Origin: Erysipelothrix aquatica
Lineage (GTDB): Bacteria > Bacillota_I > Bacilli_A > Erysipelotrichales > Erysipelotrichaceae
Direction: 5' to 3'
Assembly: GCF_009828775.2 (NCBI RefSeq)
Contig: NZ_WTSY02000004.1
Location: 1 to 64,000 of the forward strand
Length of the DNA stretch: 64,000 nt
In this document: piece after piece, positions 1-64,000 of the stretch
Layout of the letters: each line of letters begins with the position of its first letter
Numbering within the stretch: position 1 is the stretch's first letter
The notes under the pieces: generated by a model
Told to the model about the DNA's origin: nothing
Databases searched by the model: none
Seen by the model: the letters and a program-made list of their open reading frames with translations, nothing else
Made by a program: the position numbers and the translations under genes

Positions 1-468
1 CATCTTGAAATTGACTCAATAATCGGTAAGAAAAATGAAAGCGCGGCAATAATATCAATCGTCGATCGATGTTCCAGAATGAATTGGCTGATCAAGGCTG
101 AATATCGGTTAGACTACTATACATCCTCATTAATTAGAAAATTTATAGAAGAAAATAAAATAGTAACGAAATCAATAACTGTTGATAATGGATTAGAGTT
201 TAATACAATGGGAATTACTGCAAAACGACTCGGTGTAAAACTCTATAAGTGTGATCCTTACTGTTCTTTTCAGCGTGGTTCCAATGAACGAGCCAACGCG
301 ATAGTCAGAAGATTTATTCCTAAAGGAAAGTCACTTTACAACATTGGACAACAATATCTTGATGACATTGCCTTTAAAATCAACTCAATGCCTCGCAAAA
401 TGTTTGACTTTAAAACTGCTTATGAGATAGAATTTTTAAAAATGAATAGTGGTGCGGTTGAGATTTGA
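1..468 (+). CDS. IS30-family transposase, C-terminal part (5' end outside window)
   Basis: The reading frame is open from the first base, so the N-terminal helix-turn-helix region lies to the left of the window. What remains is the DDE integrase core. The opening HLEID supplies the first catalytic Asp, TVDNGLEF the second, and QRGSNERANA the Glu, followed by the IS30-like tail with INSMPRKMF and a TAYEIEF-type motif. It would catalyse cut-and-paste or circle-mediated transposition. The frame is intact to its stop, so the element may be functional if the missing part is also intact. The terminal inverted repeat could not be identified with confidence. Confidence 0.85.
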   Translation, partial: HLEIDSIIGKKNESAAIISIVDRCSRMNWLIKAEYRLDYYTSSLIRKFIEENKIVTKSITVDNGLEFNTMGITAKRLGVKLYKCDPYCSFQRGSNERANAIVRRFIPKGKSLYNIGQQYLDDIAFKINSMPRKMFDFKTAYEIEFLKMNSGAVEI

Positions 469-474
469 TAAAAG

Positions 475-502
475 AAAAAAGGCTCCTGACGGAGTCTTTT
501 TT
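475..502. terminator. Bidirectional terminator between transposase and uppP
   Basis: Stem GGCTCC / GGAGTC with loop TGAC is flanked by A6 on the left and T6 on the right. It can end both the transposase (+) and uppP (-), whose stop codon lies inside the T run. Confidence 0.75.
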
Positions 503-1334
503 ATTTGATTAATAAGAAATACGCGAGTACGATAAGTCCCAAGACAATGCGGTAGTATCCAAAGACTTTGAAATCGTTCTTTTTGATGTATCCCAGTAAA
601 AGTTTAATGACAATCACTGAGACGATAAAAGCTGTTGCCATACCTGTAAAGAGGATAACGTACTCCATTAGGGTAAAGTTAAATCCTATTTTTACAATCT
701 TGAGTAAACTTGCTCCAAACATGACAGGGATTGACATAAAGAACGTAAACTCTGCTGCGACAACACGTGACACACCAATAAGCAATGCCCCAACAATCGT
801 TGCCCCTGAACGGGATGTTCCTGGGAAGACTGCAGCGATTAATTGGAAGAGTCCAATAATCATTGCTGTTTGGTACGTAATCTGTGAGATCTTTGTAACT
901 TTAGGTTTACGACCCACATTGCGATTTTCCACCACAATGAAGAAAATCCCGAATAGAATGAGCATGATCGCAACTGTTACGGGATTGTAGAAGAGTGCTT
1001 CAAACACATCATCAAACAAAATTCCAATAATTGCTGCAGGTAAACATGCAAAGACAATCTTCATCCACATTGACATTATTTCTGGTTCAACATGTAGTTT
1101 TCCATTTTTAGATTTAAACGGATTCAGCTTATGCCAGTAAATTAATACAACGGCCAATACTGCCCCCAACTGAATTACCACCAAGAATAAACTCATAAAC
1201 TCAGGTGATACGTTTAATTTTAAAAATTCATCAACGAGAATCATATGACCTGTACTACTGATTGGCAACCATTCAGTAACACCTTCCACAATTCCCAAGA
1301 AGATGGCTTTTAAAATTTCGATAATATATTCCAT
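501..1334 (-). CDS. uppP: Undecaprenyl-diphosphate phosphatase
   Basis: A 277-residue polytopic membrane protein of the UppP/BacA family. It dephosphorylates undecaprenyl pyrophosphate to recycle the lipid carrier for peptidoglycan and surface polysaccharides, and often gives bacitracin tolerance. The family signatures are present: EGVTEWLPISSTGH near residues 17-30 (acidic residues and the SS-TGH patch) and FPGTSRSG near residue 170, the phosphate-binding loop. Length and hydrophobic profile are normal. Start ATG is preceded by AGGAGG at good spacing. It is transcribed alone, with a terminator at its 3' end. Confidence 0.95.
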   Translation of the reverse strand: MEYIIEILKAIFLGIVEGVTEWLPISSTGHMILVDEFLKLNVSPEFMSLFLVVIQLGAVLAVVLIYWHKLNPFKSKNGKLHVEPEIMSMWMKIVFACLPAAIIGILFDDVFEALFYNPVTVAIMLILFGIFFIVVENRNVGRKPKVTKISQITYQTAMIIGLFQLIAAVFPGTSRSGATIVGALLIGVSRVVAAEFTFFMSIPVMFGASLLKIVKIGFNFTLMEYVILFTGMATAFIVSVIVIKLLLGYIKKNDFKVFGYYRIVLGLIVLAYFLLIK

Positions 1335-1421
1335 ATTGCCTCCTGGTAATTTCCATACTTCGTTATTTTACCATATATTTAGAATCAGTTCCTTGCTTCA
1401 CTTGAAATTTCGTGGAAACTT

Positions 1422-1454
1422 AAAACATGACGCCGTAACAGCGTCATGTTTTTT
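1422..1454. terminator. Terminator downstream of FUSC-like exporter
   Basis: Perfect stem ACATGACGC / GCGTCATGT with a 7-nt loop. The T run is longest on the + strand, but T residues follow on the - strand too. It ends the exporter gene and insulates uppP. Confidence 0.7.
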
Positions 1455-1478
1455 ATTGAAGTATGGATGTTCTGGGTT

Positions 1479-1979
1479 TTATTTGTGTGTCACTTGCTTA
1501 GGCTGAATCTGGCTATTAACAATCAAGGAAACAATAATCCCAATCACCGTTTCCACAACACGCGATACCATATAAATCAACATGCCATCGAGACTTTGGT
1601 TGTGCGACATGAGGACTGAAAGTACCAAAATCGCTGACATTGAAGTTGCATATTCGCTAAAACTTAGCACTTTCGCCATTGTCATATCTACAAAAAGCAC
1701 CAATGTTACAAGTAGAATATACGGCATTGTATTGGGACGTATGCCAAAGTAAAACGTTGTTACCAGAAAAATACCACCCAAAGTCCCGCCAAAAACAGTT
1801 CCCTTCACTCGGTTTATTCCATGCGTAACGGAATGCTCAGGTGTTGTCTTCATTATCAATACAGCAGCAATTGCTGCATAAAAGGGCGTATCATAACCAA
1901 CCATGTAAGCAATAATTAAACAGATAAAAACTGCAATGGTTGTTTTCACAATCCGGAGTCCTGGAATATACTTTTTCAT
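1479..1979 (-). CDS. FUSC / aromatic acid exporter family membrane protein
   Basis: A 166-residue protein with about five hydrophobic segments and the N-terminal pattern of the ArAE/FUSC family (conserved GYDTPFYAAIAAVL and a KGTVFGGTLGG loop). Members are thought to export aromatic or other organic anions. Compared with fuller family members it lacks a long cytoplasmic C-terminal domain, as is usual for short Firmicute versions. ATG follows GAGGT. It stands alone between terminators. The substrate cannot be told from sequence. Confidence 0.75.
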   Translation of the reverse strand: MKKYIPGLRIVKTTIAVFICLIIAYMVGYDTPFYAAIAAVLIMKTTPEHSVTHGINRVKGTVFGGTLGGIFLVTTFYFGIRPNTMPYILLVTLVLFVDMTMAKVLSFSEYATSMSAILVLSVLMSHNQSLDGMLIYMVSRVVETVIGIIVSLIVNSQIQPKQVTHK

Positions 1980-2038
1980 AGATGTACCTCGTTAATACTA
2001 GTATACCACAACCTATTTTTGACTTAATGCCCTTTGGA

Positions 2039-2063
2039 CAAAAAAAGCAGGTTTCCCTGCTCT
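2039..2063 (-). terminator. Terminator of pyruvate oxidase gene
   Basis: Read on the - strand, stem AGCAGG / CCTGCT with a GAAA-like loop is followed by six T residues, just after the stop codon. Confidence 0.75.
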
Positions 2064-2070
2064 CCTTTTC

Positions 2071-3801
2071 TTACTTCAAATTTCTAAGTATCTCGCGTAA
2101 CACTGGCATCCCAAAGACTTCATATTTTTCCTTAAATGCCGCCACTTCTTCTTTCGAATACAAAGACTCATCCAGAACAATAGCATGCGCCGGAAGGTGA
2201 CGTACATTAGTAACCTTTACGTCTATTATCACCGGAACTTGAGTACCTTTTGACTTCTTGAGTGCATCCATAAGTTCATCGTATGTTTCGACATGATAAC
2301 CCACACCACCACATGCTTCCGCAAATTTGGCATAATCCATTGGTGTTAAATCAACCCCAAGGGTATCGTTGTTTTCCATTTCTTGGGCAACTTGTATGAA
2401 GCCATACGACTCATTACAAATAACGATGTTTACCATCGGTAAGTTATATTTTAACTGGGTCATGTATTCTTGCATCATCATTGCGAATGCACCATCACCA
2501 CTTAGGGTGTATACTTCACGTTCGGGATAACTAAGACGTGCAGCAATTCCGCCTGGTGTTCCTATCCCCATCGTTGCAAAGATACCTGAAGTCGTAAGTT
2601 TTTGTTTTCCTGTAAACATGAGCTCGCGGGAAGACAAGATGACATTATTTCCAACATCAACAATGAAAATCGCATCATCATCCGCAGTTTCATTCAAAGC
2701 TTTCATTATGGGTTCTGGACGCATCGGAACCGATAGATCATTTTCAAAATGATGAATCCAGTCTAACCAATTATTTCGGTTAATTTGATTCGCTTTCAAC
2801 CATTGGGTTGGTGCTATTGCCTGTCCTTTTTCAATAATCTCGCGCATCACTGCCTTAGAATCTCCAAGTATCCCGACCGTTGCAGGTAAACGTTTCCCAA
2901 TTGTTTTGGGATCAATATTGATTTGAATGGACTGGATATCTTGAGGGAACATTTCACGTCCAAACGGATACTCTGCCCCAACCATCACAATTAAGTCGGT
3001 ATCTTGAATCGCTTCATTGGATGACTTAGAACCCAATCGTCCTAATTGTCCCATCATATTAGGATGAGCATCGGGCATTGCACCTTTACCTAAAAATGTG
3101 AGTACAACAGGCATCGCAAATTTTTCAGAGAGTTCTCGTAACTCATCTTGAGCGTGATGCGTCCCCCGTCCTGCAAAAATAACAGGGCGCTTTGCTTCTT
3201 GAATTAAGTGTACTGCTTTATCAATATCAACCGCACGATGTTGGGGATATGCTTTTTCAAATGCATTGGCACTTGAAATATAGTTATCATCAATTTCTGT
3301 GTAGCCGACGTCAACGGGAACATGGACGATTGCGACGCCATTTTCGCGATATGCTGTCCGAATCGCGTTATCAATTACAAAAGGTAATTGTTCTGCCTCA
3401 GTAACAAATCGATTAAAGACAGAGACATCGGAATAGAGCGGAACAGGATCCATCTCTTGGAAATAATCCGTACCTAAATTACGAGTATGCGTGGAACCGG
3501 TGATGACCAGCATCGGAACACGATCGAACTTGGCATCGTACATGCCATTAATTAAGTGTGTATGACCTGGACCACCTGATCCAAAACATACACCAATTTT
3601 CCCCGTTAGTTTCGCGTCAACACTTGCGGCAAGGGCACCCGCTTCTTCATGTCGAACTTGAATATATTGCAATTTGTCTTCGTAAACTTTTAAGGCACCC
3701 ATTAATGAATTTGTTGAACTTCCGGGAATACCGTAAATGTGATCAACATCCCATTCTGTTAATATCCGTACCATTGCTTCTGCTGCTTGAATTTTTTTCA
3801 T
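2071..3801 (-). CDS. spxB: Pyruvate oxidase (thiamine-diphosphate and FAD dependent)
   Basis: A 576-residue ThDP enzyme of the pyruvate oxidase/acetolactate synthase family. N-terminal PYR domain (1-170) carries the catalytic Glu in VRHEEAGALAAS; a central FAD-binding domain follows; the PP domain (380-530) has the ThDP/Mg motif GDGAFAMMM ending at CNESYG. Closest in style to SpxB/PoxL, which convert pyruvate, phosphate and O2 to acetyl phosphate, CO2 and H2O2. That would give aerobic ATP and a peroxide weapon, common in catalase-poor lactic Firmicutes. Monocistronic, strong AGGAGG. Acetolactate synthase is less likely because no small subunit or ilv gene is nearby. Confidence 0.85.
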   Translation of the reverse strand: MKKIQAAEAMVRILTEWDVDHIYGIPGSSTNSLMGALKVYEDKLQYIQVRHEEAGALAASVDAKLTGKIGVCFGSGGPGHTHLINGMYDAKFDRVPMLVITGSTHTRNLGTDYFQEMDPVPLYSDVSVFNRFVTEAEQLPFVIDNAIRTAYRENGVAIVHVPVDVGYTEIDDNYISSANAFEKAYPQHRAVDIDKAVHLIQEAKRPVIFAGRGTHHAQDELRELSEKFAMPVVLTFLGKGAMPDAHPNMMGQLGRLGSKSSNEAIQDTDLIVMVGAEYPFGREMFPQDIQSIQINIDPKTIGKRLPATVGILGDSKAVMREIIEKGQAIAPTQWLKANQINRNNWLDWIHHFENDLSVPMRPEPIMKALNETADDDAIFIVDVGNNVILSSRELMFTGKQKLTTSGIFATMGIGTPGGIAARLSYPEREVYTLSGDGAFAMMMQEYMTQLKYNLPMVNIVICNESYGFIQVAQEMENNDTLGVDLTPMDYAKFAEACGGVGYHVETYDELMDALKKSKGTQVPVIIDVKVTNVRHLPAHAIVLDESLYSKEEVAAFKEKYEVFGMPVLREILRNLK

Positions 3802-3853
3802 AGATTTGTTCCTCCTGATAAAAGTATGGTATCAAAATATAGTGTTTTTAAAT

Positions 3854-3900
3854 GACACATGTCCTTAACACCTTCATATAAGGCACAAACGTCATGTGTC
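3854..3900. promoter_or_regulatory. Inverted repeat in pyruvate oxidase upstream region
   Basis: GACACATG (3854-3861) and CATGTGTC (3893-3900) form a perfect 8-bp inverted repeat separated by 31 bp, 50-100 bp upstream of the spxB start. It may be a regulator site or an extended hairpin in the leader. No known consensus was recognised. Confidence 0.3.
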
Positions 3901-3926
3901 CGTATAGAAACTCCCCCTTTCGGTGC

Positions 3927-3950
3927 AAAAAAAGACGCAATTGCGTCTTA
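3927..3950 (-). terminator. Terminator of lemA/DUF3137 operon
   Basis: Palindromic stem AAGACG / CGTCTT around CAATTG, followed on the - strand by a run of seven T residues. It covers the stop codon of the lemA reading frame. Confidence 0.7.
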
Positions 3951-4495
3951 CCAGTTTATGTGTGGATTATTTCGTTGTTGTGATTCTGCTTCATAGAATG
4001 CGGCACGTTCGCGCTTCGCAAGCTGATTCACAAGATTACCTGGAAAAGTATCTATCGTTGAATTAAGCGATTCAACTTTATGATTATATAAACGGCGGGC
4101 CGCTTGAATATGCTCCTCCGCATCAGTCAACCCACGTTGAAGATTAAGGAATTGTTGGTCCGCTTTAAGCTCAGGATAGCTTTAAGCTCAGGATAGCTTT
4201 CAGCAAGGGCTAGCAATTGTGACTGAACCGCAAGCACATCTTGATCATATGTGGCACGATTGGTTCCAGGCATCGTTCTTAAGGCAGCAACCTGTTCAAA
4301 AATAGCACGCTCGTGGGAAGCATAGCCTTTTACCGTTTCTACCAAGTTAGGGATGAGGCTATAGCGTTTTGCTAACGCGACATCTATGCCCGATGACGCT
4401 TCCAAGACTTGATTTGAACGTGAAACAATCGCATTAAAGCTATAAATGAATACTCCCACCAATACAAGTATCACAAATCCTAAGATGTTCATCAC
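3948..4495 (-). pseudogene. lemA: lemA-family gene, frameshifted by a 17-bp tandem duplication
   Basis: The N-terminal frame (4127-4495) has one transmembrane segment and typical LemA sequence with RYSLIPNLVETVKGYA, then shifts after YPELKA into a short unrelated tail. The C-terminal frame (3948-4130) resumes with AEEHIQAARRLYNHKV and FPGNLVNQLA, also typical LemA. At the junction the 17-bp unit CTTTAAGCTCAGGATAG occurs twice in tandem. Removing one copy joins the frames into a 176-residue protein of normal LemA length. LemA proteins are membrane-anchored helical bundles of poorly known role, often paired with DUF3137 as here. The lesion looks recent because both halves are otherwise intact. 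Confidence 0.9.
4163..4196. repeat. 17-bp tandem duplication inside lemA
   Basis: Two perfect copies of CTTTAAGCTCAGGATAG, at 4163-4179 and 4180-4196, with a partial third (CTTT) at 4197-4200. The extra 17 bp shifts the lemA frame. Confidence 0.97.
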
Positions 4496-5418
4496 GACCC
4501 CCTAAAATAGTCTTTGTTTTCTGTTAGTGTATCAATAATATACTGAATTGATTCAATTTCAAGGCGTATCTCTTGAAGATAGCTCTCGTCAATGTCCGAA
4601 AAAATATTGGGTTCCATTGCATCCCTTGATGAATAGATACCTAAATAAACAACCCCATCTTTTAAGACCATGCTTAGTTCATGTCCAAGCCGCGTACGAA
4701 ATGCATTTATTTTCTCCATAAAATGGGGTGTAAAAATACGATATGCTTCCTGCTCATCATTGGTAAAGGTCGCCCATTGATCGTTGAAACGGTCATCCTC
4801 AAACTTAATTTTACGAGACCGTTCTGTTTTGGGGCCATCACTAAATCTGTTGAACCAGCCCGCATCACGAATTCGAACATATCCACTCGTCTCTTTATGA
4901 AAATCAAATTTGATGACTTGTCCATGAAAATAGGTTGTCGTGATTGTTGTCTTGCCTGTGCTTGTCACATTTTGAGAAAGTACATCAGCACGTTCGAATG
5001 ACACACCTGCATAATCTGCTCGTACAAAGTCGTTAGAATGATACTGGTTACCTGTTTCCATAACGCCTAACTCACGCATTGCATCCCGATCAAAACCGCG
5101 CGACGCGTCATAGACTACATGGTTGAATGCCGATTCAAACATTGATTTGTTTACCAATGTTTTGACATTTTCTTTATAGGTCCGAATTTTAGGCTTAATT
5201 AAGAGTGTCGATACCACAAATAACACAAACATCCATACAATGAATGAAAGAATTGTAAACGAAGACATACTTCGGCCAAATGGACCTTTGCCTAGGGTAC
5301 TTGCTACTGCAAAGAGAAAAATAGTGACACAAAGCATAATCCCCGCCACCACAAGCATTGTTCGCGTGACGTCATCACGAAGTGGTTTTAGCTTCTTGTT
5401 GATTTCATCGATATTCAT
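4492..5418 (-). CDS. DUF3137 membrane protein, LemA partner
   Basis: A 308-residue protein with two N-terminal transmembrane helices (about 20-45 and 50-72) and a long cytoplasmic domain resembling DUF3137 (FDRDAMRELGVM, a YHSNDFVRADYAGV stretch, RHELSMVL-like end). The family is found beside lemA in many Firmicutes, and here its stop overlaps the lemA ATG by four bases, implying translational coupling. Function unknown; envelope homeostasis is a guess from the context. The gene itself is intact although its partner is broken. Confidence 0.75.
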   Translation of the reverse strand: MNIDEINKKLKPLRDDVTRTMLVVAGIMLCVTIFLFAVASTLGKGPFGRSMSSFTILSFIVWMFVLFVVSTLLIKPKIRTYKENVKTLVNKSMFESAFNHVVYDASRGFDRDAMRELGVMETGNQYHSNDFVRADYAGVSFERADVLSQNVTSTGKTTITTTYFHGQVIKFDFHKETSGYVRIRDAGWFNRFSDGPKTERSRKIKFEDDRFNDQWATFTNDEQEAYRIFTPHFMEKINAFRTRLGHELSMVLKDGVVYLGIYSSRDAMEPNIFSDIDESYLQEIRLEIESIQYIIDTLTENKDYFRGS

Positions 5419-5436
5419 AGTTGGACCTCGACTTCG

Positions 5437-6300
5437 TTATTTTGCTTCTTCTTGGTCTTCATAATGCAACACATTGAGGACCGCATCCATACTTATTTTA
5501 TTGATAATGCTTTTGACCAAAAGGTCTAACTCTTGACCACCACGGTAATCCGCTGCTGTAAAGTAACGAATACGGTGCTCATTAATCATTCGGAAGACTT
5601 TCTCTTTGTCTTTAGTGATTGGATTATAGACACCTACGGAGTGGCCACCATTCATATTAACAAGACGCATGCATGGAATATCCGTATCGCTATCTCCAAT
5701 ATAGATCATATTCGTAAATGGTATACGATGCTCTCCGGGTTTATAATAACTGTTTACTTCAGCATCGTTAACATCCAAAACGCCTTTTTCAATTCGAAAG
5801 AGAAACTGTGTTTTATTCGTATAATTTATTGCTTGAGCTGGCCATACTGCGAGTCCATTCTCATCGTAAAAAAACGAACTTGCATAGATACGTTTGAACA
5901 CACCTCTTTCGCCTAACACTGTACCTTCAATCATTTCTTTTAATCCAGAAGAAATAATGTAGTGTTCGATGTCGATCCCCATAAGATCACCGTATTGATC
6001 AATACGTTCAAACCATTGTTCTACTCCTGGAAACAATTCAATTTTTGACCCATAATCGAGTAAACTCTCACGATTAAAGATATGTTTTCCTCGTGATGCC
6101 TCCATCATTTTGTACATGTAGGACAAGTTGGTGTCCATTTCGAAAGTTTTGGCCATCTCATTTACTTCGGTCCAGAAATCCTTAACATCATACCCAATCG
6201 ACTGGATGAAGCCTTGGGCTTGCATATCATCAGGGGTTAATGTCTTGTCAAAGTCATAGCAAATAGCTACAACTGGTCTATCTTCAGGTTTTCGTTTCAT
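5437..6300 (-). CDS. HAD-family phosphatase
   Basis: A 287-residue haloacid dehalogenase-like hydrolase. Motif I is YDFDKTLTPDD (nucleophile Asp and acid/base Asp), motif II ISSG, motif III a Lys around NYTNKTQF, motif IV GDSDTDIPCM. The large helical cap between motifs I and II (residues 25-110) suits a small phosphorylated metabolite, which cannot be named. It ends 18 bp before the DUF3137 gene on the same strand, so the three genes probably form one transcript. Start ATG follows GAGGTG. Confidence 0.8.
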   Translation of the reverse strand: MKRKPEDRPVVAICYDFDKTLTPDDMQAQGFIQSIGYDVKDFWTEVNEMAKTFEMDTNLSYMYKMMEASRGKHIFNRESLLDYGSKIELFPGVEQWFERIDQYGDLMGIDIEHYIISSGLKEMIEGTVLGERGVFKRIYASSFFYDENGLAVWPAQAINYTNKTQFLFRIEKGVLDVNDAEVNSYYKPGEHRIPFTNMIYIGDSDTDIPCMRLVNMNGGHSVGVYNPITKDKEKVFRMINEHRIRYFTAADYRGGQELDLLVKSIINKISMDAVLNVLHYEDQEEAK

Positions 6301-6354
6301 AGTTCACCTCTCTAGGTCTATTTTATCACTTTTTCACATTTTTCGATACTGTTG

Positions 6355-6377
6355 AAAAAGACTCGCTTTCGCGAGTC
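6355..6377 (-). terminator. Terminator of lipoprotein gene
   Basis: Stem GACTCGC / GCGAGTC with a GAAA loop on the - strand, followed by five T residues, five bases beyond the stop. Confidence 0.8.
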
Positions 6378-6381
6378 TACA

Positions 6382-7140
6382 TTATGCTACTGGTTTAAAT
6401 TTTCCGAAGTCCGGGAATTCTAATTTTACAGCGTCATCATAACCGTTATAAACAACCTTGACGTTTGTGGTCACCGTTTCGCCTTCAGACTCAACCGTCA
6501 CCGCAACATCTAATGTTTTAAATTCAAATGTATCAGAAATTGTCATATCAAATTTAACATCTTTAATTTTAACTGCTTCTGTTTCAGGTGTGTTCATTGC
6601 TTCTTCCAATGCTTTCACAACTTCGGCTTCCATGCCTGTTACGGTAAAGGCATAACCATCAGCTGTCTTGGTTGCAATCATTCCATTGAGAGATTCTTCA
6701 GTGAACTTAAATTCGTTCAAATCCGTTAAGTTCATTAATTTGGATATTTGACCAAACTCATCATTTGAAGCGACATCGTTAATCTTAAACTTTACAGCGT
6801 CTGACATTGGGCTTTCGATATACCCAACCCCATCTTTAGCGTACATTTTTGATTCCATATTAATGTCGTTTTTACCGATTTTAAAGGATGCAATGAATTG
6901 TAAATCTTGAGCACCTTTGAAATTTTTATTTCCTGCATACGTTGCAGATCCGGTTAGCGTTTCTTTGACATCACCAAGATTTATCTGAAAATCTGTAGAT
7001 GCTGTTACGTCAATTAATTCGTGGGAGCGATGATTCTCGAGCGCTTTGTTGAAGACTTCGACTTTATTGAAGTCTGCGGGTTTTGCGCTGCATCCTGCAA
7101 GTGCAAGTCCGACTAATAATAATGCCATTATTTTTTTCAT
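6382..7140 (-). CDS. Putative lipoprotein of unknown function
   Basis: A 252-residue protein starting MKKIMALLLVGLALAGCS: positive N-terminus, hydrophobic core and lipobox LALAGC, so Cys-18 is the likely acylation site. I chose this ATG because AGGAGG lies 11 bases upstream and the signal peptide starts here; an ATG nine bases earlier is too close to the Shine-Dalgarno. The mature part is beta-rich and acidic, like small LppX/DUF-type lipoproteins, with alternating AKDGVGYIESPM and KTADGYAFTVTG strands. No catalytic motif seen. Transcribed alone; function unknown. Confidence 0.7.
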   Translation of the reverse strand: MKKIMALLLVGLALAGCSAKPADFNKVEVFNKALENHRSHELIDVTASTDFQINLGDVKETLTGSATYAGNKNFKGAQDLQFIASFKIGKNDINMESKMYAKDGVGYIESPMSDAVKFKINDVASNDEFGQISKLMNLTDLNEFKFTEESLNGMIATKTADGYAFTVTGMEAEVVKALEEAMNTPETEAVKIKDVKFDMTISDTFEFKTLDVAVTVESEGETVTTNVKVVYNGYDDAVKLEFPDFGKFKPVA

Positions 7141-7222
7141 ATTGAGCATTACCTCCTGTATGACTAGTATACGCTTCTTGGCGTTGACGTACGCGAACAA
7201 AAATGTCACTTAACGACACCAT

Positions 7223-7250
7223 AAAAAAAACCCTTGATTGCTCAAGGGTT
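7223..7250 (-). terminator. Terminator of orphan gene 7249-7821
   Basis: Stem AACCCTTGA / TCAAGGGTT with a 4-nt loop and a run of eight T residues on the - strand. The stop codon lies in the stem. Confidence 0.8.
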
Positions 7251-7821
7251 AATGTATCGATTGATTGCGTTCTGTGAAGCCATCGAGATACCACGCTGCA
7301 TAAGCAACATCTCGATCCCCCATTTTTATGATTGCATATGGATTGTATCCAACTTCGATTAGGCGTTCCTTTTTGTACAAAAAATCAGCTTCGTTGTCAC
7401 AGAAAATATAACTGTGATGGACATTGCGATCAATAGTACGGATAAACTCTGTAAAGATTTTCGTGACACGTTCTAAGTCTTCAAATGTTCGATCATGAAA
7501 CACATCACGATCGCTTATTTCAAATTTCAAGACCGTCACAGTACCTTCGTTAGACATTGATAGCCGTGCCTCATAGACCTCATTTCCCATAATAAGTTCC
7601 ATATCTGCATAAGCGGCACGGTACGATAAGCCTTCAATCATCGCATTCAATTTTCCTTCAAAAGAATCTGTACGCCAATCATTTGTATCGCCATCGTGTG
7701 GGTAAGTTAGCATAATATTATCTGCATACTCATTTAATAGGTCCAACGTATTTTCCACTTCAATCATGAGGTTATCATCATTCTCAATTACAATTCCTAA
7801 TCCAATAAATGTATCCATCAT
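7249..7821 (-). CDS. Hypothetical protein, unrecognised
   Basis: About 190 residues, acidic, no signal peptide or membrane segment, no recognised domain. The sequence mixes predicted helices and strands (MIEVENTLDLLNEYAD, EARLSMSNEGTVTVLKFEI). The start is ATG at 7821 with AGGATT just upstream; a TTG one codon earlier is possible. It is followed by its own terminator, so it is probably expressed alone. No function is proposed. Confidence 0.6.
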   Translation of the reverse strand: MMDTFIGLGIVIENDDNLMIEVENTLDLLNEYADNIMLTYPHDGDTNDWRTDSFEGKLNAMIEGLSYRAAYADMELIMGNEVYEARLSMSNEGTVTVLKFEISDRDVFHDRTFEDLERVTKIFTEFIRTIDRNVHHSYIFCDNEADFLYKKERLIEVGYNPYAIIKMGDRDVAYAAWYLDGFTERNQSIH

Positions 7822-7889
7822 CAATCCTCATTTCTACTCAAAGCATTATATCACGCTTTAAGTTTATCCCCAATTAAAATACTTGGAGT

Positions 7890-8873
7890 TTAACGAATTT
7901 CGTTTGGACTTTCGTTTGTTGTATTGAATGATTTTAGAGATGCAAGTGCCACTTCGACCATATCAGACACCGCTTGATCTGTATAGAATGCAGAGTGAGG
8001 TGTTACAATCACATTCTTGTGACTGTTAAGAATAGCAAGGTGGTGGTTTGCGTATGTTTTATTTCGTAAGTCTGTATGGACTATTCCAATTTCATTTGGG
8101 AAGACATCCAATCCACAAGCACCAACATGACCTGATTCAATACTTTCGATTAAAGCATCCGTATCAATGAGTTCAGCACGTGCACAGTTAATAATTGCAA
8201 CACCTGGTTTTGTCATTGCTAATGTTTCTTTGTTGATAAGGTGGTATGTACTATCAAGTAATGGTGTATGAAGTGTAATAACATCTGCTTCTCGAAGTAA
8301 TGTTTCTAATGGTACATAGCTCACTTTATCTTTAATTGATGCATTTTCATAAACATCATATGCTAAAATCCGACCATTGAATCCGCTGAGGTTTTCAACA
8401 ACTGCTGCACCAATACGTCCTGTTCCAACAACACCAAATGTTAAGTTGTGCATTTCTTTTCCTTGAAGTCCTGCCAATGAATGGTCATGTGCAGCACCTC
8501 GAAGCATCATCGTTTTCATGTTGCGAATCGACATCAAGATAAGCATCACGGTAAAGTCTGCAACACAGTATGGTGAATAGGTTGCATTTGAAAAGCGAAG
8601 TCCGAGTTCTTTGAGCGCTTCCATATCGACATTGTTGAATCCTGCACTTCGTGATGCTAAGAATTTAACACCATTTGCTTTTAAAGCTTCAAGTACAGGG
8701 CGGCTTGCATCACAGTTTCCTAAGAATGTGACTGCTTCAAAACCTTCACTTTGTGCGACATTACTCATGCCTAATTGTTCATTAATATATGTTATTTCGA
8801 GTCCCATTGATGCCTCGAATTGGTGAAATGCAGCGATCTCATCGGGACGGACTGCGTATGCTAAAATTTTCAT
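7890..8873 (-). CDS. D-2-hydroxyacid dehydrogenase (D-lactate dehydrogenase type)
   Basis: A 327-residue NAD-dependent enzyme of the D-isomer 2-hydroxyacid dehydrogenase family. The Rossmann motif is VVGTGRIGAAV (about 150-160). The catalytic Arg lies in NCARAELIDTDAL, the Glu in the GLDVFPNEI region and the His in VTPHSAFYT (about 295). It most resembles D-lactate dehydrogenases that reduce pyruvate, though related 2-keto acids are possible. It lies 12 bp downstream of an EIIC-like transporter gene, forming a two-gene unit with an upstream MerR regulator. ATG follows AAGGAG. Confidence 0.85.
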   Translation of the reverse strand: MKILAYAVRPDEIAAFHQFEASMGLEITYINEQLGMSNVAQSEGFEAVTFLGNCDASRPVLEALKANGVKFLASRSAGFNNVDMEALKELGLRFSNATYSPYCVADFTVMLILMSIRNMKTMMLRGAAHDHSLAGLQGKEMHNLTFGVVGTGRIGAAVVENLSGFNGRILAYDVYENASIKDKVSYVPLETLLREADVITLHTPLLDSTYHLINKETLAMTKPGVAIINCARAELIDTDALIESIESGHVGACGLDVFPNEIGIVHTDLRNKTYANHHLAILNSHKNVIVTPHSAFYTDQAVSDMVEVALASLKSFNTTNESPNEIR

Positions 8874-8885
8874 GTTTTTATCTCC

Positions 8886-9914
8886 TTATTTGAAATCTAC
8901 AAAGTAATCTTGTGGTTCAACCATTTTTAGTTTCTTTTCAAAAATATAGGTTGAGACATAGCTCATAGCAACTGGTACAACAACGAATGCAACAACAGCA
9001 ATCAATAGTTGATCCATACCATAGCCAACAATATTTAAGTGATTAATTGGTCCAATTAATCCACTAATACCAAATCCAGCACTTGCAGGTGTACCTTGAA
9101 TCATCAATAAGCCCGCGACAGCACCGGTGACTGCTGCATTTAGAATAATTGGTAACATCATTTTCGGCTTTTTAATCATGTTTGCCATTTGCATTTTTGG
9201 TGATCCTAAGAAGTGTGCAATGCTGGTTCCAAATCCATTAACACTAAAGCCTGCAACAGCAAGGCCAAATCCAGCAGCACAAATTCCTAAGTTTGCAGCT
9301 CCTGAGGCAACACCTGTTAGTGAAATTGCCATTGCAACACCTGCTGTTGAGAGTGGTGATACAATCATAACAGCGAAGGTAATTGAAATAAGGATTCCTG
9401 CAACGATTGGTGTGAAGCTTGTAAAGCTATTAACCATTGCTCCTACAAATCCTGTAACAGATGCAACATAAGGTAACATAAATAAGCCAAGTCCACCAAC
9501 TCCTACAGTTACGATTGTTGGAATTAAAAGAATTGAGTATGCCTTGAAACGACTTCCAATTAATTGCATAACGTAAACTGCAATTCCCGCAACAATTCCT
9601 GCGTTAATGACATCCCCGATTCCTACTAATGCGAGCATGCCGTCTTTGAATACAAAGGCACCTGATCCGATAGCCGTTGTAATCGCAAGTGTTGCTGATT
9701 GAATTGGCGTTAATTTGAATTGCATTGCAATCGTGAGTCCCATAATGACTGCAAGTAAGCGTGTTGCGATGGTTGTTATATTAACAACTTCAGTCCAGTT
9801 TAGTGCTTTTGCTACTTCCCCTAATAGCGCACCAGGAATTAATGCAACGACGATACCGACGCTCATTCCTGTCAATACTTTATTGATAAACGATTTAAAA
9901 CTTTCCTTTTCCAT
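8886..9914 (-). CDS. PTS EIIC-like membrane protein (PTS_EIIC_2 type)
   Basis: About 342 residues with around ten hydrophobic segments rich in Gly/Ala, matching the EIIC-like family often annotated as PTS sugar transporter subunit IIC (e.g. GMSVGIVVALIPGALLGE at the N-terminus and FGTSIAHFLGSPKMQMAN in the middle). No EIIA or EIIB is nearby, so phosphotransfer coupling is unproven and it may act as a permease. ATG at 9914 is chosen because AGGAGG lies just upstream. Paired with the D-hydroxyacid dehydrogenase, it could move a substrate or product of that enzyme. Confidence 0.75.
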   Translation of the reverse strand: MEKESFKSFINKVLTGMSVGIVVALIPGALLGEVAKALNWTEVVNITTIATRLLAVIMGLTIAMQFKLTPIQSATLAITTAIGSGAFVFKDGMLALVGIGDVINAGIVAGIAVYVMQLIGSRFKAYSILLIPTIVTVGVGGLGLFMLPYVASVTGFVGAMVNSFTSFTPIVAGILISITFAVMIVSPLSTAGVAMAISLTGVASGAANLGICAAGFGLAVAGFSVNGFGTSIAHFLGSPKMQMANMIKKPKMMLPIILNAAVTGAVAGLLMIQGTPASAGFGISGLIGPINHLNIVGYGMDQLLIAVVAFVVVPVAMSYVSTYIFEKKLKMVEPQDYFVDFK

Positions 9915-9953
9915 ATGCCCTCCTGGCGACAATTGTTATTGTCTTCACAAACA

Positions 9954-9984
9954 ATGTTAAGGCATTCCCTTAGGGCATGGACAA
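9954..9984 (-). promoter_or_regulatory. MerR-type promoter of EIIC/dehydrogenase operon
   Basis: On the - strand a TTGTCC -35 (9984-9979) and TAACAT -10 (9959-9954) are 19 bp apart, the long spacer typical of MerR-activated promoters. The spacer holds palindromic CCCTAAGGG. The core TCCAnnnCCTAAnGGnATG recurs upstream of the MerR gene itself. Confidence 0.5.
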
Positions 9985-9990
9985 TCATTC

Positions 9991-10809
9991 TTAAACAATT
10001 CGAACTTGAATTTCTTGAATCATTTCTGCGTCAGCATTCACAAATGTGTAATCGATGAGGCTAAAATCATAGAAATTGCCGATCGGTTGATACCCATTTT
10101 CAAGGCACCAATCGGATAGCATTTGAACTGATTTTTCGTCAAAGTAGCCGCCTTTTTTGTACATACACGCATATTTACCGCCTTCTGCGTATATTTTATC
10201 AATATTCTCGATGCTTTCGGGTAGCTCAATAAACGCTCCAATTTTAGCGTACATTTCTGATTTATTGTTATCATCCTGGACTGAAACGGTACCATATGGC
10301 ATTTGTGAAAATTTGTTCAAAGTATTCAAAGTTTTCAAAATTCGACGGTATGCAAGCATGACTCCCAGTGATTTTTCTTCTGGGTTGGCATACTCCACCG
10401 CAAATTCACGATCTTTGAAAAACTTAATATTGGGACGATACAAGTCTCTTTCATCCACTAAATCAGCCTGCTTATAGAAATCAAGGAGGTACCTAAGGTC
10501 ATCCTTTTTGCGACGTAATGCTTCCATTTCTAGGGTAACCTCTTGTAATCGACGTTCCAGTTCTGTGATGAGCATTGTCATATTTCGATTTTCAAGCAGC
10601 TCACCAATCTCTACGAGCGTAAAACCTAAGTCTTTTAAGTAAATTATTTGTTTTAAATACGGAAATTGTTCGCGAACATAATAGCGATATCCTGTATCTT
10701 CATCAATTTGTTTGGGGACAAACAAACCGATACGATCATAGTAAAGCAATGTTTTTTTACTGATGCTGTGAAGTTGAGCAACTTCGGTAATCATAAAGAG
10801 TCGTTCCAT
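9991..10809 (-). CDS. MerR-family regulator with GyrI-like effector domain
   Basis: A 272-residue BmrR/TipA-type regulator. Winged HTH at 1-70 (ITEVAQLHSISKKTLLYYD, then GYRYYVREQF and the dimerisation helix entry LKDLGFTLVEIGELL), coiled coil 78-115, C-terminal effector domain 120-272 resembling GyrI-like small-molecule binding modules (GGKYACMYKKGGYFDE). It sits directly upstream of the EIIC/dehydrogenase genes on the same strand, and a shared sequence element marks both its own promoter and theirs, suggesting control of both. The ligand is unknown. Confidence 0.85.
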   Translation of the reverse strand: MERLFMITEVAQLHSISKKTLLYYDRIGLFVPKQIDEDTGYRYYVREQFPYLKQIIYLKDLGFTLVEIGELLENRNMTMLITELERRLQEVTLEMEALRRKKDDLRYLLDFYKQADLVDERDLYRPNIKFFKDREFAVEYANPEEKSLGVMLAYRRILKTLNTLNKFSQMPYGTVSVQDDNNKSEMYAKIGAFIELPESIENIDKIYAEGGKYACMYKKGGYFDEKSVQMLSDWCLENGYQPIGNFYDFSLIDYTFVNADAEMIQEIQVRIV

Positions 10810-10838
10810 AGTCGATACCTCATCGAACTCACACCTTA

Positions 10839-10871
10839 ATTTTAACAGGTCATGCCGTTAGGCAGTGGAAA
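10839..10871 (-). promoter_or_regulatory. Candidate MerR autoregulatory site
   Basis: Upstream of the MerR gene the - strand reads TTTCCACTGCCTAA, then CGGCATGACC, then a TTAAAAT -10. TGCC/GGCA form a small inverted repeat. It shares TCCAnnnCCTAAnGGnATG with the element at 9954-9984. The distance to the -10 is 20-21 bp. Confidence 0.4.
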
Positions 10872-10912
10872 TCACTGATTGAATTTTTTTATAGGTATGG
10901 CTTCGTTTCTTT

Positions 10913-12265
10913 CTATTTGGGGGTGGTCATGCTTTCGCATAAAGTCTTATAGATTGCGTTGAGTGCATGCTCGAGTTGTGCATTCGTAATACGTGTAATC
11001 GTGATACGAATGCCTTTTTTAGTTTCATGGGGATGATAATACGATTTTTCAATTGAAGAGACACTGATCGTTTGTTGTTTTAATTTCGCTATTACCCCAT
11101 CAACGTCAATCAATTCATTAACAAAAATAGTGGAATAGTATCCCGATTGGGCTGGGAGGTGCCATGCTATCGTTGGATCCCATTTTCGGGTAATCATATT
11201 TAAAGTCTTTATTTTTTCATGCAAGCGATCGGATAATGTTCCCGCGTTGTTTTGGAGAATATCGCTTCGGATTGCGGCTTCAAGGGTTGCTTGTGAAACT
11301 AAAGATGGCATTTGGTAGGATGTAAAATAGGAATGCTCAATCGCTTCTTTAAATGTGTCAAGCAAGGCATCGCATACAACCGCATAACCAATTCTTATAA
11401 AGGGAAAGAGTTTTGAGTAACTCTTAAGATATACACATTTGTCAAAGTTAGCATAATAGTAAAGGGGCTCATATTTGGGAATATGAAAGGAGTCATTAAA
11501 ATAGTCATCCTCAATAATATAAACGTCATAACGGTGCGCTAGTTCCATAATGCGACGACGCTGACTCGCAGGTAACACTGTTCCCAATGGGTTATGATTG
11601 CGGGGTACGACATAAAAAAATTTTATAGGCTCCGTTTTGAAAAGTAGTTCTAAACGGTCCATATCCAGTCCGTTTTCGTCGCGCGCAATCGTTAATACAG
11701 GTGCTCCATGGCTATGTAAAAGTTTATTTGCAAATGAAAATGTTGGTGATTCGACCAAAATTTTGGTTTTTTTATTTGGAAAAGTCATTTGGGTAAATAG
11801 CGTCAACATTTGAATTACACCTTGCGTGAGAAAAATATTGCGGGGTTTTGTATAGATATGAAAATCATTGAGATAATCCGCCAACAATCGAGTTAGTGAG
11901 AGGACTCCACGAATCTCTTGTTCGAGTGAACTCTTCCGATACGATTCCAACGCAACATTTAAAACATGTTTTGCTTCGGTAATTGAAAATGCATCGACTA
12001 CTGGATTCCCTGAACTCAAATCGTACGCAATGTTTTCATCATGTTGGTACTGTTGCAGATCATTTGCGACATAATAACCACTTTGGGCTTTTGCATAAAT
12101 GATGTGTTCATTCCGAAGGGTGTCATAAGCCTTGAGAACGGTCCCCTTGCTGCAGGCATACCGGTTCATCATTTCATGAAGTGAGGGTAATTTATCACCA
12201 TACAATAAATACCCATCCCCAATTTCCTGTTTTACATCAAATACTATTTGTTCATATCGTTTCAT
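10913..12265 (-). CDS. MocR-type regulator (GntR HTH fused to aminotransferase-like domain)
   Basis: About 450 residues. N-terminal GntR winged helix (LPSLHEMMNRYACSKGTVLK, 30-60) is joined to a fold-I aminotransferase-like domain (100-450) with PRNHNPLGTVL, IIEDDYFNDSF and the PLP-lysine segment YLKSYSKLFPFIRIGY, so PLP binding should be kept. Start ATG at 12265 chosen for GGAG six bases upstream. It is divergent from a beta-glucoside PTS operon, with three ATGTGGT elements in the shared intergenic region. MocR proteins usually control amino-compound or PLP genes, so a sugar operon neighbour is unusual. Confidence 0.88.
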   Translation of the reverse strand: MKRYEQIVFDVKQEIGDGYLLYGDKLPSLHEMMNRYACSKGTVLKAYDTLRNEHIIYAKAQSGYYVANDLQQYQHDENIAYDLSSGNPVVDAFSITEAKHVLNVALESYRKSSLEQEIRGVLSLTRLLADYLNDFHIYTKPRNIFLTQGVIQMLTLFTQMTFPNKKTKILVESPTFSFANKLLHSHGAPVLTIARDENGLDMDRLELLFKTEPIKFFYVVPRNHNPLGTVLPASQRRRIMELAHRYDVYIIEDDYFNDSFHIPKYEPLYYYANFDKCVYLKSYSKLFPFIRIGYAVVCDALLDTFKEAIEHSYFTSYQMPSLVSQATLEAAIRSDILQNNAGTLSDRLHEKIKTLNMITRKWDPTIAWHLPAQSGYYSTIFVNELIDVDGVIAKLKQQTISVSSIEKSYYHPHETKKGIRITITRITNAQLEHALNAIYKTLCESMTTPK

Positions 12266-12289
12266 AGCTATCTCCATTTGCCTTATCAT

Positions 12290-12364
12290 ACCACATTTTT
12301 GTACCAGTACAGTTGCATATTCCTATTCTTGATGTGGTAATTTCACTCGGCTATAGTATGTGGT
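12290..12364. promoter_or_regulatory. Three ATGTGGT elements between MocR gene and PTS operon
   Basis: ATGTGGT occurs at 12332-12338 and 12358-12364 (direct repeats, 26 bp apart) and inverted at 12290-12296. Direct-repeat operators are known for MocR regulators such as GabR. They flank the likely promoters of both divergent genes. Confidence 0.4.
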
Positions 12365-12420
12365 GTAAGGGCTAACAACGGCCGAGTTAGTCAGTGCTAC
12401 ATCGATAAGGAGAAAATTAG

Positions 12421-13728
12421 ATGGGATTAATCATGAAATGGTTGGAAGATAAATTTCTTCCAATAGCAGTGAAATTAAGTAACCTTCGTTATTTAGTTGC
12501 ACTTCGTGATGGTTTTATTGCTATTATGCCTATTAGCATGTTTGGAGCGCTTAACATTATGGTTAAAGAAATCCTCCTCACACCAACATCACTATTCGGT
12601 GCATCATTGAATAAATGGTCTTTCTATGCAGAAAATATACAGCCGTTTTTCGACAGTGTATTATTACCGATTTCTAACCAAATTTGGTGGGGATCGCTCG
12701 CATTAGGAATTGTATTTACAGTATTTACGATTTCGTATAAACTTGCGGAATTTGACAAACAAGACTCACTCACTGCAGGTGTTCTCGCAGTTGTTTCATA
12801 CTTTATGCTACTACCACAACAAGCAGGCCCTGATGCTGCATGGGGAACAGTATCATGGACATCGTTCAACTCAGAAGCGATTTTTACAGGTATTATTGTT
12901 GCGATTGTATCAACTGAAGTCTTTATGTTTATGAATCGTAAGGGTTGGGTAATTAAAATGCCAGAACAAGTCCCACCCGCAGTATCACGAGCATTTAGTG
13001 CCGTTATTCCTGCTGGTGTTGTCATGTTTATGTTTGGAATCTTCTCATATCTTACTTTAACAGTTCTTGGAACAACGTTAAAAGATATTATTAACACTTC
13101 CATTCAGATTCCACTTACAAGCCTTGGACAATCACCGTTTACCTTGATTTTAATTACACTTATTTCACAGGTTTTATGGTTCTTTGGATTGCATGGTTCC
13201 TTAATTGTTGGACCGGTTCTTGATACGATGTACTCTGCATCACTATCACAGAATGCTGAAGCAGTCTTAGTACACGGTGTGCAAGCACCCAATGCAATCA
13301 CGCGAAATATTATTGATCTCTATGGGATGGCGGGAGGATCTGGTGCAACATTAGCGTTAATTATCGCAATCTTCATCATTTCGAAACGTGCAGACTACCG
13401 AGAGTTGGCGAAATTGTCATTAATGCCCGGTGTCTTCCAAATCAACGAGCCCGTTATTTATGGGTTACCGATTGTCTTGAATCCTGTACTTGCAATACCA
13501 TTTATTATTATTCCACCGATTATGGTTACGATAGGTTGGTTCTTTACAGCAGTGATCCCATTTGCGGGACGTGTCTATATTGCCCCACCGTGGGTCGTAC
13601 CACCAATTCTGAATACATTCTTAGCTACAGGAGGAAGTCTCAGTGCCACCTTCCTATCCATCTGTACATTGGCTTTATCAGTAGTTATTTATATTCCATT
13701 TGTAAACTTAGCAAATAAAATGGATTAA
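12421..13728 (+). CDS. PTS EIIC, cellobiose/beta-glucoside (Lac family)
   Basis: A 435-residue membrane permease of the PTS lactose/cellobiose family, similar to CelB/LicC. It has eight to ten hydrophobic segments and the conserved loop INEPVIYGLPIVLNP (about residue 345), part of the sugar-binding region. AAGGAG lies eight bases upstream of the ATG. It leads an operon with a ROK kinase and a GH4 enzyme, indicating uptake and phosphorylation of a beta-glucoside or cellobiose. EIIA and EIIB partners are not in the window, so it must share them with another locus. Confidence 0.9.
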   Translation: MGLIMKWLEDKFLPIAVKLSNLRYLVALRDGFIAIMPISMFGALNIMVKEILLTPTSLFGASLNKWSFYAENIQPFFDSVLLPISNQIWWGSLALGIVFTVFTISYKLAEFDKQDSLTAGVLAVVSYFMLLPQQAGPDAAWGTVSWTSFNSEAIFTGIIVAIVSTEVFMFMNRKGWVIKMPEQVPPAVSRAFSAVIPAGVVMFMFGIFSYLTLTVLGTTLKDIINTSIQIPLTSLGQSPFTLILITLISQVLWFFGLHGSLIVGPVLDTMYSASLSQNAEAVLVHGVQAPNAITRNIIDLYGMAGGSGATLALIIAIFIISKRADYRELAKLSLMPGVFQINEPVIYGLPIVLNPVLAIPFIIIPPIMVTIGWFFTAVIPFAGRVYIAPPWVVPPILNTFLATGGSLSATFLSICTLALSVVIYIPFVNLANKMD

Positions 13729-13760
13729 CGTTTCCACAAACGTAGAAATAGGAGATTTTT

Positions 13761-14663
13761 ATGAAACGATTTTTAGGAATAGATGTTGGCGGCAGTTCGA
13801 TTAAATATGGCGTCTACAACGATCAGGGGATTGCATATGCTGACGAACAAGGTCAGTGTGTGACACCCAAAACGTCTCTAGACGATTTTGTTAATCAAGT
13901 TGTTGATATTATTGTGGGTTACCCAGATCTTGACGGTGTCGGACTGAGCATTCCCGGTGGTGTCAATACGGATACCCAATCGATTATTGAAGGTGGTGCG
14001 GTCCCAGTAATTGGGGGATCAGACCTGAGTGACATTCTTAAGGCACGCACAGAATTCGAGATTGTGATTGAAAATGACGCAAACTGTGTGGCCTTGGCAG
14101 AAAAATGGATTGGTAATGGTGTTGATGCACGTAACCTTGTCTGTATTACCATCGGTAGTGGTATCGGTGGTGGAATCATCTTAAACCACGAACTTTACAC
14201 TGGCAGTAATTTCTTTGCTGGCGAGTTCGGATATATGATTCATCGTGAATTCGAAGATTATGCAGATATCGAGATTATGAGTGCAACCAGTGCTTCGATC
14301 CCCATGATTAAAATGGTCGCAAATGCCAAAAATGTTCCTTACGAATCGTTAGACGGTAAAAAAGTCTTCGCAATGCTAGATGCATGCGATCCAGATGTTG
14401 AAGCTATCTATAAGCGCTGGATCCGGGCTCTGGCAACCGGTGTTCTTAACATCGGCTTTGCCCTTGATCCCGATACAATATTGATTGGTGGCGGTGTAAG
14501 CGCAGTACCACGAATCGTTAATGATATTCGAGATCAAGTGGCACATATGAACAAATACTCAAAACATTGGCACATCGATGTTTGCAAGCAATTCAATGAT
14601 GCTGGAAAAATCGGTGCCGCTTACAATATTATGATGAAGGTGACAAAACATGAAAAAGCTTAA
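13761..14663 (+). CDS. ROK-family sugar kinase
   Basis: A 300-residue ROK protein with phosphate-binding GIDVGGSSIKYGVYN at the N-terminus and TIGSGIGGGIIL near residue 135; the catalytic Asp is probably in IENDANCVA. The family's Cys-rich zinc motif is absent after GEFGYMIH, as in some beta-glucoside kinases and glucokinases. No N-terminal HTH, so it is an enzyme rather than a repressor. It overlaps the next gene by 14 bp. Likely role: phosphorylating glucose or a beta-glucoside released by its neighbours. Confidence 0.88.
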   Translation: MKRFLGIDVGGSSIKYGVYNDQGIAYADEQGQCVTPKTSLDDFVNQVVDIIVGYPDLDGVGLSIPGGVNTDTQSIIEGGAVPVIGGSDLSDILKARTEFEIVIENDANCVALAEKWIGNGVDARNLVCITIGSGIGGGIILNHELYTGSNFFAGEFGYMIHREFEDYADIEIMSATSASIPMIKMVANAKNVPYESLDGKKVFAMLDACDPDVEAIYKRWIRALATGVLNIGFALDPDTILIGGGVSAVPRIVNDIRDQVAHMNKYSKHWHIDVCKQFNDAGKIGAAYNIMMKVTKHEKA

Positions 14664-15966
14664 AGTCGTTACAATTGGAGGGGGTAGCAGTTATACTCCT
14701 GAACTCGTTGAAGGTTTCATCTTACGTTATGATTCACTTCCAATCACAGAATTATGGCTCGTTGATATTGAAGAAGGTAAAGAAAAACTTGAAATTGTTG
14801 GAAAACTTGCACAGCGTATGGTTGAAAAAGCAGGTCTACCAATCAAAGTCATTTTAAGCCTTGATCGTCGCGAGGCACTGAAAGATGCAGACTTTGTAAC
14901 TACCCAAATGCGGGTCGGCCAAATTGATGCACGTATCTTGGATGAGCGAATTCCAATTTCACATGGCATGATTGGGCAAGAAACGAATGGTGCTGGAGGC
15001 ATGTTCAAAGCCTTTCGAACGATTCCTGTAATCTTAGACATTGTGAAAGATATTCAAGAACTCTGTCCTGATGCATGGATGATTAACTTTACGAACCCTG
15101 CGGGAATGGTTACTGAAGCAATCACTCGTTATACCGATTTTAAACGTACTATCGGTTTGTGTAATGTGCCTGTCGATATGAAGTTCCACTTTGCGAAGAT
15201 TCTTGACGTCGACTATAACGCTTTGACGTTGCAATTGAGTGGCTTGAATCATCATGTCTTTATCACTGATATCTTCCATAACAACACCAGTGTCTTCGAT
15301 ACAGTCATCGAAAACTATATCCAAAAAGGTTCTGAAACTTTAGAAATGAAAAACTTTAGTACCTTGGCATATACACCTGAATTTATCAAAGGACTTAACG
15401 CAATTCCATGTCCTTACCATAACTACTACTATTTCACGCAAGAGCAATTAGCAAAGAACATTGAAGAGTTTAACAATGGAACCGTTCGTGGTGAAGTTGT
15501 ACAAAAACTGGAAACAGAATTGTTCGAACAATACAAAGATGTGAATCTTGCCGTGAAACCAAAACAATTAGAATTACGCGGTGGTGCGCACTATTCTGAT
15601 GCAGCATGTAGTTTGATTGATTCAATTTACAATGATCGTCAAGACATTCAATATGTTAATACATTAAATAACGGGGCCATCTCGAATCTTCCTTCAGACA
15701 CCGTTATCGAAGTTGCTGCAACCATCACAAAAGATGGACCTGTTCCAATTCCTGTGGGAACCCTACGCCCTGCGATAAATGGAACAGTTCAAAACATTAA
15801 GGCATTTGAACTAATGACTATTGAAGCAGCCATCACTGGAAATACAGATCTTGCGATCACTGCGCTAAGCAGTAACCCTTTGTGCCCAAGTTCATACAAG
15901 GCACGTGAAGTTGTACTTGAGATGTTGGATGCTCATAAAGCTTACCTTCCTCAGTTCTTCAAATAA
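14650..15966 (+). CDS. 6-phospho-beta-glucosidase, GH4
   Basis: A 438-residue GH4 enzyme needing NAD+ and a divalent metal. N-terminal dinucleotide fold VVTIGGGSSYTPELVEG, then NFTNPAGMVTEA, the metal-binding GLCNVP with its Cys (about 173) and GLNHHVF with the metal His (about 200). Closest to LicH/CelF, which hydrolyse cellobiose-6-phosphate or aryl-6-phospho-beta-glucosides, rather than to alpha-specific GH4 members. Last gene of the PTS EIIC-ROK-GH4 operon, followed by a strong terminator. Confidence 0.9.
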   Translation: MKKLKVVTIGGGSSYTPELVEGFILRYDSLPITELWLVDIEEGKEKLEIVGKLAQRMVEKAGLPIKVILSLDRREALKDADFVTTQMRVGQIDARILDERIPISHGMIGQETNGAGGMFKAFRTIPVILDIVKDIQELCPDAWMINFTNPAGMVTEAITRYTDFKRTIGLCNVPVDMKFHFAKILDVDYNALTLQLSGLNHHVFITDIFHNNTSVFDTVIENYIQKGSETLEMKNFSTLAYTPEFIKGLNAIPCPYHNYYYFTQEQLAKNIEEFNNGTVRGEVVQKLETELFEQYKDVNLAVKPKQLELRGGAHYSDAACSLIDSIYNDRQDIQYVNTLNNGAISNLPSDTVIEVAATITKDGPVPIPVGTLRPAINGTVQNIKAFELMTIEAAITGNTDLAITALSSNPLCPSSYKAREVVLEMLDAHKAYLPQFFK

Positions 15967-16007
15967 TAAAAAACTCTGTTTCGTCATTTGACAAACAGAG
16001 TTTTTTT
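15967..16007 (+). terminator. Terminator of beta-glucoside operon
   Basis: Stem AAACTCTGTTT / AAACAGAGTTT with an 11-nt loop and seven T residues on the + strand. Confidence 0.85.
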
Positions 16008-16025
16008 ACATAAGATAGCCAATTA

Positions 16026-16193
16026 TTATGAGGTTGCCATCACATTAGTTTTCCACTTATCGTGAATTACTATTCCCGCATGCGATAGACGTTTAGCATT
16101 ATCGTTATGTTTTATTGTGCCATCAGATACCATTATGCCCACCAACATAAATGTATCTATGAACGCTCGAACCGCGCTAAAGTCCCAAGAACC
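16026..16193 (-). pseudogene. Possible gene remnant in the 15967-16303 gap
   Basis: This gap holds an open - strand stretch of 55 codons ending at TAA 16026, with protein-like composition (e.g. IDTFMLVGIMVSDG and RLSHAGIVIHDKWK). An ATG at 16148 would give 40 residues, but no good ribosome binding site was seen. It looks like the C-terminal end of a decayed gene; the family was not recognised. Nothing else was seen between 16200 and 16303. Confidence 0.3.
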
Positions 16194-16303
16194 TTAACAA
16201 TGATTCTTTTGAATTATAACTTACTACAACCACTTTGCGGGTATGACGTCATCACTACAGCGAAATATGTCATCAAATGATTAAAATACCGTCGGACCTT
16301 GTC

Positions 16304-17347
16304 TTACTGATATTCATTGAAAATCAAGAACGATGGAAACTTTGGATCAAATGCGGTTGATTTGGGCGGCATAATCGCGCGCTTACTCGAGACAAATAAG
16401 ACCTCCTCTTTGGAGATTGGTGCAAGCTCTAGCTGTACCGCTTGAATGTTGTGCTTGCATTTATCTTTGCATGATTTGGAACTTATATAGTACTCTAACT
16501 GGCTTGTATCATAAATTCCGAAAGCTTGTGACAGTATCTGCGTATTAAGTCTGTAGACATCATTATTCCAAAAATCATCCGATTCTAGATCAATCAATTT
16601 AACATTAACACTTTCAGTACCACGGCTCACTCGTACCACCCCTTTTGTCAATGGGGCGCTTGCATCAGATACTTCAAACTGATTTTTAATGAATGTCATT
16701 GCTTTAGCAAACAATGCATCATCGACTTGCGGAATCATGCGATCAATGCTATTAATTTCGATATCATCAATACTCATTAAGCAACTAAAGATTGTGCCTT
16801 TACGACGCCACAAAGAACTTGTATAGAGACGGTGATGACCATCACCTACTATAAGTGTCTCAATAACACTGAGTCGTTGCATAATGAGTTCGGCGTTGGC
16901 TTCATTGAAAATATGAACTGCCATTGTATCCATTTGAATTGTCTCATGGTCGTATGTATCGACAATATTTTTCAATTGTAAATCCGTTGGACTCATCAAA
17001 AATACCGGTGCCGTTTCTGCATTATATGCTTTAAGATTGCTGAGCATTCCCTGAATGATATCTGGCAACACAAGTTCATGGGTAATCAAATTACCCTCTG
17101 TATAATCACTCATGTCTACATTACAGATGACGCAATACTTCTCATCTCTTTCAACAATATATACAACATTCTCATAGGCTACAATGGCTTGCTCGTTTAG
17201 TTTGTCTTTCTCTTCTTGATTGAGAAAGCGGGTCTTATCATCAAAGTTAATGCAGTCGTCGGTTATCTTTGCAAGATTGATAAAGTCAGGTCCATAAATA
17301 TGCCCACTTACATTCAAGTGGCTTTTTTTTAGAGGCGAAAGTTTCAT
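16304..17347 (-). CDS. DUF1015 family protein, possible small-molecule kinase
   Basis: A 347-residue cytoplasmic protein matching DUF1015: central VGDGHHRLYTS (about 195), which recalls the ParB-fold kinase signature, and C-terminal MPPKSTAFDPKFPS. DUF1015 genes often lie near phosphoserine biosynthesis genes, and ParB-like SerK/SbnI are free-serine kinases; a serine kinase role here is inference only. It starts where the upstream nucleotidyltransferase/PLP gene ends (4-bp overlap), so the two are translationally coupled and probably work in one pathway. Confidence 0.75.
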   Translation of the reverse strand: MKLSPLKKSHLNVSGHIYGPDFINLAKITDDCINFDDKTRFLNQEEKDKLNEQAIVAYENVVYIVERDEKYCVICNVDMSDYTEGNLITHELVLPDIIQGMLSNLKAYNAETAPVFLMSPTDLQLKNIVDTYDHETIQMDTMAVHIFNEANAELIMQRLSVIETLIVGDGHHRLYTSSLWRRKGTIFSCLMSIDDIEINSIDRMIPQVDDALFAKAMTFIKNQFEVSDASAPLTKGVVRVSRGTESVNVKLIDLESDDFWNNDVYRLNTQILSQAFGIYDTSQLEYYISSKSCKDKCKHNIQAVQLELAPISKEEVLFVSSKRAIMPPKSTAFDPKFPSFLIFNEYQ

Positions 17348-19167
17348 GATTTGCGCTCCATGATGCTGCGTAGTCCATCCACAAGAATTTTATTTTCTTC
17401 AGGACGTTTTACTGCAATTCGAATAAACTCTTTCTTAAAGCCAGCTTTTGTTGATAAGTCTTTAATAAAAACATTATGCAGATCAAGGAGTTCTTCGGTA
17501 ACACTTTGTGCTGTATGATCACCCAAAATTTCAATCATAATGTAGTTTGCCTGAGATGGGTAGACTTTGAGGTTCGGAATTGTATTCAACTGATCTACAT
17601 AGTCGCGACGAACAGCCCTAAACTGAACCATTGCCTGTTTGAAGTCTTTCTTATACTTATCCACAATCTGCATGTAGTATTCTCCAAAGGAGTTGATGTT
17701 CCAAATGGACACATCTTTTTTAATATGGGCAATCATTGATGTATCTGCCGTTGCTAGGATGCCAAGACGGAATCCAGGTACGCCATACGATTTCGAAATA
17801 CTTTTAACTAAGTACAAATTTGGATATGTATCTAAAATATCTGATTTTAAGAGAGTACCGGCATCATTGCTTTCTGCAAAATCGATGAATGACTCATCGA
17901 GGATGAGTCGAATATTTTTTTCCTGACACCATTTGACTAGTTTTATAACGTTCTCGTGTGTAATGTAGTTTCCTGAAGGATTATCCGGATTAATCAATAT
18001 CAGTGAATCAAGGTGCTTATCTTCATAGAAATCGACCAGTGTTGCTGTATCGTATTGATAATCAACAACTGAGCTATCAAAAGGTATGACCTGCATATGA
18101 CCACAGCGATTTGGATATTCTTCGAAAGTTGGTGTGATAACCCCAATATTGCCTTCTAGAGTTTCCATTAAAGATTTAATAAGTTCCGCAGCACCATTTC
18201 CGATTACAATTTGTTCCGGACGAATTCCAAAATGTTTGGCTGCTAATAATGTATTAACGCCCATACCCGATGGATAATCACGTACCAGACGATCAAAATT
18301 TGCTTTTACTTCATCCAGCAGACGCTCATTCGGGTAGAAAGGATTCACGAGATAACAGAAGTCTATCAATTGTGGATAACGCCAGTATCCGCCATAACGT
18401 TTTTGCATTAAATCCAGTTTCTGACGTGCTGTTTGTGCGAACATAACCTGCGCGATATCAAGATCTTGAACATCATCAATTTCATACCATGTGATGCCAT
18501 CATTAAGGACAGCCTTAAATGAAACATCGGATAATTCAACCACAAACTTCAGCACGTTTTCGTAGTATTCATTAACGCCAGATGCCTTCATGTAAGCTTC
18601 CATAAACGGGACATACACGTTTTTCGAAAATTCTTTACTGAACTTATAAATATTGATTGTTTTGTAGTAAGTATCAGTATGTTGATAATTGAATGCTTGC
18701 TTGCCGATAAAATCAGTAATTGTTTTTTCATCATCAAGTGTTACAACGGTTCCATCCATCCATGCTTCGTATTTTGATACAAGAGCACTATTTGGATTTG
18801 AATCATTAAGAATGACGTCAAGCAATGCTTCATCAAAGATTAAGTCTGATTCGAGAAGAATCGTGTCCGATTCCAGTAACGCCTCATGTGCTAAGTAAAG
18901 CGAATAAATATTATTCGTTTGATCATAGATTTCATTTGTGATGAATTGGATCGGTGTTTTTATCTCAAATTCACGAATGAATGATTCTAAGACATCATTT
19001 TGATATCCGTCCACGATAATGATTCGCTCCAAATCTTTTGTATCCAATTGACGAAGTACGCGTTCAATCATTGATACGCCATTGACTTCAACCATACATT
19101 TTGGATGAACCTCAGTAAGATTCCCTAAACGGGACCCAATTCCAGCTGCGAGTATTAATGCTTGCAT
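17344..19167 (-). CDS. Fused nucleotidyltransferase / PLP-dependent aminotransferase-fold enzyme
   Basis: About 607 residues. Domain 1 (1-245) is an NTP transferase with LILAAGIGSRLG and PKCMVEVNG, closest to LicC/PntC-type cytidylyltransferases. Domain 2 (250-607) is a fold-I PLP enzyme of HisC/CobD style with INPDNPSGNY, LDESFIDF and the PLP-lysine segment KSISKSYGVPGFRLG. The ATG at 19167 has GGAGG just upstream; an upstream in-frame extension lacks these signs. The architecture resembles PntC (phosphonate cytidylyltransferase plus transaminase), but no PEP mutase is nearby. With the DUF1015 partner it may phosphorylate, activate and decarboxylate or transaminate a small amino compound, for example phosphoserine to CDP-ethanolamine. 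This is inference. Confidence 0.8.
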   Translation of the reverse strand: MQALILAAGIGSRLGNLTEVHPKCMVEVNGVSMIERVLRQLDTKDLERIIIVDGYQNDVLESFIREFEIKTPIQFITNEIYDQTNNIYSLYLAHEALLESDTILLESDLIFDEALLDVILNDSNPNSALVSKYEAWMDGTVVTLDDEKTITDFIGKQAFNYQHTDTYYKTINIYKFSKEFSKNVYVPFMEAYMKASGVNEYYENVLKFVVELSDVSFKAVLNDGITWYEIDDVQDLDIAQVMFAQTARQKLDLMQKRYGGYWRYPQLIDFCYLVNPFYPNERLLDEVKANFDRLVRDYPSGMGVNTLLAAKHFGIRPEQIVIGNGAAELIKSLMETLEGNIGVITPTFEEYPNRCGHMQVIPFDSSVVDYQYDTATLVDFYEDKHLDSLILINPDNPSGNYITHENVIKLVKWCQEKNIRLILDESFIDFAESNDAGTLLKSDILDTYPNLYLVKSISKSYGVPGFRLGILATADTSMIAHIKKDVSIWNINSFGEYYMQIVDKYKKDFKQAMVQFRAVRRDYVDQLNTIPNLKVYPSQANYIMIEILGDHTAQSVTEELLDLHNVFIKDLSTKAGFKKEFIRIAVKRPEENKILVDGLRSIMERKS

Positions 19168-19462
19168 AATTGCCTCCATGCAAAGATTTGTATCTTTGTT
19201 CAAATATACTCTAATTCTAACATAATTGAACATTACATGGAAACCCTTGTTTCTTTACACCGCTATTTCCTTCCGCAAGTACGTATTTTTTCCCTCTGCA
19301 TGTGTGACTTTCATGACATCTGTTCTATTATTACATTTCTTCACAAAAAACAGTCATTTTGCCATGACTTCAAAATAGCAATGCTCTCAAGTTTTGTAAC
19401 AATTGTGTCGTGCTGCAATTAATCCAAACGTCGTATTGTTTTATCGCTCATCGAGATGGGAT

Positions 19463-19490
19463 AAAAAAACTGAAACCTTTCGGCTTCAGT
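19463..19490 (-). terminator. Terminator of LPXTG protein gene
   Basis: On the - strand, stem ACTGAAGCC / GGTTTCAGT with a GAAA loop and seven T residues. The rest of the 19168-19497 gap holds only weak A/T-rich promoter-like sequence for the 17344-19167 gene. Confidence 0.8.
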
Positions 19491-19497
19491 TTTTCGG

Positions 19498-21792
19498 TTA
19501 TTGTTTTATTTTCTTATTCCGGAGTGAAAGTAAAATCAATCCAAGCCCCGCTACTACACCACCGGCTAAGATTGCTGAGTTGCTCGCGTACCCTGTCGCA
19601 GGTAAGACAGCTTCCTTCAAATCCCATTTCGCATACAGTGTCATGGATTTTTGTACGGTATCGGTATCAAAGTTCCACAGTGTTTCAAACGTTGGACTGG
19701 TGTACCATCCTGCGAATGTATAGCCACTTCGCGTTGGATCGTTTGGTTTCACTACTTTTGCACCGACTTCTAAATTGTGTTGGGGTGCGACGGCAGTTCC
19801 GCCATTACTCTCAAATGTCACATCATACGTGTTTACAATTGGATTTTGATTCCACTTCGCATACAGTGTCATGGAATTTTGTACGGTATCAACATCAAAG
19901 TTCCACAGTGTTTCAAACGTTGGACTGGTGTACCATCCTGCGAATGTATAGCCACTTCGCGTTGGATCGTTTGGTTTCACTACTTGAGCACCGGCTTCTA
20001 AATTGTGTTGGGGTGCGACGGCAGTTCCGCCATTGCTCTCAAATGTCACATCATACGTGTTTACAATTGGATTTTGACTCCACTTCGCATACAGTGTCAT
20101 GGAATTTTGTACGGTATCAGCATCAAAGTTCCACAGTGTTTCAAACGTTGGGCTGGTGTACCATCCTGCGAATGTATAGCCACTTCGCGTTGGATCGTTT
20201 GGTTTCACTACTTGAGCACCGGCTTCTAAATCGTGTTGGGGTGCGACGGCAGTTCCACCATTGCTTTCGAATGTCACGTCGTAAGTATCAACTGCAAGTT
20301 CTTCCCATTTTGCGTGCAAGGTTATCGTCTTTTCAACATAATCTTGACCAAAGTTCCATGGTGTCGTGTATGTATCATCTGTGAACCATCCTTTAAAAAT
20401 TGCATTGGATTTCATGGGGTCAGTTGGCTTCGTAATTTGGGCTCCGAGGTACACTTGAAGAATTGGTGCCACAGCGTCACCCCCATGACTGTCAAAATAA
20501 ACATCGTACTTAGCATCAAATGCTGGCAGATACGTTGGTGTAATAACATTCGAATCGCGGTTAATGTCAAAGGCATTATAGGAATACGAGTGTAAGACAA
20601 GACCTTGATCCATTGCATAGAAGTCAGTATCCATGTACGATCCAATATCTTCTATATCAGCACGATCGTATGCTTCGTAGAGTTCAGAATTTTTTGCGAG
20701 TTGTTCCGCTACGATATCCATCTTCGCAACATAAAAGTCAATACGTTGAATACTCCCGACGATTGAATCCGAAGAATCATAATCATAGAAGAATGTATAG
20801 CGTTCATCATCGTAGTCCTTGTCGATATCATCACGATAGACACGGTCAGCTTCAAATGTACGACCATCCTCTAAGGTCGCAATCACTTTAAAAGGAATTG
20901 TCGTAACACCAGAATCGCCGAGATGGTCATCAACAAAGTCTGCAAGATGATCCAAATCAATACCGACAGTTTTTTGTGTGGCATTTGCTTTCTGGAATGT
21001 ATTGCCTTCTTTTCGAATTACGGATGGTATATCTTCGTCTTGTAGTGTCATTGCATAGTACACACTATCATTCAATGTTTCAAGGTGGACAGGGCGTCTA
21101 ATGTGACGCGTGACCATCTCTGCTTCAACGTCAAAATTAAGATTGCGGTTTAACCCGACCATCCAGTTTAAGTTTACTAAAAGCGCATCAAACCCATCCA
21201 AAGGAACACTGACACGAGGTCCACTATACTGCGTAGACATTGAGGTTAGCTCCGACACGAAGACGGACTGATATTCATTGAACTTCGCGTGTGCGAGTGT
21301 TTTTGCTGTCGCAGGATCCGAATCACCCCAATATGTATCCCCCAATTGTTCATAGGTTCCTGTATCCTTTGAGTACTCACCTGCAAAAATTTGGATTTCA
21401 CCAGAGTTATCTGTAAATCCTTGTGGTAAAATCGTTAGATTTTGAATTTTCTTAGGTGTTCCTGATTCCCCCATGGTACCTAAATCAATCACAGCTGTTA
21501 ACTCAGCTAAATTTTCAAAGTTCTCAATTCCCTTATAATCAAAAACATAATATGTCCTTTGATCTGTCGCTGAATAGTAACTTGGACCCACGGTGTGGAT
21601 CATTTTGACATAGTCATCGATTGCTTGATCATCAATCAGTAAATCTTCTTCTTGATTATCACGTGCTGTTGCATAAACTAAATCTAAAATATCGTTCGAG
21701 TATGTTGAACTTCCTGGTCGATTCTCAGCATTCACCGGTAATGCCAAAACATACATTAAAACGACTAAACTTATGCTTAGTATTTTTTTCAT
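19498..21792 (-). CDS. LPXTG cell-wall-anchored surface protein with Listeria-Bacteroides repeats
   Basis: 764 residues. Signal peptide 1-22 (cleavage near PVNA-EN). Residues 25-420 form a novel acidic N-terminal region not matched to a known domain. Four Listeria-Bacteroides (InlB B-like) repeats of about 76 residues start near 427, 503, 579 and 655, each with YDVxF-S-GG, GxxFxGW-T and LxAKW. Sorting signal LPATG near 730 is followed by a hydrophobic segment and KNKKIKQ-like basic tail, so sortase anchors it to peptidoglycan. The last three repeats are almost identical in DNA. Likely an adhesin or host-interaction protein; ligand unknown. Confidence 0.9.
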   Translation of the reverse strand: MKKILSISLVVLMYVLALPVNAENRPGSSTYSNDILDLVYATARDNQEEDLLIDDQAIDDYVKMIHTVGPSYYSATDQRTYYVFDYKGIENFENLAELTAVIDLGTMGESGTPKKIQNLTILPQGFTDNSGEIQIFAGEYSKDTGTYEQLGDTYWGDSDPATAKTLAHAKFNEYQSVFVSELTSMSTQYSGPRVSVPLDGFDALLVNLNWMVGLNRNLNFDVEAEMVTRHIRRPVHLETLNDSVYYAMTLQDEDIPSVIRKEGNTFQKANATQKTVGIDLDHLADFVDDHLGDSGVTTIPFKVIATLEDGRTFEADRVYRDDIDKDYDDERYTFFYDYDSSDSIVGSIQRIDFYVAKMDIVAEQLAKNSELYEAYDRADIEDIGSYMDTDFYAMDQGLVLHSYSYNAFDINRDSNVITPTYLPAFDAKYDVYFDSHGGDAVAPILQVYLGAQITKPTDPMKSNAIFKGWFTDDTYTTPWNFGQDYVEKTITLHAKWEELAVDTYDVTFESNGGTAVAPQHDLEAGAQVVKPNDPTRSGYTFAGWYTSPTFETLWNFDADTVQNSMTLYAKWSQNPIVNTYDVTFESNGGTAVAPQHNLEAGAQVVKPNDPTRSGYTFAGWYTSPTFETLWNFDVDTVQNSMTLYAKWNQNPIVNTYDVTFESNGGTAVAPQHNLEVGAKVVKPNDPTRSGYTFAGWYTSPTFETLWNFDTDTVQKSMTLYAKWDLKEAVLPATGYASNSAILAGGVVAGLGLILLSLRNKKIKQ
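19628..20311. repeat. Three 228-bp coding tandem repeats
   Basis: Units start near 19628, 19856 and 20084 and are nearly identical; a fourth, diverged unit lies at about 20312-20530. Each encodes one 76-residue surface repeat. Such homogeneous repeats are prone to copy-number change. Confidence 0.9.
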
Positions 21793-21933
21793 TTTTACCC
21801 CCTTGGTTGTGAATACTATTTTAGCAGTGGAACTCTTAATAGAATGTGAAATACCTATGAATATAATACTATATTGAAGTTTGTGTTGAATTTTGTTTGA
21901 TTTTTGAAGCGGGAAATTAACTCACTATTTTTA

Positions 21934-21966
21934 CCGAACTCTTTCTTGTTAGAGTTCGGACTTTTT
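21934..21966. other. Hairpin in leader region of LPXTG gene
   Basis: Perfect 9-bp inverted repeat CCGAACTCT / AGAGTTCGG with an 8-nt loop. T residues follow on both strands, so it may be a second terminator or a leader hairpin. Confidence 0.5.
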
Positions 21967-22007
21967 AAAGAGGCAAAACACCCCCATAACGGATGTCTTG
22001 CCTCTTT
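21967..22007 (-). terminator. Terminator of the GNB/LNB operon
   Basis: Long imperfect stem AAAGAGGCAA-GACA / TGTTTTGCCTCTTT just after the stop of the 66-residue membrane protein gene, with A/T-rich flanks on both sides. Confidence 0.7.
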
Positions 22008-22013
22008 GTTTGA

Positions 22014-22190
22014 TTATTTAATTTGATAACGTTTATTGTAGCGATAGAGGACAAATAAGAGGAGTATCAATCCAATCATCATCATACCCAGACTTTGAAT
22101 ACCAATTGTCTTTTGGCCCAATATCACACATGCAACACCTATGATAAACAAGATAATTTGTAAGCTATATGATAATACTGTTTTCATCAT
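22014..22190 (-). CDS. Small membrane protein (DUF6903-like)
   Basis: About 58 residues from the ATG at 22190, with two hydrophobic helices split by GQKTIGIQSLGMMMIG and ending in LYRYNKRYQIK. It resembles the short DUF6903-type proteins that accompany sugar-utilisation operons. It overlaps the end of the GH112 gene by 26 bp, so it is cotranslated with it. Function unknown; it could assist the membrane transporter encoded upstream. Confidence 0.6.
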   Translation of the reverse strand: MMKTVLSYSLQIILFIIGVACVILGQKTIGIQSLGMMMIGLILLLFVLYRYNKRYQIK

Positions 22191-24345
22191 AGGACTCCCA
22201 TCGTAATTCTTCACTTCTTAAAATCATACTATGAGGATTTCCATTGCCATCATAAACTGTTGTACGTTGCTCATCGGCGGTATTATTGATGATCGCAACT
22301 TTCCCAATCGCGGGGTACACATTCACTTCGCAATTGAAGTTTGTCGAGAACCAACGGTGTAGTTCTGTTTCTTTTCCCGCAGCATAGAATAAACTGCGGT
22401 AGAGAATTCGTGCATTTTCTGGCGAGTAAGGAAGACCGGATAAATAGACACCGCGACCGCGACCGTATGGGTTCGCCGCAATCGTTACATTCTGATCTTG
22501 GATATCGATGACTTCAGTCTCTTTATGGGTTGCATAAATATTCGTTACAGGCTCACCACTTTCGAATGGTCGCGTTTTATCTTCCGTAATGAAGTGTTTA
22601 TCCATGGCAGTATAGAAATATTTATTTGATGAGAGTGTTAGACCACGTTCCCGCTCAACCCCTAAGATATCTGCAAGTTGGAAGAATTTTCCGGACTTAT
22701 CGTATGCACTGGGTTCACCCACACCGACGAATCCATGACCTTCATGAACCCATTGGCGGATGATGCTGACCACTTCTGGATCATTCCAATTGCTTCCACC
22801 ACTCATCGCGGTTCCTGCTTGACCGGCATTAATCACGACATCAATATTCGCTAAGTCCCCTTGTTTCACATCGTCAAAGTTTATAAACTTCACATCGACA
22901 CTCATCCCACTTAAAGCATCCATCATGCCATAGAAAGAGTATGTTTGTTTGTACCATAACTCATGCGCAACCATAAAGGCTTGCCAGCTTCGTAAACGAC
23001 CCCATGAGTTTAAAATTCCAACAGTTAAATTGGCATGCGGCTTCACATCTTCAATGTTTTCAATTATATCTCTAAATTGATCGGCAATCCGTTCGACATA
23101 ATCGACAAATTTAGGGAATTGGTAAGCAAGACTTGGATAACCACCATAGCCAATACGATTCACAGGTTTACGCATGATTGCACGGCGTGCTCGTAACCAA
23201 TTATCTGATGCTTCAATTACAGGGTCATTTCCCTCGCGGAAGGTATCAGGGAAGAAGTAAGGCAGGAAACGACCCTCAGTGTATTTAACATGTGGAATAT
23301 CTGCAATAACACGAAGGCTCGCACCGCCTCCGACAGAACCAACAACGGCATCCAAACCAATTGAAGCGAAATGCTCACCATACGGTTCGGTACCAATCCA
23401 GTTGTCACCTAAGAACATCATCGCTTCTTTACCATGGGCATGAACCATATCGACCAGTTCTTTTGCACGACTTGCGACAAAGCGTTGTTGGAAATCAATG
23501 TAATCAAGGTAACGTTGTGTTGGTTCGTTAAAGGTTGAGTTGTACGTTCCTGCTTGGATGAAGTCTTCGGCAAGCAAACGATAACCGTGTTCTATTTCAA
23601 ATGCTTTCAAAGCTGCGGGTGACACACTAGCACCATACCCAAACCAATCGACAAACTTATCTTTTTTCATATCGTTAAAAAATAACGTGAAATGGTAGAA
23701 GAAGGTGGTGAATCGGACCACATCTGTTTTCGGATTGTTTTCTAACCATGTCTGCAATGTTGCTTTCATGAATTCCCATGATTTGGGACCACGGGCATCA
23801 AACGGTATGTCTTTCGGAACATCACCCCAATTATTCGTTAAGTGGTTGTACATCTGTGTTGGATCCCACATCACAAAGGCTAAGAAGTTGACCGTGTATT
23901 CGTGGAAAGGTTGCACATTATTAATTGTGACAGATTGTGTTGCCACATCATAAGTCCATGCTTCCACAGGTAGTAATTCGCCCGTTGTTCGGTTATGTAC
24001 TTGCCACCATTCTTTGGGATCTTCCAGAGTATTGGGTTGAATTTGTTCGGTAAAGAACCCTTTTAAAATTTCAATTGTCACGGACGTTGATGTCGCAATG
24101 GTGCGTTCACTCATAACAAAAATTTGTTGGGTTTCATCCAAGTGTTGTAAGGCAAACTCATTATAGTTTCGAGCTACAAAATACGTTGTATAGATTTTTG
24201 CATCCAAATCTTTCACACGTTCTTCTAACTTTGTCCCATCACTATCACGGATTGCATCAGCCCCCCATCGTCGCATCAATTCTTTCGTTTCATCATAAAA
24301 CTCATGTTCGCCAGGTAATGTAAGTCGGCCTTTTGTATCGCTCAT
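22165..24345 (-). CDS. 1,3-beta-galactosyl-N-acetylhexosamine phosphorylase, GH112 (intact copy)
   Basis: 726 residues, full length for GH112 (LnpA/GnpA). It phosphorolyses galacto-N-biose or lacto-N-biose I, from mucin glycans or milk oligosaccharides, into galactose-1-phosphate and GalNAc or GlcNAc inside the cell. The TIM-barrel region includes MMFLGDNWIGTEPYGEHF with the likely general-acid Asp, and a C-terminal sandwich ends in FNCEVNVYPAIGKVA. Nearly identical to the disrupted copy at 27738-29918. Last enzyme gene of the transporter operon; TTAGGAG ribosome binding site. GalT, GalE and NahK partners are not in the window. Confidence 0.92.
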   Translation of the reverse strand: MSDTKGRLTLPGEHEFYDETKELMRRWGADAIRDSDGTKLEERVKDLDAKIYTTYFVARNYNEFALQHLDETQQIFVMSERTIATSTSVTIEILKGFFTEQIQPNTLEDPKEWWQVHNRTTGELLPVEAWTYDVATQSVTINNVQPFHEYTVNFLAFVMWDPTQMYNHLTNNWGDVPKDIPFDARGPKSWEFMKATLQTWLENNPKTDVVRFTTFFYHFTLFFNDMKKDKFVDWFGYGASVSPAALKAFEIEHGYRLLAEDFIQAGTYNSTFNEPTQRYLDYIDFQQRFVASRAKELVDMVHAHGKEAMMFLGDNWIGTEPYGEHFASIGLDAVVGSVGGGASLRVIADIPHVKYTEGRFLPYFFPDTFREGNDPVIEASDNWLRARRAIMRKPVNRIGYGGYPSLAYQFPKFVDYVERIADQFRDIIENIEDVKPHANLTVGILNSWGRLRSWQAFMVAHELWYKQTYSFYGMMDALSGMSVDVKFINFDDVKQGDLANIDVVINAGQAGTAMSGGSNWNDPEVVSIIRQWVHEGHGFVGVGEPSAYDKSGKFFQLADILGVERERGLTLSSNKYFYTAMDKHFITEDKTRPFESGEPVTNIYATHKETEVIDIQDQNVTIAANPYGRGRGVYLSGLPYSPENARILYRSLFYAAGKETELHRWFSTNFNCEVNVYPAIGKVAIINNTADEQRTTVYDGNGNPHSMILRSEELRWESYDENSIII

Positions 24346-24361
24346 AATAATCTCCTAATCT
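22230..24361. repeat. Long direct repeat, copy 1 (GH112 gene)
   Basis: About 2.1 kb nearly identical to 27803-29934, collinear without indels at an offset of 5573 bp. The match includes the ribosome binding site (CTCCTAATCT on the + strand) and fades over the last few codons of the gene. Confidence 0.9.
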
Positions 24362-25233
24362 TTCAATCCACCAAGAGTCATCCCTTGGGTTAATTTGTTT
24401 TGCACAAAGATGTACAAAATTAAGGTTGGAAGCATGACAATCACCAATCCCGCATACAACGGTCCTGGATTAGCAGCTCCTCGTGCAGCCTGTTGCAAAT
24501 TGATCAAACCAACAGGTAAGGTTTTGGTTGCGCCGGGCATCAGTGTGAGGGCAATAATATATTCATTCCAAAACGATAGAAAATTGAATAGGATGACTGT
24601 CACAATGCTCGGTTTGGCCATCGGTATCATTATTTTCATCATCGTTTGAAAATGCGAAGCACCGTCAATGGATGCCGCTTCTTCAAATGCATGGGGTAAC
24701 GTTTTGAAGTATCCGGATAACAGATAGATTGTGAACGGCAATGCTGTCGCCGCATAAACCAATGCAAGTGTGAAGCGATTGTTGATGAAGACATCACCAA
24801 ACACGGCTTTAACCCCCTGGTTCCATTCCAGTAGCATTAAGAATATCGGAACAACAATATAGTTAACGTTAATAAAGAGACCTGCCATAAAAAGACTATT
24901 GATGGGTTTCTTAAATTTAAAGTCAAAACGCGATAACACGTATGCAGCCGGTATCGCCGTAACAAGCAAGATTACAATTGCCAATGCTGTCACGATAATC
25001 GATGTCATAAAATACTCGCCCATTTTGGCTTGGTTGAATGCATCGATATAGTTTTGAAAATGGAAGGATTCGGGAAGTTTCCAAGGATTCATAAAGAATT
25101 CCGCTGGAGCTTTCACCGATGCGAGAAATACCCAACCTAACGGAATAATGATAGAAATTGCCAGTGTTATTAACGCAACATATACAAACAGTTTGTAGAG
25201 TTTATCAATTGGCATATTTTTAAGCTTTGTCAT
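24355..25233 (-). CDS. Carbohydrate ABC transporter permease 2 (MalG type)
   Basis: 292 residues, six predicted transmembrane helices, with the EAA loop EEAASIDGASHFQTMMKIMIPMAKP (first residues EEAASIDGAS near 200) that docks the ATPase. CUT1-family inner-membrane subunit. It starts 12 bp after the previous permease and ends 9 bp before the GH112 gene, so the substrate is probably galacto-N-biose/lacto-N-biose. No ATPase gene is in this operon; a shared MsmK/MalK-type ATPase elsewhere is expected. Confidence 0.92.
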   Translation of the reverse strand: MTKLKNMPIDKLYKLFVYVALITLAISIIIPLGWVFLASVKAPAEFFMNPWKLPESFHFQNYIDAFNQAKMGEYFMTSIIVTALAIVILLVTAIPAAYVLSRFDFKFKKPINSLFMAGLFINVNYIVVPIFLMLLEWNQGVKAVFGDVFINNRFTLALVYAATALPFTIYLLSGYFKTLPHAFEEAASIDGASHFQTMMKIMIPMAKPSIVTVILFNFLSFWNEYIIALTLMPGATKTLPVGLINLQQAARGAANPGPLYAGLVIVMLPTLILYIFVQNKLTQGMTLGGLKD

Positions 25234-25245
25234 TTTACGCTCCTT

Positions 25246-26142
25246 CTACATTTGTATGGTGTCACGCTTGGTAACACGATTAATAATGGCTGATAAAGCA
25301 AACGAGAATACAAAGACGATGACACCAATTGCCATACCATAGCCATAAGATGCATTGTCATAAGATTGTTTGTATAAGTAACTTAAGAAAACTTCACTGG
25401 ATCCACCCGGTCCTCCCGAGGTCAAGACTTTTACAAATAAGAAACTCATATTAATCGTCGATATAACAAAGAATGTCAGTGTCGTTCGAAGATTCGTCCA
25501 GATTAGGGGTAAAGTAATTTGAAAGAATTGTCGTGTTTTTGATGCGCCTTCAATTTTAGCGGCTTCATACATATGCTCAGGTATACTACTAATGCTTGCC
25601 ATATACATAACCATATAGTAACCAACTGCCTGCCAAACCATTGCTCCAATAATTGAATACAAGACAATATTCGGATCTCCTAGAAACTGTATGCTTTGCC
25701 AGGTATCCGGTTTAAATAATGCAATGATACTATTTAAGAGACCGCCTTGATCCACAGCATATATCTGCGCAAATACCGCTGAAATTACAGCTACCGATAA
25801 TATATTTGGAATATAGAAGATTACGCGAAAGAATCCTTTCCCCTTCACATTTTCACGGACTAGGACATTCGCAAAGAGAATGGCAAAGGTAAACGTTACA
25901 AGCGTCACAATAACGATTAATAGTACGGTATTTTGAAACGACTGGATAAATTTTTGGTCTTCAAACAGGGTTACAAAATTACTCAAACCAACGAACGTTT
26001 TGTTGGCTGATAACCCACCCCACTTAAACAACGACATATAGAAGATATTGAGGGTTGGATAAACCATAAAGACACCAATTAGAATTAGAGCCGGCGCCAA
26101 ACATGCAATGATAAAGCGATTTCGGGATTTTTTGTGGATCAT
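25246..26142 (-). CDS. Carbohydrate ABC transporter permease 1 (MalF type)
   Basis: 298 residues, six transmembrane helices, EAA loop YEAAKIEGASKTRQFFQITL near 200-220. CUT1-family partner of the following permease. Basic N-terminus IHKKSRNRF precedes the first helix. It follows the binding-protein gene by 60 bp in the same operon. GAGG-containing ribosome binding site. Confidence 0.92.
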   Translation of the reverse strand: MIHKKSRNRFIIACLAPALILIGVFMVYPTLNIFYMSLFKWGGLSANKTFVGLSNFVTLFEDQKFIQSFQNTVLLIVIVTLVTFTFAILFANVLVRENVKGKGFFRVIFYIPNILSVAVISAVFAQIYAVDQGGLLNSIIALFKPDTWQSIQFLGDPNIVLYSIIGAMVWQAVGYYMVMYMASISSIPEHMYEAAKIEGASKTRQFFQITLPLIWTNLRTTLTFFVISTINMSFLFVKVLTSGGPGGSSEVFLSYLYKQSYDNASYGYGMAIGVIVFVFSFALSAIINRVTKRDTIQM

Positions 26143-26202
26143 AAGCTACCTCTTCTCATAATAAGGGCGATGAATAGACATCCATCGCCGTTAAACTTCG
26201 TA

Positions 26203-27522
26203 CTAGTTAAATTTAGCGACTGCCTCAACGACTTCGTTGTACCATTGGTCTGCTGTTTTTTGACCTGAAACAACGGCATTTACAGTTCCATATAAAATAC
26301 CTTCTGGTGATGTTAAATCAACACCTTCAACTGCATCGTGTGCAACAAAGCCAACAGTATTCGCTTTTGCACCATTATCATAGACACTGTAGAAGAGATG
26401 TTTTTCATCATCTGCTGGAATTAGACTATTTGCTTTTGCTGTTGGTTGGATTGCTCCACCATTAGTGTAGAGAAGCTCTACCGCTTTATCTGAATACATA
26501 AATGCTAAGAATTCTTTAGCAATATCAATATTTTTTGCTCCTTTAGGAATATACATTTCTTCGGTAAATGTTGATGAATATGCATCTTTCGTTGTTTTTG
26601 GAATTGCTGTGAATCCCCATTTAAATGAATCTGTACGTGGTGCATCTTTCATTTCTTCAGTGAGCCATGTTCCGTTCGGAATAAAGAGTGCTTTATTATC
26701 CAAGATTAATTGTTGGTTCTTTGTGAATCCTTCTTTATTTGCTTGGGCAACGGTGTCTTGGTGTGTATATGTTGCAAGCTTCCCTACGATATCAAATGCT
26801 TCTTTCACTTCTGGAAGTTTCCATGCTGCTTCGTCATAGTTCATCAGTTTGGCATACACTTCTGGTCCTGCTGTTGCATTTAAGAGTGACGAGAAGAATC
26901 CATCAAAATATCCGGTTGTTGGATATGTAAAGAGAGCAATTCCTTCTGCTTTTGCTTTATCCCCTAGAGCAAACATTTCATCCCAAGTTGTTGGAACTGT
27001 CCAGCCTTTTTCAGCAAAGAGTCCTTCATTGTAGAAAAGACCAAGTGGTGAATAGTTTTGAGGCATTAGGTATGTTTTACCATCTGCATAAGGTTGTGTA
27101 CGAATGCTTTCTAGGAATCCTGGAAGCACTTTATCTTTGACCGTTACTTCTTCACCAGGAATTTTCAGATTAACAACATCCGAAATTTCTTCAATGTTTT
27201 TTTCTGCAATCATGGTATCTGTTAGTTTTCCTTCAGCACCAATACTTAAATGAATCACATCTGGAACATCACCGGCTTGAATTTGTGGTCGTAAAACGTC
27301 AGTGATATTTTTCGCTAAGGTGAGTTCAACTTTTACTGTCCCACCTTTTGTTTCCTCAAAGGCTTTGGCTACAGCTTCAAGTCCTTCATTTCCATAGCCC
27401 CCTTCTAAACCGGCAATTTTTAAGACTGTAGGTTCTGATGCCGATGGCGTATCTTTCGATTTAGAGCCACATCCTGTCAGAACAAGTAATGCTGTTACTG
27501 CTACAACAAATAATTTTTTCAT
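26203..27522 (-). CDS. Extracellular sugar-binding lipoprotein (family 1 SBP)
   Basis: About 439 residues. MKKLFVVAVTALLVLTGCGS is a lipoprotein signal with lipobox LTGC. The mature part is a cluster-B binding protein with FIPNGTWLTEEMKDA and IPKGAKNIDIAKEFLAFMY. ATG at 27522 chosen for AGGAGG eight bases upstream. It feeds the two CUT1 permeases; substrate inferred as galacto-N-biose/lacto-N-biose from the adjacent GH112 gene. A catabolite-response-like element lies just upstream. Confidence 0.9.
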   Translation of the reverse strand: MKKLFVVAVTALLVLTGCGSKSKDTPSASEPTVLKIAGLEGGYGNEGLEAVAKAFEETKGGTVKVELTLAKNITDVLRPQIQAGDVPDVIHLSIGAEGKLTDTMIAEKNIEEISDVVNLKIPGEEVTVKDKVLPGFLESIRTQPYADGKTYLMPQNYSPLGLFYNEGLFAEKGWTVPTTWDEMFALGDKAKAEGIALFTYPTTGYFDGFFSSLLNATAGPEVYAKLMNYDEAAWKLPEVKEAFDIVGKLATYTHQDTVAQANKEGFTKNQQLILDNKALFIPNGTWLTEEMKDAPRTDSFKWGFTAIPKTTKDAYSSTFTEEMYIPKGAKNIDIAKEFLAFMYSDKAVELLYTNGGAIQPTAKANSLIPADDEKHLFYSVYDNGAKANTVGFVAHDAVEGVDLTSPEGILYGTVNAVVSGQKTADQWYNEVVEAVAKFN

Positions 27523-27556
27523 CAGTAAATCCTCCTGTAAGTTCATCATACATACT

Positions 27557-27570
27557 TGAAAGCGTTCTCA
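27557..27570. promoter_or_regulatory. Candidate cre (CcpA) site upstream of binding-protein gene
   Basis: TGAAAGCGTTCTCA fits the cre consensus TGWNANCGNTNWCA at every position. It lies 35-48 bp upstream of the start codon, overlapping the likely promoter (TATGAT -10), so glucose repression of the transporter is expected. Confidence 0.6.
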
Positions 27571-27697
27571 CTACGTGAATGTTGCCTTTGTCTTGTAATA
27601 TCTTGTTTTTACCGGTTTACTAATAAATTTCATACATATCGTATTTCGGGGATACCTTTTCACATTCTTGACAATTCCAAAATATCTGCTGATAAAA

Positions 27698-27728
27698 GAA
27701 AAAACGTATGCTTATAGCAAATACGTTT
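27698..27728 (-). terminator. Terminator or attenuator between GH112 copy 2 and binding-protein gene
   Basis: Stem AAACGTAT / ATACGTTT with an 11-nt loop, followed on the - strand by T residues. It separates the damaged GH112 gene from the transporter genes, which may then rely on their own promoter. Confidence 0.6.
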
Positions 27729-27737
27729 CTCCTACTT

Positions 27738-29918
27738 TTAAAGTTGAATTGAATTTTCCACAATGGATTCCCAACGGAGTTCTTCACTTCGAAGAATCAT
27801 CGTATGAGGATTTCCATTGCCATCATAAACTGTTGTACGTTGCGCATCGGCGGTATTATTGATGATCGCAACTTTCCCAATCGCGGGGTACACATTCACT
27901 TCGCAATTGAAGTTTGTCGAGAACCAACGGTGTAGTTCTGTTTCTTTTCCCGCCGCATAGAATAAACTGCGGTAGAGAATTCGTGCATTTTCTGGCGAGT
28001 AAGGAAGACCGGATAAATAGACACCGCGACCGCGACCGTACGGGTTCGCCGCAATCGTTACATTCTGATCTTGGATATCGATGACTTCAGTCTCTTTATG
28101 GGTTGCATAAATATTCGTTACAGGCTCACCACTTTCGAATGGTCGCGTTTTATCTTCCGTAATGAAGTGTTTATCCATGGCAGTATAGAAATATTTATTT
28201 GATGAGAGTGTTAGACCACGTTCCCGCTCAACCCCTAAGATATCTGCAAGTTGGAAGAATTTTCCGGACTTATCGTATGCACTGGGTTCACCCACACCGA
28301 CGAATCCATGACCTTCATGAACCCATTGGCGGATGATGCTGACCACTTCTGGATCATTCCAATTGCTTCCACCACTCATCGCGGTTCCTGCTTGACCGGC
28401 ATTAATCACGACATCAATATCTGCTAAGGCCCCTTGTTTCACATCGTCAAAGTTTATAAACTTCACATCGACACTCATCCCACTTAAAGCATCCATCATG
28501 CCATAGAAAGAGTATGTTTGTTTGTACCATAACTCATGCGCAACCATAAAGGCTTGCCAGGTTCGTAAACGACCCCATGAGTTTAAAATTCCAACGGTTA
28601 AATTGGCATGTGGTTTCACATCTTCAATGTTTTCAATTATATCTCTAAATTGATCGGCAATCCGTTCGACATAATCGACAAATTTAGGGAATTGGTATGC
28701 AAGACTTGGATAACCACCATAGCCTATACGATTCACAGGTTGACGCATGATTGCACGGCGTGCTCGTAACCAATTATCTGATGCTTCAATTACAGGGTCA
28801 TTTCCTTCACGGAAGGTATCTGGGAAGAAGTAAGGCAGGAAACGACCCTCAGTGTATTTAACATGTGGAATATCTGCAATAACACGAAGGCTCGCACCGC
28901 CTCCGACAGAACCAACAACGGCATCCAAACCAATTGAAGCGAAATGCTCACCATACGGTTCGGTACCAATCCAGTTGTCACCTAAGAACATCATCGCTTC
29001 TTTACCATGGGCATGAACCATATCGACCAGTTCTTTTGCACGACTTGCGACAAAGCGTTGTTGGAAATCAATGTAATCAAGGTAACGTTGTGTTGGTTCG
29101 TTAAAGGTTGAGTTGTACGTTCCTGCTTGGATGAAGTCTTCGGCAAGCAAACGATAACCGTGTTCTATTTCAAATGCTTTCAAAGCTGCGGGTGACACAC
29201 TAGCACCATACCCAAACCAATCGACAAACTTATCTTTTTTCATATCGTTAAAAAATAACGTGAAATGGTAGAAGAAGGTGGTGAATCGGACCACATCTGT
29301 TTTCGGATTGTTTTCTAACCATGTCTGCAATGTTGCTTTCATGAATTCCCATGATTTGGGACCACGGGCATCAAACGGTATGTCTTTCGGAACATCACCC
29401 CAATTATTCGTTAAGTGGTTGTACATCTGTGTTGGATCCCACATCACAAAGGCTAAGAAGTTGACCGTGTATTCGTGGAAAGGTTGCACATTATTAATTG
29501 TGACGGATTGTGTTGCCACATCATAAGTCCATGCTTCCACAGGTAGTAATTCACCCGTTGTTCGGTTATGTACTTGTCACCATTCTTTGGGATCTTCCAG
29601 AGTATTGGGTTGAATTTGTTCGGTAAAGAACCCTTTTAAAATTTCAATTGTCACGGACGTTGATGTCGCAATGGTGCGTTCACTCATAACAAAAATTTGT
29701 TGGGTTTCATCCAAGTGTTGTAAGGCAAACTCATTATAGTTTCGAGCTACAAAATACGTTGTATAGATTTTTGCATCCAAATCTTTCACACGTTCTTCTA
29801 ACTTTGTCCCATCACTATCACGGATTGCATCAGCCCCCCATCGTCGCATCAATTCTTTCGTTTCATCATAAAACTCATGTTCGCCAGGTAATGTAAGTCG
29901 GCCTTTTGTATCGCTCAT
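27738..29918 (-). pseudogene. GH112 phosphorylase, second copy with nonsense codon 114
   Basis: Same length (726 codons) as the intact copy at 22165-24345 and nearly identical to it. Codon 114, TGG (Trp) in the other copy, is TGA here (29577-29579), giving a 113-residue product, with a possible internal restart at 29540 yielding 600 residues that lack the N-terminal domain. The last codons also differ (WESIVENSIQL against WESYDENSIII). First gene of the operon, directly behind the regulated promoter. Either a recent pseudogene or, less likely, a readthrough case. Confidence 0.85.
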
Positions 29919-29934
29919 AATAAACTCCTAATCT
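27803..29934. repeat. Long direct repeat, copy 2 (GH112 gene)
   Basis: Partner of 22230-24361. Recombination between the two would delete, or in sister exchange duplicate, the three transporter genes together with one phosphorylase copy. Confidence 0.9.
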
Positions 29935-29985
29935 CTATTTTCGTTCTACACCCATCATACCCAATCTTATTGAAGCCCGACAATG

Positions 29986-30022
29986 CGTAAATTGTGGACA
30001 ATTTACGATATCTTGCTATAAT
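29986..30022 (+). promoter_or_regulatory. Operator and promoter of AraC regulator gene
   Basis: Perfect 9-bp inverted repeat CGTAAATTG / CAATTTACG (29986-29994 and 29999-30007, spacer TGGA). It overlaps a + strand -35 TGGACA (29995-30000), 16 bp from a -10 TATAAT (30017-30022). Toward the GH112 operon (-) a weaker TTGTCG / TATGAT pair lies at about 29983-29954. The site is placed for a regulator to act on both directions. Confidence 0.55.
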
Positions 30023-30089
30023 TTCATTTTCTTAAGAATTGACATTCCTTTAAAAACATATAGACTAAGAGTAAGGAGCCTCTTCATTC

Positions 30090-30914
30090 ATGAACAAAAA
30101 AAATCAGACCGTGAAACCTAAGCTTTTAAGCATTGAGCAGTACGCCTATGAAAAAAACTGGCACTCGATTTTGCACTCTCATTCATTCACCGAACTCTTC
30201 TACGTTGTATCGGGAAAAGGAAAGTTTCTCTTCTTTGATGGATACACCGTCAATGTTCAAAGTGATGATTTAATTATTATTGATTCGAATATTATGCACA
30301 CAGAGATGAGTAGCAATGAAGATCCACTTGTTTATATCGTATTGGGAATCCAAGGGATGACTTTTATTCCCAATGAGGATGAATATCGTGGTTATTCCAT
30401 GCACAATTATCAAGAATACAAGCATGAAGTTCTTTTCTATTTGCGCTCATTATTACAGGAATTCAAGTCACCTGACGCATTTTTAGAGTCAGTCTCTGAC
30501 CATCTTCTCAATGTTCTCATTATAAATATTCTGCGACGAACGCATTTAAAAATGTCCATCAAACAAACGAAAACTGAAGGTAAAAATGAATGCATTTTTG
30601 TGGAAAACTATATTAATACACACTATAAACAGGATATTACATTGGACGAGCTTGCCGACTTAACGTTCTTTAATAAGTTCTACTTATCTCATATATTTAA
30701 AGACCACTCGGGATATTCGCCCATCGAATTTTTGCTTAATAAACGGTTGAATGAAGCGAAGAAACTGCTCTTACGATCCAACCATTCAATATCCGATATT
30801 GCCACCGCAACCGGATTTAACAGTGCCACCCATTTTTCTGCATATTTCAAAAAGAAATTGGGAATGTCACCATCAGCATTTAAACAACAAGGAGAACACC
30901 ATGATAACACTTAA
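30090..30914 (+). CDS. AraC-family regulator with cupin sensor
   Basis: 274 residues: N-terminal cupin/AraC-binding domain (15-95, HSHSFTELFYVVSGKG, with HxH) and C-terminal double HTH (170-265; ITLDELADLTFFNKFYLSHI and ISDIATATGFNSATHFSAYF). Divergent from the GNB/LNB operon, so it probably senses a sugar of that pathway and activates the operon. AAGGAG lies 12 bases upstream. Its stop overlaps the start of the methionine aminopeptidase gene by 14 bp. Confidence 0.88.
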   Translation: MNKKNQTVKPKLLSIEQYAYEKNWHSILHSHSFTELFYVVSGKGKFLFFDGYTVNVQSDDLIIIDSNIMHTEMSSNEDPLVYIVLGIQGMTFIPNEDEYRGYSMHNYQEYKHEVLFYLRSLLQEFKSPDAFLESVSDHLLNVLIINILRRTHLKMSIKQTKTEGKNECIFVENYINTHYKQDITLDELADLTFFNKFYLSHIFKDHSGYSPIEFLLNKRLNEAKKLLLRSNHSISDIATATGFNSATHFSAYFKKKLGMSPSAFKQQGEHHDNT

Positions 30915-31653
30915 ATCAGCCCGTGAAATTGAAGGAATGGAAGCATCTGGACAACTGCTTGCACGCGTTCACGAAGCGCTACGAACATTTATTAAACCTG
31001 GAATTACAACGCACGATATCGATCAATTTGTCCAATCAATGATCGAAGAGAATGGTGGAACTGCTGCCCAAATTGGCTACCAAGGCTATAAGTATGCAAC
31101 ATGCATTAGCGTCAATGATGAAATGTGTCATGGTTTTCCAACCTCACAAGTTCTAAAAGCTAATGATCTTGTGAAAGTTGATTTTTGTATTGATTTGCAT
31201 GGGTTCTTATCCGATTCATGCTGGGCATACTGTGTTGGCGACAACGCACCCGAACCCATCCAGACACTTATGGATGCAACATTGAAGGCACTTGAATTAG
31301 GAATTGAACAAGCGGTTGCCGGCAATCGTACTGGTGATATTGGATATGTCATGGATGAGTATATCCAACAATTTGGTTACAAAATGTCCTTAGAGTTTAC
31401 CGGTCATGGATTAGGACCAACAATTCATGAAGACCCAATGGTTCCCTTTACTGGTCAAAAAGGAACCGGTACACTTCTCAAAAAAGGCATGGTCATCACG
31501 ATTGAACCAATCGTAAATGTTGGCACTCACTACGCGAAATTGGATTCCAATGGTTGGACTGCACGCACCGTAGATGGCTCACTAAGCTGTCAATACGAAC
31601 ACACCCTTGCAATTACCGATGGGAAACCCCATATTCTCACATTACAAAAGTAG
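30901..31653 (+). CDS. map: Type I methionine aminopeptidase
   Basis: 250 residues. Removes N-terminal Met from new proteins in the cytoplasm. Family features include SVNDEMCHGFP, metal-binding Asp residues in VKVDFCIDLHGFLSDS, His in TGHGLGPTIHEDP, Glu in ITIEPIVN and Glu in QYEHTLAI. ATG at 30901 is chosen because AAGGAG sits five bases upstream; an in-frame extension to 30751 would lie inside the araC gene. Probably an additional MetAP paralogue, since the ribosomal-cluster copy is usually elsewhere. Confidence 0.92.
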   Translation: MITLKSAREIEGMEASGQLLARVHEALRTFIKPGITTHDIDQFVQSMIEENGGTAAQIGYQGYKYATCISVNDEMCHGFPTSQVLKANDLVKVDFCIDLHGFLSDSCWAYCVGDNAPEPIQTLMDATLKALELGIEQAVAGNRTGDIGYVMDEYIQQFGYKMSLEFTGHGLGPTIHEDPMVPFTGQKGTGTLLKKGMVITIEPIVNVGTHYAKLDSNGWTARTVDGSLSCQYEHTLAITDGKPHILTLQK

Positions 31654-31677
31654 GATCTCCTACTTTTTCTTTTTTTT
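31646..31677 (+). terminator. Terminator after map
   Basis: Stem AAAAGTAGG / CCTACTTTTT followed by a long T-rich run on the + strand. Confidence 0.75.
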
Positions 31678-31703
31678 GCGTTATAATTGATGTGGAGGCT
31701 TTT

Positions 31704-32336
31704 ATGATATATACCAAAAATTTAACTTTTAAAAACATGTTGATGTATCCAGACATCACAATTGAAGCACTGTCTATGAGTTTCATCATCGGACCCAGTG
31801 GGGTCGGTAAAAGCACTTTTTTCAAACTTTTAAACAGTACTTTGTCGGTCGACAATCACCAAATTTATTATAACGACCGTGATATTAATACCTTAGACCC
31901 CATCGCACTGCGTCAAGATTTACTCTTATGTGGTCAATCCGTTTTTCTCTTTCCTGGTTCCATTCGCGATAACTTTAATCAATTCCGGGAACTGAGACAT
32001 TTAGAATCTCTAACCGATACTGAAATTTCAGCGTTTCTTAAAATTACCGAAGCACAATTTGACCTTGGTAAAAATGTTGATGTGTTATCCGGAGGTGAAC
32101 GACAACGTGTTTACATTGCAATCTTTGTATCACTTGCGACGACGGTCCTTTTATTAGATGAGCCAACGGCTGCATTGGACAAAGCAACGGGTTCCAGAGT
32201 TCTTGAGAATATTAAAAATTATATAAAAACCAAGCAGATGACCGCACTGGTTATCAGTCATGACCCTGACTTGGCGCGTGAGTACGCAGATGCATTGATT
32301 GACTTTAATGCTGTGAAACGAGGTGAAAACTCATGA
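31704..32336 (+). CDS. fetA: ABC transporter ATP-binding protein (FetA/YbbL type)
   Basis: 210 residues, compact ATPase. Walker A GPSGVGKST, signature LSGGERQR, Walker B VLLLDEPTAALD, switch His in ISHDPD. ATG at 31704 with GGAGG upstream; an upstream in-frame extension lies inside map and its terminator. It overlaps the next gene, a UPF0014 permease, by four bases. The pair matches FetAB, linked in E. coli to iron export and peroxide resistance, which would suit a cell that makes H2O2 by pyruvate oxidase. Confidence 0.85.
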   Translation: MIYTKNLTFKNMLMYPDITIEALSMSFIIGPSGVGKSTFFKLLNSTLSVDNHQIYYNDRDINTLDPIALRQDLLLCGQSVFLFPGSIRDNFNQFRELRHLESLTDTEISAFLKITEAQFDLGKNVDVLSGGERQRVYIAIFVSLATTVLLLDEPTAALDKATGSRVLENIKNYIKTKQMTALVISHDPDLAREYADALIDFNAVKRGENS

Positions 32337-33124
32337 ATTCTGGCATTATTCAACTCGACATTCTCCAATTTTCAACTGTATACGTCCTACTCATACTTGT
32401 TTTAGCAATTATGAAATATGCAAAAATCGATCAAAGCAAACTGCTCTTCGTAGCGAGTTTACGGATGTCGATTCAACTCTACCTTGCGGGACTTGTGTTA
32501 ACGTATGTTTTTGGCAATCCCCACCCTTTGTTTGTGGTCGCATATTTGGTTGCGATGGTTATCTTCGCGAGCCATCGCATCCTCAAACAAAATCAACGCC
32601 TGAATAAAGCCTTTCGTCGCCGTATTGTCATGGCCATCGCAGGTTGCGGCACTCTGATTCTTGTCTTTTTTGTTACACTGGTCGTTCGTACCGATTTCTT
32701 CAACCCACAGTACACAATCTCGTTGGGTGGTATGATTTTCGGAAACTCAATGACAGCCGTGAATTTGGGACTCAAGGCCTTTACACAGAACCTTGACCAA
32801 GAACGTGCAAAATCCGAAACCCTCCTTAATGCCGGTATCGAACCCAAAGCAATTCTGATGCCGCATGTAAAGAATGGTTTAGAAATGGCATTCATCCCAA
32901 CATTAAATTCCATGCTTAATATGGGAATTATTGCATTACCAGGGATGATGACAGGGCAAATTCTGTCGGGTACATTACCACTTACGGCTATTATGTACCA
33001 AATTGCCATCATGATTTCGATTGCAACGAGCGTCACCTTGACAGCTTTTGTGGCTCTCTACTGGGGATACCCTACTTTAATTTCACAACGAAAACAAATA
33101 ACATGGTATCAACATGAGCAATAG
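32333..33124 (+). CDS. fetB: ABC transporter permease, UPF0014 (FetB/YbbM type)
   Basis: 263 residues, about seven transmembrane helices. Family signatures: LRMSIQLYLAGLVL at the N-terminus, GGMIFGNSM in the middle and ALPGMMTGQILSG near 200. Forms the membrane channel for the preceding ATPase; likely metal (iron) efflux. Starts inside the end of the ATPase gene, showing translational coupling. Confidence 0.87.
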   Translation: MNSGIIQLDILQFSTVYVLLILVLAIMKYAKIDQSKLLFVASLRMSIQLYLAGLVLTYVFGNPHPLFVVAYLVAMVIFASHRILKQNQRLNKAFRRRIVMAIAGCGTLILVFFVTLVVRTDFFNPQYTISLGGMIFGNSMTAVNLGLKAFTQNLDQERAKSETLLNAGIEPKAILMPHVKNGLEMAFIPTLNSMLNMGIIALPGMMTGQILSGTLPLTAIMYQIAIMISIATSVTLTAFVALYWGYPTLISQRKQITWYQHEQ

Positions 33125-33668
33125 ACGCCGTAAAAAACAACCAAGTATGATTGGATGGGTTCTGCTCGTTTTCGTCGTATCGATGGGTTTTATGATGATC
33201 CGGGAGCATTTTGCCCAGCCCAAGATATCATTTCAAGAACAGTTTATTGAAACCTTGAATGCCAATATGACTCCGCATCCAACATTTAAAAGTGTTGTCT
33301 ATGCGCAAGCTATTCTTGAGTCCAATTGGGGTCAAAGTGAACTATCAACCGAAGCAAATAATCTTTTTGGAATTAAAGGTGACTATCACGGGGAATCCTA
33401 TACTGTTACCACAACTGAGTTCGAAGATGGTTCCTTTGCCTCAATGGAGGATACCTTTCGACGATACCCCGATTATCGAACATCGATTGCGGACCATGCT
33501 GAATTGATGTATCTTTCGCGTTATGACGGTGTGCGAGAAGCGCAAACGTACCGTGAAGCTGCCCAAGCGCTACAAGACGGCGGTTATGCGACTGACCCTA
33601 ACTACGCTTCCAAGCTTATCGAAATCATTGAGACATACCGCTTGTTTGAATATGACCATGCACAATAA
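33114..33668 (+). CDS. Membrane-anchored glucosaminidase-domain cell-wall hydrolase
   Basis: 184 residues. Basic N-terminus NRRRKKQ, one transmembrane helix (12-30), then a glucosaminidase domain (45-180) with AQAILESNWGQSELS carrying the catalytic Glu, NNLFGIKGDYHGES and YRTSIADHAELM. Would cleave peptidoglycan GlcNAc-MurNAc bonds outside the membrane. Overlaps fetB by 11 bp. No separate wall-binding domain. Confidence 0.85.
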   Translation: MSNRRRKKQPSMIGWVLLVFVVSMGFMMIREHFAQPKISFQEQFIETLNANMTPHPTFKSVVYAQAILESNWGQSELSTEANNLFGIKGDYHGESYTVTTTEFEDGSFASMEDTFRRYPDYRTSIADHAELMYLSRYDGVREAQTYREAAQALQDGGYATDPNYASKLIEIIETYRLFEYDHAQ

Positions 33669-33697
33669 AACCGCACGATAACGTGCGGTTTCTTTTT
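33666..33697. terminator. Bidirectional terminator between glucosaminidase and ABC exporter
   Basis: Stem AACCGCACG / CGTGCGGTT, loop ATAA, T-rich on the + strand and T residues on the - strand. Ends two convergent operons. Confidence 0.85.
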
Positions 33698-35453
33698 AAT
33701 CGACAGTTGTTTCAAATACAAATTGGTTATTGTAAAGTTCCGCGTAATGATTGCCATCAGCAAGTAAAGACTCATGGGTCCCTTCTTCAATGATACGACC
33801 ATTCTCGAGAACTACAATCTTATCTGCTTTGAGGATTGTTTTTAAGCGGTGTGCAATCACAAAACTTGTACGCCCTTCAATCACAACATCCATCGCTTTT
33901 TGAATGTCAGCTTCGGTTACAGTATCGACATTACTTGTTGCTTCATCCAGAATTAATAAATCTGGATCTACCAACATCGTTCGTGCAATACTAATCAATT
34001 GTTTTTGACCAACACTCATACGACTGTTGCTTTCGCTTACAACCGTATCATAGCCATCTTCAAGCGTCATAATAAAATCATGAACATTGGCTTGTTTCGC
34101 AACGCGTTCAATGGCTTCCTGAGATGCCTGAGGATCTCCAAAAGCAATATTGTCGCGAATTGTACCTGTAAACAATACAGAATCTTGGAGCACGATACCG
34201 ACATGTTTCCGTAGCGTTGGTAATGAGATATCGCGAATATCGCGGCCATCAAACTCGATTCGACCTTGACGGACATCATAGAAGCGATTTAGAAGATTCA
34301 TAATCGTTGTCTTACCAGAACCTGTATGGCCAACAAGTGCGACCATTTGTCCCTTATCCGCTGATATATTAATACCATGAAGAACCAGCGACTCGTCATA
34401 ACCAAACGATACATCAACTAAATTAACATCACCATGAATACCATCGATCGCCGTTACTGTGCTGCGATCTTTTTCATCTTCTTCCTGAAGTACTTCCATG
34501 ATACGCGATGCACCCGCAAACGCTAACTGCATTTGCGTATATTGTGATGCAATCTGTGATAAAGGTTGGTAAATCATTCGGACATATTGTGTAAATAAAA
34601 AGATGGTACCAGCAGCTTGTGCTATAGGAAGACGACCAACTGAGGTCATCCACGCACCGTAGAAGATTACAATTCCAGTACTTAGCATTGAAAGACCTTG
34701 AAGCGTAGGAAAGAGGACATTTGAATAAAATTGCCCTTTAAACGTTGCCTCAAACAAGGCTTCATTTTTTTCATGAAACTGTCTGCGCGATGCATCGTGC
34801 AGACCATTCGCAATAACCAGCTTTTGTCCAGAGAATTGTTCATCAACATAACCGTTCATTTCTCCGACACGTTTTTGTTGTAAGATTACAAATTTCTGCG
34901 CCTGCTTAATGATGTAGATGGCTGCACCAATAATCACGGGCGACATCGACAAAACTACAAACGATAATTCAACATGATTCATAAACATCATGATTATGGT
35001 TACAACGAGCATAAATGTATTGACCATTATTTGATGGATGGATTGGTTTAATGTGTTCGAAATATTATCCAAGTCACTGGTAAAACGTGACAATATGTCT
35101 CCATCATTCGATTTGTCAAAGTATTCAATCGGAAGTCCTTCGAGTTTTTCAAAAAGATCCTTTCGCATGTCATTAGTTGCATCTCCTGAGATTTGCGACA
35201 TTAACACGTTTTGAATCAAATTGAATACCCATGATGCCACCGCAAAGATGACCATGAGCATAATAACTCTAAAGAATCCTGATTTATCTTGGCTACCCAT
35301 GATATAGGCACCCAATTCATTAATTCCTTCACCAATAAATTCTGGTGATTTAACCGTCAAGAATGTACTTACGATTAACGCTGCAATCACAACCCACAGC
35401 TTGAGACTGTGAACTTTGATATATTTCCAAAAATAACCCAATGTGTTTTTCAT
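33696..35453 (-). CDS. ABC exporter subunit B (TMD-NBD)
   Basis: 585 residues: six transmembrane helices (1-320) fused to an ATPase (340-585). Walker A GHTGSGKTT, signature MSVGQKQLISIARTM (VGQ in place of the usual GGQ), Walker B LLILDEATSNVD with catalytic Glu. Second gene of a pair, 9 bp after its partner. Multidrug or lipid exporter of the LmrCD/BmrCD class. The altered signature together with the partner's Walker B change marks one degenerate ATP site, as in asymmetric heterodimers. Confidence 0.9.
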   Translation of the reverse strand: MKNTLGYFWKYIKVHSLKLWVVIAALIVSTFLTVKSPEFIGEGINELGAYIMGSQDKSGFFRVIMLMVIFAVASWVFNLIQNVLMSQISGDATNDMRKDLFEKLEGLPIEYFDKSNDGDILSRFTSDLDNISNTLNQSIHQIMVNTFMLVVTIIMMFMNHVELSFVVLSMSPVIIGAAIYIIKQAQKFVILQQKRVGEMNGYVDEQFSGQKLVIANGLHDASRRQFHEKNEALFEATFKGQFYSNVLFPTLQGLSMLSTGIVIFYGAWMTSVGRLPIAQAAGTIFLFTQYVRMIYQPLSQIASQYTQMQLAFAGASRIMEVLQEEDEKDRSTVTAIDGIHGDVNLVDVSFGYDESLVLHGINISADKGQMVALVGHTGSGKTTIMNLLNRFYDVRQGRIEFDGRDIRDISLPTLRKHVGIVLQDSVLFTGTIRDNIAFGDPQASQEAIERVAKQANVHDFIMTLEDGYDTVVSESNSRMSVGQKQLISIARTMLVDPDLLILDEATSNVDTVTEADIQKAMDVVIEGRTSFVIAHRLKTILKADKIVVLENGRIIEEGTHESLLADGNHYAELYNNQFVFETTVD

Positions 35454-35462
35454 AAGTACCTC

Positions 35463-37190
35463 CTATTCTTCTGACACAAAGAGGTTTTTGCCTTTTTGCG
35501 ATTCAAAAATACGTTGATAGATTTCTGATGTTTTCATGAGTGACTCGTGGGTTCCTTGAGCCACCAACTCGCCATCATCAAGAACCAGAATGTTGTTGGC
35601 ATGAATGATTGACGAAATTTTCTGAGAAACAATAATTTTTGTTGTATCGGGTAAGTCAGTCTTCAAGGCCTCTTGAACTTTTTTCTCACTCTTTGCATCA
35701 AGGGCACTCGTGCTATCGTCAAGAATTAACACTTTCGGATTACCAACTAAGCCCCGTGCTATTGATAAACGTTGCTTTTGCCCACCTGAGAAGTTAGCAC
35801 CACGTTGGTAGACTTCTGACTCAAAGCCTTTGGGTTCTTTCGCAATAAACTCAGACGCTTGGGCAATATCCGCAGCGCGTTGCATCGCTTCAAGACTGGC
35901 ATCTTTTTTCCCTTGGCGAATTGTATCCGCAATGGTTCCTGAGAATAGTGTTGGTCGCTGTAACACAAGTGCAACATCTTGACGTAAGACTGCTTCAGAA
36001 ACTGCTTTTAAATCTTGATTTCCGATGAGTACACGCCCGGATGATGGATCATAAATACGCGCCATCAATTGGACCAATGAGGTTTTTCCAGCACCAGTGG
36101 CACCGACAATCCCCAATGTCTCACCATGTTTAACACTAAAGCTGATATGTTTCAAGGTGTCAGGTGTATCTTCTGCGTAGGCAAAAGACACATCTTCAAA
36201 GACAACATCCCCTGTCGCAATCGTCTCAGATTCACTGACGTAATCCATATCACGCACGGTTTCCATTACTTCTTTAATACGTCCTAAAGAAACAAAAGCA
36301 CGTGATGAGAAGCTAACCATCATACCACCAATCATTAAGGACATCATAACCATAACTAAGTAACTGATAAAGGACACAGAGTTTCCGATGATACTTGGGT
36401 CTACTTCTGCACTACGTCCTACCAGAATCATTACGAGGGCAATCCCTGTATCCATTATTAGGAAAAAGGAAGGCATCATGATTGAGAAGATATAGCCAAT
36501 TTGAATTGTTTCTTTAGTGAGGATATCACTTTCAGTATTGAATTTTGCTTTCTCTGAATCTTCTTGAACGAATGATTTTACGACACGCATGCCAATGAAG
36601 TTTTCTTTTGCAATCGCATTAATTTTCTCAATTAACATTTGGATTTTTCCAAAGCGAGGTCCCATTTTCCCAAAAGCTGCGCCGACAACAAGGCCAACTA
36701 AAGCAATCGCTAAAATAACGATCCACCAAAATTGTGGTAAAACTGTCATTGCAAGAATAAAACTTCCGATAAACATTACCGGGATACGTGTTAAGGATTG
36801 CAACATGATCATGATCAAGTTTTGAACTTGTTGGGTGTCGTTAACAAGGCGAATCACGAGATTACTTGCACTAAATTTTTCAATGTTACTGTAGGAGAAT
36901 TCTTGTACCTTTTCAAAAATTTCCCCACGTAATTCACTCCCAACACGTTGTGCAATCCGTGCTGCGATGACGGTATTTAGAATCCCTGCTACAAATCCAA
37001 GCAATGCTAAACCGATAAGAATTACACCCAATCGTGTAATTGTACTTGTGTCCTGTTGAACAATTGCTGTAATGATTGTTGCAAGGATATTTGGTTGGAT
37101 TAACTGTGCTGCTGCAGAGGTTCCAATTAATACAAATGAGGCAACAAACCACCATTTATATTTTTTTATGTATTTCCCTAAAATATCCAT
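35463..37190 (-). CDS. ABC exporter subunit A (TMD-NBD)
   Basis: 575 residues: six transmembrane helices and C-terminal ATPase with Walker A GATGAGKTS, signature FSGGQKQRLSIARG and Walker B VLILDDSTSALD, where the catalytic Glu is replaced by Asp. This is the non-hydrolysing half seen in heterodimeric exporters. ATG at 37190 preferred (GAGGAG nine bases upstream). A promoter with TATAAT at about 37242-37237 and TATACA 17 bp before it precedes the gene. Confidence 0.9.
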   Translation of the reverse strand: MDILGKYIKKYKWWFVASFVLIGTSAAAQLIQPNILATIITAIVQQDTSTITRLGVILIGLALLGFVAGILNTVIAARIAQRVGSELRGEIFEKVQEFSYSNIEKFSASNLVIRLVNDTQQVQNLIMIMLQSLTRIPVMFIGSFILAMTVLPQFWWIVILAIALVGLVVGAAFGKMGPRFGKIQMLIEKINAIAKENFIGMRVVKSFVQEDSEKAKFNTESDILTKETIQIGYIFSIMMPSFFLIMDTGIALVMILVGRSAEVDPSIIGNSVSFISYLVMVMMSLMIGGMMVSFSSRAFVSLGRIKEVMETVRDMDYVSESETIATGDVVFEDVSFAYAEDTPDTLKHISFSVKHGETLGIVGATGAGKTSLVQLMARIYDPSSGRVLIGNQDLKAVSEAVLRQDVALVLQRPTLFSGTIADTIRQGKKDASLEAMQRAADIAQASEFIAKEPKGFESEVYQRGANFSGGQKQRLSIARGLVGNPKVLILDDSTSALDAKSEKKVQEALKTDLPDTTKIIVSQKISSIIHANNILVLDDGELVAQGTHESLMKTSEIYQRIFESQKGKNLFVSEE

Positions 37191-37307
37191 ACACATTTTC
37201 TCCTCTTAAATATCATTTCGTTGGGTAAGTCTCGAACATTATACAAGACTTATTTTTTATTGTATACAGAGATGCAACGACGATCCTTTGATTTTTTATT
37301 TTCAGAA

Positions 37308-37327
37308 AATGAACAATAATGAACAAC
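37308..37327. repeat. 10-bp direct repeat upstream of ABC exporter
   Basis: AATGAACAAT followed directly by AATGAACAAC, one helical turn apart, about 120 bp upstream of the exporter start. A possible response-regulator or activator site. Confidence 0.35.
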
Positions 37328-37407
37328 GTTCGTTTTCCCCACTGTTAGAGCCATATATCCACTGAACATGCATTATTAATGAACTTTCGAAACTTTTTTC
37401 ACAAATG

Positions 37408-37432
37408 AAAAAAAGTGCGAATGCACTTTTTT
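37408..37432 (-). terminator. Terminator of GDPD-ABC-MgtC operon
   Basis: Stem AAAAAGTGC / GCACTTTTT with loop GAAT-like, covering the mgtC stop, T-rich on both strands. Confidence 0.8.
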
Positions 37433-38138
37433 AAAACTGTAACACGGTTAGAACGCCCAATGTTTTCTTTAGCGATGAAACCAATTCATCGTGATCAATT
37501 TCCTTGTCCAATTGGATAATAAACTGTGTATTATAAATCCGTTCTTCGCCATCTCTCAAGGTTGGAAGTTTATTGGATTCAATTTCAATAATTCGTGCAT
37601 GAGCTGCTTCGAGTGAACTTACGAATTGTTGGAGATTGAAACAACTAGTATAGGATATGTAGATTTCAATAGTGGAAACACCATTTTGAAGAATCGACAT
37701 CCGCGACAGTACTTTGAAGATTATGATTTCAAAAATTACGGATCCGATGGCTCCTTCATAAAATCCAATACCAACAGCAATCCCCATACAAGCACTAAAC
37801 CAAATAGTTGCAGCAGATGTTAGTCCCTTAATTCGATTACCACCCATGACAAGGATGGTACCTGCACCTAGAAACCCAATACCGCTAATTACTTGTGCGG
37901 GCATTCGCGATAAATCCGTACTTCCCGTTAATTCACTGATGTACTGACTGGTGAGGATTACTAACGCTGACCCCACGGCAACCACACTGTGTGTTTTTAA
38001 ACCCGCTGGGCTACCTTTTCGCGAACGATCGGTTCCAATCATGGCCCCAAGAATCATCGCTAAGCCTAACCGTAGTAAGATTGTAAAGAAGGAAAACTCA
38101 TGCAACGCGTTCATAATTGCTACGAGACTATCGATCAT
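37431..38138 (-). CDS. MgtC/SapB family membrane protein
   Basis: 235 residues: hydrophobic N-terminal domain (15-150) with RLGLAMILGAMIGTDRSRKG and AGLKTHSVVAVGSAL, the MgtC hallmark, plus a C-terminal ACT-like cytoplasmic domain (155-235). MgtC proteins influence magnesium homeostasis, phosphate uptake and intracellular survival. The start lies within the end of the permease gene (11-bp overlap) without its own clear ribosome binding site, so it is translationally coupled and belongs to the operon. Confidence 0.87.
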   Translation of the reverse strand: MIDSLVAIMNALHEFSFFTILLRLGLAMILGAMIGTDRSRKGSPAGLKTHSVVAVGSALVILTSQYISELTGSTDLSRMPAQVISGIGFLGAGTILVMGGNRIKGLTSAATIWFSACMGIAVGIGFYEGAIGSVIFEIIIFKVLSRMSILQNGVSTIEIYISYTSCFNLQQFVSSLEAAHARIIEIESNKLPTLRDGEERIYNTQFIIQLDKEIDHDELVSSLKKTLGVLTVLQF

Positions 38139-39825
38139 CTTTTTGTGTTAAGTAAAGCGTAATCGAAGAAATTATCATTAATACGACTGTATAGACAAAG
38201 GACATTGCGATTGCATTGGTTGATGCAATATCATCACTTGCCGCCTTAACAATAACACCCAATGGTGAATAAAGTGGATGATAGAGGAATACTGTCAAAT
38301 CATACTCAGCAAGAAGACTGTTAAAGTTTAACGCGATAACCGAAAGAAGTACTGGTAAGATGATGGGAATAATAATTCGACGTAACGTGTAGAACTTACT
38401 TGCGCCCATCGACTGCGCGGCTTCTTCTAAACTATCTTCAATACTATAGAATGCTGACCGAATCATTCTAAACGAAAACGGCAGTTTCACTACAATGTAT
38501 CCCAGAAGAAGAATGACGAGTGTGCCTATCAAGACTTTATTTCCAACGATTAGTCTGGACTGATCATAAGTTAACATGAGTCCTAAGGCAATCAGTGTCG
38601 ATGGTAAAATCCAAGGGATTAGCATACTGTATTCAAAGAATGCATTCGTCTTTGATTTTCCTTTGTGGACAATTCGCGATACGATCACTGCAATGGCCGT
38701 AACGATTACAGCAGCACTAATTGCATAAATCACACTAATGAGATATGGCTTGAATGCTGATGCATCCACAAAGAGACGTTGGAAGTTTTCAAGTGTAAAT
38801 GAACTAAACGCTAAGTTTCCGGTTGTGATTGCTAATGAATTGGAGAATGCAAAGAGGATAACAAGAACAACTGGAAGTGTGTAAATAAAGAACAGAGCAT
38901 AGGCTGTAATATGAGCTAAGATGTTAAGTCCCTTATTTTCAATTTTTTGTTTCTGTAATTTCGTCTTAGTTTTAGAAATCGAAATGTAGTTTTTTCCTTT
39001 TTCGAGCTTGTTTTGAATCATCAGCAAGAGAATCGTCGCCACACCCAGAATCACAGCTAGCAAAGCTGCGAGTTCTTGTGAACTCGGTGTTTTCGCAAAT
39101 GCCATGATCATCGGGTTAATGGTTTGAAAGTTTGGACCTCCGACTATTAACGGCGCCGACATGGCCCCTAAACCTGTTAAAAATGTAAGGATTGTGACTG
39201 CAAAGAAGGTTGGTCGAAGCGTTGGCATCACAACTTTCATCAGAATACTTGTTCCTGACGCACCTAAGTTTTTAGCTGCCTCAATTGTATGGTAATCCAA
39301 ACCCCTGATCGCATTTCTTAAGAAAATCATGTGATTTGACGTCACAGAGAACGTCATCACAAAGACAACCGCAAAATAACCTGTGAACCAGTTAGCATTC
39401 ATGGCTGGAAACAATCCTGTCAAAAGATTTGTAACGATCCCCGTAGGCCCATAAATGAATTTATATCCACTTACTAAAACAACCCCACCATAAATTAGTG
39501 TACTCATATAGCCCAGGCGAAGTATTTTCGCACCTTTGATTTCAAAGTACTCCGTAAAGAGAACAATCAATGTTCCAACAATATTTACAGTGATTACCAA
39601 GGTAAATGCAAGAACGAAACTATTCATCAATGCTTTCATAGCACGTTCTGATGTTAATATTTTCCCAAATGCATCTGTGGAAAACTGTCCATTTTTGAAG
39701 AAAATACTGACTAATAGATTTGCATTCGGGTAAATTACAAACGCGATTAAGAACCACGCAATTACAAGTTTAACGGCAAGGCTACCGAGTTTAATATTAT
39801 GAAATTTTTCTTTTATTGTTTCCAT
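38128..39825 (-). CDS. ABC transporter permease, duplicated domain (AfuB/FbpB type)
   Basis: 565 residues with about twelve transmembrane helices, two permease domains in one chain. Each half has an EAA loop: EAAKNLGASGTSILMKVV near 190 and EEAAQSMGASKFYTLRRI near 475. This layout is typical of Fbp iron and Afu hexose-phosphate importers. Lies between the ATPase and MgtC genes. With a glycerophosphodiesterase in the operon, an organophosphate substrate is plausible. Confidence 0.88.
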   Translation of the reverse strand: METIKEKFHNIKLGSLAVKLVIAWFLIAFVIYPNANLLVSIFFKNGQFSTDAFGKILTSERAMKALMNSFVLAFTLVITVNIVGTLIVLFTEYFEIKGAKILRLGYMSTLIYGGVVLVSGYKFIYGPTGIVTNLLTGLFPAMNANWFTGYFAVVFVMTFSVTSNHMIFLRNAIRGLDYHTIEAAKNLGASGTSILMKVVMPTLRPTFFAVTILTFLTGLGAMSAPLIVGGPNFQTINPMIMAFAKTPSSQELAALLAVILGVATILLLMIQNKLEKGKNYISISKTKTKLQKQKIENKGLNILAHITAYALFFIYTLPVVLVILFAFSNSLAITTGNLAFSSFTLENFQRLFVDASAFKPYLISVIYAISAAVIVTAIAVIVSRIVHKGKSKTNAFFEYSMLIPWILPSTLIALGLMLTYDQSRLIVGNKVLIGTLVILLLGYIVVKLPFSFRMIRSAFYSIEDSLEEAAQSMGASKFYTLRRIIIPIILPVLLSVIALNFNSLLAEYDLTVFLYHPLYSPLGVIVKAASDDIASTNAIAMSFVYTVVLMIISSITLYLTQKDDR

Positions 39826-39833
39826 AATCCCCC

Positions 39834-40832
39834 CTAAAACTGCATGACATCTTCAGGATTGATCGCGAAAGTAAGGACCTCATTGATGGCGTATTGGCGA
39901 TCTGTCATATTTTTTTCAATATGTTTGAACTCTTGACCAAATGCCGATACAACATATGTGCTAACTTGTCCATTAAACATGACTTCTTTAATTTCACCTT
40001 CGAATTCAAAGTGTTCATTTTGACTACGATGAATGCGTTCAATACGAATATAACCTGGTTTTGTAACGTCAAGCTTTGATGTTGTAGCAGAAATTGCCTC
40101 AATAAAAGGGACCTCAAGTTTATTGATAGCACCAATAAACTCACAGACAAATTCAGTTTGAGAATTATTGTATATTTCGAAAGGGGTTCCGACTTGTTCG
40201 ATTTTTCCATGATTGAAAACAGCGATTCTATCCGATAACTCAAGTGCTTCATCTTGATCATGTGTTACGTATAATGTGGTGATGCCTAACTCTCGTTGCA
40301 AACGTTTGAGCTCCTGACGTAATCCCACGCGAAGCTTTGCATCAAGATTTGATAACGGTTCGTCCAGGCAGAGAATTTTGGGTTCCATGACAATAGCACG
40401 GGCTAGCGCCACACGTTGTTGTTGGCCACCGGATAATTCCGAAACATTTTTATAGAGCTGTTCCTCTTTTAATTCAATTTTCTGAGCCACATCCATAATT
40501 TTCTGGTGAATCACATCTTTAGATAGTTTTTTGACACGCAATCCAAATGCAATGTTCTCGTATACGTTCATCGTTGGAAAGAGTGCATAACTCTGAAAAA
40601 CCATTCCAATTTGACGTTGTTCAACCGTTTGCTTTGTAATGCGATCATCCGCCACATAGATATCCCCTTGTGATGGTGATAAGAAGCCAACAAGTGCTCG
40701 TAAAGTTGTAGTTTTACCACAACCTGAAGGGCCTAGAAAGGTGAAAAATTCACCCTCCTCAACCTCTAAGTTAAGATTTTCAATAGCAACGAAGTCACCG
40801 TATTTAATTTCTATATTCTCAAATTTAATCAT
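39834..40832 (-). CDS. ABC transporter ATP-binding protein (AfuC/PotA type)
   Basis: 332 residues. Walker A GPSGCGKTTT, signature LSGGQQQRVALARA, Walker B ILCLDEPLSNLD, switch VTHDQDEALEL, and a C-terminal TOBE-like domain (250-332) for regulation or substrate sensing. Powers the duplicated permease, 8 bp downstream. Confidence 0.92.
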   Translation of the reverse strand: MIKFENIEIKYGDFVAIENLNLEVEEGEFFTFLGPSGCGKTTTLRALVGFLSPSQGDIYVADDRITKQTVEQRQIGMVFQSYALFPTMNVYENIAFGLRVKKLSKDVIHQKIMDVAQKIELKEEQLYKNVSELSGGQQQRVALARAIVMEPKILCLDEPLSNLDAKLRVGLRQELKRLQRELGITTLYVTHDQDEALELSDRIAVFNHGKIEQVGTPFEIYNNSQTEFVCEFIGAINKLEVPFIEAISATTSKLDVTKPGYIRIERIHRSQNEHFEFEGEIKEVMFNGQVSTYVVSAFGQEFKHIEKNMTDRQYAINEVLTFAINPEDVMQF

Positions 40833-40854
40833 AGTCTTCCCTTCCTAATTCATA

Positions 40855-41871
40855 CTATTGAACAAATTCTAATTCAGCTTTTTCCACCCATTGGTCAATA
40901 TTTTTGGTTACAAATTCCCAGTCAATGTCTTGTGCATGGACTGAATTCATAAATTCTATGACGTCTGCGGAAGCATTTTTCATTGCTTCTGGATGAGCAG
41001 GGATTGTTCCAAACTTTTCACTCCATGCCGCTTGTGTTTCGGCTGATCCGAACCAGTTTGCGAATTCTGTTGCAAGTTCTTTTTTCGAATCATTTAGAAT
41101 TGCGACTTGTTCAACGACATACGGTACTCCAATTTCTGGTGAGATAACACCAAACTTGTAATCACGTTCGCCTTGATGTTGCATGACCCCTGATCCCCAC
41201 ATCATGGAAATTGGACGTTCTCCTGATATTACATTTCCAATGTAATCTTCACCTTTTATTTCAAAATGAGCATTTTGAATGTAAGCTTTCGCAACCTTCC
41301 AGCCTTCTTCTGAGACTCCAAGAACGCCACTTGGATCTGCATAACGAACAAGAATACTTGAGTATAATGTTTTTCCTGTACCGCCACCTAAACTAAATAC
41401 ATTGTATTGATCTTTGTATTTTGGATCTGCAAATTCAACAATATCCTTTGGTACATCGTTACCAACTGCACTTTCATTATAAATAAAGACTAAAGGTTGA
41501 ACGACGATTGGATAGTAATGCTTTCCGTCACCTAATGATGTATCCACATCCTTCGCCCACGTTGGTGTATATTCAACAAGCATGTCCTGTGCTTTTAACT
41601 TCTCAAATTCAATCGTATTCAATCCATAAACCATATCAGCAATCGCGTTGTTTTTTTCAGCGATAAGACGGTTTGTGAGATCACCAGCTGGGATTGGAAC
41701 AATTTCAACTGTGAAGCCTGCTTCTTTTGCTTTTTCAGTTAACCATTCGCCCCGACCATCGCTTGCCGAGTTCGAATAAATAACCAGGGAATCTTTTTTC
41801 TCTGCAGTGCTACCACATCCTGTCAATACCAATAATGTTACAAGAATGCTTACTATAATTTTTTTCATCAT
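40855..41871 (-). CDS. ABC transporter substrate-binding lipoprotein (AfuA/FbpA type)
   Basis: 338 residues from the ATG at 41871 (AAGGAG upstream). Lipoprotein signal MKKIIVSILVTLLVLTGCGS, lipobox LTGC. Binding-protein fold with LVIYSNSASDGRGEW and MMWGSGVMQHQGERDY; it lacks the paired Tyr signature typical of ferric binding proteins as far as seen, favouring an organic-phosphate ligand (inference). Follows the glycerophosphodiesterase gene by 8 bp. Confidence 0.87.
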   Translation of the reverse strand: MMKKIIVSILVTLLVLTGCGSTAEKKDSLVIYSNSASDGRGEWLTEKAKEAGFTVEIVPIPAGDLTNRLIAEKNNAIADMVYGLNTIEFEKLKAQDMLVEYTPTWAKDVDTSLGDGKHYYPIVVQPLVFIYNESAVGNDVPKDIVEFADPKYKDQYNVFSLGGGTGKTLYSSILVRYADPSGVLGVSEEGWKVAKAYIQNAHFEIKGEDYIGNVISGERPISMMWGSGVMQHQGERDYKFGVISPEIGVPYVVEQVAILNDSKKELATEFANWFGSAETQAAWSEKFGTIPAHPEAMKNASADVIEFMNSVHAQDIDWEFVTKNIDQWVEKAELEFVQ

Positions 41872-41879
41872 AATCTCCT

Positions 41880-42713
41880 TTATCTGTTTTTGATGAAATT
41901 CTGAATCAATGCAGGCCAATCGGTTTGAATCATATCAAATCCAAGATCAATAAAGTGTCCCCATACCGCTTCGTAATCACCGGTTTCAATCGCACGATTA
42001 TCGTCACGGTGTGCCGAGAGAATCGTTTTATCATCCAATGTAATTGTGTTAATCCATAAGCTGTATCCTTCAGCCTTAAGGGAACTGAGGTATGCTTTAT
42101 CTGCTAACGTATCCGTATCCTTGGCCACAATCATTTCAAAAGCTACTGTATTTAATGCCATAGCTTTCACTATTTCGACATCCGTAACACTTTTGGTAAT
42201 CGGCATGTACATGATTGATGGTCCTTTTTCCTTGAGTGTTGTGAGTAATGTTTTGTCGACTGGGGACTTAATAATAATCTGTGACGCCATTGCCGCCTCG
42301 TTGATGTATTCAATAATGTCTTCCCAATAAAACCATGAACGATCAATGTTGATCAAACAATCAGGTGTTTCTTTTACAAACGCAAGGACATCATCCAGAC
42401 GTTCGAGTTTGTAATGTGTTGGTGTGGCATTCGATCCGCTAATGTACAAGGTTTCGATTTCCGTAGATGTTGCCTCACGAATATCTTTATCAAATCCAAG
42501 TACTGTTTTCTCAAGACCGTTGTGAAATGCATAAAAAATGCCATCTGAACTTCTGATTACATCAATTTCGAGTATATGAGCACCATGACGTAATGCATTC
42601 TTATACGCGAGAATCGTATTTTGGGCAATGTACCCGCCATTCAATCCACGGTGGGATGCAATTAAGACTCCATGCTTTTGGAGCATTTGTTTTAAGTAAT
42701 TATTTTCGGACAT
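41880..42713 (-). CDS. Glycerophosphodiester phosphodiesterase family protein
   Basis: 277 residues, GDPD TIM barrel without signal peptide, so cytoplasmic. Catalytic signatures: ASHRGLNGGYIAQNT (His-Arg and following residues), HILEIDVIRSSDG (metal ligands Glu and Asp) and FHNG with the second His. It would hydrolyse glycerophosphodiesters to glycerol-3-phosphate plus an alcohol. First structural gene of the operon, directly behind the LacI-type operators, so its substrate is probably what the importer brings in. Confidence 0.85.
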   Translation of the reverse strand: MSENNYLKQMLQKHGVLIASHRGLNGGYIAQNTILAYKNALRHGAHILEIDVIRSSDGIFYAFHNGLEKTVLGFDKDIREATSTEIETLYISGSNATPTHYKLERLDDVLAFVKETPDCLINIDRSWFYWEDIIEYINEAAMASQIIIKSPVDKTLLTTLKEKGPSIMYMPITKSVTDVEIVKAMALNTVAFEMIVAKDTDTLADKAYLSSLKAEGYSLWINTITLDDKTILSAHRDDNRAIETGDYEAVWGHFIDLGFDMIQTDWPALIQNFIKNR

Positions 42714-42746
42714 AAGCTTCCTCCTACATCAAGATTACCAATGAAA

Positions 42747-42760
42747 TTGGAACGTGTCAA
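42747..42760. promoter_or_regulatory. LacI-type operator O2 at GDPD promoter
   Basis: TTGGAACGTGTCAA, central ACGT. It overlaps a -35-like TTGACA and the -10 (TAAATT, 42764-42759) of a candidate promoter with -35 TTGACG (42787-42782, 17-bp spacer), so binding would block transcription of the GDPD operon. Confidence 0.5.
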
Positions 42761-42845
42761 TTTAAAAAAATGTTAAAATAGCGTCAATAATGAAAGGGAT
42801 TACATTAATATTCAGTTAAATAGCGGTTTTTACTCAATTGTGTGA

Positions 42846-42859
42846 TTTGAACGTTCCAA
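42846..42859. promoter_or_regulatory. LacI-type operator O1 downstream of regulator gene
   Basis: TTTGAACGTTCCAA; the reverse complement begins TTGGAACGT like O2. Centres are 99 bp apart, compatible with looping. Confidence 0.5.
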
Positions 42860-42860
42860 T

Positions 42861-42887
42861 ATAAAAGAGAAGGCTTTACCTTCTCTT
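42861..42887 (-). terminator. Terminator overlapping the 3' end of the LacI-SBP gene
   Basis: Stem AAGAGAAGG / CCTTCTCTT with a 5-nt loop, then TTTTA on the - strand. The stem uses the last three codons of the gene. Confidence 0.7.
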
Positions 42888-45026
42888 GTTTAATGTTTCG
42901 ATTGCTCGTTCTAATGCATCGTCTAGTGTCGAGACCCCCAAAATATAGGATCGAATCGCTTCTCCCAAAATCATTTCGTAGCTGAATTCATCAATACCAA
43001 TATCAATCAGCGATTCTTCACGACGTTTTCCCTTTGCAAAATATTCGGGATATTTCTCTATCCACGGATAAATACGGAGCACATCAACGTTTTCATGAAC
43101 TTTGTTGGTTAAAATACTTCCGCCAAGATATGTAATTAAAGCCGATATCTCGGGACTGTAAAGCCATTCCAAAAATTTGATACCCGCTGCTTCATGGCTT
43201 GTAGTTTTTGTAATACCAATTACACCCCCACCAAGCATTGGTTGTCCACCTGGAATATCTGCATAACCAATTCGATGAATGCCTTCTTCTGATTCAATCA
43301 AAGATGACGCATGATTCGAATAGACTGTTCCCATTGCGGTGCTGCCACTTGTAAGATTATTTAAGACATCACTCCACCAATGATTCGTATCTCGATCGGA
43401 ATATTTTTTTGATTGAACATACGCTTCAATAGCCCCACGCATCACCGGGTGCTTTAGATCATACATCTTGATATCCACTTGTTTCTTTTGACTGTAGTCA
43501 CGAACTCGCGGGATAAAATCACTTGCTGTGACGATATTGGAGCCATACACCAAGGATGTCCCGTAGTGTGTCTTCGACTTGTTGTTGAACTCACGCGTAA
43601 AAAATTCGCTGATTTCATCATATTCCTCATACGTTGTGGGAACCGTTAAATTACGTTTGTGCATTTCATAAAAACTACGTTTGATGATCGCATCTTCAAA
43701 CAAGTCTTTACGATAATACAAGACTTGGACCGATGCATCGAGTGGGACTGTATACATGATGCCATCGATGTGTGTATAGTCATCCGGAATATATCGCGGT
43801 ACACGAGCTTGAAGAGTATCTATTTTTAAGTTATCCAGTTTCTTAAAAATTTGGGCACCAACACGGGTCATCCATCCCATATCGATTCGGATGAGGTCAT
43901 AATTTTTTACCGAGTCAGGAAGCGATACAGTCTTTAGGAGCTCATCGTATGTCAGTTCCACGATATTAACACGAATGCTGTGTTGGGTCGTAAAATCTGC
44001 GACAATTGCGCGAATGGCATTGGTTGTCGGTGACTTCAGCATGAGAACATTAATTTCTTCCAACTCATCCGGTTTCGTCACGGTTTCGTATTTAAATCCA
44101 TCATCTGCTAGTATCAAATGACTTACAGGTGCTTCAAAATCGAGTTGGGTCACAATTTCTGCAGCTTTTTTCCCAAGTTGTTGATAATTCACATCCATAC
44201 GATAGGCCGCTTGCGGATCAAGAAGTCCTGTCGCCCCTACAGTATAAATATTGGGCATCGTGGCATGATTCGTAAAGCGTGTTAGCTTCATGGCATTTTC
44301 AACAACATCTTCATCCATCGCAATAATTGCATCATACAAATGATGTTGTGACAAAATGTCTAACGTTCCTTTCATCAGCAGAAGATCGTCTAGACGCTTG
44401 TGAGTCATGGCAACGTCTTCATCTTCCAAAACGTCACTCACGCCTTCAAGAAATTCCCGATACATGACTTTTGATTGCCCCGTCACAACAACAATGTTGC
44501 GACGGTTGTCCTGGATTACTTGTCGTGCAAGCGCATTTCCTAATGCCCGATAATCAAAACTAATTGAATGAACCAAAGGGTGCGTAGATGTTAAGTCTCG
44601 ATTTAAAATCATCACCGGAATATCCAACGCTTCATATTCTTCAAGTCGCTTTAATACACTATATGCAATGACGCATGAGGCACCCGAAGATGCAATTTTT
44701 TCAATAATATTTAATTCAATCTCGCGATTTCCATTTGAAAAGTAGACATCAAATTCAAATTCAGTTTTCGCGATTTCGAATTCAATACCTTTGTAGATTT
44801 CATTATATTTATGGAGCATTAAACTCGGTAGAATCAAGCCGACCTTTCGTGCACTTCCTTTTCGAAGTTGCTTGGCCTGGACGTTCATGACGAAGCCCAA
44901 TTCTTTGGCCGCTTGTTCCACACGACGAATTTTTTCCACACTGACATTGCCATTTTTATTTAAGACGTTTGAAACTGTTCCATGCGAAACGCCTGCGCGT
45001 TTTGCGATATCTTTGATCGTTGCCAT
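42876..45026 (-). CDS. LacI-family regulator fused to a solute-binding-protein domain
   Basis: 716 residues, about twice the usual LacI length. HTH 1-50 (ATIKDIAKRAGVSHGTVSNV), LacI periplasmic-binding-like core 58-330 (VGLILPSLML, AYRMDVNYQQLGKKAAEIV), then residues 345-716 resembling a family-1 extracellular binding protein: YTVPLDASVQVLYYRKDLFE, IPGGQPMLGGGVIGITK and AGIKFLEWLYSPEISALI. No signal peptide, so the second binding domain is cytoplasmic. It precedes the GDPD/ABC operon on the same strand with two LacI-like operators between them. Likely integrates two ligands or has a borrowed sensor for the imported compound. Confidence 0.9.
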   Translation of the reverse strand: MATIKDIAKRAGVSHGTVSNVLNKNGNVSVEKIRRVEQAAKELGFVMNVQAKQLRKGSARKVGLILPSLMLHKYNEIYKGIEFEIAKTEFEFDVYFSNGNREIELNIIEKIASSGASCVIAYSVLKRLEEYEALDIPVMILNRDLTSTHPLVHSISFDYRALGNALARQVIQDNRRNIVVVTGQSKVMYREFLEGVSDVLEDEDVAMTHKRLDDLLLMKGTLDILSQHHLYDAIIAMDEDVVENAMKLTRFTNHATMPNIYTVGATGLLDPQAAYRMDVNYQQLGKKAAEIVTQLDFEAPVSHLILADDGFKYETVTKPDELEEINVLMLKSPTTNAIRAIVADFTTQHSIRVNIVELTYDELLKTVSLPDSVKNYDLIRIDMGWMTRVGAQIFKKLDNLKIDTLQARVPRYIPDDYTHIDGIMYTVPLDASVQVLYYRKDLFEDAIIKRSFYEMHKRNLTVPTTYEEYDEISEFFTREFNNKSKTHYGTSLVYGSNIVTASDFIPRVRDYSQKKQVDIKMYDLKHPVMRGAIEAYVQSKKYSDRDTNHWWSDVLNNLTSGSTAMGTVYSNHASSLIESEEGIHRIGYADIPGGQPMLGGGVIGITKTTSHEAAGIKFLEWLYSPEISALITYLGGSILTNKVHENVDVLRIYPWIEKYPEYFAKGKRREESLIDIGIDEFSYEMILGEAIRSYILGVSTLDDALERAIETLNKRR

Positions 45027-45058
45027 CGTTTCACCTCATAGTTTAATAATATGCGATT

Positions 45059-45655
45059 TTAGCTTTTTTTAATAGACCTCTGGTGATTTTTAAATATGTA
45101 GATACAAGCCGTGAGTGATCCTGCCATATTTACAACGATGTCTTTCATCGTATCCCAAAGGACTTCATGACCACTCCGATCCATATAGCGTTGTAGATTC
45201 AAATCCATCAAGCCATCAGCCGTATACTCATAAAGCTCCCAGAAGATTCCCAAAGTCATTGCAAAGCAAAAAACAAAAATCATGATAACTATGATTGGAG
45301 CAGGTTTCTCTTGCATAAAATGACACCACACCTCATAACCAATCAACGTCAGTAACGCGCCACTTGAAAAATGAAGGACTGAATCATAATGTTCAAACGT
45401 GGAATAAAACCCGAATCGTTCCCCTGCATAAAGTGTTGCAAGTATGAAGAGATAATAGAGAATATAGATACTGTCATCGAGCTGTTTAAACCATGATTTT
45501 TTTAGATGCCATGGTACTGAAATTGCCACAAGTCCGATTGCAAATTTCGAAAGTGGCAAAAGATTGGCCATAAAATTCGTACTGTATGTCACGATATTGT
45601 AGGAAAAGAGTCCAATCCCCACAATCATTAATAACTTCGCTATTTTTTGTTTCAT
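45059..45655 (-). CDS. DUF2238 (YjdF-like) membrane protein
   Basis: 198 residues, about six hydrophobic segments. Family pattern: ERFGFYSTFEHYDSVLHFSS, GIFWELYEYTADG and a DTMKDIVVNMAGS end, with several charged residues in the membrane. Function unknown. Starts 1 bp after the chromate-transporter gene on the same strand and ends 32 bp before the LacI-SBP gene. Confidence 0.75.
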   Translation of the reverse strand: MKQKIAKLLMIVGIGLFSYNIVTYSTNFMANLLPLSKFAIGLVAISVPWHLKKSWFKQLDDSIYILYYLFILATLYAGERFGFYSTFEHYDSVLHFSSGALLTLIGYEVWCHFMQEKPAPIIVIMIFVFCFAMTLGIFWELYEYTADGLMDLNLQRYMDRSGHEVLWDTMKDIVVNMAGSLTACIYIFKNHQRSIKKS

Positions 45656-45656
45656 T

Positions 45657-46220
45657 TTAAACTCCTATCAAGACCAAAAAGATTCCAACGCCACCGGTTA
45701 AAAGCATCACGACTGTGGGATCCCACTTTAGTTTTCGAATAATAATAAATGCACCTATGAAAATAAATGCGTTGGTAACATCAAGCGTATCAATGGCTAC
45801 AGCGTTTCCATTCCACATCGCATTCATAAAAATAGAAACACCCGCAACAGCGATTAAGGCCACGACCGTAGGACGAACTGCATCTAATGTTGCTTGAATT
45901 GCACGGACTTTCGAGTAATTAAAGTATATATAAGCCAACACAGATACAATCACGATGGATGGGAACACATTTCCCAACGTCGCAACAATTGCACCGGGAA
46001 TACCGGCGACTTGAAGCCCCACAAATGTTGCGGAATTTAATGCAATTGGACCGGGTGTCATTTGAGATATGGTAATAAGATCTGTAAATTGTGCAAGCGT
46101 CAACCAACCATGTTTATCTACCACTTGAGCTTGAATCGGCGCCATTGCAGCATAACCACCTCCAAAGCTCACCAAACCAATCTGCAAAAAACTGATAAAC
46201 AATTCCCAATAGATCATCAT
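45657..46220 (-). CDS. Chromate transporter, second half-size subunit
   Basis: 187 residues, single CHR domain (short-chain family), N-terminal GLVSFGGGYAAMAPIQAQVV and MTPGPIALNSATFVG. Short CHR proteins come as pairs and are linked to chromate efflux, though the natural substrate may be another oxyanion. Overlaps its partner by 4 bp. Confidence 0.88.
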   Translation of the reverse strand: MMIYWELFISFLQIGLVSFGGGYAAMAPIQAQVVDKHGWLTLAQFTDLITISQMTPGPIALNSATFVGLQVAGIPGAIVATLGNVFPSIVIVSVLAYIYFNYSKVRAIQATLDAVRPTVVALIAVAGVSIFMNAMWNGNAVAIDTLDVTNAFIFIGAFIIIRKLKWDPTVVMLLTGGVGIFLVLIGV

Positions 46221-46771
46221 TTCTGTGACCTCACGGTCATTTCAAAAACACCCATCAAGCCCGCAACAACAATCAGTATTAATGCGTTGATTTGAAACAG
46301 TAGCGATAAGGTAAACGTTGCAACCATAATCATGAGATACATCATATTTTTTGATTGGATGATTTGATGCCCGAGCGTCATGACGACATCGAGGATTACC
46401 GCAGCCACACCTGCTTGCATCGTGTGTAAAGCAGCTGCAATATAACGATTTGCTTTAAAAGCATCATAGTAGCGCGAAATCACGGAGAGCAAAATTAGAG
46501 GTGGTAAAACCGTTCCTAAAGTACAGACTAATGCACCCGAAATACCCGCAATTTTATATCCAATCAAAATGGATGCATTCACTGCGAGCGAACCTGGTGC
46601 AGATTGTGCGATGGCAGTCATATCCATCATTTCATCATTACTAATCCAGCCCAAGTTATCCACAAATTTCTTTTGAAGTAAGGGGATAATGACATACCCT
46701 CCTCCAAACGTAAATGCACTTAAGTAAAATGAGGAGGAGAATAGTTGCCAGTATTTTTCAGTTCGTTTCAT
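46217..46771 (-). CDS. Chromate transporter, first half-size subunit
   Basis: 184 residues, single CHR domain with AFTFGGGYVIIPLLQKKFVD and AQSAPGSLAVNASILIG. Homologous to the following gene; the two probably form an antiparallel heterodimer. GAGGCGAT ribosome binding site, first gene of the operon. Confidence 0.88.
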   Translation of the reverse strand: MKRTEKYWQLFSSSFYLSAFTFGGGYVIIPLLQKKFVDNLGWISNDEMMDMTAIAQSAPGSLAVNASILIGYKIAGISGALVCTLGTVLPPLILLSVISRYYDAFKANRYIAAALHTMQAGVAAVILDVVMTLGHQIIQSKNMMYLMIMVATFTLSLLFQINALILIVVAGLMGVFEMTVRSQK

Positions 46772-46835
46772 GATATCGCCTCGATTTCTTCATTAATCAT
46801 ATACTTTTTGCGCGTTGCCTTCAAATTAGGTACAT

Positions 46836-46863
46836 AAAAAAGAGAGCATTTGGCTCTCTTTTT
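46836..46863 (-). terminator. Terminator of MATE gene
   Basis: Stem AAGAGAGC / GCTCTCTT with a 5-nt loop and T residues on the - strand, overlapping the stop codon. Confidence 0.8.
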
Positions 46864-48208
46864 ATATGAGTTGTGAATGCGTATCTTTTGGAGCGTCAAG
46901 ATGGGCACTGATGCTATGCCAAATCCATCCTGAAGCAACCATTGTCAGTACTTCCGCACCAATGACTGCGAACCAAATACTCGTCGGTCCAAAGAACAAT
47001 GGTAAAACAACCAATAAAACCATGAGAGGAACCGTTGAGCGCATCAGTGATAAATTCGTTGATGCTTTCTGATAATCCAATGCTTGAAGAACTGTTGCAA
47101 GCACGATATTAACAGCTGCAAAGACAAGATTCAAGAAATAGATATTGGCAATTGCACTTGCGTTGGTGATTAAAAGTGCATCGTTTGTAAAGAGACTGAT
47201 AACAATAGGCCCAGCCAACCACATAAGAGCTGTAAAGGCGAACGCCAAACCAGCATTAAACCAAAGCGTTGATCGTGTTAAAGACACAATCCGGTCATTA
47301 TCACCACTTCCGGCAAAGAAACTAATCGCAGGTTGAATCCCTTGAGATGACCCCAGGAACGCCGTCAATGCAATCAAGGCAAGATAACCAATGATTACAT
47401 AAGCCGATAATGTCGCCTCACCCATACCTTGATGTGTGATTGAAAGGTTATAGAAGAGGGTTACTAAGCCGATAGAAAAGTTGGTAATAAAAGCTGCCAT
47501 CCCCTTTACGGTAATGTCCCATACATCTTTAAGCGAGAAGGTCATGAATTTGAATGACAAGACACCTTTTTTTCGTAAAAAGTGTGGCAATAAAATCATG
47601 ACACTAAACACCGGACCCAGGGCTGTCGCAAGAGCAGCTCCTGCCATTCCCATATTCAAGGGATACATAAAGACCCAATCGAGCAAGATATTGGATAATG
47701 ACCCCACAATAAGTGCCCACATTGCAAGTCGTGGTGCATTGTCATTTCGCGCAAAGGTACTCAACGTAAAACTAAAAATTAAAAACGGTGATGCAGTTAT
47801 AAAGTAGCGCAAGTAAACCATCGTATCGTTTAAAATCAGATCGGTCGCACCCATAAAACGGGCCAACGGTTCTAAGAATAGGTTTCCTAGAAGAACGACA
47901 CTCGCTGCGAGAATCAACGTAATCATATTTGCTTTATTAAAAATTTGGTTTGCAGAATTGGTATCATTTTTACCTAAAGATGATGAAATAACAACCCCCG
48001 CCCCTACTGAAATTAGCATGGATATCGCTATCATAATTTCCACAACCGGAATCGCTACTCCTGCCGCTGCAAGCGCGTCAGGCCCCAAGCGTCTCCCAAT
48101 GAAAATGCCGTCAATAATAAAATAGATAGAATTGAAAATGAGTCCAATCATTTGTGGAATCGCAAACTTCCAAATAATATGCCGATTGCTTATTTTCGAA
48201 TAATTCAT
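46862..48208 (-). CDS. MATE-family multidrug efflux pump (MepA-like)
   Basis: 448 residues, twelve transmembrane helices. N-terminal IPQMIGLIFNSIYFIIDGIF and IGRRLGPDALAAAGVAIP are typical of MepA-type MATE pumps, which use Na+ or H+ to expel cations. Strong GAGGAGG. The leader carries a candidate riboswitch and a terminator right before the ribosome binding site, suggesting ligand-controlled expression. Confidence 0.92.
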   Translation of the reverse strand: MNYSKISNRHIIWKFAIPQMIGLIFNSIYFIIDGIFIGRRLGPDALAAAGVAIPVVEIMIAISMLISVGAGVVISSSLGKNDTNSANQIFNKANMITLILAASVVLLGNLFLEPLARFMGATDLILNDTMVYLRYFITASPFLIFSFTLSTFARNDNAPRLAMWALIVGSLSNILLDWVFMYPLNMGMAGAALATALGPVFSVMILLPHFLRKKGVLSFKFMTFSLKDVWDITVKGMAAFITNFSIGLVTLFYNLSITHQGMGEATLSAYVIIGYLALIALTAFLGSSQGIQPAISFFAGSGDNDRIVSLTRSTLWFNAGLAFAFTALMWLAGPIVISLFTNDALLITNASAIANIYFLNLVFAAVNIVLATVLQALDYQKASTNLSLMRSTVPLMVLLVVLPLFFGPTSIWFAVIGAEVLTMVASGWIWHSISAHLDAPKDTHSQLI

Positions 48209-48225
48209 AGTTCCTCCTCAAGCAT

Positions 48226-48324
48226 ATAAAAAGGCCAAAGTAGCATTTACTTTGGCCTTGCATGCGTTTCTTTATGACACCGTACGACTCGGCAGTCTTC
48301 CGGATGTGTTCTTCCCGTATTTTA
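48226..48324 (-). ncRNA. Candidate riboswitch/attenuator leader of MATE gene (guanidine-IV-like)
   Basis: A strong promoter (TTGACA 48346-48341, 16 bp, TAAAAT 48324-48319) starts a leader of about 100 nt. Its 5' half has short hairpins including GACT-GCCG-AGTC (around 48295) and distal ACAC/GTGT pairing; its 3' half is a 12-bp terminator stem AAGGCCAAAGTA / TACTTTGGCCTT (48231-48259) with a T run, just before the Shine-Dalgarno. MATE genes of this type are known targets of the guanidine-IV (mepA) riboswitch, and the layout fits. The class assignment is from memory and context, not a covariance search. Confidence 0.5.
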
Positions 48325-48377
48325 GCACACTGACATCATATGTCAATAATGGCGTGCGGATGCATCCTCGATAAACA

Positions 48378-48408
48378 AAAGCACTTACTTCGGGGAAAGT
48401 AAGTGCCT
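48378..48408 (-). terminator. Terminator of ABC-2 exporter operon
   Basis: Stem GCACTTACTT / AAGTAAGTGC with a short loop and TTTT on the - strand, 50 bp beyond the permease stop. Confidence 0.75.
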
Positions 48409-48459
48409 TCATGTTTGATTTAGACTGATAAATCGAGAATTAAGAGAGATAAAGTAATG

Positions 48460-49251
48460 TTAGTTTTGTGCTAAACGCATGAAACGTTTAAAGCCAACAT
48501 AACCCATTATTATTGTGAATACAACCATACCCAACACACTGAACATAAGTGGCATAGACGCTACATCCACATACATCAATGCTCGAAGTGCTTCGTTAAT
48601 ATACACAAGCGGGTTTACAAGGACAAGCATCTGGAATACTGGTAATGCGGACAATGCATCCCATGTAAAGAAGATTGCTCCTGTAAATACCATAGGCATT
48701 AAGAATCCTGGGAACATTGCAGCAATTTGCATTGGCTTCACGATTGTTCCTACTAACAATCCTAGTGTTGCGGATGCAAATGATGCAAGAATCAAGACAC
48801 CGATAAGTCCAATGATTTGTCCGAATGTGAAGGAGAAGACAAGGTATTCGTTCATGAATATGAGTGAAATTGGTAGTACGATTAACGCACCAATCCATGA
48901 TTCGATGATACCAACAATCATTTTCGCTATCGCAATGTATCGTGTATCAATTGGTGCTTGAAGACGGTCTTCAATTTCTCGGGAATTATTGAAGTCCATT
49001 GTTAAGGGAACTGCAGTACCATGGATACCTGTAAGGAGTAAACTCATTCCAACCATACCAGGGAACATATACTGTGGAAAGTCTGCGGATACGACACCAA
49101 TTTTAGGAAGCACATATCCATAAATTAAGATAAGAATAAATGGTAACATCCCAACTCTAAATATAAATTCATATTTGTCGCGGGCCTGAATCACTAAGTC
49201 ACGTTTGACCATTGTTGTGATAATTTGACGTTTGCTAATATTTGTTTCCAT
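48460..49251 (-). CDS. ABC-2 type permease (DrrB-like)
   Basis: 263 residues, six hydrophobic segments, ABC-2 signature region GFLMPMVFTGAIFFTWDAL and NPLVYINEALRALMY. Pairs with the upstream DrrA-like ATPase to export drugs, lipids or polysaccharide. Its ATG overlaps the ATPase stop (TAATG). Confidence 0.9.
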   Translation of the reverse strand: METNISKRQIITTMVKRDLVIQARDKYEFIFRVGMLPFILILIYGYVLPKIGVVSADFPQYMFPGMVGMSLLLTGIHGTAVPLTMDFNNSREIEDRLQAPIDTRYIAIAKMIVGIIESWIGALIVLPISLIFMNEYLVFSFTFGQIIGLIGVLILASFASATLGLLVGTIVKPMQIAAMFPGFLMPMVFTGAIFFTWDALSALPVFQMLVLVNPLVYINEALRALMYVDVASMPLMFSVLGMVVFTIIMGYVGFKRFMRLAQN

Positions 49252-50204
49252 TATTTTGCTCCTTTTGTTGTTAAGTGTACGAAGACATCATCCAAAGTAA
49301 TGTTGCTGAGGTTGAAGGATCGCATTTTTAAGTGGTTCTTGTTAATCCACTCAAGGACTGCTTCTGATGCTGCAGGTTTGTCTTCAAGATAGAGTGTTAA
49401 GCTCGTTGGCGATGTTTCGGATGCTGAACTGACTTCGGGTAGGTCAGCTAACGCATCTTTGAGTGTTTGCTCAATCGCTTCAAACTCAACGTTGATAATT
49501 TGGTTACCAGGTGTTAATTGCTTCAATTCTGCCGAGGTACCAATCGCTTGGATGACGCCATTACTGAATATCGCAATACGATCTGAGAATCGTTCGGGTT
49601 CTTCCATATAGTGTGTTGTCAAGAACACTGTTGTTCCCTCACGATTTAGCTCCAACATTTCTTCCCATAAAACTTCACGATATGCTGGATCAAGACCTGT
49701 AGTTGGTTCATCTAAGAATAATATTTCTGGCTTGTGAACCATAGCTCTTGAAATCTTCAAGCGTTGTGCCATCCCACCTGAGAAACTCTTCACGTATTCG
49801 TGTTGCCAATCTTTAAGTCCGAATTTTTCCAATAAGAAATCCGCACGAGATTCAGCCTCTTTGCGACTCATTCCGAAGTACAACGCATGGTAGATGAGAT
49901 TTTCACGTGCAGTGAGACCTCGATCTAAATTGTTGTGTTGTGCCACGATACCAATTTTGCTTCGTGCTTCGATTGCGTTAAGACGCAATGGCTTACCGTC
50001 AATGAACACGTGTCCATCGGTAATTTCTTTTTGTGTCGTCAGCATTCCAATTGTTGTCGATTTTCCTGCTCCGTTTGGTCCTAAGAAACTAAAGATTTCT
50101 CCACGTTTTACTTCAAAGCTAATCCCTTTCACGGCTTCGAAGATTTCGCCATTCTTTTTGCGGTAGTGCTTCACGAGATCGCGTACTTCAATAATGTTGT
50201 CCAT
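49251..50204 (-). CDS. ABC transporter ATP-binding protein (DrrA-like)
   Basis: 317 residues. Walker A GPNGAGKSTT, signature FSGGMAQRLKISRAM, Walker B ILFLDEPTTGLD, switch LTTHYMEE; a C-terminal domain (235-317) like DrrA exporters. Promoter has TTGACA and TAATCT 17 bp apart, with two operator-like sites, so expression is probably repressed until a drug-type ligand appears. Confidence 0.9.
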   Translation of the reverse strand: MDNIIEVRDLVKHYRKKNGEIFEAVKGISFEVKRGEIFSFLGPNGAGKSTTIGMLTTQKEITDGHVFIDGKPLRLNAIEARSKIGIVAQHNNLDRGLTARENLIYHALYFGMSRKEAESRADFLLEKFGLKDWQHEYVKSFSGGMAQRLKISRAMVHKPEILFLDEPTTGLDPAYREVLWEEMLELNREGTTVFLTTHYMEEPERFSDRIAIFSNGVIQAIGTSAELKQLTPGNQIINVEFEAIEQTLKDALADLPEVSSASETSPTSLTLYLEDKPAASEAVLEWINKNHLKMRSFNLSNITLDDVFVHLTTKGAK

Positions 50205-50218
50205 AACTTCCTCCTGTC

Positions 50219-50259
50219 GTTTACGTTTGTAAACACATCTATAGATTACAAGTGTAAAC
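50219..50259. promoter_or_regulatory. Twin operator sites in the DrrAB-like promoter
   Basis: GTTTACGTTTGTAAAC (50219-50234) and GATTACAAGTGTAAAC (50244-50259) share 12 of 16 bases, centres 25 bp apart. The second lies between the -35 TTGACA and -10 TAATCT on the - strand; the first lies downstream of the start point. TetR-like in shape. Confidence 0.6.
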
Positions 50260-50309
50260 GATATTTGTCAAGCCTTTTGGCAAATATTTCTAAAATTATT
50301 TTTCGCATG

Positions 50310-50338
50310 AAAAAACACGAACTGAAGCGTCCGTGTGT
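50310..50338 (-). terminator. Terminator of MBL-hydrolase transcript
   Basis: On the - strand, stem ACACGGAC / GTTCGTGT followed by six T residues, shortly after the stop. Confidence 0.7.
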
Positions 50339-50349
50339 TTCGTAAGAAT

Positions 50350-51009
50350 TTAACCATTGGATGTGCTCGCAATCTTTTCTTTAATTGCTTCAATAATGGT
50401 AGGCTGTGCTAAACCCATGTGCCCTGAAACCATTGTGGCAGTCTCAAAAGATGCATACTGGTCTAACGTTGCGATATATGTTGAAACATCCAAGTCTAAG
50501 TCGGGAACGATGTGTTCCAGGTCATCACCCAGATTATCTCCGACGTTTAGAACTTTCTCAATACGGTCATAGACACTAATTCCATCAGCGGTATGACCTG
50601 GTGTATGAAATAGATAGATACCATCATCTTCGAACTCGTAATCTTGGGTAAATGTATCCGTTGGTAAACACTTTGGCGGCAGCGCACTTAAATAATTTGA
50701 AGCCTCTTTGACACGTGTATCCCACGAGTTACTAAGAATTGTGGCCGTTTGCTGGTGCGCCATAATGCGATCTGCAGGAATGGCATAATTCCCCAAGACA
50801 TGATCCCAATGATAATGTGTATTAATGAGAACGAGTGGTTTTGAAAGTGTTGCTAAGATGGGCAACAAGGGCTCTAGTGAAATATGGTCAATGCCGCTAT
50901 CAATTAAATAGTTTCGATGTTCTCCTCGAATGAGATGAAGATATAAAGCCCATTCCGGGTACTGCCACTTGAATAATTGATGACGTTCACTAATGACAAT
51001 CTGTTCCAT
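50350..51009 (-). CDS. Metallo-beta-lactamase-fold hydrolase
   Basis: 219 residues with the zinc motif NTHYHWDHVLG, then HTPGHTADGI, GDNLGDD and SGHMG, so both metal sites look complete. Hydroxyacylglutathione-hydrolase/flavin-free MBL class; substrate unknown. Weak ribosome binding site; starts 6 bp after the preceding gene and is likely cotranslated. Confidence 0.82.
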   Translation of the reverse strand: MEQIVISERHQLFKWQYPEWALYLHLIRGEHRNYLIDSGIDHISLEPLLPILATLSKPLVLINTHYHWDHVLGNYAIPADRIMAHQQTATILSNSWDTRVKEASNYLSALPPKCLPTDTFTQDYEFEDDGIYLFHTPGHTADGISVYDRIEKVLNVGDNLGDDLEHIVPDLDLDVSTYIATLDQYASFETATMVSGHMGLAQPTIIEAIKEKIASTSNG

Positions 51010-51015
51010 TTTTCT

Positions 51016-51414
51016 TTATGCTTCTACTTTGTAGTTAAAGGTATACGTTTTGCAGACATTTCCTTTAGCTGCATAAACTGTTCCCTCGTAACTTCCAACA
51101 TCACCAGTATCGACAAAGCGGAACATCATATCTTGTGGTTCGTTCCCACAGGGTACTTTATTGAAAGATGCTTCATCATAATCAGAGGCTTGTATATCGA
51201 TGATTGACGCAACCGTAATTGTTGGTAATGCAGGATCAGGGGTTTCACCTTCATCTTCAAATGATTTTTGACCAACTTTAAACGTTATATTATCTTTAAA
51301 GACGAGCTTAGGTTCCGGTTTCAGATTTACACGTTGCCATGTGAACCAGAAGCCTATACCGACGAGTGCAACTGCGATAACGATGGCGATGGTCTGTACT
51401 TGTTTCTTTTTCAT
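51016..51414 (-). CDS. Membrane-anchored hypothetical protein
   Basis: 132 residues: KKKQ N-terminus, one transmembrane helix (8-28), then an extracellular domain of about 100 residues with two Cys (PCGNEP and NVCKTY) that could form a disulfide. A beta-rich immunoglobulin-like fold is possible (GSYEGTVYAAKG). No family recognised. CGGAGGA ribosome binding site. Confidence 0.6.
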   Translation of the reverse strand: MKKKQVQTIAIVIAVALVGIGFWFTWQRVNLKPEPKLVFKDNITFKVGQKSFEDEGETPDPALPTITVASIIDIQASDYDEASFNKVPCGNEPQDMMFRFVDTGDVGSYEGTVYAAKGNVCKTYTFNYKVEA

Positions 51415-51510
51415 GGTAATTCCTCCGTTTTTTATAGTCTAACAAAAAATTACATGCTGTGCGAATTGCATTTTGAACCACGAATCGAATGTATGATTTT
51501 ATGTGATATT

Positions 51511-52050
51511 TTACATTTTAGGACCGTGTTTTTGTATGATTGCGTCATATGCTTTGATAATCGCACGTCCTTCGTCGGTGATGACATAATTACGAATTGT
51601 AAAAGACTGCTCTAATATCTCATCACTGACATTGTCACGAACACGATCCAACACATCTTGTTTTTTTCCTTTTTTGTCCAATTGGTTTTCCGTTAAGATT
51701 CGTTTGAGCACTGGAATACTTAATGTGTCCAAAGACTCTCTCGCACTTGCTTTGTATGCATACCCTTTACGAACGAGCAATTCTAAACTTTCATCGCTGT
51801 CGATACCATACTTATATTCGAAATAGTTAGGAATCATGCTTTGTGAGTTGAATGTGCCCAAACCTATACGCCACAACATAATCACGTCACCGGGTAAAAG
51901 CCCTTCTGGAAGACGCTCCATATTTTTCTTTTCGACTTTGGAGTAGGGAAATTCTTCTGGATATTGTTCCCATCGCGCAAGATCTCGTTCAGGTGATATA
52001 TACGGATACTCCGGATAATTATCATAGACTGGATGTTTAATTTTGGTCAT
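51511..52050 (-). CDS. SAP-domain protein of unknown function
   Basis: 179 residues. A SAP-like motif occupies about 105-140 (LSIPVLKRILTENQLDKKG then KKQDVLDRV), suggesting nucleic-acid binding; the N-terminal part is rich in Tyr, Pro and Glu (DNYPEYPYISPERDL). Such proteins accompany phage- and stress-related genes in Firmicutes but the role is unknown. GAGGT ribosome binding site. Confidence 0.6.
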   Translation of the reverse strand: MTKIKHPVYDNYPEYPYISPERDLARWEQYPEEFPYSKVEKKNMERLPEGLLPGDVIMLWRIGLGTFNSQSMIPNYFEYKYGIDSDESLELLVRKGYAYKASARESLDTLSIPVLKRILTENQLDKKGKKQDVLDRVRDNVSDEILEQSFTIRNYVITDEGRAIIKAYDAIIQKHGPKM

Positions 52051-52114
52051 TGTGTTTACCTCGCTTTATCCCTATTTTATCACATTGCTTCACCACGACA
52101 TCTTCTGATGCATG

Positions 52115-52146
52115 AAAAAACACACTAACATTGCTATTAGTGTGTT
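52115..52146 (-). terminator. Terminator of the 52137-53783 pair
   Basis: Stem AACACACTAA / TTAGTGTGTT with an 8-nt loop followed by T residues on the - strand, overlapping the stop codon. Confidence 0.8.
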
Positions 52147-53327
52147 CGAACTGATTTAACTTTTAATGATAGACGCTCCAACATTCCCGACTCACGCATA
52201 TAGGTTATCAAATGAATGCTTACACCAATCAATGCTATTCCCGCAAGAACCATCGTAATAACGCCAAATTGGTAGGCAATTCCAAAGAATAATCCTGCGA
52301 GCAAGACTGTTTCTATCAAGTATAGAGGTGGCGCAAGCATTTGATTCCGTCGTGAGACGAATTCCAATACCGCGACTGAAACAACGATAATTAGTGATAC
52401 GACAGCATTAAACATTGGAACACTTATAAATTGGGCTACGCCTTTATTAATCGTATCATCTGTAAAACCATTGATGATCGCACCGACATCAAGAGACTCG
52501 ACTCCAAATTGTTTTAAGACTGTATTCTCATCAACATATTCTGGAAGTTTCACACCAACATATGTCAACGGATCCTTAATCTTACTTGGAACTTTTAAAA
52601 GAATATGGCCATCTTGATTGGGTGTAAAGTCTAAGACATAGGAAACGTGAAAGTTTTGCTTCATATCATTGACGACAACACGTGTCGTAACCAATCCAAC
52701 ACTCATAACCGCCATAACGGCAAATGTCGCGATAAGACCATTTCGCGTATACTTACGTGCGCGTTCATGCGTCCACAGTTGGCGCAAGTCAAAACGCCCT
52801 TCGCGATGAAGTCCATATAATAATGCAATAAATCCAGCAATCTCCAACGCGATGACCCAACGCATCACTGTATCCTTTTGCATCACTGTAGGACTGGAAA
52901 ACATCCGTGTTAAGAACATGCTGTTTGGTGTTGTCATCCACATCGATATTAAGATAATGAGTGTGGTAACAGCTGCCAGAAGGGCATGATCATGCTTCAC
53001 GATGTATCGTTTCATCATCATTACCACAATTTGAAAGATGACAAATGGAACGATAAAATACAAGGCATCTACCATGATTAACGGATTAAAAATCGATGTC
53101 ACAAACCCTCTTAAATCAATGAGTTGTGTTGCTTTCGCATACGAATAAGCTAAGTTACCGACATAAGGTATACGATCAAAAACGGCTGTAAGTGCACGAT
53201 AGAAGAGTGCTGAACTTGAACCTATTAGTGTTACTGCCAATCCAATTCCCGCCACCATTGCTAATACCCAAAAACTATTAAATAACACATTTATCCGCTT
53301 AAACAGATAATTTTTTGAATCACTCAT
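52137..53327 (-). CDS. Polytopic membrane protein, unrecognised
   Basis: 396 residues. About nine hydrophobic segments interrupted by an extracytoplasmic-looking region (225-300) with VLDFTPNQDGHILLKVPSKI. Not matched to a family. It follows the L7/L12-like gene by 39 bp on the same strand. GGGGGA ribosome binding site. Function unknown. Confidence 0.6.
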   Translation of the reverse strand: MSDSKNYLFKRINVLFNSFWVLAMVAGIGLAVTLIGSSSALFYRALTAVFDRIPYVGNLAYSYAKATQLIDLRGFVTSIFNPLIMVDALYFIVPFVIFQIVVMMMKRYIVKHDHALLAAVTTLIILISMWMTTPNSMFLTRMFSSPTVMQKDTVMRWVIALEIAGFIALLYGLHREGRFDLRQLWTHERARKYTRNGLIATFAVMAVMSVGLVTTRVVVNDMKQNFHVSYVLDFTPNQDGHILLKVPSKIKDPLTYVGVKLPEYVDENTVLKQFGVESLDVGAIINGFTDDTINKGVAQFISVPMFNAVVSLIIVVSVAVLEFVSRRNQMLAPPLYLIETVLLAGLFFGIAYQFGVITMVLAGIALIGVSIHLITYMRESGMLERLSLKVKSVRTH

Positions 53328-53366
53328 AACATCCCCCTGTCATGCACGTTCGTGCAATTTGAATGA

Positions 53367-53783
53367 TTAAAGCACGTTGCGACTCATTGTATCCACTGTT
53401 GCTTTCGCATCGCGTAGACTCACACCATACTTATCAATAATATATTTAATAGCCCGAACTTTTTGCATTTCTTTGATGAGCCCTGCGACATATACTTTAT
53501 CATCAGCATCTAACTCAAATGCACCTGTAAACTGCTGATTCGGACGTTGTTGATTTCGTTTCATCGCATTGAAATGCGATTGATTAAAATCGGACTTCTT
53601 TTCTTCGTGTGAGTGAAGATGACCATCATGAGTCGTTGTAAAACTAGTATGACTTGTGATGCCATCCGGTTTTAGATTTCTTGAACGATCGTATTCTACA
53701 AAATCATCGTGAGATTCTCGTTTACGTGATAGAACCAATAATACAATAATTACCAGTAAAATCGCGATTAGTATCCATTCCAT
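53367..53783 (-). CDS. Membrane-anchored protein with ribosomal L7/L12 C-terminal-like domain
   Basis: 138 residues: N-terminal transmembrane helix (3-20), a His/Asp-rich linker, and a C-terminal domain (100-138) with KEMQKVRAIKYIIDKYGVSL and RDAKATVD, the L7/L12 C-terminal pattern. Such domains recruit partner proteins; here it is tethered to the membrane. Function unknown; probably cotranscribed with the membrane protein that follows. Confidence 0.6.
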   Translation of the reverse strand: MEWILIAILLVIIVLLVLSRKRESHDDFVEYDRSRNLKPDGITSHTSFTTTHDGHLHSHEEKKSDFNQSHFNAMKRNQQRPNQQFTGAFELDADDKVYVAGLIKEMQKVRAIKYIIDKYGVSLRDAKATVDTMSRNVL

Positions 53784-53869
53784 ATCTAATCCCCCTTATA
53801 ACTATAGTTTACATGATTCCTCGACGTAACGCACCTGCTACCTTTTATATTTCTTGAAAAATAGGGCAG

Positions 53870-54325
53870 TTAAATGGCATTGGTGTTTTCGAGATGTGTC
53901 AGAAGCGCATTCACGATTGCTTCCATCGCTTTTTCATCATCCGTGGTAAAACGATCCAGATCGGGTGAATCGATGTCCAACACGCCAAAAGGTACCCCGT
54001 TTAAATACATCGGGACAACAAGTTCACTCATCGATGCTGCATCACAGGCAACATGCCCTGGAAATGCGTGCACATCCGCAACATTCATTGTTTTATTTGC
54101 TTCCAGCGCAGCGGCACAAACCCCTTTTCCTGGATAAAGGTGAACGCAAGCTGGTTTCCCTTGGAATGGTCCTAAAATTAAATGTTCGTCTTTAAACAGA
54201 TAAAATCCCACCCAATTAATGCGGTCCATGTTCATATTAATGAGTGCCGAGATATTTGCAAGATTGGCAATTAAATCTGTCTCATTTTCGAGTAATGCTT
54301 CTGCTTGTTTTGTAAGTAATGACAT
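53870..54325 (-). CDS. msrC: Free methionine-(R)-sulfoxide reductase (GAF domain)
   Basis: 151 residues, single GAF domain of the fRMsr family. Catalytic and resolving Cys lie in PACVHLYPGKGVCAAAL and HVACDAASMSE. Reduces free Met-R-sulfoxide in the cytoplasm, useful in a peroxide-producing cell. Follows the GNAT gene by 11 bp, AAAGGAG ribosome binding site. Confidence 0.88.
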   Translation of the reverse strand: MSLLTKQAEALLENETDLIANLANISALINMNMDRINWVGFYLFKDEHLILGPFQGKPACVHLYPGKGVCAAALEANKTMNVADVHAFPGHVACDAASMSELVVPMYLNGVPFGVLDIDSPDLDRFTTDDEKAMEAIVNALLTHLENTNAI

Positions 54326-54336
54326 ACTGACTCCTT

Positions 54337-54804
54337 TTAGACCTGTGTCTTTCTCATTTTATAATTAATCAAGTGGACTGTGCCTCGATTATGCTCTTGT
54401 ATAGTATAAATTTTATATCCCTTTCTTTCAAAAAAAGATACTGCATTTTTTGATGCATCTACTTCTAGATTGGTTTGACTTGGTATTGTGGCTTCAAGTT
54501 TGGCGAGTAATTTGCTGGCTATACCCTGTCTTTGATACCTTGATGCTACGAACATCATATCAATATAGTAACCGTCAACAAGATTCGCAAACCCTACCAC
54601 TTGCCCATCATGATACGCGACTACTGTGCGTGAGTTCTGAAATCGTTGATGCCAGCGGTCACGGTCAATATCCTCGAATCGTCCAGTCCAAGCATGGCGC
54701 TGAGCCGCATCGTACATTTGTTGGGATGATTCGTGGACCGCATCAAAGAAAACACAAATCATTGACTCGAGCATATTTCGTTCATATTTTCTTAAATTTA
54801 TCAT
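54337..54804 (-). CDS. GNAT-family N-acetyltransferase
   Basis: 155 residues. Acetyl-CoA motif A is RYQRQGIASKLLAKLE, preceded by a substrate loop with VVGFANLVDGYYIDMMFV and followed by FFERKGYKIY. Substrate unknown. First gene of a two-gene unit with msrC; divergent from a TetR regulator. Confidence 0.82.
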   Translation of the reverse strand: MINLRKYERNMLESMICVFFDAVHESSQQMYDAAQRHAWTGRFEDIDRDRWHQRFQNSRTVVAYHDGQVVGFANLVDGYYIDMMFVASRYQRQGIASKLLAKLEATIPSQTNLEVDASKNAVSFFERKGYKIYTIQEHNRGTVHLINYKMRKTQV

Positions 54805-54927
54805 AGTTTATCCTTACCTTACTGAAATATGATTTAAGTGTACCATAATAAAAAAGGTCCCCGCATTCTTTCATATTTTTTTAAGAAGCGGATGCTATAA
54901 TTTAAGAACAATGGGAGGCGATGCACT

Positions 54928-55485
54928 ATGGCCCAACAATATACCAAATGTCTCATTCGCGATGCGTTCATCACAATGTTAAATGAGAAACCACTAAAAA
55001 AAATCACAGTTAAAGATATTGCTATTGCATGTCAAATAAATCGTAATGCCTTTTATTATCATTATAACGACGTCTACCAACTCCTCGAAGAAATTTTTGA
55101 GGATGAGCTGAATGCCGTTATCCAAACCTATAATGACACATTATCGTGGGAAGAAAGCTTTATTCTTGCCGCCACCTTCGCTTTGGAAAACAAAACCGCA
55201 ATTTACCACGTGTACGATTCAATGCAGCGCGATTTCTTACTCAACTATATTTATCGGGTTTCTGGTAATGTCATGGAGCAATATGTTCACAATGCAAATG
55301 CTCAAATTGGGGCTCATAAACGAGATGTGGACCTTATTGCCTCATTTTATCAATCAGCCCTTACAACTCTTGTTATTCGTTGGATTGAAACGGGGATGAA
55401 AGAAGATCCCCAAGAAGTTGTAGGTCGTATTGGATACTTGTTTGATGGCAACATCCAAAACTCATTAGAACGAAGTGCAAACTAG
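54928..55485 (+). CDS. TetR/AcrR-family regulator
   Basis: 185 residues: HTH at 10-55 (KKITVKDIAIACQINRNAFYYHY) and a C-terminal ligand domain of DhaS/TetR_C type. TATAAT lies about 27 bp upstream. It is next to, and on the same strand as, the oleate hydratase gene, so a fatty-acid responsive repressor is plausible; the divergent GNAT-msrC unit is another candidate target. Confidence 0.85.
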   Translation: MAQQYTKCLIRDAFITMLNEKPLKKITVKDIAIACQINRNAFYYHYNDVYQLLEEIFEDELNAVIQTYNDTLSWEESFILAATFALENKTAIYHVYDSMQRDFLLNYIYRVSGNVMEQYVHNANAQIGAHKRDVDLIASFYQSALTTLVIRWIETGMKEDPQEVVGRIGYLFDGNIQNSLERSAN

Positions 55486-55513
55486 ACACACTCGCAAGAG
55501 TGCCTAGTTTTTA
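55480..55513 (+). terminator. Terminator of TetR gene
   Basis: Stem ACTAG..CACTC / GAGTG..CTAGT with loop GCAA and T residues on the + strand. Confidence 0.75.
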
Positions 55514-55516
55514 TAC

Positions 55517-55559
55517 AAAAAAGATGGACTGTCCGAAACTTAGACATCCATCTTTTTTT
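55517..55559. terminator. Second hairpin upstream of oleate hydratase
   Basis: Stem AAAAAGATGG / CCATCTTTTT with a 20-nt loop and T run, immediately followed by TATAAT (55561-55566), the likely -10 of ohyA. It insulates that promoter. Confidence 0.6.
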
Positions 55560-55659
55560 GTATAATGCAGCCTCCTTTTCAAGGGCGTAGACTATTTATG
55601 TAAGCAAGTTGTAACGTCATATGGTCACGACGTTTCTTGCACAGAAAGAAGGAATTACA

Positions 55660-57456
55660 ATGGAATTAAAAACACATGACCCTCGATTAACGTTAACCAA
55701 CGGATCGTATCATTCACTCGTGAATGCACGAAAACCAATCGGCATTGAAGATAAGAGTGCTTATCTTATCGGTACCGGAATTGGTTCATTAGCAGCAGGA
55801 TGCTTCCTTATCCGGGATGCACATATGGACGGAAGCAAGATTACTTTCCTCGAACAACTGGATTTACCTGGTGGCTCACTGGATGGAATCGTACGTCATA
55901 ACGCAGGATATGTTTCCCGTGGTGGACGTGAAATGGGACACCATTTCGAAGTCTTGTGGAGTCTTTTTAGTTCACTCCCTTCAACCGAAGATCCAAGTGT
56001 GAGTGTACTCGACCACTTTTTCTATACAAATTATGATGATCCAAACTACAGCAATTGCCGGGTCACAAAGAACCAAGGAAAACGTTATGATAACGGCAAA
56101 TTCAACCTTGGTCAAAAACTCGCAAAAGAACTTGCTGAGTTTGTAATGATGAGTGATGCTTCACTTGAAAATAAAACGATTGATGACGTTTTCTCAAAAG
56201 AATTACTTGCGAGTGATTTCTGGGTATACTGGCGTACCATGTTTGCATTTGAGAACTGGCATAGTGCCCTTGAAATGAAACTCTATATGAATCGTTTCAT
56301 TCACCATGTTGATGGACTTCCTGATCTTTCAGCATTGCAATTTTCAGAACACGATCAATATACGTCATTTGTATTACCAATGGTCAATTACTTGAAAGAC
56401 CATGGCGCACAGTTTAGATATGGTGTTAATGTTGAGAATGTCGAATTTGATCTTAGTGACTCCCGTAAAGTAGCCAAAAAGATTGTTGCTTACGACAAAG
56501 CGGGCAATGATATCTCCATCGACTTAACGGAAGATGATTTCTTATTCATTACGAATGGATCAATGACTGAAGGATCCGGCTATGGTGACGATGATACCCC
56601 CGCACCTTTTGAAACAGAAGCAAAAGGCGTTTGGACATTGTGGAAAAACATTGCTGCACAATCTCCTGAATTTGGACGTCCTGAAAAATTCTGCAGTGAC
56701 CCTGAAAAATCAAATTGGGAATCGTGTACCGTTACATGTCATGATGAACGTGTTCCTAAATATATAGAAGCAATCACCAAACGTTCCCCTTATGGCGGAA
56801 AGGTCGTAACAGGGGGAATTGTATCCGCTGTTGATTCATCATGGCTCATGAGCTGGACAATCAACCGCCAAGGTCAATATATTGGCCAACCTGAAAACGA
56901 TGTTGTAGTTTGGGTCTACGGACTATTCTCCGATGTTCCTGGGGATTTTATTAAGAAACCGATGCGTGATTGTACTGGTAAAGAAATTACAAAAGAATGG
57001 CTATACCACATTGGAGTTCCAGTTTACGACATTGATGAACTCGCTGAATCGTGTACTGCCGTTCCTGTCATGATGCCATTTATTACATCACAATTCATGC
57101 CACGGGCTACGGGCGATCGTCCTTACGTTGTCCCTAAAAATTCTGTAAACTTTGCGTTCCTTGGTCAATTCGCCGAAACGTTAGACGATCCAGGACGTGA
57201 CACTGTCTTTACCATTGAGTATTCGGGACGTACCGCTATGGAAGCCGTCTATGTACTCGCAGGGGTTGAAAAAGGTGTTCCAGAAGTTTACAATTCTCGT
57301 TATGATTTGCGTTATCTCATGTATGGTGCCGTAAGTTTACTTGATGGTGAACAACCTGAACTTCCATTACCAAAACTTGTAAAACACCAGGCCTTAAAGA
57401 AAATTAAAGACACAGATATTGAACTTATGCTTAAAGAGTATGGAATCATTGACTAG
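55660..57456 (+). CDS. ohyA: Oleate hydratase (10-linoleic acid hydratase family, MCRA)
   Basis: 598 residues from the ATG at 55660, chosen for AAGAAGGA seven bases upstream; an earlier ATG at 55621 lacks one. FAD-binding YLIGTGIGSLAAGCFLIRD near 35-53, conserved HNAGYVSRGGREMGHHFEVL and NGSMTEGSGYGDDDT. Hydrates oleate/linoleate to 10-hydroxy acids, detoxifying host fatty acids. Membrane-associated, normal family length. Neighbouring TetR may control it. Confidence 0.95.
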   Translation: MELKTHDPRLTLTNGSYHSLVNARKPIGIEDKSAYLIGTGIGSLAAGCFLIRDAHMDGSKITFLEQLDLPGGSLDGIVRHNAGYVSRGGREMGHHFEVLWSLFSSLPSTEDPSVSVLDHFFYTNYDDPNYSNCRVTKNQGKRYDNGKFNLGQKLAKELAEFVMMSDASLENKTIDDVFSKELLASDFWVYWRTMFAFENWHSALEMKLYMNRFIHHVDGLPDLSALQFSEHDQYTSFVLPMVNYLKDHGAQFRYGVNVENVEFDLSDSRKVAKKIVAYDKAGNDISIDLTEDDFLFITNGSMTEGSGYGDDDTPAPFETEAKGVWTLWKNIAAQSPEFGRPEKFCSDPEKSNWESCTVTCHDERVPKYIEAITKRSPYGGKVVTGGIVSAVDSSWLMSWTINRQGQYIGQPENDVVVWVYGLFSDVPGDFIKKPMRDCTGKEITKEWLYHIGVPVYDIDELAESCTAVPVMMPFITSQFMPRATGDRPYVVPKNSVNFAFLGQFAETLDDPGRDTVFTIEYSGRTAMEAVYVLAGVEKGVPEVYNSRYDLRYLMYGAVSLLDGEQPELPLPKLVKHQALKKIKDTDIELMLKEYGIID

Positions 57457-57465
57457 TCTTTATCT

Positions 57466-57500
57466 AAAAAAATCTCGAATCCAAAGTTCGAGATTTTTTT
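57466..57500. terminator. Bidirectional terminator between ohyA and cation antiporter
   Basis: Stem AAATCTCGAA / TTCGAGATTT with a 7-nt loop, flanked by A7 and T7. It ends two convergent genes. Confidence 0.9.
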
Positions 57501-57516
57501 GTTTAATAGTGCATGG

Positions 57517-58740
57517 TTATGCCTGAATTTCACCAGACATTTCAAAAGCTTTCTTCGCAACAATAACAGCGATGACTTCATTGATGACTGCAGCTGCAGC
57601 AATGGTTCCTTGAATAATCATGGCAGAATTTGGATCAAATGGCATAATTGTTGTTACAGCTATACCTGTAAATACTAAAGATACGCCCGAGTGCGGCAAC
57701 AAGGTAAACCCAAGGTACTTCTGAACCGTTTTCGGCATCTGCATTAATTTTGCACCGGCAGTTGCTCCAAAATACTTTCCAATCGCACGAGATACGATAT
57801 AAACAACCGTAAAGAGTCCAGCACTAAAGATTAAATGGTAATCTAGCGGCATTCCCAAGTCCAAAATCACAATAATTAAAGCTGCACCAATGACTGGTGA
57901 TAAGGACTTAAAGAGTGCTTCTTGTTTTGTTGTTTCGAGCATATTTGCAAATCCTGCTGCGAATGCCATCCCCAGCAACATAAAATTGACCAACGAATCT
58001 TTAAACACTACAATGTTCATGAACAATCCAACTGCTGTCACAAATGCAACTGCGACCATAACTGTATAGAATGAATGTTGGTTATCTTTGATTTTTCGAA
58101 GAATAAACCCTGTTCCAATACCTAAAACTAATCCAATAGCAATTGGAACAACAATCATGATAAACAATGTTGTACCTAAAGACATTGAACTCGCACCACT
58201 TGAGGCACCTATTAAGGACACTGTCGTAAAGAAAATGATAATTCCAATAATATCATCAATTGCAGCGAGCGGTAACAGTGTATCCGTAATTGGACCTTTG
58301 GTATTGAACTCTTTCACAATAGATAACGCAGGTGCTGGTGCAGTCGCTAAAGCAATAGAACCCATGACAATCGCGACATACAATGGAATCCCCATCATTT
58401 TAAAGACAAGTGCAAATGCAGCCGATACTACTACAAATGTAACCAGTGACTGAATAATTGTCGTTACAATAACTGCTTTCCCAGATTCCTTTAATTTACT
58501 TATGATTAGTTCACTACCAATCATGACACCTACAAATGCTTCCAAGAAAGAAATCATGACATGGTAGCTATTCACATCCATGACAGCTTCATTTACAATA
58601 CCTAACGCATGCGGTCCGACGGCCATACCCGCAATTAACCACCCAAGGATTTCAGGCAAGCCCAGTTTCGCAACAAGTTTCCCGGTCACAACCGCTAAAG
58701 CAATCGCAACCACAAGTCTCAATATTTCAATAATTCCCAT
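57517..58740 (-). CDS. Cation:proton antiporter (CPA2 type)
   Basis: 407 residues, about twelve transmembrane helices, with the CPA2 pattern LGLPEILGWLIAGMAVGPHA at the N-terminus and a paired AAIDDIIGIIIFF motif (two Asp) near 160-170 in the ion site. No C-terminal TrkA domain, so Na+/H+ or K+/H+ exchange without nucleotide gating. It follows the TetR gene by 2 bp and is governed by it. Confidence 0.85.
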   Translation of the reverse strand: MGIIEILRLVVAIALAVVTGKLVAKLGLPEILGWLIAGMAVGPHALGIVNEAVMDVNSYHVMISFLEAFVGVMIGSELIISKLKESGKAVIVTTIIQSLVTFVVVSAAFALVFKMMGIPLYVAIVMGSIALATAPAPALSIVKEFNTKGPITDTLLPLAAIDDIIGIIIFFTTVSLIGASSGASSMSLGTTLFIMIVVPIAIGLVLGIGTGFILRKIKDNQHSFYTVMVAVAFVTAVGLFMNIVVFKDSLVNFMLLGMAFAAGFANMLETTKQEALFKSLSPVIGAALIIVILDLGMPLDYHLIFSAGLFTVVYIVSRAIGKYFGATAGAKLMQMPKTVQKYLGFTLLPHSGVSLVFTGIAVTTIMPFDPNSAMIIQGTIAAAAVINEVIAVIVAKKAFEMSGEIQA

Positions 58741-58742
58741 CT

Positions 58743-59348
58743 CTATTGCCCTCTCTTAATCGTTCCAAACATCATCATGTTAATCACCAATTCAATATCT
58801 TTGAAGTGTTGATCTATATCGACTGAATCAATTTCATGAAATCTTGCATCAAATGCATCATTCACTACCAGATAGTATTCAAGTACATCTTCAATAGATA
58901 AACCTTTTTCCAATGTTGCATGTTCCAATACCGTTCGAAAATAGTTTAAGTTAAAATCTAGAAGTTGTTGCTTAATACTTCGGATTGGTTCACGCAATTG
59001 TTCTGGAACGTTGTAGCGCGTGTGAATAAACAACCGCGAATGATCTGGATACTCTTTTCCAAATGCATAACGTGCATCCAGATATTGGCTTAAACCCTGT
59101 TCATAGTTTGAAATTTTTTCAGTATGATCCACAATATAGTGCATCATTAATTGATATGTTTCGTGGACACTTTCGAGATACAAAGCTTCTTTACCCTCAA
59201 AGTAGTGATAAAGATGCCCTTTACTAATGCCATTATTCTTACAGAATTGGTTCAGTGAAATTTCAGTATAGCTTCCCTGTGAAAACTCAAGGATTGCTGC
59301 ATCAATAATTTCCTTTTTACTAATCTTCCCTTTTGGTGTTAGTGACAT
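58743..59348 (-). CDS. TetR-family regulator of the cation antiporter
   Basis: 201 residues from the ATG at 59348 (GGAGGT nine bases upstream). N-terminal HTH ISLNQFCKNNGISKGHLYHY (25-50), then helical ligand domain. A longer in-frame extension upstream would run through the operator and is not credible. A perfect 22-bp palindrome 11 bp upstream indicates autoregulation of the tetR-antiporter operon. Confidence 0.88.
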   Translation of the reverse strand: MSLTPKGKISKKEIIDAAILEFSQGSYTEISLNQFCKNNGISKGHLYHYFEGKEALYLESVHETYQLMMHYIVDHTEKISNYEQGLSQYLDARYAFGKEYPDHSRLFIHTRYNVPEQLREPIRSIKQQLLDFNLNYFRTVLEHATLEKGLSIEDVLEYYLVVNDAFDARFHEIDSVDIDQHFKDIELVINMMMFGTIKRGQ

Positions 59349-59358
59349 GTGACCTCCA

Positions 59359-59380
59359 TAACAGACCAATTGGTCTGTTA
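59359..59380. promoter_or_regulatory. 22-bp perfect palindromic TetR operator
   Basis: TAACAGACCAA followed directly by its reverse complement. It covers the region just downstream of a candidate promoter (TTGCAA, 17 bp, TAAAGT on the - strand), so repressor binding would stop transcription. A half-site AATTGGTCT recurs at 59397-59405. Confidence 0.8.
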
Positions 59381-59697
59381 TTACTTTAACACGATGAATT
59401 GGTCTTTGCAAGTGACACCTTAGTGAAAAAACAATATGCCTCCGTATCGGTACCTTCGCAATCTTCAGCCCTTGTAATTCCAAGAGCATTCGATAAATGT
59501 ATACATCAGTTCATGCGTCGTCGCTTTTCGATTCTGCAGTGATAAAGAATCTTTGTTTTTAATACAATGTGCGTAAGTCCACTCCCTATTGCTAATATCT
59601 GCTATCAAAAATATTTCTTGTTTTTGCTGCCGCAAATCTCACTTGACACACCCCAATTCCTTTGAGAAACTAGGGTTACTTTAGCGGAGGAACAACG
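59381..59697. other. Intergenic region between tetR and pentapeptide gene
   Basis: About 317 bp. It holds the TetR promoter, an extra operator half-site and a TTGACA-bearing promoter region (around 59642) for the pentapeptide gene. No supported gene or RNA was seen. Confidence 0.5.
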
Positions 59698-60276
59698 ATG
59701 AATTACATTGAAGATCAACACTTTACAGATATTGAGATGCGTGATGCATCACTCGATGATCAACGTTATATTGACTGTACTTTTGAAAACTGTAAGTTTG
59801 AGAATATTGAATTAAATAGTACCGTGCTGCTCAACTGCACCTTTAAAAAATGTACGATTATTAATCCGACATCAAATTTTGGGGAAGTAAACAATGCCTC
59901 ATTTGAAAATTGCAATCTCATCGGTGTTTCCTGGGGAATGTTTACTGGACCAAGCAAACATCGACGCGTTTTGAACACAATCACGAATACGTTTATGAAG
60001 TATAATTCCTTCATCAACCTTTCGTTGAAGAAGCAACATTTTAAGACGAATAGTTTTCAAGCGAGTAGTTTCGAACTTTGTGAACTTACTGAAGCTTCAT
60101 TTAAAGGGTGTTCTTTAGACGCCACAACGTTTACAAATTGCGATCTAAAAAAAGCTGATTTTAGAGATGCACGAGCGTATATTGTCGACATATCAAGTAA
60201 TCAGCTGAAAGGCTCTAAATTTAGTTTTCCTGAGGCACTCACATTATTGGAACAAACTGGCATCATTATCGACTAG
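59698..60276 (+). CDS. Pentapeptide repeat protein (Qnr-like)
   Basis: 192 residues made of A(N/D)(L/F)xx-like repeats throughout (FENCKFENIELNSTVLLNCT, FKGCSLDATTFTNCDLKKAD), forming a right-handed quadrilateral beta-helix. The end KGSKFSFPEALTLLEQTGI matches the Qnr-type C-terminal helix. Such proteins mimic DNA and shield gyrase from inhibitors, but many homologues have no proven role. GGAGGA ribosome binding site. Convergent with the MerR gene, stops overlapping by 4 bp. Confidence 0.85.
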   Translation: MNYIEDQHFTDIEMRDASLDDQRYIDCTFENCKFENIELNSTVLLNCTFKKCTIINPTSNFGEVNNASFENCNLIGVSWGMFTGPSKHRRVLNTITNTFMKYNSFINLSLKKQHFKTNSFQASSFELCELTEASFKGCSLDATTFTNCDLKKADFRDARAYIVDISSNQLKGSKFSFPEALTLLEQTGIIID

Positions 60277-61023
60277 TATCGGGCGAAAACAATAACTGTC
60301 GATTGAAATTCTGGTCCCAGCGTCAGTTCGTCTGTAATTTGTAAAACATAAACATCAGAAGTGGGTGCGATTTCATCTGCTTTGCATTGCGTCAGAAACG
60401 CCTTTATGGGTAGTTCAAGGTCTTCTAGATCGCACGGCAATACCATGCCCACAATCGGTTGCGTTTGACCCGACTTGTTTGTAGGCGTAAAGATGCGTGC
60501 GCAATCATTACTTAACGAGACACGAATCCCAATCATCCAACTTACAAATATAGCTTCAATGTCTGGTGATGTTCGCATTGCTGCCAGCGTTTCAAAGAAA
60601 TTGTCGTTGGTAACGAATTGGGGGTATGTGTAGAATTGACCCATATCCCAAGTTTCAAAAAATAGTGTGTTGAATGGTATCGTCTCAAACAATTGACGGT
60701 AACGATCACGACAATCTAACATAAAACGTGTTTGCTCCAAATGATGAATAGTATGGCTGATACGTTTTTTTTAAGGTTAACTTGTGTGTTTCATAGGAAT
60801 CTTGATCATTCAGTATGACTTTAATCTCACTAAGGGAGTATCCCATTTCTCGATATGCCTGAATCATCAGGAAATTATTTGCTTGCATCGGCGTATAAAT
60901 GCGATAACCATTATCCTTTCGAAACGCCGGCTTAAAGAGATGAATCGCATCATAATGAATCAGTGTATCTTTGGTTGTCTTCATTAAAGTGGCAAATTCC
61001 AATATCGTAAGTTCTTGTTTCAT
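60273..61023 (-). pseudogene. MerR-family regulator, frameshifted at an A8 tract
   Basis: The N-terminal frame (60706-61023) has a MerR HTH (ILEFATLMKTTKDTLIHYD, GYRIYTPMQANN) and ends shortly after the sequence HKLTLKK. The C-terminal frame (60273-60740) continues as a GyrI-like effector domain. Between them is a run of eight A (- strand, about 60765-60772). With seven A the protein reads on as HKLTLKKRISHTIHHLEQ and is 249 residues long, normal for BmrR-type regulators. The break may be a mutation, phase variation or a slippage-corrected frameshift. Divergent from a GNAT gene whose promoter it probably controls. Confidence 0.85.
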
Positions 61024-61032
61024 AGTTTCTCC

Positions 61033-61063
61033 TTGACCAAGGGGTTACCCCACCCTTTATTAT
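61033..61063 (+). promoter_or_regulatory. MerR-type promoter of GNAT gene
   Basis: -35 TTGACC (61033-61038) and -10 TATTAT (61058-61063) are 19 bp apart. The spacer AAGGGGTTACCCCACCCTT has nested inverted repeats (AAGGG/CCCTT and GGGG/CCCC), the standard MerR activation design. Confidence 0.7.
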
Positions 61064-61080
61064 ACAGTGGAGGTGATATT

Positions 61081-61671
61081 ATGTTAAAGAAAATGAATTT
61101 AGAGACAGACTCTGTTTTTGAGGTCGCGCATTACATTTATACGGCTGACCCTAGTATTTTTAACTTTATATTTGGGAATGAAATGGGTGCATTAAAGGCA
61201 ATCTCTAAACTTGTCCGTTTGGATAACAATGCATTCTCGCATCATCATATTTATCTTTATTATGATGAAGGAAAACTACTTGGATGTGTGTCTATGTTTC
61301 ATACAGCGCGCATTGATGGATACCTTGAATGGCGTGATTTATCATCCGTTCTTAATCTATGGGGTAAGGTCCGACTGATTTTTGCGTACATGATGTTGCA
61401 TCGAATTATTGATATCAAATATCTCGATGTTATTTATATCCAAACAGTTGCTATCAATGCAACGCATCGCGGAAGTGGACACGGTTCCCGGATGGTACAA
61501 TGTGCCCTAGAAACCATACGAACCAGTTCTAATGATCCTATTTATTTGGATGCCTCACTTGAAAAGCCCCATGTCAAACGTTTTTACGAGCATTTGGGTT
61601 TTACAGAGATTGGAACGCATACTGCATTGCTTGGCGGGGAAGGTGTCACACGAATGCAATTGTCTGTATAG
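61081..61671 (+). CDS. GNAT-family N-acetyltransferase
   Basis: 196 residues from the ATG at 61081 (GGAGGTGAT upstream). Motif A region NATHRGSGHGSRMVQCALE and C-terminal KRFYEHLGFTEIGTH are typical. It lies behind a MerR-type promoter next to the MerR gene, so it may acetylate the regulator's inducing compound, as with drug-modifying acetyltransferases. Substrate unknown. Confidence 0.85.
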   Translation: MLKKMNLETDSVFEVAHYIYTADPSIFNFIFGNEMGALKAISKLVRLDNNAFSHHHIYLYYDEGKLLGCVSMFHTARIDGYLEWRDLSSVLNLWGKVRLIFAYMMLHRIIDIKYLDVIYIQTVAINATHRGSGHGSRMVQCALETIRTSSNDPIYLDASLEKPHVKRFYEHLGFTEIGTHTALLGGEGVTRMQLSV

Positions 61672-61774
61672 ATGTGCCATTTAAACACGGGCATCATCAT
61701 GTTAAGCGCCGTGAGCTCTTACGAGCATTTTATGGGTGTATAATAGAATCTAACTAAAGTGAGGTAGTTGTCGC

Positions 61775-61963
61775 ATGAAAAACAAGTACGTGATCAGTGT
61801 TCTTGCAGTTATGATTGCCGATGTCGTTCTGTATATTTTGGGTGTATTCGACCCTACAGATCCACTTTCATACATTCTATATTTTATGGTTCCACTCATT
61901 GTTTCGGTGCTCGCTTATGATCAACCAAAAAACTACGTTAATCGTGGTTTTTTAAACTCTTGA
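61775..61963 (+). CDS. Small two-helix membrane protein
   Basis: 62 residues: ISVLAVMIADVVLYILGVF and a second helix YILYFMVPLIVSVLAY, joined by a short DPTDP loop. TATAAT at 61739-61744, GAGG upstream of the ATG and a terminator after the stop support a real gene. Function unknown. Confidence 0.55.
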   Translation: MKNKYVISVLAVMIADVVLYILGVFDPTDPLSYILYFMVPLIVSVLAYDQPKNYVNRGFLNS

Positions 61964-61994
61964 AAAAAAGTTCGTGGTGATGCACGAACTTTTT
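61963..61994. terminator. Terminator between small membrane gene and FAD oxidoreductase
   Basis: Stem AAAAGTTCGTG / CACGAACTTTT with a 6-nt loop, A/T-rich on both sides; serves both convergent genes. Confidence 0.85.
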
Positions 61995-62019
61995 AAAATA
62001 GAGATGAATTAACGAGCAA

Positions 62020-63369
62020 CTATTGATCGCGATCAACAATTCCGCCCATGGCATTAATATGTTGTTTAATAAGGGTGTAGTCCAACGCATGTGGATCTAC
62101 CGCTTGAGCTGCAGACAATGCAGCAATGATTCCTGCCGATTGCCCCAATGCCATACAAGTTACACTTACACGACTGGCCGCGTGCGCTGCATGCGTTGCA
62201 CTGATTGGACGTCCAACCACTATTAAGTTATCCACATTTTGAGGTAAACACATGTCCAAATCAATTTCAAAGTTTCGAACAATGTTTTCTTCAAGAAACT
62301 CCATGATTGATGAATCTGGAGAATGAATATCTATTGGATAACATCCAACAGCGATTGATTTTTCTTGTTTAGCACCGCTTAGTACATCATATTCTGTTAG
62401 TTGTTTTCGACCAACGATATGGACGGATTCGCGCACACCAATGTCGCCAACATCTTTGATGTATGAATCTTTAAAAGCTGGAATTTCCGCTTTCAGCCAT
62501 TTGAATAGTGCCAATACTTGTTGGTGACCTTCAATGGTTGCTTGTTGCAATTCCTCCGGATTCAAACTTGAGAGATTCATGATTCGCGTTGTATTCATTC
62601 CGACTTCACCCTCTTGGACGCCTTCAAAGAATAAGAGACGATCGCGTTGGATCGGGAACGTTTTGCTTGAACGAACTTCATCAAAGTAGCCTGAAATTGC
62701 AACATAGTCCATGCGTTCACCGTTACGAATCGCATCGCTCACCGCAAAGTTATCGGGGTTCTTTGCAACATCATCACGGACGCGTTCAAGATCCACATTG
62801 CCCACGTTAAAGCACATTGTCATCGGTTGACTTTTGTGATCAGACTCACGCCCGATATTGACAGCTTCTCCACTCAATCGCGTAACATCAGCATCTCCAC
62901 TCGCATCAATAATAACGGCAGCACTATAGCGATTCGCAGTTCCATATTCATTTAACGTGTTGATTGCTTGAATACGACTGCCCTCGCGTTCTACTGCAGT
63001 AACGCTTGTGCCGGTCACAATCTCGAGATTTGACTCAGCATACAATTTATTTGCTTGAATAATTTGCATTGCCTTAAAATCAACCGGTGTCAGCGAGTAG
63101 GCGAAATCAATGGGATCATCGACATGGCCTTTACTACCACCAATAGCAATGAGTTCATCGATAATCTCTTGGGGAATTCCTCCTACAATGGGTGTTTTTG
63201 ATTCTCCAAGAAATGGTACAAGTGGTCCCACTAATGCATTGGTATTGGTCCCACCAAACGTTGTTTTTGACTCAACTAGGAGTGTTTTTGCGCCACTACG
63301 TGCGCTAGAGAGTGCTGCAATTACACCTGCACTTCCTCCTCCAACAACAATTACATCATATGTTTTCAT
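62020..63369 (-). CDS. FAD-dependent oxidoreductase
   Basis: 449 residues of the FAD_oxidored type. N-terminal dinucleotide motif VIVVGGGSAGVIAALSSARS with the acidic end LLVES, then a GGTNTNALVG flavin loop, and C-terminal DNLIVVGRPISATHAAHAAS. No covalent-flavin His was recognised. Oxidises or reduces an unknown organic substrate. It follows the DUF4127 gene by 3 bp, AAGGAG ribosome binding site. Confidence 0.85.
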   Translation of the reverse strand: MKTYDVIVVGGGSAGVIAALSSARSGAKTLLVESKTTFGGTNTNALVGPLVPFLGESKTPIVGGIPQEIIDELIAIGGSKGHVDDPIDFAYSLTPVDFKAMQIIQANKLYAESNLEIVTGTSVTAVEREGSRIQAINTLNEYGTANRYSAAVIIDASGDADVTRLSGEAVNIGRESDHKSQPMTMCFNVGNVDLERVRDDVAKNPDNFAVSDAIRNGERMDYVAISGYFDEVRSSKTFPIQRDRLLFFEGVQEGEVGMNTTRIMNLSSLNPEELQQATIEGHQQVLALFKWLKAEIPAFKDSYIKDVGDIGVRESVHIVGRKQLTEYDVLSGAKQEKSIAVGCYPIDIHSPDSSIMEFLEENIVRNFEIDLDMCLPQNVDNLIVVGRPISATHAAHAASRVSVTCMALGQSAGIIAALSAAQAVDPHALDYTLIKQHINAMGGIVDRDQ

Positions 63370-63372
63370 AAA

Positions 63373-64000
63373 CTAAATCTCCTTCATTGCCACTTCAAAA
63401 CTTCGACCCCATGGTAAATACGCTTGGAATTCAGGTGTATCTAAGAATGGGTACTTTTGTGCTGTATCGTTTAATAACGTCGTTAGATATTCATTAATGG
63501 TGTCACTATAATTCTCAGCCCACACATCAAATCCCATTTCACGCATTTTAGCATTCACCAGTAATCTTATGTCACCCTGATAGAGGGCATCATCGATCAC
63601 TCGATGTTTGATATAAGTAGGGTTCGTATCATAATACATCGCAATAACCAAATCAAGAACCAACGTTCCAATTGAATTACTACCTGTATTCCACGCACTG
63701 TATCCTTGCAAAGTTGCATCATCAAGTGTACTCAACAAACGCTCAAGGCTGCGAATATCGCCACCATTACCATATTGAACATCTAAAACAAACAATGATT
63801 TGCCATTGTAACGTTTATAATAATCTAACTGCTCAGTTGTTAGCGTTGGTGTTGCGAGTTTCGGTTCAAATGCCAAATCAATGGTCTGACCTGTTGCTGG
63901 AAGTGCGAGAAACACATACGGTGTTTCAATTTCAGCAGCCTTCATATTCGCAACTTTAAAGGCACCTGCAATATTCTCAATGATTGTTCGGTCTTCAAAT
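63373..64000 (-). CDS. DUF4127 family protein, C-terminal part (5' end outside window)
   Basis: The frame is open to the right edge, so the N-terminus is missing; 208 codons remain. DUF4127 features include LFVLDVQYGNGGDIRS, YSAWNTGSNSIGTLVLD with the NTGSN motif, and a C-terminal YLPWGRSFEVAMKE. Function unknown; the family often lies next to oxidoreductases or sugar genes, as here. It forms an operon with the FAD oxidoreductase. Confidence 0.75.
   Translation of the reverse strand, partial: FEDRTIIENIAGAFKVANMKAAEIETPYVFLALPATGQTIDLAFEPKLATPTLTTEQLDYYKRYNGKSLFVLDVQYGNGGDIRSLERLLSTLDDATLQGYSAWNTGSNSIGTLVLDLVIAMYYDTNPTYIKHRVIDDALYQGDIRLLVNAKMREMGFDVWAENYSDTINEYLTTLLNDTAQKYPFLDTPEFQAYLPWGRSFEVAMKEI

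Follow-up and report, generated by a model that had tools for sequence, protein, structure and literature searches.

The nearest described protein of similar design is Tde1415, the PntC-AEPT of Treponema denticola (6pd1/6pd2). It consists of about 620 amino acids, with an N-terminal LicC-like cytidylyltransferase followed by a fold-type I PLP enzyme, which in this case is a class V transaminase for 2-aminoethylphosphonate (AEP). Two glutamates of its cytidylyltransferase, Glu104 and Glu196, are placed to contact the amine of AEP, and LicC has aspartate at both positions (PMC6697681). A second related system is the Lic-1 (LicABCD) phosphocholine pathway. There, choline is imported and phosphorylated by the kinase LicA, the resulting phosphoalcohol is activated with CMP, and LicD carries out the transfer.

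Two decarboxylases are also relevant. SMUL_1544 of Sulfurospirillum multivorans (6oux) is a stand-alone enzyme that reportedly, according to 2019 work in FEBS Letters, decarboxylates serine phosphate. It governs the synthesis of norcobamides (cited in PMC6461909), which carry an ethanolamine linker instead of aminopropanol (PMC6759758). Cj1436, a capsule enzyme of Campylobacter jejuni HS:2, decarboxylates serine phosphate as well (PMC12409886). Its likeness to the protein described below comes from the literature only, and lies in the conversion of phosphoserine to phosphoethanolamine for a surface glycan. Unlike that protein, Cj1436 has no fused cytidylyltransferase, and an amide bond links its product to glucuronic acid.

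The gene pair

The locus was found in a stretch of 64,000 nucleotides (the window) from a 2.15-Mb Erysipelothrix genome that is 99.67% complete (G000, contig C4). Two genes on the minus strand overlap by 4 bp, as the initial annotation had noted. The shared ATGA (17344..17347, minus strand) contains the stop codon of one and the start codon of the other, so that translational coupling is likely.

The first gene (17344..19167, minus strand) encodes a fusion protein of 607 amino acids. Its 5' end had been placed at 19167, and this start is correct, because a GGAGG ribosome-binding site (19173..19177, minus strand) precedes the ATG and nearly all homologues in an alignment open at the same methionine. 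An open reading frame of 629 amino acids was rejected on these grounds as an annotation artefact. In the numbering of that longer frame, residues 25-179 match nucleotidyltransferase families (PF12804/PF00483) and residues 332-619 match a PLP enzyme family (PF00155), which bears out the proposed fusion of two enzymes. The nucleotidyltransferase domain occupies 18439..19167 and the PLP domain 17356..18381, both on the minus strand.

The second gene (16304..17347, minus strand) encodes a short DUF1015 protein of 347 amino acids, a candidate free-serine kinase. The family and the GDGHHR motif had both been recognized before. PF06245 matches residues 52-280 with 61 bits against a Pfam cut-off of 25.8, and the motif lies at residues 168-173. 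Short DUF1015 proteins form a divergent subfamily with 11-19% identity to canonical members, and DGHHR is invariant among six aligned members of the subfamily.

The surroundings of the pair in the window have features of their own. Upstream, 19498-21792 encodes a surface protein of 764 amino acids with an LPATG-type sorting signal and near-identical C-terminal repeats (92-95% at the DNA level). Further on, an ABC sugar transporter lies between two 98.5% identical genes for a 1,3-beta-galactosyl-HexNAc phosphorylase-like protein (22181-24361 and 27754-29934). An in-frame stop interrupts the second of these, which reads KEW* against KEWW in the first.

A proposed route from serine to CDP-ethanolamine

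We consider it probable that the pair converts L-serine to CDP-ethanolamine by a compact route, for use in surface decoration. Homology and gene context are observed; from them we infer all of the reactions, the identity of the substrate, the order of the steps and the acceptor. First, the short DUF1015 protein would phosphorylate free L-serine to O-phospho-L-serine, with ATP, ADP or PPi as donor. The C-terminal PLP domain would then decarboxylate phosphoserine to phosphoethanolamine. Next, the N-terminal domain would use CTP to attach CMP to phosphoethanolamine, with CDP-ethanolamine as the product. Finally, an enzyme of the LicD type, or elsewhere of the Glyphos_transf type, would place phosphoethanolamine on a surface glycan or glycolipid. 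The predicted role of the fusion protein is thus that of a phosphoserine decarboxylase / CTP:phosphoethanolamine cytidylyltransferase. Whether two adjacent genes encode the full route, with serine kinase (the short DUF1015 protein), phosphoserine decarboxylase and cytidylyltransferase, we regard as evenly balanced.

The initial annotation had proposed the same starting point and product. Its chain is borne out for the most part, since the PLP domain is nearest to an ethanolamine-linker decarboxylase and genome context links DUF1015 to phosphoserine metabolism. The order it gave, with CMP activation before decarboxylation, has to be revised in favour of decarboxylating phosphoserine first, which is likelier.

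Distribution of the pair

The pair was surveyed in 245 genomes of the order and in a draw of 392 genomes from the phylum. Short and canonical DUF1015 proteins were separated by their PF06245 scores (25 to 65 bits versus about 140 to 400). The fusion is present in 13 of the 245 genomes of the order. Across both surveys, a full-length short DUF1015 gene adjoins the fusion in 11 of 11 genomes. Five of these are Erysipelothrix: the window genome, its near twin E. anatis (fusion protein 93% identical), G132, G157 and G255. One belongs to another genus of Erysipelotrichaceae (G105). The other five, all from the phylum draw, are mycoplasmas, with genomes of 0.8-0.9 Mb in which TGA is read as Trp. The fusion and the short DUF1015 protein form a real unit, and their adjacency is far beyond chance.

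The fusion gene comes first in Erysipelothrix, and the DUF1015 gene comes first in the mycoplasmas and in G105. In a tree of the fusion proteins, G105 nests with the mycoplasmas in a joint clade with support of 100/100; the pair has therefore apparently been passed from one lineage to another as a cassette.

Homologues of the fusion itself are known from Erysipelotrichaceae, Clostridia, Coriobacteriaceae, Bacteroides/Prevotella and one Campylobacteraceae MAG. It is spread across gut Bacillota, Bacteroidota and Coriobacteriaceae, and is also present on phage-like contigs. Four such contigs from IMG/VR (L100-L103, 22-322 kb) encode it, and in two of these it has LicD-like neighbours. The short DUF1015 protein was absent from the viral contigs searched. 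A candidate counter-example, G201 (L094), in which a DUF1015 gene adjoins a LicC-choline/ethanolamine kinase fusion, was set aside: the DUF1015 gene is truncated at the contig end, and unrelated degenerate sequence lies between the two genes.

A literature search that took in part of the subscription papers returned nothing on the function of DUF1015 or on the fusion. A fused decarboxylase-cytidylyltransferase with a dedicated kinase candidate thus appears to be undescribed in the literature searched, and its component pieces are known.

DUF1015 and the supply of phosphoserine

Evidence that links DUF1015 to serine comes from its neighbours. SerA is encoded within about 1.5 kb of 16 of 38 DGHHR-type DUF1015 loci, compared with 0 of 18 loci of the DGNHS type. 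In several genomes of family f9, a canonical DUF1015 protein is extended, and its gene comes after those for SerA and a class V aminotransferase. Seven loci from that family and related genomes (L111-L115, L117, L118) encode DUF1015 proteins of about 875 amino acids, mostly in that position, and the extended protein of L111 proved to be fused to glutamate dehydrogenase. Such an array looks like an operon for serine catabolism or synthesis. Acting together with SerA, an aminotransferase and glutamate dehydrogenase, a serine kinase would convert serine to 3-phosphoglycerate, a route that has been proposed for archaeal SerK (PMC5120207). DUF1015 resembles SerK (TK0378) in the proposed reaction, and its relatives have SerA and aminotransferase neighbours, as SerK does in Desulfurococcales; a profile search detected no sequence link between DUF1015 and the solved structures of SerK. 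Alternatively, the SerA-linked proteins may serve serine synthesis, with DUF1015 replacing the phosphatase. The serine-operon context would fit a phosphatase or another role as well.

A second line of evidence is the distribution of SerC. Nine of the 11 pair-bearing genomes lack this enzyme (all five mycoplasmas, G105, G132, G157 and G255), compared with 3 of the 24 in which the fusion stands alone (Fisher p=1.4e-4, a value that is overstated because there are few independent lineages). With phosphoserine as the substrate, those nine genomes would therefore have to phosphorylate serine. Where SerC makes phosphoserine, the fusion mostly stands without a short DUF1015 partner. SerC is present in the window genome and in E. 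anatis, where a serine kinase is therefore not indispensable.

It is unlikely, though less so than the rivals considered below, that DUF1015 is instead a regulator, a phosphatase or a companion that uses CDP-ethanolamine, with phosphoserine coming from elsewhere. The presence of SerC in the window genome would suit such a role. So would the lack of a detected link to SerK: a profile search of PDB sequences with DUF1015 returned no matches, SerK included, and the AlphaFold model, built from few sequences, is poor (pLDDT 45.6). Against it, the mycoplasmas, G105 and the three pair-bearing Erysipelothrix that lack SerC would need a source of phosphoserine, and DUF1015 of the DGHHR type goes together with SerA/SerC and glutamate dehydrogenase. 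A serine kinase is the reading we prefer.

The PLP domain

Among solved structures, the PLP domain matches SMUL_1544 best (6oux, 182 bits, E=1.8e-52), followed by 3ftb (102 bits) and CobD (1lc5, 95 bits). The AlphaFold model obtained for the fusion is good (pLDDT 82.7) and gave the same result with Foldseek, in which SMUL_1544 ranked above CobD and HisC, and first except for PntC fusions that match both domains. Of 68 PLP-domain residues invariant in the family, 45 are common to SMUL_1544; 32 of these are also found in CobD and 13 in SMUL_1544 only, while 4 are found in CobD only. The key residues are the PLP lysine K481, Asp446 and Arg605 (within 17356..18381, minus strand). By its closest homology and its conserved PLP residues the domain is of the SMUL_1544 type, and activity on phosphoserine is predicted. 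It differs from the stand-alone norcobamide enzyme in being fused to a cytidylyltransferase and in occurring in surface-polymer contexts.

Phosphothreonine as a substrate is also compatible with the sequence. In that case DUF1015 would phosphorylate threonine, the PLP domain would be a CobD-like threonine-phosphate decarboxylase, and the product would be CDP-1-aminopropan-2-ol. CobD is among the best solved relatives, and the best NCBIfam model for the domain is that of threonine-phosphate decarboxylase CobD (TIGR01140). However, the score of 163.2 bits is far below the equivalog cut-off of 290.55, SMUL_1544 is much closer than CobD, and the context of DUF1015 is that of SerA/SerC. We judge threonine to be an improbable substrate.

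Aminotransferases have a similar class I/II fold, and the capsule of C. jejuni offers a precedent in Cj1437, an aminotransferase that makes serinol phosphate (PMC12409886). A PLP domain of this kind would lead to CDP-serinol or a similar product. HisC models do score (TIGR01141, 146.6 bits), again below the equivalog cut-off (276.55), but the decarboxylases SMUL_1544 and CobD rank above most aminotransferases in both sequence and fold searches. An aminotransferase would also leave the DUF1015 partner unexplained, and we give it a slim chance. The phosphoserine decarboxylase therefore stays the preferred assignment.

The nucleotidyltransferase domain

The best solved relatives of the nucleotidyltransferase domain are PntC (Tde1415, 6pd1) and LicC (1jyk). 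Residues E128 and E225 (in 629-aa ORF numbering, within 18439..19167, minus strand) align with E104 and E196 of Tde-PntC, and both positions are glutamate in 39 of 39 fusion homologues. The aspartates of LicC (D105/D192) are thus replaced by glutamate in the window fusion. Phosphoethanolamine is the phosphate-ester counterpart of AEP. Retention of the glutamate pair makes a small primary amine, for instance phosphoethanolamine, a likelier substrate than phosphocholine. The proposed route shares with Lic-1 a phosphoalcohol, CMP activation and transfer by LicD, and departs from it at the source of the alcohol, where serine would be phosphorylated and decarboxylated.

These residues also bear on the order of the two reactions of the fusion. 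Phosphoserine might be activated first, giving CDP-serine, which would then be decarboxylated to CDP-ethanolamine. The net product would be unchanged, and the order of domains within the protein agrees with such a sequence of events. Still, SMUL_1544-type enzymes and other relatives of the PLP domain use free phosphoamino acids, and the nucleotidyltransferase pocket matches that of PntC, in which both glutamates hold a primary amine. For these reasons decarboxylation probably precedes CMP activation, and there is little likelihood of the reverse.

The initial annotation had also pointed to a layout like that of PntC proteins. This is true of the nucleotidyltransferase, and Tde1415 and the window fusion have both amine-contact glutamates in common. 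The PLP partner differs, being class V in Tde1415 and a CobD/SMUL_1544-like enzyme of class I/II here, so that the layouts are only superficially alike.

Absence of a phosphonate pathway

The PEP mutase profile TIGR02320 found no match in the window genome or in the ten other pair-bearing genomes, so that DUF1015 and the fusion co-occur without pepM, as the initial annotation had suggested for this locus. Phosphonate tailoring, in which the fusion would activate AEP like PntC, its nearest nucleotidyltransferase relative and one that prefers AEP, is very improbable given this absence, a PLP domain that is CobD-like rather than a class V AEP transaminase, and the situation in five other fusion-bearing genomes, where pepM lies on a different contig or far from the fusion. 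A phosphonate pathway was rejected for lack of pepM; in the window genome phosphonate tailoring counts as refuted, barring a pepM gene that the assembly lacks.

Downstream transferases

Transferases that use CDP-linked donors adjoin the fusion in several lineages. The initial annotation had suggested a look for CDP-alcohol phosphotransferases near homologues; the transferases present there are of the LicD (PF04991) and Glyphos_transf (PF04464) types. LicD abuts the fusion in Butyrivibrio, Coriobacteriaceae, Prevotella, Campylobacteraceae and three mycoplasmas, in which it directly follows the pair. There is exactly one LicD gene in each of the five mycoplasma genomes and none in G105, which also has the pair. 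The window genome has two, both on other contigs, and no transferase or acceptor gene adjoins the pair at the Erysipelothrix loci. In Mycoplasma fermentans, the LicD-family protein mf1 transfers phosphoethanolamine from CDP-ethanolamine to glucosyl-diacylglycerol in vitro (PMC11982090).

Glyphos_transf abuts the fusion in Bacteroides cutis and in a Clostridia MAG, the latter by a local profile. In two Erysipelotrichaceae it adjoins the fusion gene as part of a YidC fusion. The genes concerned (L088:3731-5842 and L092:6251-8950) combine a YidC-like domain (60KD_IMP) with a CDP-glycerol-type glycerophosphotransferase, an unusual architecture.

A CDP-alcohol phosphotransferase was rejected as partner in the window genome. 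The only PF01066 gene lies on another contig, and a lipid head-group route through PF01066 is not indicated.

Other genes also follow the fusion. An opine-dehydrogenase-like gene (PF02317) is found directly after it in L005, L007, L016-L018, L090, L091 and L093, where the short DUF1015 gene is absent, and an OCD-family gene (PF02423) in L009, L010 and L092, from lineages without short DUF1015. The position of these genes suggests that the amine may be modified further. We speculate that such an enzyme could N-carboxyalkylate it, for instance with a carboxyethyl group.

Biological significance

If the proposed route is correct, it would provide a second way to CDP-ethanolamine beside the Kennedy route of ethanolamine kinase and cytidylyltransferase, and it would give DUF1015, a widespread domain of unknown function, a role in its DGHHR-type members. 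Mycoplasmas and other organisms that lack SerC would then be able to decorate surface glycolipids and glycans with phosphoethanolamine without a supply of ethanolamine. Certain mycoplasmas and Erysipelothrix would bear serine-derived phosphoethanolamine on their surface glycolipids or glycans, a decoration of the zwitterionic class known for its interaction with host immunity.
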